25,000 nt of DNA, from the NCBI GenBank assembly GCA_018398765.1, contig JAHBMJ010001739.1, positions 1-25,000 on the forward strand, read 5' to 3'. The translations under genes and the position numbers were made by a program. Positions 1 to 25,000 of the stretch are shown piece by piece. Positions within the stretch are counted from its first letter, which is position 1. Every line of letters starts with the position of its first letter. Below the pieces are notes generated by a model. That model saw only the letters and a list, made by a program, of their open reading frames with translations. It was not told where the DNA came from and made no database searches. This stretch comes from Chromera velia. Its lineage: Eukaryota > Sar > Chromeraceae.

Positions 1-2389
1 CCCCCCCCCCTGCCCTCCCGCCCCGAGTCCCACTCTCGGAACCGCTCTCGGGGGACCATCAGCAAAGGCCTCCCAGATCCATGCAGCAACCGTTTCTCCC
101 GCCCCCTCACCTTCCCACATGCAAATCCAACGACGAGACTCCCGACACTCCCTCCCAGCCATTCCCCCCCCACCCCCAGGGGGTCCTACAGGCTCGCCTA
201 CCGAGACAGCAGCAGCTGGCAGGTCAGCCTCCTCCTCCCACCTGCCGAACGTCATCCGCGCCGCCATCCCTCACGGGTCACCGCAGCAGAGACACACTCA
301 GCAACCGATACGCCATCCGAGGCACCACAAGGGCTCCAACTGCATCCGACCGACCCCGCCTCGGAACCCCTCTGTGCCCGTACAGGGCACTGCCCCGCCA
401 GGTAGCATGGTTAGCTCGGCAGATTCAGGGAGACCCCTGAACGTTTCGGATCTGTTACCCCTCTCTTCCTCAGGAGAGGCGAGGACCCCCTTGTCCCCTG
501 CAGACCTCCACGCAGGCCCGTTGCCAATGTCGCCAGCGGGGGGTCCTGCAGGAATAGATGCGCAGGGGTTTGCTGTGGTGAGGGGTGAGAAGGAAAGAGC
601 GATGAGTGACGGAGACGCAGAACTGCACTTCCAGATGCTTCATGAAGCCGCGTGTGCCAAGAACGGACCAGAGGCTGATGAGGGAGACGCCCCGGCGGCT
701 GCACAGACTCCCGACCGAGTCTGCTCCCTTGACTACGCGCATCCTCCCAGAGAGAGGCACAGCATCTCATTCACAGGCACCCTCGATTCGGGGGGGGGCA
801 CTCACCTATCGGAGTCCCGAGGGAGGGACTGTCCGTCCCTTCTACCTTTCTTGGAGGAGATGAGAAGCGGGGGAGTGTTGACGCTGCTGCCCCCTGCCGC
901 CCGTACGGGCACTATAGAGTCCGACACGAGTGCAAAAACCAGACTGTCGGGCCCGACGGACGGGGGTACACATGCGCCTGCACGCCTCTCAGAACCCGCC
1001 TCCCCCAGCACCCACACGGCGCCTGTACGGGGCGCCTTCGACACAGGGGGGCGAGAAGGAGGCGACGGGGAGAATGAGGATGAGTACAGTTGGGACTTTC
1101 CCCTTGAAGACGTGAATGATTTTTGTCAGCATCCTTCCGACGCTCCCGCTTCTGCCTCTGCATCGGCAACAGCCGCCACGTCAGGTGACGATGCTCATCC
1201 ACAGCCTCAGCCTGGTGGGGGGGCAGCGAGGAGAGGGAAGGAGACGGGACCGGCAGGAGGACCGGGGTCCTCTCCTCAGTCAGACCCTGCGAATGCCGCG
1301 TCTCCTGTGCTCTCGATTGACCGTCCAACTCCCAAACAGCAGAGCACATCAATTCTAGGGGTTGGTCTTTTTTTGTTCTTCCAGATTTCAACTCTCTGCT
1401 TGCTCACCTGTTTCTCTTGGAATAGGGCTGTGAATTTGGCTCTTTTGGGACCTTTTTGTACAGCGTCTTCTTTCTCCTTTTTCTTCATTTCCCTTCGTAT
1501 GTGCACGCCTGCCTGGCTTTTGTCTCTGTCCTTGCCTTTCGCACTTTGTGACCGCGAGCACTGTTTCCTCGAGCATTTCCCTCCTGCAACGTTCGTTCTC
1601 TCCGTGTCTCTCTCTCTCTTTCTCTGCGTGCGAGTGCTATGAGAGAAGGAAAGTGAAAGACGAGAAAGTGGAATGCGTTCGAATCACAGTCGGTGAGTGA
1701 CCTATTCAGGAATCTGATTCTGTTATCTTCTGTTCTGCCCCCATTCGATCTCTCTGCGCTCCCTTCCTCTCACCTCGTTGCCTGCATCCATGCAGAGAAG
1801 TTCCCACGCGCTCTTTGGCGTTGACGGGCTCGGAACGGCAGCTCGACGAATAGGCCTGGGAAGGGGCCTCGTGCACTTGTCCATGGCCCAGGAGGGGGGG
1901 GAGAGGGGCGGGGGAGAGAAGGGCACAACGGGACAGACTGGGAATGTGAGCGTGAGTGCAGCGGCGGAGCGTGCACATCATCGATACTCCGGTAGTGGGT
2001 CGGCAGATTCCAGCAGCCCTCCCGGATCGTGTGCGCAGGAGGGGGGGTTGGAGGAACACTATCAGAGAATACTGCCTCTACCTGCAAGTGGTGCCAGTCC
2101 GGGAGCAGAGGGGACAGGGAGTGGAGACGGCATGAGTCCCCAAGTGCCGCCTGGCCATCGTTCCTTCTCACCGCTCCCGTCTCCAATGCAACACGCACAG
2201 CAGGGCATGATGCCCTCCCTGCCAGTGCTCGCCCCTGCGTCTCCGTCTCTGTCGTTTCATCAGGGGGCCAATGTGGAGGCAGAGACGGGGCAGAGTCCTC
2301 CCCTGCATGCGGTTGCTGTAGCAGGACTGAAAATTGAACGCGAAAGGGAGAAGGACAAGGAGGGGGAGGGGGGGGTGTTGCGTGAGTGA
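1..2389 (+). CDS. 3' end of a large low-complexity protein, function unknown (partial)
   Basis: The frame starting at base 2 is open from the window edge, so this is the 3' part of a longer gene. I see two exons, 1-1360 and 1796-2389. They are joined by a 434-base intron with donor GTTGGT and acceptor CCATGCAG, and both sides are phase 0. The visible part encodes about 650 residues and ends at TGA 2387-2389. The protein is rich in Ser, Pro, Gly and Ala and looks intrinsically disordered. The only patch that looks less random is acidic and aromatic, around bases 1075-1125 (EDEYSWDFPLEDVNDFCQ). The C-terminus is highly charged (KIEREREKDKEGEGG). I recognise no catalytic domain, signal peptide or membrane segment. 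The defining domains, if any, lie upstream. The splice sites match those of the two better-supported genes in this window, which favours a real coding tail. The first exon could still hide a further intron. Confidence 0.6.
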
Positions 2390-3420
2390 AATGGAGGGGG
2401 TACTTGACAGAAAACTGTAAAAAAGGGAGCGGGGTGGGGGAGGAGTGACGTGATGTGCTGTCGAGGGGCGACTTTCTTCCCTTGCGTGTATGAAAGGATT
2501 GAGCGTTTGGGAAGGCTGACGAAGGGGGGTTGATTGGGCGGGAGAAATTCATGCTGTTGTTCGATGTTCGGTGTCGTTTCTGGGGGGGGAGGGTCTGTTT
2601 GGGGGAAGGGAAGCTTGGCTGGTTGGTTTGCCTGGTTTCTTGTAGGTGGGTGGGGACTGGGAAGAGAAAACGAATTAATCGTGTGCTGAAAGAGGGACCT
2701 CATTGGGTGGTAGCAGAGCATTGGTTGAGTGGGAATCGGATCGTTGGGGGGGGTTGGGGGGAGAGAGAGTTTGCAATTCAGTAGGGAAGGGTCTAGGGAG
2801 GGAGGCAATAGGCGGTTCGTTTGTTCGAAGGGAAATGCAAAAAGAGAGACAGAAAGAAAGCGTTCGGGACGTCGAGCGCCTGCATGCCTAGTTGGAATCT
2901 GCCTGTATTTTTCTGTTCGTCTTTTTGTCTGCATGTCAGTCCGTCTGTCTGCCGGGGGGGTGGGGCCTGGCTGATAGTGAGTTGAGAGTTGCAGGCCGAG
3001 GGGCAGGGAGGTTTGTGCGTGCCTGCATGCATGCATGTATGCCTGGGGTCCTTCTGTGACGTGTTTGGGAGGGGGGGGGGAGGAACAACCAGAAGGGCTC
3101 ACGGGGCTTGTACCAAATTGTAGCTTGCTATGACTTGCAGTTGTAGTTTGTTTCACGGAGAGGGGGGCGACGTCGGGGCGGGCCGGTGGGGAAGGTGCAT
3201 CGACACAGCGTGCATGAAAAGCGATTTTCATAACCTGAAAGTGGCGGCGTACTTCTGGGGCTGAGGCCTGGAACGCCACTTTGTCTTCTTTGATTTTCCC
3301 AGGGTTGACCGCGTAACATACGACTGTTGGTGGTGTACATGTGTTTGCATGATTTGCAAGACTGCCTGGCTGGCTTTTTTGCTTAACGAAATGATTGAAA
3401 CGCTTCTGCCGTACCATATT
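2390..3420. other. G-rich 3' flank, no supported gene
   Basis: This stretch follows the stop at 2389 and is strongly G-rich on the + strand, with runs of seven to ten G (for example near 2747 and 3071). It probably holds the 3' UTR and terminator of the upstream gene. Its C-rich complement leaves a long open frame on the minus strand that has no domain-like composition, and I do not accept it. A TGCATGCATGCATG palindrome lies at 3024-3037. Confidence 0.5.
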
Positions 3421-4095
3421 ATATCATATACTAGATCATGTACTCGATGGATACTAGGATGGATACTAGGATGAATATTAAGTGCATGTTGATCGTTTTT
3501 GGGGTGGGAGGTAAAAAACATCATATAGTTATTAAACTTAGCAGTTATAATGCTAGAGCTCTAGACTCTGGAACTAGCTCTGAAAGATCTCTAGTGGAAG
3601 ATAAACATTTATGTTCTTTAACAGTTATTGTTAATAATATTATTAGGCAACTCATCTACTAGTTTGTCCAGTATACCATTCACTCGGCTTTTCCTTTATA
3701 TTATATGCACGCTAATATATGCATGCTATTAAATTCCTAGTGATTTTTCCTCGTAAAATTGTTATAGTAAAATTGCCGCTCTAATTAATTACTGCTAAGT
3801 AGGCTGCTAACAACTTTGAAGTAATTCTACTTAAAGAAAAACCAGATATGATTCTAGATATGATTGCATGATGTGTACCGCTGTGTTGGCGCTCCATTAT
3901 GGAGCCCAAATCTAAGATATGTAAAGAATTATAAGTTTATTTTTTTAATTATTTTCTAGGCAACAAGATTTTACTATTATTAATCGTTATAACTTATATA
4001 ATATAGTTTGTACTCGTATCATGAGTCGTATAATCTTAGAAGTGTTTGCAAGATCAATGTAGCCCTAAATAGCAAGTAGATGCAGTTTGTAAAAC
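3421..4095. other. AT-rich island, possible decayed insertion
   Basis: Base composition changes sharply near 3420 to AT-rich sequence and returns to mixed composition near 4100. A perfect 12-base tandem duplication (ATGGATACTAGG) lies at 3447-3458 and 3459-3470. Within the island, short stretches read as plausible peptide, for example QQDFTIINRYNLYNIV at about 3961-4009 and NNFEVILLKEKPDMI at about 3809-3856. No frame stays open for long. This fits a decayed AT-rich mobile or foreign insert, but I cannot name a family. Confidence 0.35.
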
Positions 4096-5182
4096 GTCGA
4101 TCGATATCGTTTTCAGGCTTTGGCGTGGGTGCAAAGAGAGTAGACAAACAAGCAGGCAGCCCCACACGGCCGCAGAAGGCTTTAAGCTCCCAACACAGTA
4201 AGCTTCTTCTGCAACAGTCGGAGACGGCTCTACGAACTTCTTGTTCCCCCAGTCTCTTGACACAGTTGAGGCACCCGGAGTCGCCAGGTGTCGCCTCACT
4301 CCGGAATAAACAGCGGTGCTCTAAAAGGACAACCACAGAGCAAGCAGAGGAAGCAAAACACCCACAACGACCTCGGAGCTTCAACCGGCTGAGGAGACGC
4401 CTGCAAGCTGGGCCCTCCACTCCACACAGATCCAGAACCATGGCAAACACGGCGGTGCCCGTGACTTCGCACGCCTGGGGGTAGACGCCAGCCTTCCAGG
4501 TTTCCCCCTTCCTTCAATGTCGACCAGACAAACCGCGCTCACGGCCGCAGCCAGTTTTTGAGAAGGCAGCGTAGTGTAGAAGAAGAAACTGGAGGAGACG
4601 GCGAAAATCTAGGGGCATGACTCGATGGGGGTTTTCCACCTGGGTCAGGACGGCAAGTCACACGTATGCACACGCCATGAAGCACTTCAGGACGGCTGTG
4701 GTGGCGTGGGCTTCCCAGTATACGAACACCAGTCGGGGAAAAGCAAAGAGAATAAAGAAAAAGAGAAAAAGAGAGAGATGGGATAGAAGAAGGCGGGCAG
4801 CTTGGCTCCTCTCGGCCACCTTCTAATCCTACAGACCAGCGTTTAGAACCGACCTTTTCTCATAGTTCAGGAGAAACCCCTTTTGAGCCGCTGGGGGTCA
4901 TTTATCGTATTTTTGCGTGTGCTTTCTCCTTTGGGGGAGGGCTGCTGAGCTTGTCTCTTACCGAACGTTGGAAGCCTCGAAGGATAGGCCACTAGTCTAG
5001 GCAGACGACGATGGCGTATGATGATGTAACACCGAGCTTCCGACTTTATAGCTCAATCTTTGAGCCACTATAGACAAACCCTCCCTTGTTTGCAGCCTTT
5101 GTCGTCTTCGAAGCATTTCGAAGCTTTCTACAGTACCCCGCGGACCTCTTACAAAACAATCACAAGGAACTAAGACTCTGAC
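4096..5182. other. Mixed-composition region, no gene assigned
   Basis: Several frames of 70-140 codons occur on both strands here (for example minus 4019-4450 and plus 4080-4484). None shows a recognised motif, and I could not chain them with convincing splice sites. The minus-strand exons proposed at 5183-5990 would continue into this stretch if they are real. Confidence 0.3.
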
Positions 5183-5990
5183 CTGCTGTCTTCTATCTTC
5201 TTTTCCACGCGCGCCTGTGTCGTTTTCCCGCCCGTTTTCCTGCGCAAACCACACAGAAGAGGCGGAGGCCAGAAAAGGCGACTCTGAGAAAATATTTTTC
5301 TGAAGGAAAAAGGTTGTGAACGAGGGCGATTTACGCACGTAACCGGGTGAGAAGCCCCCTCCATCTCTTTTAGCTTCTCCACCTGGTCCTGTTGATTCGC
5401 AAGAAGACCCTGCACGTGCGTAAACCTGCTTTCTGCTCTACCAAAGTCAAACCCGACCGGTGAGGGCTGAGGGCAGACCCGGCACACAGAGCCAGTCGGG
5501 ACGGTCTCTAAGTTCGCCCCCTTGCGGCCTGTCCGAGCGGGACAGGCGACTGAAAAGAAGTGACTGAAGCCTACCGCGTATCCAAACTTGATCCCAATTA
5601 AGAAGAATCTGATCAATCAAACCTCGAATGAAAGTTCAGCTAGGGTGGCCTTGTTCAGTACCCCCCTATTGTCCAGCACTTCTCTCAGAAAGCAATCACA
5701 AGCTTGGAATGAAGCCCCCACGACATTCATGCAGAGAGAAAAAAACAAAAAGAGTCACAAAGAAGTAAAAATAGGAAAGAGAAGGGCGCAATTGCCTGAG
5801 TTGCGTCGACTTCATCAAAGACTCTGACCTGGAGTCTCTCTCTGCGGCTTCCTTTTCGCTTTGCTTGGACGTCTGGCGCTTGGCCCTGCAGAGGAGAAAA
5901 CATGGAAAAAAGAGATAGAGGAATGACCATCTACGGACCCGCGTAAAGAAATGTATACCGATCCTCCCAATTTTGTTACCTTAACTCACA
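5183..5990 (-). CDS. Possible exons of an unknown minus-strand gene
   Basis: Read on the minus strand, four donor-like sites follow one another and all fit the GTNNG donor rule of the supported genes. They lie after 5990 (GTGAGT), 5829 (GTCAGA), 5339 (GTGCGT) and 5183 (GTCAGA). They bound candidate exons 5885-5829 (57 nt), 5466-5339 (128 nt) and 5239-5183 (57 nt), with phases that can be joined (0-0, 2-1). The middle exon reads like a hydrophilic coiled coil (LLANQQDQVEKLKEMEG) and the last is also charged (QARVEKKIEDS). The intron between the last two would be only 99 nt, shorter than the others in this window. I found no start codon, stop or recognised domain. It may be a real small gene, a pseudogene or chance. 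Confidence 0.3.
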
Positions 5991-6159
5991 TGGCGAAGAG
6001 AAAATCTCAGAAGAGGAGGAACGGGGAAGTCCCAGATCGGCAACAGAAAAGTATGCAGCTCAAACGAGATAGGCCCCCATGTACTGATTTTGTTTTTTCA
6101 GTCGCCCTCAGAGTATTGGCATCTTTCACCTCTCAACGGACTCTGAGGTGTATATAGGC

Positions 6160-9400
<3,241 letters not shown>

Positions 9401-10397
9401 ACTGCCTCATGCGTTGCCACCGAACGCTAGACGCCTATTCATAGGCCGACGGCAATGGCGTATGATGATTATGATGATGATGATGCTAGCGCAGTGTGAA
9501 GTGGTCCGTCCCAATAGTATTAAATCGAAACAAATGTACAAACTGATTTACAAGGCCTCAATACACAAAGCAGGCCAAGCAAATGGAGGAAGCACATATA
9601 CACGCACATGCACGACAGCCCCGACCCCCCCCCCTCGGCCGAGAACCACTTGACGAATTCACGCGGCCAGAAAACAAACAACTCCTTCTGTGCCACGATA
9701 TCCTCCTTCCCTCCCCCTCCTGTCGAGAGGGGAGGAGAAGAAACGATTGAATGCAAACAAAACTGCATGTCCTTCTTCTCTCTACACAAATGCACTCCCC
9801 TGCAAGGATCTCCTCGTCCCCCACCCCCCCTCCCTGTAAAACGGTCCGTTGATTTTCACGTCGTTTAATCAACCCCTCTCTCTGCCTGCCAGAGGAGGTG
9901 TAATGGCGGCGATTCCCATCCCCCTCCGGACGGACCCTCAGACGTCTCCGTCTCTCCCCCCCTTCCCCCCGGACAGCGACTCTCATCCCTCTACCTGCAC
10001 CGGTCTCCAGAAAGAAGACCAAGGGACCCATTCAGTGAGGAGACAACCACAGAGTGGAGCGGTTGATTTGATTTGATTGACACTTCCTTCCTCCCCCGTT
10101 TTCCCCTTTCTTTGTCACCTCTGCCCATGACATTCAATGAGGGCTCACCCCCTTTTTCGTTAGTCAAGGGACCCTTACCCCCTCTTTCTCCTTCTCTGAT
10201 TGAGCCGAGACCAGCTTGATGGAGAGGGAGAGGGGGTACAAGAAGGGACGAAGAGAAGGGAGGGAGGCAACCAAGGGAGGGCACATTCTCTCTTGTACGC
10301 CACCCTCCGATCTTAGCTTAGCAAGTCTGAGTGCAAAGGGAACGAAAAGGAACACCTCTCTGAAGTCGACGAGGCGAATGAATGAATCAATGAATGG

Positions 10398-10610
10398 ATG
10401 AATCGGGAGATGGCGGCGTACATGCAGGAACGGCTAGGGAGAGCCCCGGCCTTTGAGCATGCATTAAGGGAAGGAAAGGAGGTGCCTGCAGGCCCGATGA
10501 AAGCTTTGCTCGACCGCACCGAACCGAAGGGGGAAGGGAATGGTCCCTTAGGTTTGGCTGCGAGTTCAAATGTTCTAGCTTACGATGGGAAAGCGCTGAT
10601 TGAGATGTGA
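10398..10610 (+). CDS. Short hypothetical ORF, unrecognised
   Basis: This is a 70-codon frame with less biased composition than the surrounding frames (for example MAAYMQERLGRAPAFEHALR near its start), ending in TGA at 10608-10610. It has a small in-frame lead but no convincing upstream acceptor. It could be a terminal exon of an unseen + strand gene or a small independent ORF. It may also be chance within the UPF1 3' flank. No family is recognised. Confidence 0.2.
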   Translation: MNREMAAYMQERLGRAPAFEHALREGKEVPAGPMKALLDRTEPKGEGNGPLGLAASSNVLAYDGKALIEM

Positions 10611-11365
10611 TGAGAATGTGACAGGCAAAGAAGGAAAGAGGGACAAACAAGTGGCCAAAGCAGGAAAACCAGTGGAAAGAATCGAGGCCAGGAGCATATC
10701 AAATTTGGTTTCCTTCTGTCCTTTTTCGTATCCCCTCTAGTCTCCCGTTGCTTCGCGTCGAAAAAAGATCGCAGTGCAGTATGCGATCGGCAAACTCCCT
10801 TTGGTCTGGTGGGTGGACACGACCAAAGAGAAGCTTCTTTTACTTTCTGGGTTGTGTGTGTGTTGCCTTTCTGTTCAAAAAGACGCCAGAGAGGAATGGA
10901 GGGCAATAAGGTGCAGCTAGGGAGACTCACAAGACAGTATCTTCCAGCAAGCCGGTCCGCATTCATCTCTCTTGCCTCACTCACTCCTCTCCTCTTTCGA
11001 ACCCCTTCTCTCTTCATAAATTTCCTGTCTATCAGGTTCGAAATCGTCCCATCTCCTCGTTGCCTCTCCACTGCTCATACCTCTCTTCACCAATCTTCCT
11101 CCCTCACGTCTTACTTGGGTATAGGTTGTCTTTCAGCATCGGTTTGTCTGTCTTCGTCAATGGGTTTGTCTGCCTCTCTCTCATGTCACTTTGAACATAT
11201 TGTTTGTCTGCTTTGCTTTGTCAAACACACGAGCCCCTCCTCGTCCGTCCTCTGCTTCAATCAACCCACGAGAGGACTGGAAAAGGAAATACAGACAGGC
11301 AGCAAGACAGAGATTCTCTTCTCTCTCCTCCCTCCGTCACAGCCCTCCCTCCCTCTCTCTTTTGA

Positions 11366-11390
11366 CCTTCCTTCCTTCCTTCCTTCCTTC
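11366..11390 (+). repeat. (TTCC)n microsatellite just past the UPF1 stop
   Basis: About five to six TTCC units lie immediately downstream of the UPF1 stop codon on the minus strand, where they read as (GGAA)n. They probably fall in the 3' UTR. Confidence 0.8.
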
Positions 11391-11392
11391 AC

Positions 11393-14275
11393 TCATTCGA
11401 GGAGGCCCTGAGACTGGAGGCCCTGAGACTGGAGGAGGTTGCCGAACTGGAAGTCCGCAAGGGAGGCGAGGCTGTCCGTCTGCACACGCACAGACACACA
11501 CGGGGGAAGACAGACAAACACAAAAAATGCGAAGGTATGTAACGAGCTTCAAAAACGGGCGGGCTGGTTTCCCCGGAGAACATGCCGATGCGTCTCTCTC
11601 TCTCCCTCCATCCCCGAAATAGAGGGTACAGAGTGAAACGTTGACCCAATCAAGTGAATGTACACAACATAGCAGTGGAGGCAGTGGAAAGTCCAATTTT
11701 CGATACCTCAAAAAGAACACACAGTTGGAGTGGAGGAAACCGGTAGACAAGGCAACAATGCGCGAAAGTGAAGTGAGAGACTTTTATTCTCATTTTTTGG
11801 CAGGCAGACAAGACAGACAGACTCGACCACACTAACGAACGAACCTGAGAGAACGAGAAGTCTCCACTCTCCCCTTGGGTCTCTTTCCCCTTCACGGTCT
11901 GCATCTGGCTGTTTAGCTCGGTCATCTGGCTCTGGCTGTCCCCACCCAACAAGGCATCCGAGTTACCTTGACTCTGCGTCGCTTGAGCTCGCAGCCCCCT
12001 CTTCCCCACCTCCCTCTCCCTGTCCCTTTCCCTCTCTCTGTCTCTGTCCCGTCTCCTCGATCTTTCTTTCCTCTCTCTGCCCTCCCTCCCCCCCTCCCTC
12101 TGTGCAGCAGAACTATCCTGGAAATACCTCCCAGGCGCATTCACGTACGAGTTCCCATACCCCGACGTCTCCTGACTGAACGGCAGAGACAGGGAGAGAC
12201 CTACCAGCCCCGCATCAGAGAGACTAGGGCCGTGACCAGCCCCAATCCCCCCACGGCTGCTGCTGGGGGGAGCCGCAGCCGCTGCCGCCGCACTTGCAGG
12301 CATTAGTGGGTTCACCCCTCCTCCCATTCCGCCACTGCCAGGAACAACCTGCAGCCAGACAGACAGACAGGTAGCCAGAGAGGAAAATGGAAGGAAACAC
12401 AAGAAGAGAAAGAAGAGAATGCCTCCCAGCCCTATCACACACGTGCTCTGCCACATCGAGAGACGTGGACCACTTCCTCATTCACAAGAAAAACAAATCT
12501 CGATGTTTCAGAGTCGTTTTATGAAAGAAGGTTGCCAGAAAGCGACCAGGCAGACGGAAGCAGACTGCGCCCATCTCTCCACTCCTCTCTTTAGCAGAGG
12601 AACCAACCAATGGGTGGGTGCTGCTATTCTACCGCTGCCGCTTCCCTCCTTCATCCCACCCCCCATACCTGATGGGCAGAGGGCAATCCCCCAGCGAACC
12701 CCCATTGGGAGTTTCTGTCTGCTGCGTCCTTTTTGGCATCGTCTGCAAACACACAGATGCAGGCAAAGAGAAGGTCAAAGAGTCACAGGGATTGAGAGAC
12801 CAAGGGATTGTATCGTTTCTATGTTCTTCCTTTATTTTTTCTGTCCCTTCACACTCAGATCAAGACCAAGCAGCAGACAGGGAGAAAGGAAGTGATGAAG
12901 AGTGAACTGAAAAGAACGAACTGATCAAGAAAGCAAAAAGCTGCTTCCTTCCCACCCCTCTGCTCTGTTCATCTCTTTTTGACAGAGACTGAGAGATACA
13001 CCGAGGGAAACGCAGACACCTCGAAAAAAGAGGAAACACAAAAAGATCTTGAGATCCTCAACCTCAGCCACACTTCTCTTTCTTTTTCTCGCCTGCAGGG
13101 CTTACCTGGAGCTTTCTCGCCCTGGTTTGCATGCGGGTTGCCGTGCAGTCCCGTGAGGTAGGCAGGGGGCACCCTGACGGATTTGGGGAAAGAGATCGAG
13201 ACCTCCTTCAGGCTCTGCAAAGGGCCCTCCACCACCAGACGAAACTTCTTGTAGTGGTTCAGGAGATTCACCCACACCGGGTTCTGGAGTTTGTGGTGCT
13301 GCTTTGACAAAACCTTCGCGTTGCCACAAATGATCAGACCGAAGCGCGCACGTGTGAGAGCGACATTCAGACGACGAGGGTCCTGGAGAAACCCAATGCC
13401 TGCAGAGTGTTGGGCGGAGTGCGCGGAGCCATCCATGCACGTACATAAATACTTGCATGCAGACGTGTGTGCGTGCAAGAACCAGCGAGATGTCAAACCG
13501 ACCACGTTGAATGAACACGCGGCCCTTGCAACGACGATCTAGGCAGATCTTTGCAGAGAGAGAAAAGACACGAATTGACAGACGCAGAATGAAAGAGAGA
13601 AAAGAGAGGGGACGGAGAAAAGGGACAGGAAACGGACGACCCCAGCCAGCTGATCCTCACTGCATGCCCCCCCTCCTTCCCTTTCTTCTTCTCACCCTAC
13701 CTTGATTCTGGTTCGATCGCACAGTCGTCAGGACGATAAACTCCTTCTCTCTGCCCTGGAACGCATCCACAGAGGCCACCTCCATCTCCTTCCACTCATT
13801 CGCGTTCTGCACCTGCTTTGCGAACACTTGCTGGAGGTACGCACGCTGGCCGTCATAGGGAGTCACCACTCCGATTTGGGTTCCCCTGAGGAAGAGAAGA
13901 AAGAAGGGCAGAAGGATCGTGAAGGAAAGAAAGAGTTTGTTCACTTGACGCATTGCAACCAGGGACAACAGTAAAACCGTGAACGAATACCAGTACAGCC
14001 ACATGTAGGTGTGCAGGTGCGTGTATGTATGGGTGTATGTTCTGTCTCTCTTCACCCACTTCCCTTGAGATGCGCTTCCGGCTGAGTGCCTGACTGACTG
14101 ACTGACTTGATGCCGATTTTGAGAAGGAAGCTGACGACCTTCTCGACGTTCTGGGCCTCGCTTCTGTTGAGGAAGGAAGTGCCACTCGCCGAGATCTCCT
14201 CCAGCCCTGTGGAGTGAAGGAACATCATCGGCATGTCCCCACTGCAGCAATTAGTTTTATTCATTCATTCAGGCA

Positions 14276-14314
<39 letters not shown>

Positions 14315-16096
14315 GGGATGGAATGAGAAGCCGAGAAGAAAGAAATGCCGGCGTGCATGGGAACGAAGGAAGAAGCTCTGAGAGAATAAAGGCCGAAGAA
14401 GAAGAAGAAGAACAAGAACAAGAACAAGAAGAAGAGAAGAAGAAAGCCGAGCCTCAAACCAACAGACGCAAACCTGCAGAAGCGTGAAGAGAAGAGAGCG
14501 ATAAAAACGGAGGAAAAGAAAGCATACGGAGGACCAGACTGTACAACCGAGAGAGGAATATATGTTACAAGCAGAGAAGGCCCACAAAAGAGAAAACCGA
14601 CCGAGGCCAAGGGAACCCCTCACCCCCCTCCTTCCACCTCCACGTCCTCTCTGTCAGAGTCACGCCGTTCTGAAGAGAACCGTCGTAGAAAGCCGCAGAG
14701 GGAAACTCAGACAGGCAGGGATGCATTCGGTACTGGACCTCCAGGCGCACCTGCAGAGACGAACACATCGATTGAGCGTGTGACAAGACCGCCAAAAATC
14801 TAATTAGAAGGCACGTGAAAGTGCACGTACAGAGAAGCTTCGTGAAAAAGATACAAACGCGTGCTTGCTTTTGTGGACTCGATTCAAAATTTGAATTCGT
14901 CAGACACGCTCACCGACACAATCAATCGGGCCAGCAGACGGACCCAGCGAGACAGACTGAGAGAACGTGAAGGGAGGACAGCACGGGAAAATGAAAGAAG
15001 CAGTTGAGACCTCCCGAAGTCGCCACATGAATTCACGCCCTCCGTCCCACCTTCCACACCAACTCACCGGCCGTACTCCCAGATGCACAAGGCGTTCGAA
15101 GAGACTCTGGGAGAGCCCCGCCTTGGCCGCCTTCTTGCACATGATCACAGGACCCAACTGGCAGTGGTCCCCCACCAGCACCACCTGCTTGGCCCCCATG
15201 ACGAGGGGGATGAGTGCCTCGGGTTCTGTTGCCTGTGTGGCCTCATCAACCAGGACCTGCAGACAGGCACAAGGTGCTCTCTCTCATGGAGTTGGGTGGG
15301 AAAAGGAAAAGGATGCAGACAGAACAAGAAAAAGAAGGCCAAACAACGAGGCAACGTTCTTCCTAGGGACTCTGCGCACTTGGTGAAACAAGAAACGGAA
15401 GCGGAGAAGAGGAAGCTCTTGGAAGCATATGCACAGATGATGGACGAGAGGCGCAACACTAATTCTCTTGTTCTTTGTGGGCCCTCAACTTCTTCTATTT
15501 CCCTCCACCACCCCTCGAACCCCGCCCTTGCAAGCCGGGCTCTACGTCTCTTCGGTTCCTTTCCCTCTTCGGCAGAGAATCTTCATCGTCATGCTCGATC
15601 TCCATCTACCAGGTAGGGATAAACAATCGAAAGACCACCACACAATTAACAATCCCTCCACGAACCAACCTGTCTGAATCTGAAATTCGACAGACGAGGG
15701 TCCCCCGACCCCACACAGGTCGTACAGATGACGTCAGCAGCGTGGAGAAGTTCCCTCTCGGCCATGTTGCGCAGGGTCTTCAGTCTCTTCTCGTCACTTG
15801 CGTTCAACTCCCCCATTGTCTCCTTCAACTTCAACAGCCTCTGGAGCTCCTCGTACTTCGGGGCTCTCAGCGCTCTAACCTGTATGCACCTCGATCACAT
15901 ACATGCAGAGATTTGCTATAATTTTTCGGAGGGACGTCACCTGTTTGTCGGGCAATGAGTAGCACCCTCTGCGCTCTCCTCCGCTCTTTCTTTCCAGATG
16001 TCAGGACTGTGAAAACGCAGCAGGACAGGACGAGAAAGCACTTTTTCGCCTCACCACTCCTTCTTTCGCTCACTCAATCCCGCCCCCCTTTCTTTC

Positions 16097-16133
<37 letters not shown>

Positions 16134-19100
16134 GCACGCATGCACGCACCTGTTCGTGCAGAGTCAGGTAGTCCACTGTGGAGGGAATGGTCTCTCTGCT
16201 CTTGGCAGCCAGACGCACGACCTTCAGACCGCTCATGGAGATCCTCTCTGCCACGTGGTCGACAGCCACGTTGGAGGGGGCACACACAAGCACCTGGCCC
16301 TGCAGGCAGAAAGAAGGAAATAAATAAAGAAAGGAGGAGGAAGTGCTCATTCATTTGAAGGTGGGAAGAGGTGTTCTCTTCTTTTCCCTTTCCTCCCTCT
16401 ATCGCGTAAGCCCGCAGCATTAGGGAAGGAACACCTTGAACCCCGCACTCCATCCGTCCCCAACCCCCTAAGAAGACTGAATGAGGATGGATGAGATTTT
16501 CTCGAAGCCGCAAGTTCGCCTTATTCCTCAAAGGCCATCGGGGGGGGGGGGAGGAAGGGGAATCAACACGCAGCAATGGATGGGACCGCTCATAATCGGA
16601 ATTCTCTTCCTTGTCTGATCAGTCTGTTGACATGCCGACCTGCTCCTGCCTGGCGAGGTGATACACGATCGTGGCCGAGGTCACGGTCTTTCCGGTTCCT
16701 GCAGCAATGCGTGTACAGATAGAAATACATTGCGAAGAAAAAAGAGCTCGGGGACAACCATGATGGTGCAAAGGGTAGATATGGCCAAGCGGAGAAGAGG
16801 GAGGAAATCGAAAAAAAGAACTTGGAGGAGAGGGACACATTTGATAACAACTTCCTTTTTTTGCTGCTTCTTTCTCCACGGGTAGGTGGTCCCAGGAAAA
16901 AAGAAATTGGATGTTGGCAGACAGACAGAGAGACACGGAAGGATCCACGCGTCGCCAGCCGGGTAGGCAGGCAAGCAAATGACGGGACTGACCAGGAGGC
17001 CCTTGAATGAGACAGAGAGGAGATTGGAGGGCCCGCTTCACTGCATAGGCCTGTGAGTGATTCAAAGGGGCCAGGTTGGGGGCAGAGACGTGCTTTGGGA
17101 CTTCCGCCCTGCAGAAGGAAGAAGGAAGAAAAAGGAGGGAATCAAATTATATGAGCATTCTGAGTCAAGGGGAAATTGCATCTGGGAGAAGAGGAAGCGA
17201 AACAATGCGATGCTTGCCAGAACATCTGTCGACCGTTGCACAAGAGGCAGACAGAGTCGTCCGTCTAGTCCTTTCTCCTCTCCGTGGAAGAGGAGATTCC
17301 TTCTGCCGGTACAGTGTCCCTTCATCCTACTCTTTGTAGGACGCTCAACATTCCTGTATGTTATTCACAACTGACTTGACTGCTGTGTCCTCAGGGTCCC
17401 TCCCCAGAAGCCGATGGAAGAGGTAGGCAGACACGGAGGCTTCCTCCTGAGCGAAGGCCCTCATGGCTGCCTGCATCCTGTCGAAAGTCGTGGCCTTCCA
17501 GACGAACTCCACAGTAAAGTTTGTTGTCAGGTTGTCGTCCCAGGGACCCTGCATGCATCAATCGCACCATCGTCATGCGTGCGTCAACCAATTGATCCAT
17601 CAATCCATCCTAACAGAAGGGGGGGACAATTAAACAGAAAAGAGGCGAGCGTGTATCTCCACTCGATTCATTGATTGATCGTACTGTTCCTTCCTCGACA
17701 GACACTGCATGCATGCCCGCCCGGATTTGCAGAAAGAGAGAGAGCAAAGAAAGAGGATCCCTCCTATGCAGCAAAAACGGAAAGAAAGAAAAGCACTGAT
17801 CGAAAAATGCTTCTGTCCACCAAACCTTCTGTGACACATGAGGACACGCATTGACACGACCCTCCTGACCCCTTGTAAATCTGGAAGAGAAATTTCAAGA
17901 AAATCAGAATCAAACCACCACCCTTACTAACCGTTGCGTTCTCAGGCAGTCGAGCAAGCTCCAGTGCGATCTCCTCGTTGCTGCAAATCTTCACAATCTG
18001 ACCCGTCGCCTCCCACACAGGCCTTCCTGCACCGTCAAGTCGGCAGTTTCTTTGCAGAGGAGGAATGTGGAGCTCATGTGCAACATAAAAGAAGACAGCA
18101 GAGCAGGCAAGATAAAGAGAGAGACGGATCAAAGACACCAAGAGGAAGTGAGAGCAGGAGGACAAACGAGCAGGTAGAAGAAGCGGAGAGCGGGCATGCA
18201 GAAAAGAAATGAGGAGGGAGAGACCCCACACAGCAACCTCACGTCCCCTCTCCTCCCAGCCTCACCTGGTTTCACAAGTTTCAGTCTCAGCTCATCTCCC
18301 ATAATTGCCTTCCCTTCGTTATCGTCCCTGCTGAAGAGAAAGTAAGCCACCCTCTTCTTGTTCATACCAGAATCCCACCGAACAGTCACACCCTCCTGCC
18401 TCTTCCCCTCTTTGACCATGCGGTCGTAATCAGCCTCCAACTTCACCAGCGGACCAAACGTATTCTGATAATCATACGCATCGTTGTACCGCAGGCTAAC
18501 GGGGGTAGGTTCATCGTCCACTCCAGGCTTGTCAATATCTGCAACCGACGCCTTCGGTGCCATCTTCCACAACTCCTCCAACTTCGAAATTTGACTTGCT
18601 GTCAGGCTGCGGGCACCCCTCAGATCTGCACTGTCCGGAACTTTCAACAGCCAGGGGAGCAGACCCTTGTCCTCAATCAAAGGGGACCACCCGGCCATAT
18701 CCCACCCCTGTTCCTTCACAGAATTGGAGGACAAACAAGGCTCTCTGCAGATTAGAGCGACCACGCCGTCAGGCAAAGAGATGAACCCCAACAAAAACGT
18801 GTTACGATTTCCGCACGAGTAGCACTCGAGCACGGACTCTCCAAGGAGCCCCTCTGAGTGCAAAATGATCTCCTTGTGCTTTGACCGCACCAGATGATTT
18901 ACGATGTGGGAAGCGCCTGTTGATGCACGATGGTTGCAGAACCACTTGTCACAAGCGACACACTTGGCCACGCACTGGGGGTTTGATACGTGACAGTAAC
19001 TGCAGACAAACAGCAAAGCTAGAGTGGAGACGATTGCACGAACGAGCGTACTTCTTCAAAAAGGTGGAAGCATCACAGTTCAGAAAATCAAAAAAGAGGA

Positions 19101-19633
19101 GTCATTCCAACTGTCTCGCCGTGTTTCTCCCTAACGAGGCCTGGTCTGTGTTCTCTCTTGCCACACCCCTACACCGTCACCTCACCGACTGACCAGCACA
19201 TGTGTTCCACAGGCTCCACGGTTGGTCCTGCAGCGCTGTCATCTGCTGGAAGAATGTTCAGAGACTCCAGCTGCATCTGAGTGTCCTCCACGTTCGACAT
19301 CGCGTGGAGACTCGCACCAGCGGACCCTGAAGGCATCTTTGCACTCATCCCGTTGGCATCCCCAGAGCCTCGGGAACCCGACGGTTTCGAGGCGCTCGAA
19401 GCTCCTGGTCTGACTTCCGACTTGGACTGAGCTTGCCATGATTTGGCTTCAGAAGTATCGGCTTTGGTTGGCTGATCCTGGGTAAGGCCGGAAAGGCCTC
19501 CAAGACCGCTCAGGTAATCAAAACGCCCCCCGAGCCCTCCATCATCTTGAGAGAACAGACCGTGATCAAGCTGAGAAGGAGTGTTCTGGGTCACACCTTG
19601 AAGAGTTTGCTGAGTGTAATCAAAGTCATCCAT
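11393..19633 (-). CDS. UPF1: UPF1-type RNA helicase (nonsense-mediated mRNA decay), 16 exons
   Basis: This is the ATP-dependent 5'-3' helicase that binds stalled terminating ribosomes and triggers decay of mRNAs with premature stops. Exons: 19633-19194, 18999-18266, 18026-17932, 17548-17376, 17108-16993, 16698-16640, 16299-16150, 15879-15670, 15256-15068, 14750-14602, 14241-14107, 13885-13701, 13399-13106, 12742-12669, 12348-11845 and 11479-11393. They total 3594 nt (1197 residues; human UPF1 is about 1120). The Cys/His-rich UPF2-binding domain starts near residue 143 (EHMCCYCH). Walker A is GPPGTGKT at 517-524, split by intron 5. Motif II is DEAT (663-666), then GDHCQLGP (688-695), QYRMHP (728-733) and NVALTRAR (890-897). 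The tails carry SQ/TQ sites, including two SQG repeats in the last exon, like those phosphorylated by SMG1. An RD/RE-rich stretch precedes the C-terminal cluster. The start is the first Met of an SQ/TQ-bearing N-terminus. Exons 14 and 16 rest on phase and splice sites rather than on homology. Confidence 0.93.
14091..14106 (-). repeat. Tandem GTCA repeat forming stacked 5' splice sites
   Basis: On the minus strand UPF1 intron 11 begins with GTCA repeated four times. Each unit restates a GTCAG donor at 4-nt spacing (14106, 14102, 14098, 14094). Homology to other UPF1 proteins selects the first site (IGIK joined to GTQIGVVTP). Confidence 0.85.
14284..14310 (+). repeat. (GA)n microsatellite in UPF1 intron 10
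   Basis: An uninterrupted GA dinucleotide run of about 13 units; on the transcribed minus strand it reads (TC)n and lies shortly downstream of the exon 11 acceptor region. A second purine run of GAA/CAAGAA units follows at about 14397-14445. Confidence 0.85.
16099..16148 (-). repeat. (GT)n plus (GTGC)n at the UPF1 intron 7 donor
   Basis: On the minus strand intron 7 opens with GTGCGTGCATGCGTGCGTGC and continues into about 15 GT units. The donor itself (GTGCGT at 16149) is the first unit of this repeat. Confidence 0.85.
17550..17716. repeat. TGCATGCA palindromes in UPF1 intron 3
   Basis: TGCATGCA lies at 17550-17557 and TGCATGCATGC at 17706-17716. The first overlaps the intron 3 acceptor, which reads TGCATGCAG on the minus strand. 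The same palindrome recurs at 3024, 6351, 6878, 7798, 7824, 22152, 22993 and 23013. Confidence 0.85.
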
Positions 19634-21223
19634 TTCGGTATTTGGTCTCTACTTTTGGTTTGCTTCCTGCTGGATTGCTTGCAACCAAACTTGCACTTGA
19701 TAGACCACCAGCAGAAGGGGCAAGAAGTCAAACGAGACTGCACCTGTTAGAAGACTGCGAAGAGCCGACAAAGAACAAAAGAAAAACGGAAGAAACAAAT
19801 GATGTAGCGGGAGACGAAGATCCGTTCACAACCGCTCAGTGACTTTACCGGCTTTCTTTTTTTGCGTTCTTCCCGGACCAAGCTGCTTTCTTGACCACGG
19901 CGCGCCAATTCTGACGAACTCTAACAGGTCCCTAGCTTGGAGCACGCACCTTGCCAATATGACATCTCCTGTCAAAAAAACTCAGACACAGTCCTAGCTG
20001 AACACTGTTACTTGCTGTTTTCGCCGCCTCTGCATGACAATCTCTGACGCACGCCGAATGTGGCCCCGCAAAAGTTGCGAGCGCGGCCGAGGAAAGCGAA
20101 AAGTGCATGGACCACCAATCCGTGCAAAGGTCAGGCATGGCCATGTGCAGCTTGGCAGCTGTGTGAAGAAGGCTTTGTATAGTTTGTTTCACAGAATCAG
20201 CTCGCATACTACACCATTTCCAGCACCTCGTCCGGCTGTTCCTTGGCGCCTGTTTGCTGAGTATTAATACATGCGCAAAGTGCAACTGGCCTGTGAAAGT
20301 CGTCTTCTGTAGCCCTGATCTGGCCCCTGAGAGTTTCTTAAGTGTCCTGCAGGAGGGCCAGAGGGGCTCCTGAGCTTTCTTTTACGAAGCGGCTCCAATC
20401 CAGGGAAGACCCGGGGTCTCATTAGAAGGCCGAGCAATGAGAGAAGTCAAGCGGAGTGGGAACGCCACGGGAGTTTGTGCCCACGTACTCCCAAAGTCCT
20501 ACACTCCCTGCATAAGTCCTGTGGGGGGACTGAAAGCTCTGGATGAAATCCCGGACTTGGTCCGTTCCCTTTGTCTCAGATCTATCATCTGATTTCCTAT
20601 GTCGGGCCGTGTGTCAGTCCTGCAGTCCGTTTGATCCTCTGCTTGAATGTACTGTGATGTGACTTCCCAGTTCAGAGGTCAGGCAGCTCAGTCTGCCTGC
20701 ATTGAATTCCTTTGCTCGTGCTTGCTGCCGTTCTGCCGTAGTAGTCTCTTTCTCCACAGTCCCAACGATGTTGGGTTCTGTGTGGGAAAGTGCCCCATAA
20801 GTTCTCTGGTCGCTGGAGACTAATCATTCCAGCAGGACATCTGCCTCTGTTTCTCTTTTCACTTTCCGTCTCCATCTGAACGCTTCATTTTGGGCCTTTC
20901 AACAGCCTCACTTCCTTCCCTCTTGCATGAGTGTGCCACCTTGCCCCCGTCTTCCACCTTTGTCTCCTCCTTAAGGCATTTGCTTCCAATTTGTGATGAC
21001 TTCCAGCCTCAACCTTTCCCTTCACTCGACTTTTCTTCCCGCATGCCCTTTCGCTTCCCGTCCTTCATCCCCTCCCTTGACCTTTCCTTCATCTCTCTCT
21101 CTCTCTCTGCTGCTTCAACGTCCCTTGCTGCCCATCACGTCCTGGTGTCGCCTTTACTCAAATTCACGTTCATCCCTGTCTCCTCTCTCCCTCCTCTCCC
21201 TCTTGCATGCAGATCATTCCACG
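19634..21223. promoter_or_regulatory. Divergent intergenic region between UPF1 and the fusion gene
   Basis: The two best-supported genes start head to head across this 1.6-kb stretch, so both promoters and 5' UTRs should lie here. I see no clear TATA box or repeated motif that fixes a start site. The right part, from about 20860 to 21210, is strongly pyrimidine-rich on the + strand and ends in CTTGCATGCAG. It therefore looks like a 5' UTR intron or leader of the fusion gene. Frames of 60-120 codons (plus 20034-20267, minus 19932-20285) show no recognised motif. Confidence 0.45.
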
Positions 21224-21937
21224 ATGCGCCTCTGCGGTGAGTCCTCCATCGCCTCTCCTGCAGACTTACAGCAAAAAGAAAGGGCTGTGAGCTGGTTCTT
21301 CCCTTGTCTTTTCCTTTTCTGCCTCCATTGTCGTGTCTGGTTCTTCATGACGTCCTTCGATTCGAATTCTGTGCGTCGAATGTCATTCTTTGCTGTGTGT
21401 CTGAATGACCAAGACAGGTGTGGCAGAAACTGCTTGTCGCAAATTGTGATGACTGTTTGCCGTTCACTGATCTTCATTTTCTCTCTTTGCAGCCATCTGC
21501 AATCTCGGGAGGACTCATCCACGGAACCAAAATCAAGCATCTGTACGTATGTCAGGCCGCCTTTTGCTCTTCGTTTGCCCTCTCGCCCTTTCCTCCCTCT
21601 GATCATATGACCACTCTCGGATACCTAGATCAACTGGCGCGTGGACAGATGGATGGATGGATGGATGGGTGGTGGACCGAAGGAAGAATCCTTCTTCGCG
21701 CCCACAATCTAATCTTTTACGGCCGTCTTTGCGCAGGCGTTCTTTCCACATAGATAGGTGCTCTTCCAACTTGCATATATATGTGCGTAGTGTGCATGAT
21801 TGTTCAAATCGTTCTGGTGCATTCTGATTGCTGTTATACGTGCGTGCAGGAAGTCGATCATGGAGAACGGGTTGAAGGCCAGCAAGATGCACATCTCTCT
21901 CATAGACCGTCTCCAGGAGGATGGCTCCATTCCTGGT

Positions 21938-21969
<32 letters not shown>

Positions 21970-24739
21970 TCATGAAGGGAAAGAAACCGTATAGTCTGTC
22001 AGAAAGGAAAATTCTCTGCCTTTCTGTCGGGACGTCTCTCTGCGCGTCTGTATGCATCGACATGTCACTTCCAACCTGTCCTTTGTGCATCTGCATGATC
22101 GCATGGAGGGAGGGAGGAAGAGAGGGAGGGAGGGAAGGCCGCTTGCTTGCTTGCATGCATGAAGGGATCTGGGTTGGACATGCCAGTTAAAAGGGAAGGA
22201 GGGAGGGAGCCTTCTTCTTTCCACCAATGCAGTTGGGGGTTTAACCGCGTGTCCAGATTGAGGGATAAGGCGATCCCTGTACATGTAAGAACGGTCTTCG
22301 TGTGTGTTGTGTGTATGAATGTATGTGTGTATTTGTTGTGTATGTGTATGTACTTGTGTATGTGTATGTATATGTTGTATATGTGTATGTTTGCATCAAC
22401 GTGTCTGTGTGCAGGTCTGTCAGAGCCTCCTGAGGTTCTCATCTACATCAACGAGATCAAGGCGGCAAAGGAGGGCATCGACTTCCGCTTCGACCACGAG
22501 AAGAACACTTGGTACACGAGGGGGGTGGAGGGGACGTTGCCAGCCAAGTTCATTCAGAAGATTCTCGACAACAGACCGGAAACTAGGGGTAGGATCATCT
22601 TCCAGTCTCTGGAGGATCCTGAATTGCGGGCGCAGGCACTCCCTCCCAACGCAATTCAGAAGGCCATCCATGGGTCTTATTGGGAAAATTTCTGGTCTAT
22701 CGCGGCGATCGGACTGAAGCCTGGACACAACCCGAAGGACGAGACCAGGCGTCTGACTGCGCAGACTTTGCCGGAGAAATTGATCCACGCCTGCGCGGTG
22801 CATGAGAGGGGGGAGGGGGAGGAGGGGGATAGGGACCCGAGAGCGATCCCCGGTCTCTCTCGGCCTGCAGACTTCAAAGTGGTCATCGACCTGCAGAAGG
22901 CGATCGAGCACGGACTAAAAATTTACGGGTCAGGGGGGTCATGAGAGAGGTGCGTTGTCACAGAGAGAAATAACAGGGAGGGGAGAGACTCGGCATGCAT
23001 GCAGTCTTTCAAGCATGCATGTTCGGAAAGAAGAGAGAGGAGAGGAGAGGAGAGGAGGACACGCGAATGAAAGATGGAACTTTTGCTGACTTCTCCATTT
23101 CTTCCCCTACAATCTTTCCTGTCTCTCGGCCAATTTCTCTATGCTCTCTTGAGTTGTACTGCGTGTACGTGTCTTTGACTTGTTCCCCCCCTGTGCGTGT
23201 GTGTCTGTGTTTGTTTTCAGGTCTGCGACCGGAGACGCCGTCTTCTTCGACGGTCCCCTCCCTGTCGAGTGTCTAAAACTTGAAGCCCTGTACCCGAAGA
23301 GTCTTCCCAGAGAGTTGAGGGCAGAGGTCAGGGAGGAACTGGGGGGGCCGGGGGAATCTTCTTTGTGCTTCTGTTTTCAATTCCTGGACTGTTCTTATTT
23401 TTGTACTCGTGTGTGTGTTTTTGTCGTCTTTCTCTGTGCACTTGCGTCCCCGTATACATGTTTTCTTTCACGTTTCCGCATGCACTCCCTTGAATTCCGC
23501 ATGCAGGTGCTGCCTGACCAGATTCCTGTTGTGGACCTCTCTCTCCCAGAGAAGACGGTGCTGGAACAGCTCAGACACGCGTGCGAGGTCGTGGGATTCA
23601 TGCAGGTGGGTGGGTGCGTGGGTGGGTCTGTCGTTCGTTCTGCCTGCGGGGTGTCTCAGCGTGAGCCTTTGTATTTGTAGTGTGCCAGTGTGCGCATTGA
23701 TGCATGTCTTGGAGGCAAAAAACCGTACATCGGCTGCAGATGTGATCGGACAGGCAGGCATACACGCGCATGGACATGTACAATCAGGCACTCATATGCA
23801 TAATCAAATGACGCATTGGAGGCAGTCTTCTCAAACGGAAGAATCAAGAAGAATATGTATGAGTGGATTGATTGGCCAAAAGGAAACGGGTAGGGGAAGG
23901 AAGGAAGGAAGGAAAGGAGTCAAGTCCTCCTCGACCAGCCATTTGTGTGTCGCCTTTCCTGATTCTCCTTTGTTTTTCCTAGCTACCTCCCTTCTGGGTT
24001 CTACAAAGACCCTCCCTCTATGTGCACCCCTCCCCGTGCGTCGCGGTGTGTAGTTCGTATGTCTGCTCATTATTTCGTGGGTGTGACGGGCAAGAAGACT
24101 GCGAGGAAGTTGGACCGATGCTCAACGAAGGCGTGTGAGGTACCTCTCCTTCTTCTTCCCTTGTCTCTTCAGGTTGTCGGTCACTCAGTTCCTCACACGG
24201 TGTGCACCCGTCTCCTCGACACTGCTCGTCGTTTCTTCGCTTTGTCGAAGGAAGTAAAGGAGCGTTACCGCATGGACAAGGGGAGGGAGGTGAGGGGGTA
24301 CTTTGGAAAGGGCGCGGAGAACGTCGACGGACTTTTGGAAGATGAAAAGAAAGGAAAGGGGGGGAACTTGAAGAAGAATGGAAAAGGAAAACAGGATCAC
24401 AAGGAGGGTTTTGACATGAGAGGATCCCCTGACTCCCAACCGCCTCCCACTTCAGAATGCGGTCGGCTTTTCGGGGCCACTCGGTCTGTTGAAGAGACGG
24501 ACTGTGAGGGGTTCCAGAACGCAGTTGAGACTTACCAACGGCACGTATCGTCCCTTGCACGAAATCTCCTTGCCCTGTTTGCAAAGTTATTGGGCAAGGA
24601 GACGGGTTTCTTCCAAGAGAGAACGACCGAGATGCTCTCAACCCACAGGATTTTGCACTACTGGCCTCTCACGGATTTCGAGAATGAGGTCTCCATAGGA
24701 GAACATACGGACTACGGCTTGCTGACGATTCTGCTGCAG
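21224..24739 (+). CDS. Fusion: two KptA/Tpt1-like RNA phosphotransferase domains plus 2OG-Fe(II) dioxygenase (5' part)
   Basis: Exons: 21224-21286, 21493-21542, 21850-21935, 22415-22928, 23221-23326, 23507-23605 and 24173-24739. Phases agree at every join, giving 495 codons, and the gene continues past the window. Residues 31-125 and 152-262 each resemble the C-terminal half of KptA/Tpt1, the NAD-dependent enzymes that remove the 2'-phosphate left at tRNA splice junctions. Copy 1 has HGT then IMENGLKASKMHISL and VLIYINEIKAAKEGIDF; copy 2 has HGSYWENFWSIAAIGL and FKVVIDLQKAIEHGLKIY. Neither copy keeps the usual HxHL strand intact, so activity is doubtful. Residues 274-495 match 2OG dioxygenases of the isopenicillin-N-synthase type: IPVVDLS, GFMQ joined to VVGHSVP, KEGFDMRG, and the iron-binding H484-x-D486 in GEHTDYGLLTILLQ. 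The distal His and the Arg that binds 2-oxoglutarate would lie downstream. The start is the first Met after a good acceptor; an in-frame Met at 20993 would add 77 Ser/Leu/Pro-rich residues. The KptA winged-helix N-terminus was not found. Confidence 0.7.
21646..21668 (+). repeat. (ATGG)n microsatellite in fusion-gene intron 2
   Basis: GGAT/ATGG units repeat about five times inside the intron that separates exons 2 and 3. Confidence 0.75.
21936..21965 (+). repeat. (GTCT)n at the donor of fusion-gene intron 3
   Basis: Seven GTCT units begin exactly at the inferred donor (GTCTGT) after exon 3. Every unit could act as a GTNNG donor; only the first preserves the frame into SEPPEVLIYIN. Confidence 0.85.
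22103..22161 (+). repeat. (GGGA)n, (GCTT)n and TGCATGCATG run in fusion-gene intron 3
   Basis: A GGGA-type purine repeat at about 22105-22136 is followed by GCTT units and by TGCATGCATG at 22152-22161. A further TGTATG-rich tract spans about 22310-22395, just before the exon 4 acceptor. Confidence 0.75.
22993..23058 (+). repeat. Paired GCATGCATG palindromes and (GAGAG)n tract in fusion-gene intron 4
   Basis: GCATGCATGCA at 22993-23003 and GCATGCATG at 23013-23021 are followed by a GAGGA-type pentanucleotide repeat at about 23033-23058. All lie in the intron between exons 4 and 5. Confidence 0.75.
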
Positions 24740-25000
24740 GTGAGGAAGTTAGAAGTGTGCATGCGTGTTGTTTTTCTTTCCGTGCGAAAAGTCAGTCGTA
24801 TAAAACCGTGCGAGCAAACACGTGAATGATTTTCTGCTGTAATAAAAAAGCTTTCTGCTTTGAGCAACTGTATTGAGCCTCGTGTGAAAAAGGGGGGATT
24901 CACGTTAAGACAGACATTTGCTGCTAGACCTCACTCAGATTCTGTCGTTCTCTGTTGTCCGAAGGAAGCCAGAGTAGACTCAACTTTCTTTTTCATCAAG
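24740..25000 (+). other. Start of fusion-gene intron 7, runs to window edge
   Basis: The donor GTGAGG follows the glutamine that ends LTILLQ. I see no acceptor leading into the expected rest of the dioxygenase fold (beta strands with the second iron His and the 2-oxoglutarate Arg) before base 25000. Those exons should lie to the right. Confidence 0.6.

Follow-up and report, generated by a model that had tools for sequence, protein, structure and literature searches.

The DNA analysed here, called the window throughout, is a whole contig of 25,000 bases, and toward its right-hand end lies a plus-strand gene in which sequence related to the RNA-repair enzyme KptA/Tpt1 is followed by the first part of a 2OG-Fe(II) oxygenase (Table 1). 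When its six exons, A through F (21493-24739), are joined in phase they give 474 codons with zero stops, and all five introns between them have GT...AG borders. An earlier note on this DNA had claimed a single frame with no stop between the two halves, and the open 474 codons bear that out. The same note counted six in-phase joins; five of these lie inside 21493-24739, while the sixth requires an upstream exon, for which a 24-nt candidate fits the phase but is unproven. Upstream of 21493 neither a start codon nor a first exon was located. Simple repeats (TG-rich, TCTG) occur in introns of the gene at 22300-22400 and 21936-21962 of the window, and the exon B donor is the start of a GTCT repeat. 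Rfam gave no match within the window.

The neighbouring gene on the minus strand was scanned in four frames, three of which carry Pfam matches to UPF1_Zn_bind (E 1.9e-60), UPF1_1B_dom, AAA_11 and AAA_12. The remaining frame (19169-19648) is without a Pfam match and is taken to be the first of the UPF1 gene, beginning near 19,640.

Table 1. Features of the window and of the two other KptA loci in the genome; local positions are counted within the interval given.
Feature	Location	Strand	Remarks
Window	whole 25,000 bases of contig C1736		assembly of 177.8 Mb in 4040 contigs
UPF1 helicase gene	13657-19648	-	neighbour, divergent from the fusion gene; outside the finding
Candidate upstream 24-nt exon	21213-21236	+	phase 0 to next exon; AG/GTGAGT borders; unproven
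Exon A	21493-21542	+	starts KptA-like NAD lobe 1; HGT at 21520-21528
Exon B	21850-21935	+	middle of NAD lobe 1; Lys at Arg121 position
Exon C	22415-22928	+	NAD lobe 1 completed (near 22590), then the bulk of lobe 2 (HGS); Ser at Arg139 position in both
Exon D	23221-23326	+	completes lobe 2; also a short linker
Intron between halves	23327-23506	+	180 nt, in-frame open
Exon E	23507-23605	+	start of 2OG oxygenase (DIOX_N)
Exon F	24173-24739	+	DIOX_N and first half of 2OG core; HxD 24704-24712
C1789 locus	C1789:20000-24500		local 1181-2149, 2508-3215, 3580-4020, 4188-4466
C1459 locus	C1459:76500-82500	minus	local 501-3140; NAD-lobe end, E 2.1e-7

The join between the halves

The two halves meet across intron 23327-23506, which is open in the frame of both neighbouring exons. 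Openness of this kind has a measurable background: among 180-nt windows taken from the gene's own introns, this one included, 220 of 1012 were stop-free in a given frame, and the count in upstream DNA was 244 of 1570. Combined with a one-in-three phase match, these rates give a chance of about 5-7% for the in-frame join alone, and the join by itself is only moderately improbable by chance. It is deduced from the genomic sequence of one contig of one species.

Of the alternatives considered, the one that survives best holds that two neighbouring genes or transcripts are present: the oxygenase has a promoter of its own and starts from an ATG inside the intron, and the KptA part is made separately. 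There are indeed two in-frame ATGs, at 23480 and 23501; counted back from the leading I of the motif IPVVDL, they are 14 and 7 codons away. The former has a parallel in a 2OG frame on another contig (C642), where a Met, the putative start, precedes the leading I of IIDF by 14 codons. If intron 3 were retained, moreover, the KptA part would run into a stop whose last base is 22944. That stop would, however, cut lobe 2 short, since the end of this lobe is encoded by exon D. Once exon D is included, the open intron and its unique acceptor mean that neither splicing nor retention stops the KptA part before the oxygenase. AG occurs just three times in the intron, twice beside the donor (last bases 23331 and 23335) and once as the acceptor at 23506; the intron offers no alternative usable acceptor, which strengthens the join, and contains no AATAAA. 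We regard two separate genes as rather unlikely, and the earlier observation of a KptA-oxygenase fusion, though only partly confirmed, largely holds.

Two KptA-like NAD lobes

The PTS_2-RNA/KptA model of Pfam (PF01885) matches the 474-residue product at E 4.1e-12 in two stretches, the best of which (residues 8-78) corresponds to model positions 103-173 of 177. The earlier note had named both N-terminal segments as KptA/Tpt1, and the profile search upholds the first of them, which alone (E 5e-9, 36.9 bits) clears the cut-off of 26; the second, at E 0.0078 and 16.7 bits, stays under it. The PDB sequences nearest to the NAD lobe are those of TRPT1 (7yw2, E 4.3e-5; 7yw3, E 5.9e-5) and CthTpt1 (6e3a, E 0.064). 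Two NCBIfam equivalog models for RNA 2'-phosphotransferase, which span the RNA and NAD lobes together, scored 18.4 and 16.5 bits where 239 and 231 are required.

Comparison with shuffled sequences separates the two lobes in the same way. With shuffles that HMMER did not report counted as lower (those scored numbered 1614 and 1220 of 2000, and 3039 of 5000), an 11-sequence KptA profile gave lobe 1 a score of 26.9 bits, which none of 2000 shuffles reached, and lobe 2 a score of 0.7 bits, which 14 of 2000 reached. A profile of the C-terminal lobe gave lobe 2 a full score of 8.9 bits (0 of 5000 shuffles) and a best-domain score of 4.4 (5 of 5000), but that profile contains lobe 1, so these scores are in part a test of internal duplication. 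In pairwise alignment, 6 of 3000 shuffles scored as high as lobe 1 against lobe 2. The corresponding counts out of 2000 for lobe 1 were 0 with a Tpt1 encoded elsewhere in the same genome (contig C1789), 15 with Bosea KptA and 0 with E. coli KptA; for lobe 2 they were 2, 125 and 627, respectively. Folded alone, exon C had a mean pLDDT of 36, too low for the model to be of use. As far as sequence can tell, the KptA identity of segment 1 is secure and that of segment 2 weak, and both appear to represent the NAD lobe only, present as a duplication whose second copy has strongly diverged.

The C1789 gene appears to be a complete Tpt1, with an RNA lobe and an NAD lobe that each exceed the Pfam cut-off in separate exons and frames; the RNA-lobe match crosses one TGA into a presumed intron. 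Its NAD-lobe frame continues without a stop into sequence resembling the start of a DEDD exonuclease, where there is no Pfam call, and the frames that follow match RNase_T at E 3.8e-10 and then at 0.031, the latter under the cut-off. A Tpt1-exonuclease fusion at this locus is possible, and the genome may thus fuse KptA elsewhere too. A further NAD-lobe end above the PF01885 cut-off, on contig C1459, keeps the Arg139 equivalent and opens an 880-codon, largely low-complexity frame, and matches on C70 and C1473 fall under the cut-off. The exon-by-exon PF01885 search of the genome missed the window gene itself and is accordingly of limited sensitivity.

The residues that matter can be read against CthTpt1, in which, according to PMC6333775, the RNA lobe comprises residues 1-85 and the NAD lobe residues 86-182. 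The same paper has the RNA phosphates held by three RNA-lobe residues (Arg18, His19 and Arg68) together with Arg121 of the NAD lobe, and NAD contacted by His101 and Thr103 (of the HGT motif), Arg121, Arg139 and Arg140. For the R137A protein of RslTpt1 (alanine at the Arg139 equivalent), activity was partial at 1 mM NAD+ and absent at 0.1 mM, and yeast carrying it was barely viable (PMC6333775).

Our comparison covered 11 full references and one fragment, a convenience set in which ten members were picked from the records that tblastn returned with the C1789 Tpt1, 91 from phages and 50 from plasmids. His101, invariant in the 11 references, is kept in both lobes; Thr103, likewise T in 11 of 11, is T in lobe 1 and S in lobe 2, giving HGT and HGS. 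Arg121 (R in 11 of 11) is K in lobe 1, and falls in a part of lobe 2 that is unreliably aligned, this lobe having insertions that make the alignment from HGS to PGLS unreliable. At the Arg139 equivalent, all 12 comparison rows that have a residue show R, and both lobes carry Ser. The Arg140 position is variable among the references themselves. The valine of the NGV motif (12 of 12) is T in lobe 1, where NGV has become KNT, and V in lobe 2, where G-V is kept. Finally, the beta-2 His found in 10 of 11 references is Ser in lobe 1. The arginine cage around the NAD phosphates is eroded in both lobes. NAD binding in some form is possible, with HGT of lobe 1 and HGS and the G-V of NGV in lobe 2 intact.

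The retained motifs, and the fact that lobe 1 is otherwise alignable with TRPT1 over its length, might be expected of an active NAD-using ADP-ribosyltransferase that has acquired a new specificity and is coupled to the oxygenase. The replacements in lobe 1 at Arg121, the Arg139 equivalent, the beta-2 His and NGV, and in lobe 2 at Thr103 and Arg139 along with its insertions, argue against such an enzyme, which we consider quite unlikely.

The oxygenase half and the contig edge

DIOX_N (PF14226) matches residues 258-375 at E 2.4e-22 (80.2 bits, cut-off 27.3), and the closest PDB sequences are 9ovh, a 2OG ethylene/succinate-forming enzyme (E 8.4e-20), and 6jyv (E 4.3e-14). The HTD of GEHTDYGLLT, at residues 463-465, aligns with 9ovh and is the HxD of the iron triad. 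The contig stops short of the positions expected for the 2OG-binding Arg and the second His of the iron site, and half of the oxygenase fold would lie beyond it. The 2OG-Fe(II) dioxygenase call made earlier is therefore secure for the N-terminal part, by its DIOX_N and HxD; the remaining catalytic residues would fall past the contig edge. This half is probably the catalytic part of the predicted protein.

Position 25000 cuts the gene: the exon F donor, CAG/GTGAGG, opens an intron that runs to the contig edge, and the protein presumably continues beyond it. The C-terminal continuation was not identified among the PF03171 matches in the genome, of which one of 16 was read. That one, on the minus strand of contig C2327, begins at the contig edge with a poly-C run, which a 2OG C-terminal piece follows; a comparison of contig ends with the window showed no shared stretch as long as 10 bases. 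We judge it unlikely to be the missing half. It fits contig C2595 better, because the orphan DIOX_N/2OG N-terminal part found there also ends in poly-C; the two look like halves of one 2OG gene, and are possibly one locus split by assembly. A separate DIOX_N match of 36.1 bits lies at C1308:12550-12834, within a 1835-codon open frame.

The position of the oxygenase half, on a single contig and touching its edge, invites the thought that the gene is an assembly chimera or a decaying pseudogene, the more so as the last intron, if left unspliced, would lead to a stop at 24829 and an AATAAA at 24841, leaving the oxygenase without its C-terminal half. Yet there are no N bases between 21401 and 25000, the 474 codons are open with consistent splice sites, and the exon F donor sits exactly where the family motif goes on. 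An artefact or a relic of this sort is, in our estimation, very unlikely.

Interpretation and known relatives

It had been proposed that a single protein might link RNA junction recognition to an oxidation step, an idea that does not follow from the analysis: no RNA lobe was recognised, Arg121 is replaced by Lys in lobe 1, and Arg139 by Ser in both lobes. A tblastn search with the RNA lobe of the C1789 protein yielded no convincing hit upstream of the gene. An RNA-lobe profile built from 10 plasmid and phage KptA proteins had its best match in the window at 15650-15955 on the plus strand (E 0.1), inside the stretch that the UPF1 gene occupies on the opposite strand. That the gene encodes a true Tpt1 with its RNA lobe in unseen upstream exons is barely credible: with no start codon or first exon located, a very divergent RNA lobe in small exons might be hidden there, but the plus-strand profile matches nearer the gene (19963-19998, E 1.1; 19925-20044, E 3.1) are at chance level, the same profile recovers the C1789 RNA lobe at E 5e-11, and the NAD-lobe residues are changed too. 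The fusion protein is unlikely to act as a 2'-phosphotransferase, since no RNA lobe was found, the residues of the NAD-phosphate cage are changed, and the genome has another, apparently complete Tpt1. The interpretation given in the earlier note is in this way partly supported, its family names and single frame standing, with lobe 2 doing so weakly.

What we favour instead, as a somewhat probable reading of the sequence, is an oxygenase-family protein whose KptA NAD lobe, present twice and catalytically degraded, would serve for binding or regulation. An intron-rich eukaryote would here have placed two Tpt1/KptA NAD lobes, of the ADP-ribosyltransferase fold, in frame before a DIOX_N/2OG-Fe(II) oxygenase. 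The lobes would no longer remove 2'-phosphates from RNA, and may serve as a nucleotide-, ADP-ribose- or protein-binding module, or as a regulatory one, that places or gates the oxygenase. A more specific version is that the paired lobes sense NAD+ or an ADP-ribose derivative, such as the ADP-ribose cyclic phosphate made by the genome's own Tpt1, and so gate the 2OG oxygenase. We rate this as a long shot, very improbable indeed; were it true, it would tie the state of RNA repair or of NAD to an oxidation.

If the join is real, it presents the NAD lobe of Tpt1 used without the RNA lobe, in tandem, and beside an oxygenase. The cofactor lobe of an RNA-repair enzyme would then have been turned into a module, and the gene would afford a clear test of what a lobe of this kind binds after losing its catalytic arginines.

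The pairing of KptA with an oxygenase may be new. A scan of viral contigs with the 252-residue KptA part produced no relative, nor did scans of collections of genome contigs and viral contigs with the C1789 Tpt1; the phage and plasmid records that tblastn found with the latter protein indicate that these pattern scans are insensitive. Bosea KptA yielded 10 loci. The earlier note had suggested looking for the same pair in related genomes, and in a small test with phmmer on frames of at least 60 codons, none of 11 KptA loci (these 10 and the Bosea locus) carried a 2OG relative, the C642 control being found. The literature search, judged mainly from titles and the opening lines of abstracts, turned up no report of a KptA-2OG-Fe protein; most subscription journals and all eukaryotic protein databases lay outside its scope, so a prior annotation is possible. 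The terms "2OG" and "dioxygenase" do not occur in PMC9503650, nor does "dioxygenase" in PMC7955679.

Three known systems offer points of comparison. With Tpt1/KptA proteins (PF01885; CthTpt1 6e3a, TRPT1 7yw2) the fusion shares NAD-lobe sequence, the HGT of lobe 1 and the order of motifs, and differs from them in having no recognised RNA lobe, in its changed phosphate-caging arginines, in the duplication of the lobe and in the attached oxygenase. With the DIOX_N/2OG-Fe(II) oxygenases (PF14226, PF03171; 9ovh, 6jyv) it shares DIOX_N, the motif HTDYGLLT and an alignment of residues 258-474 to 9ovh, whereas the KptA-like N-terminal extension is its own and its C-terminal half lies beyond the contig. 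The remaining system comes from Bodo saltans virus, in which, according to PMC9503650, KptA is fused to Nudix, a domain that its authors suggest processes ADP-ribose derivatives. There too a KptA-family domain is fused to a second enzyme domain, but the partner in the virus is Nudix, and in the window gene it is a 2OG oxygenase.
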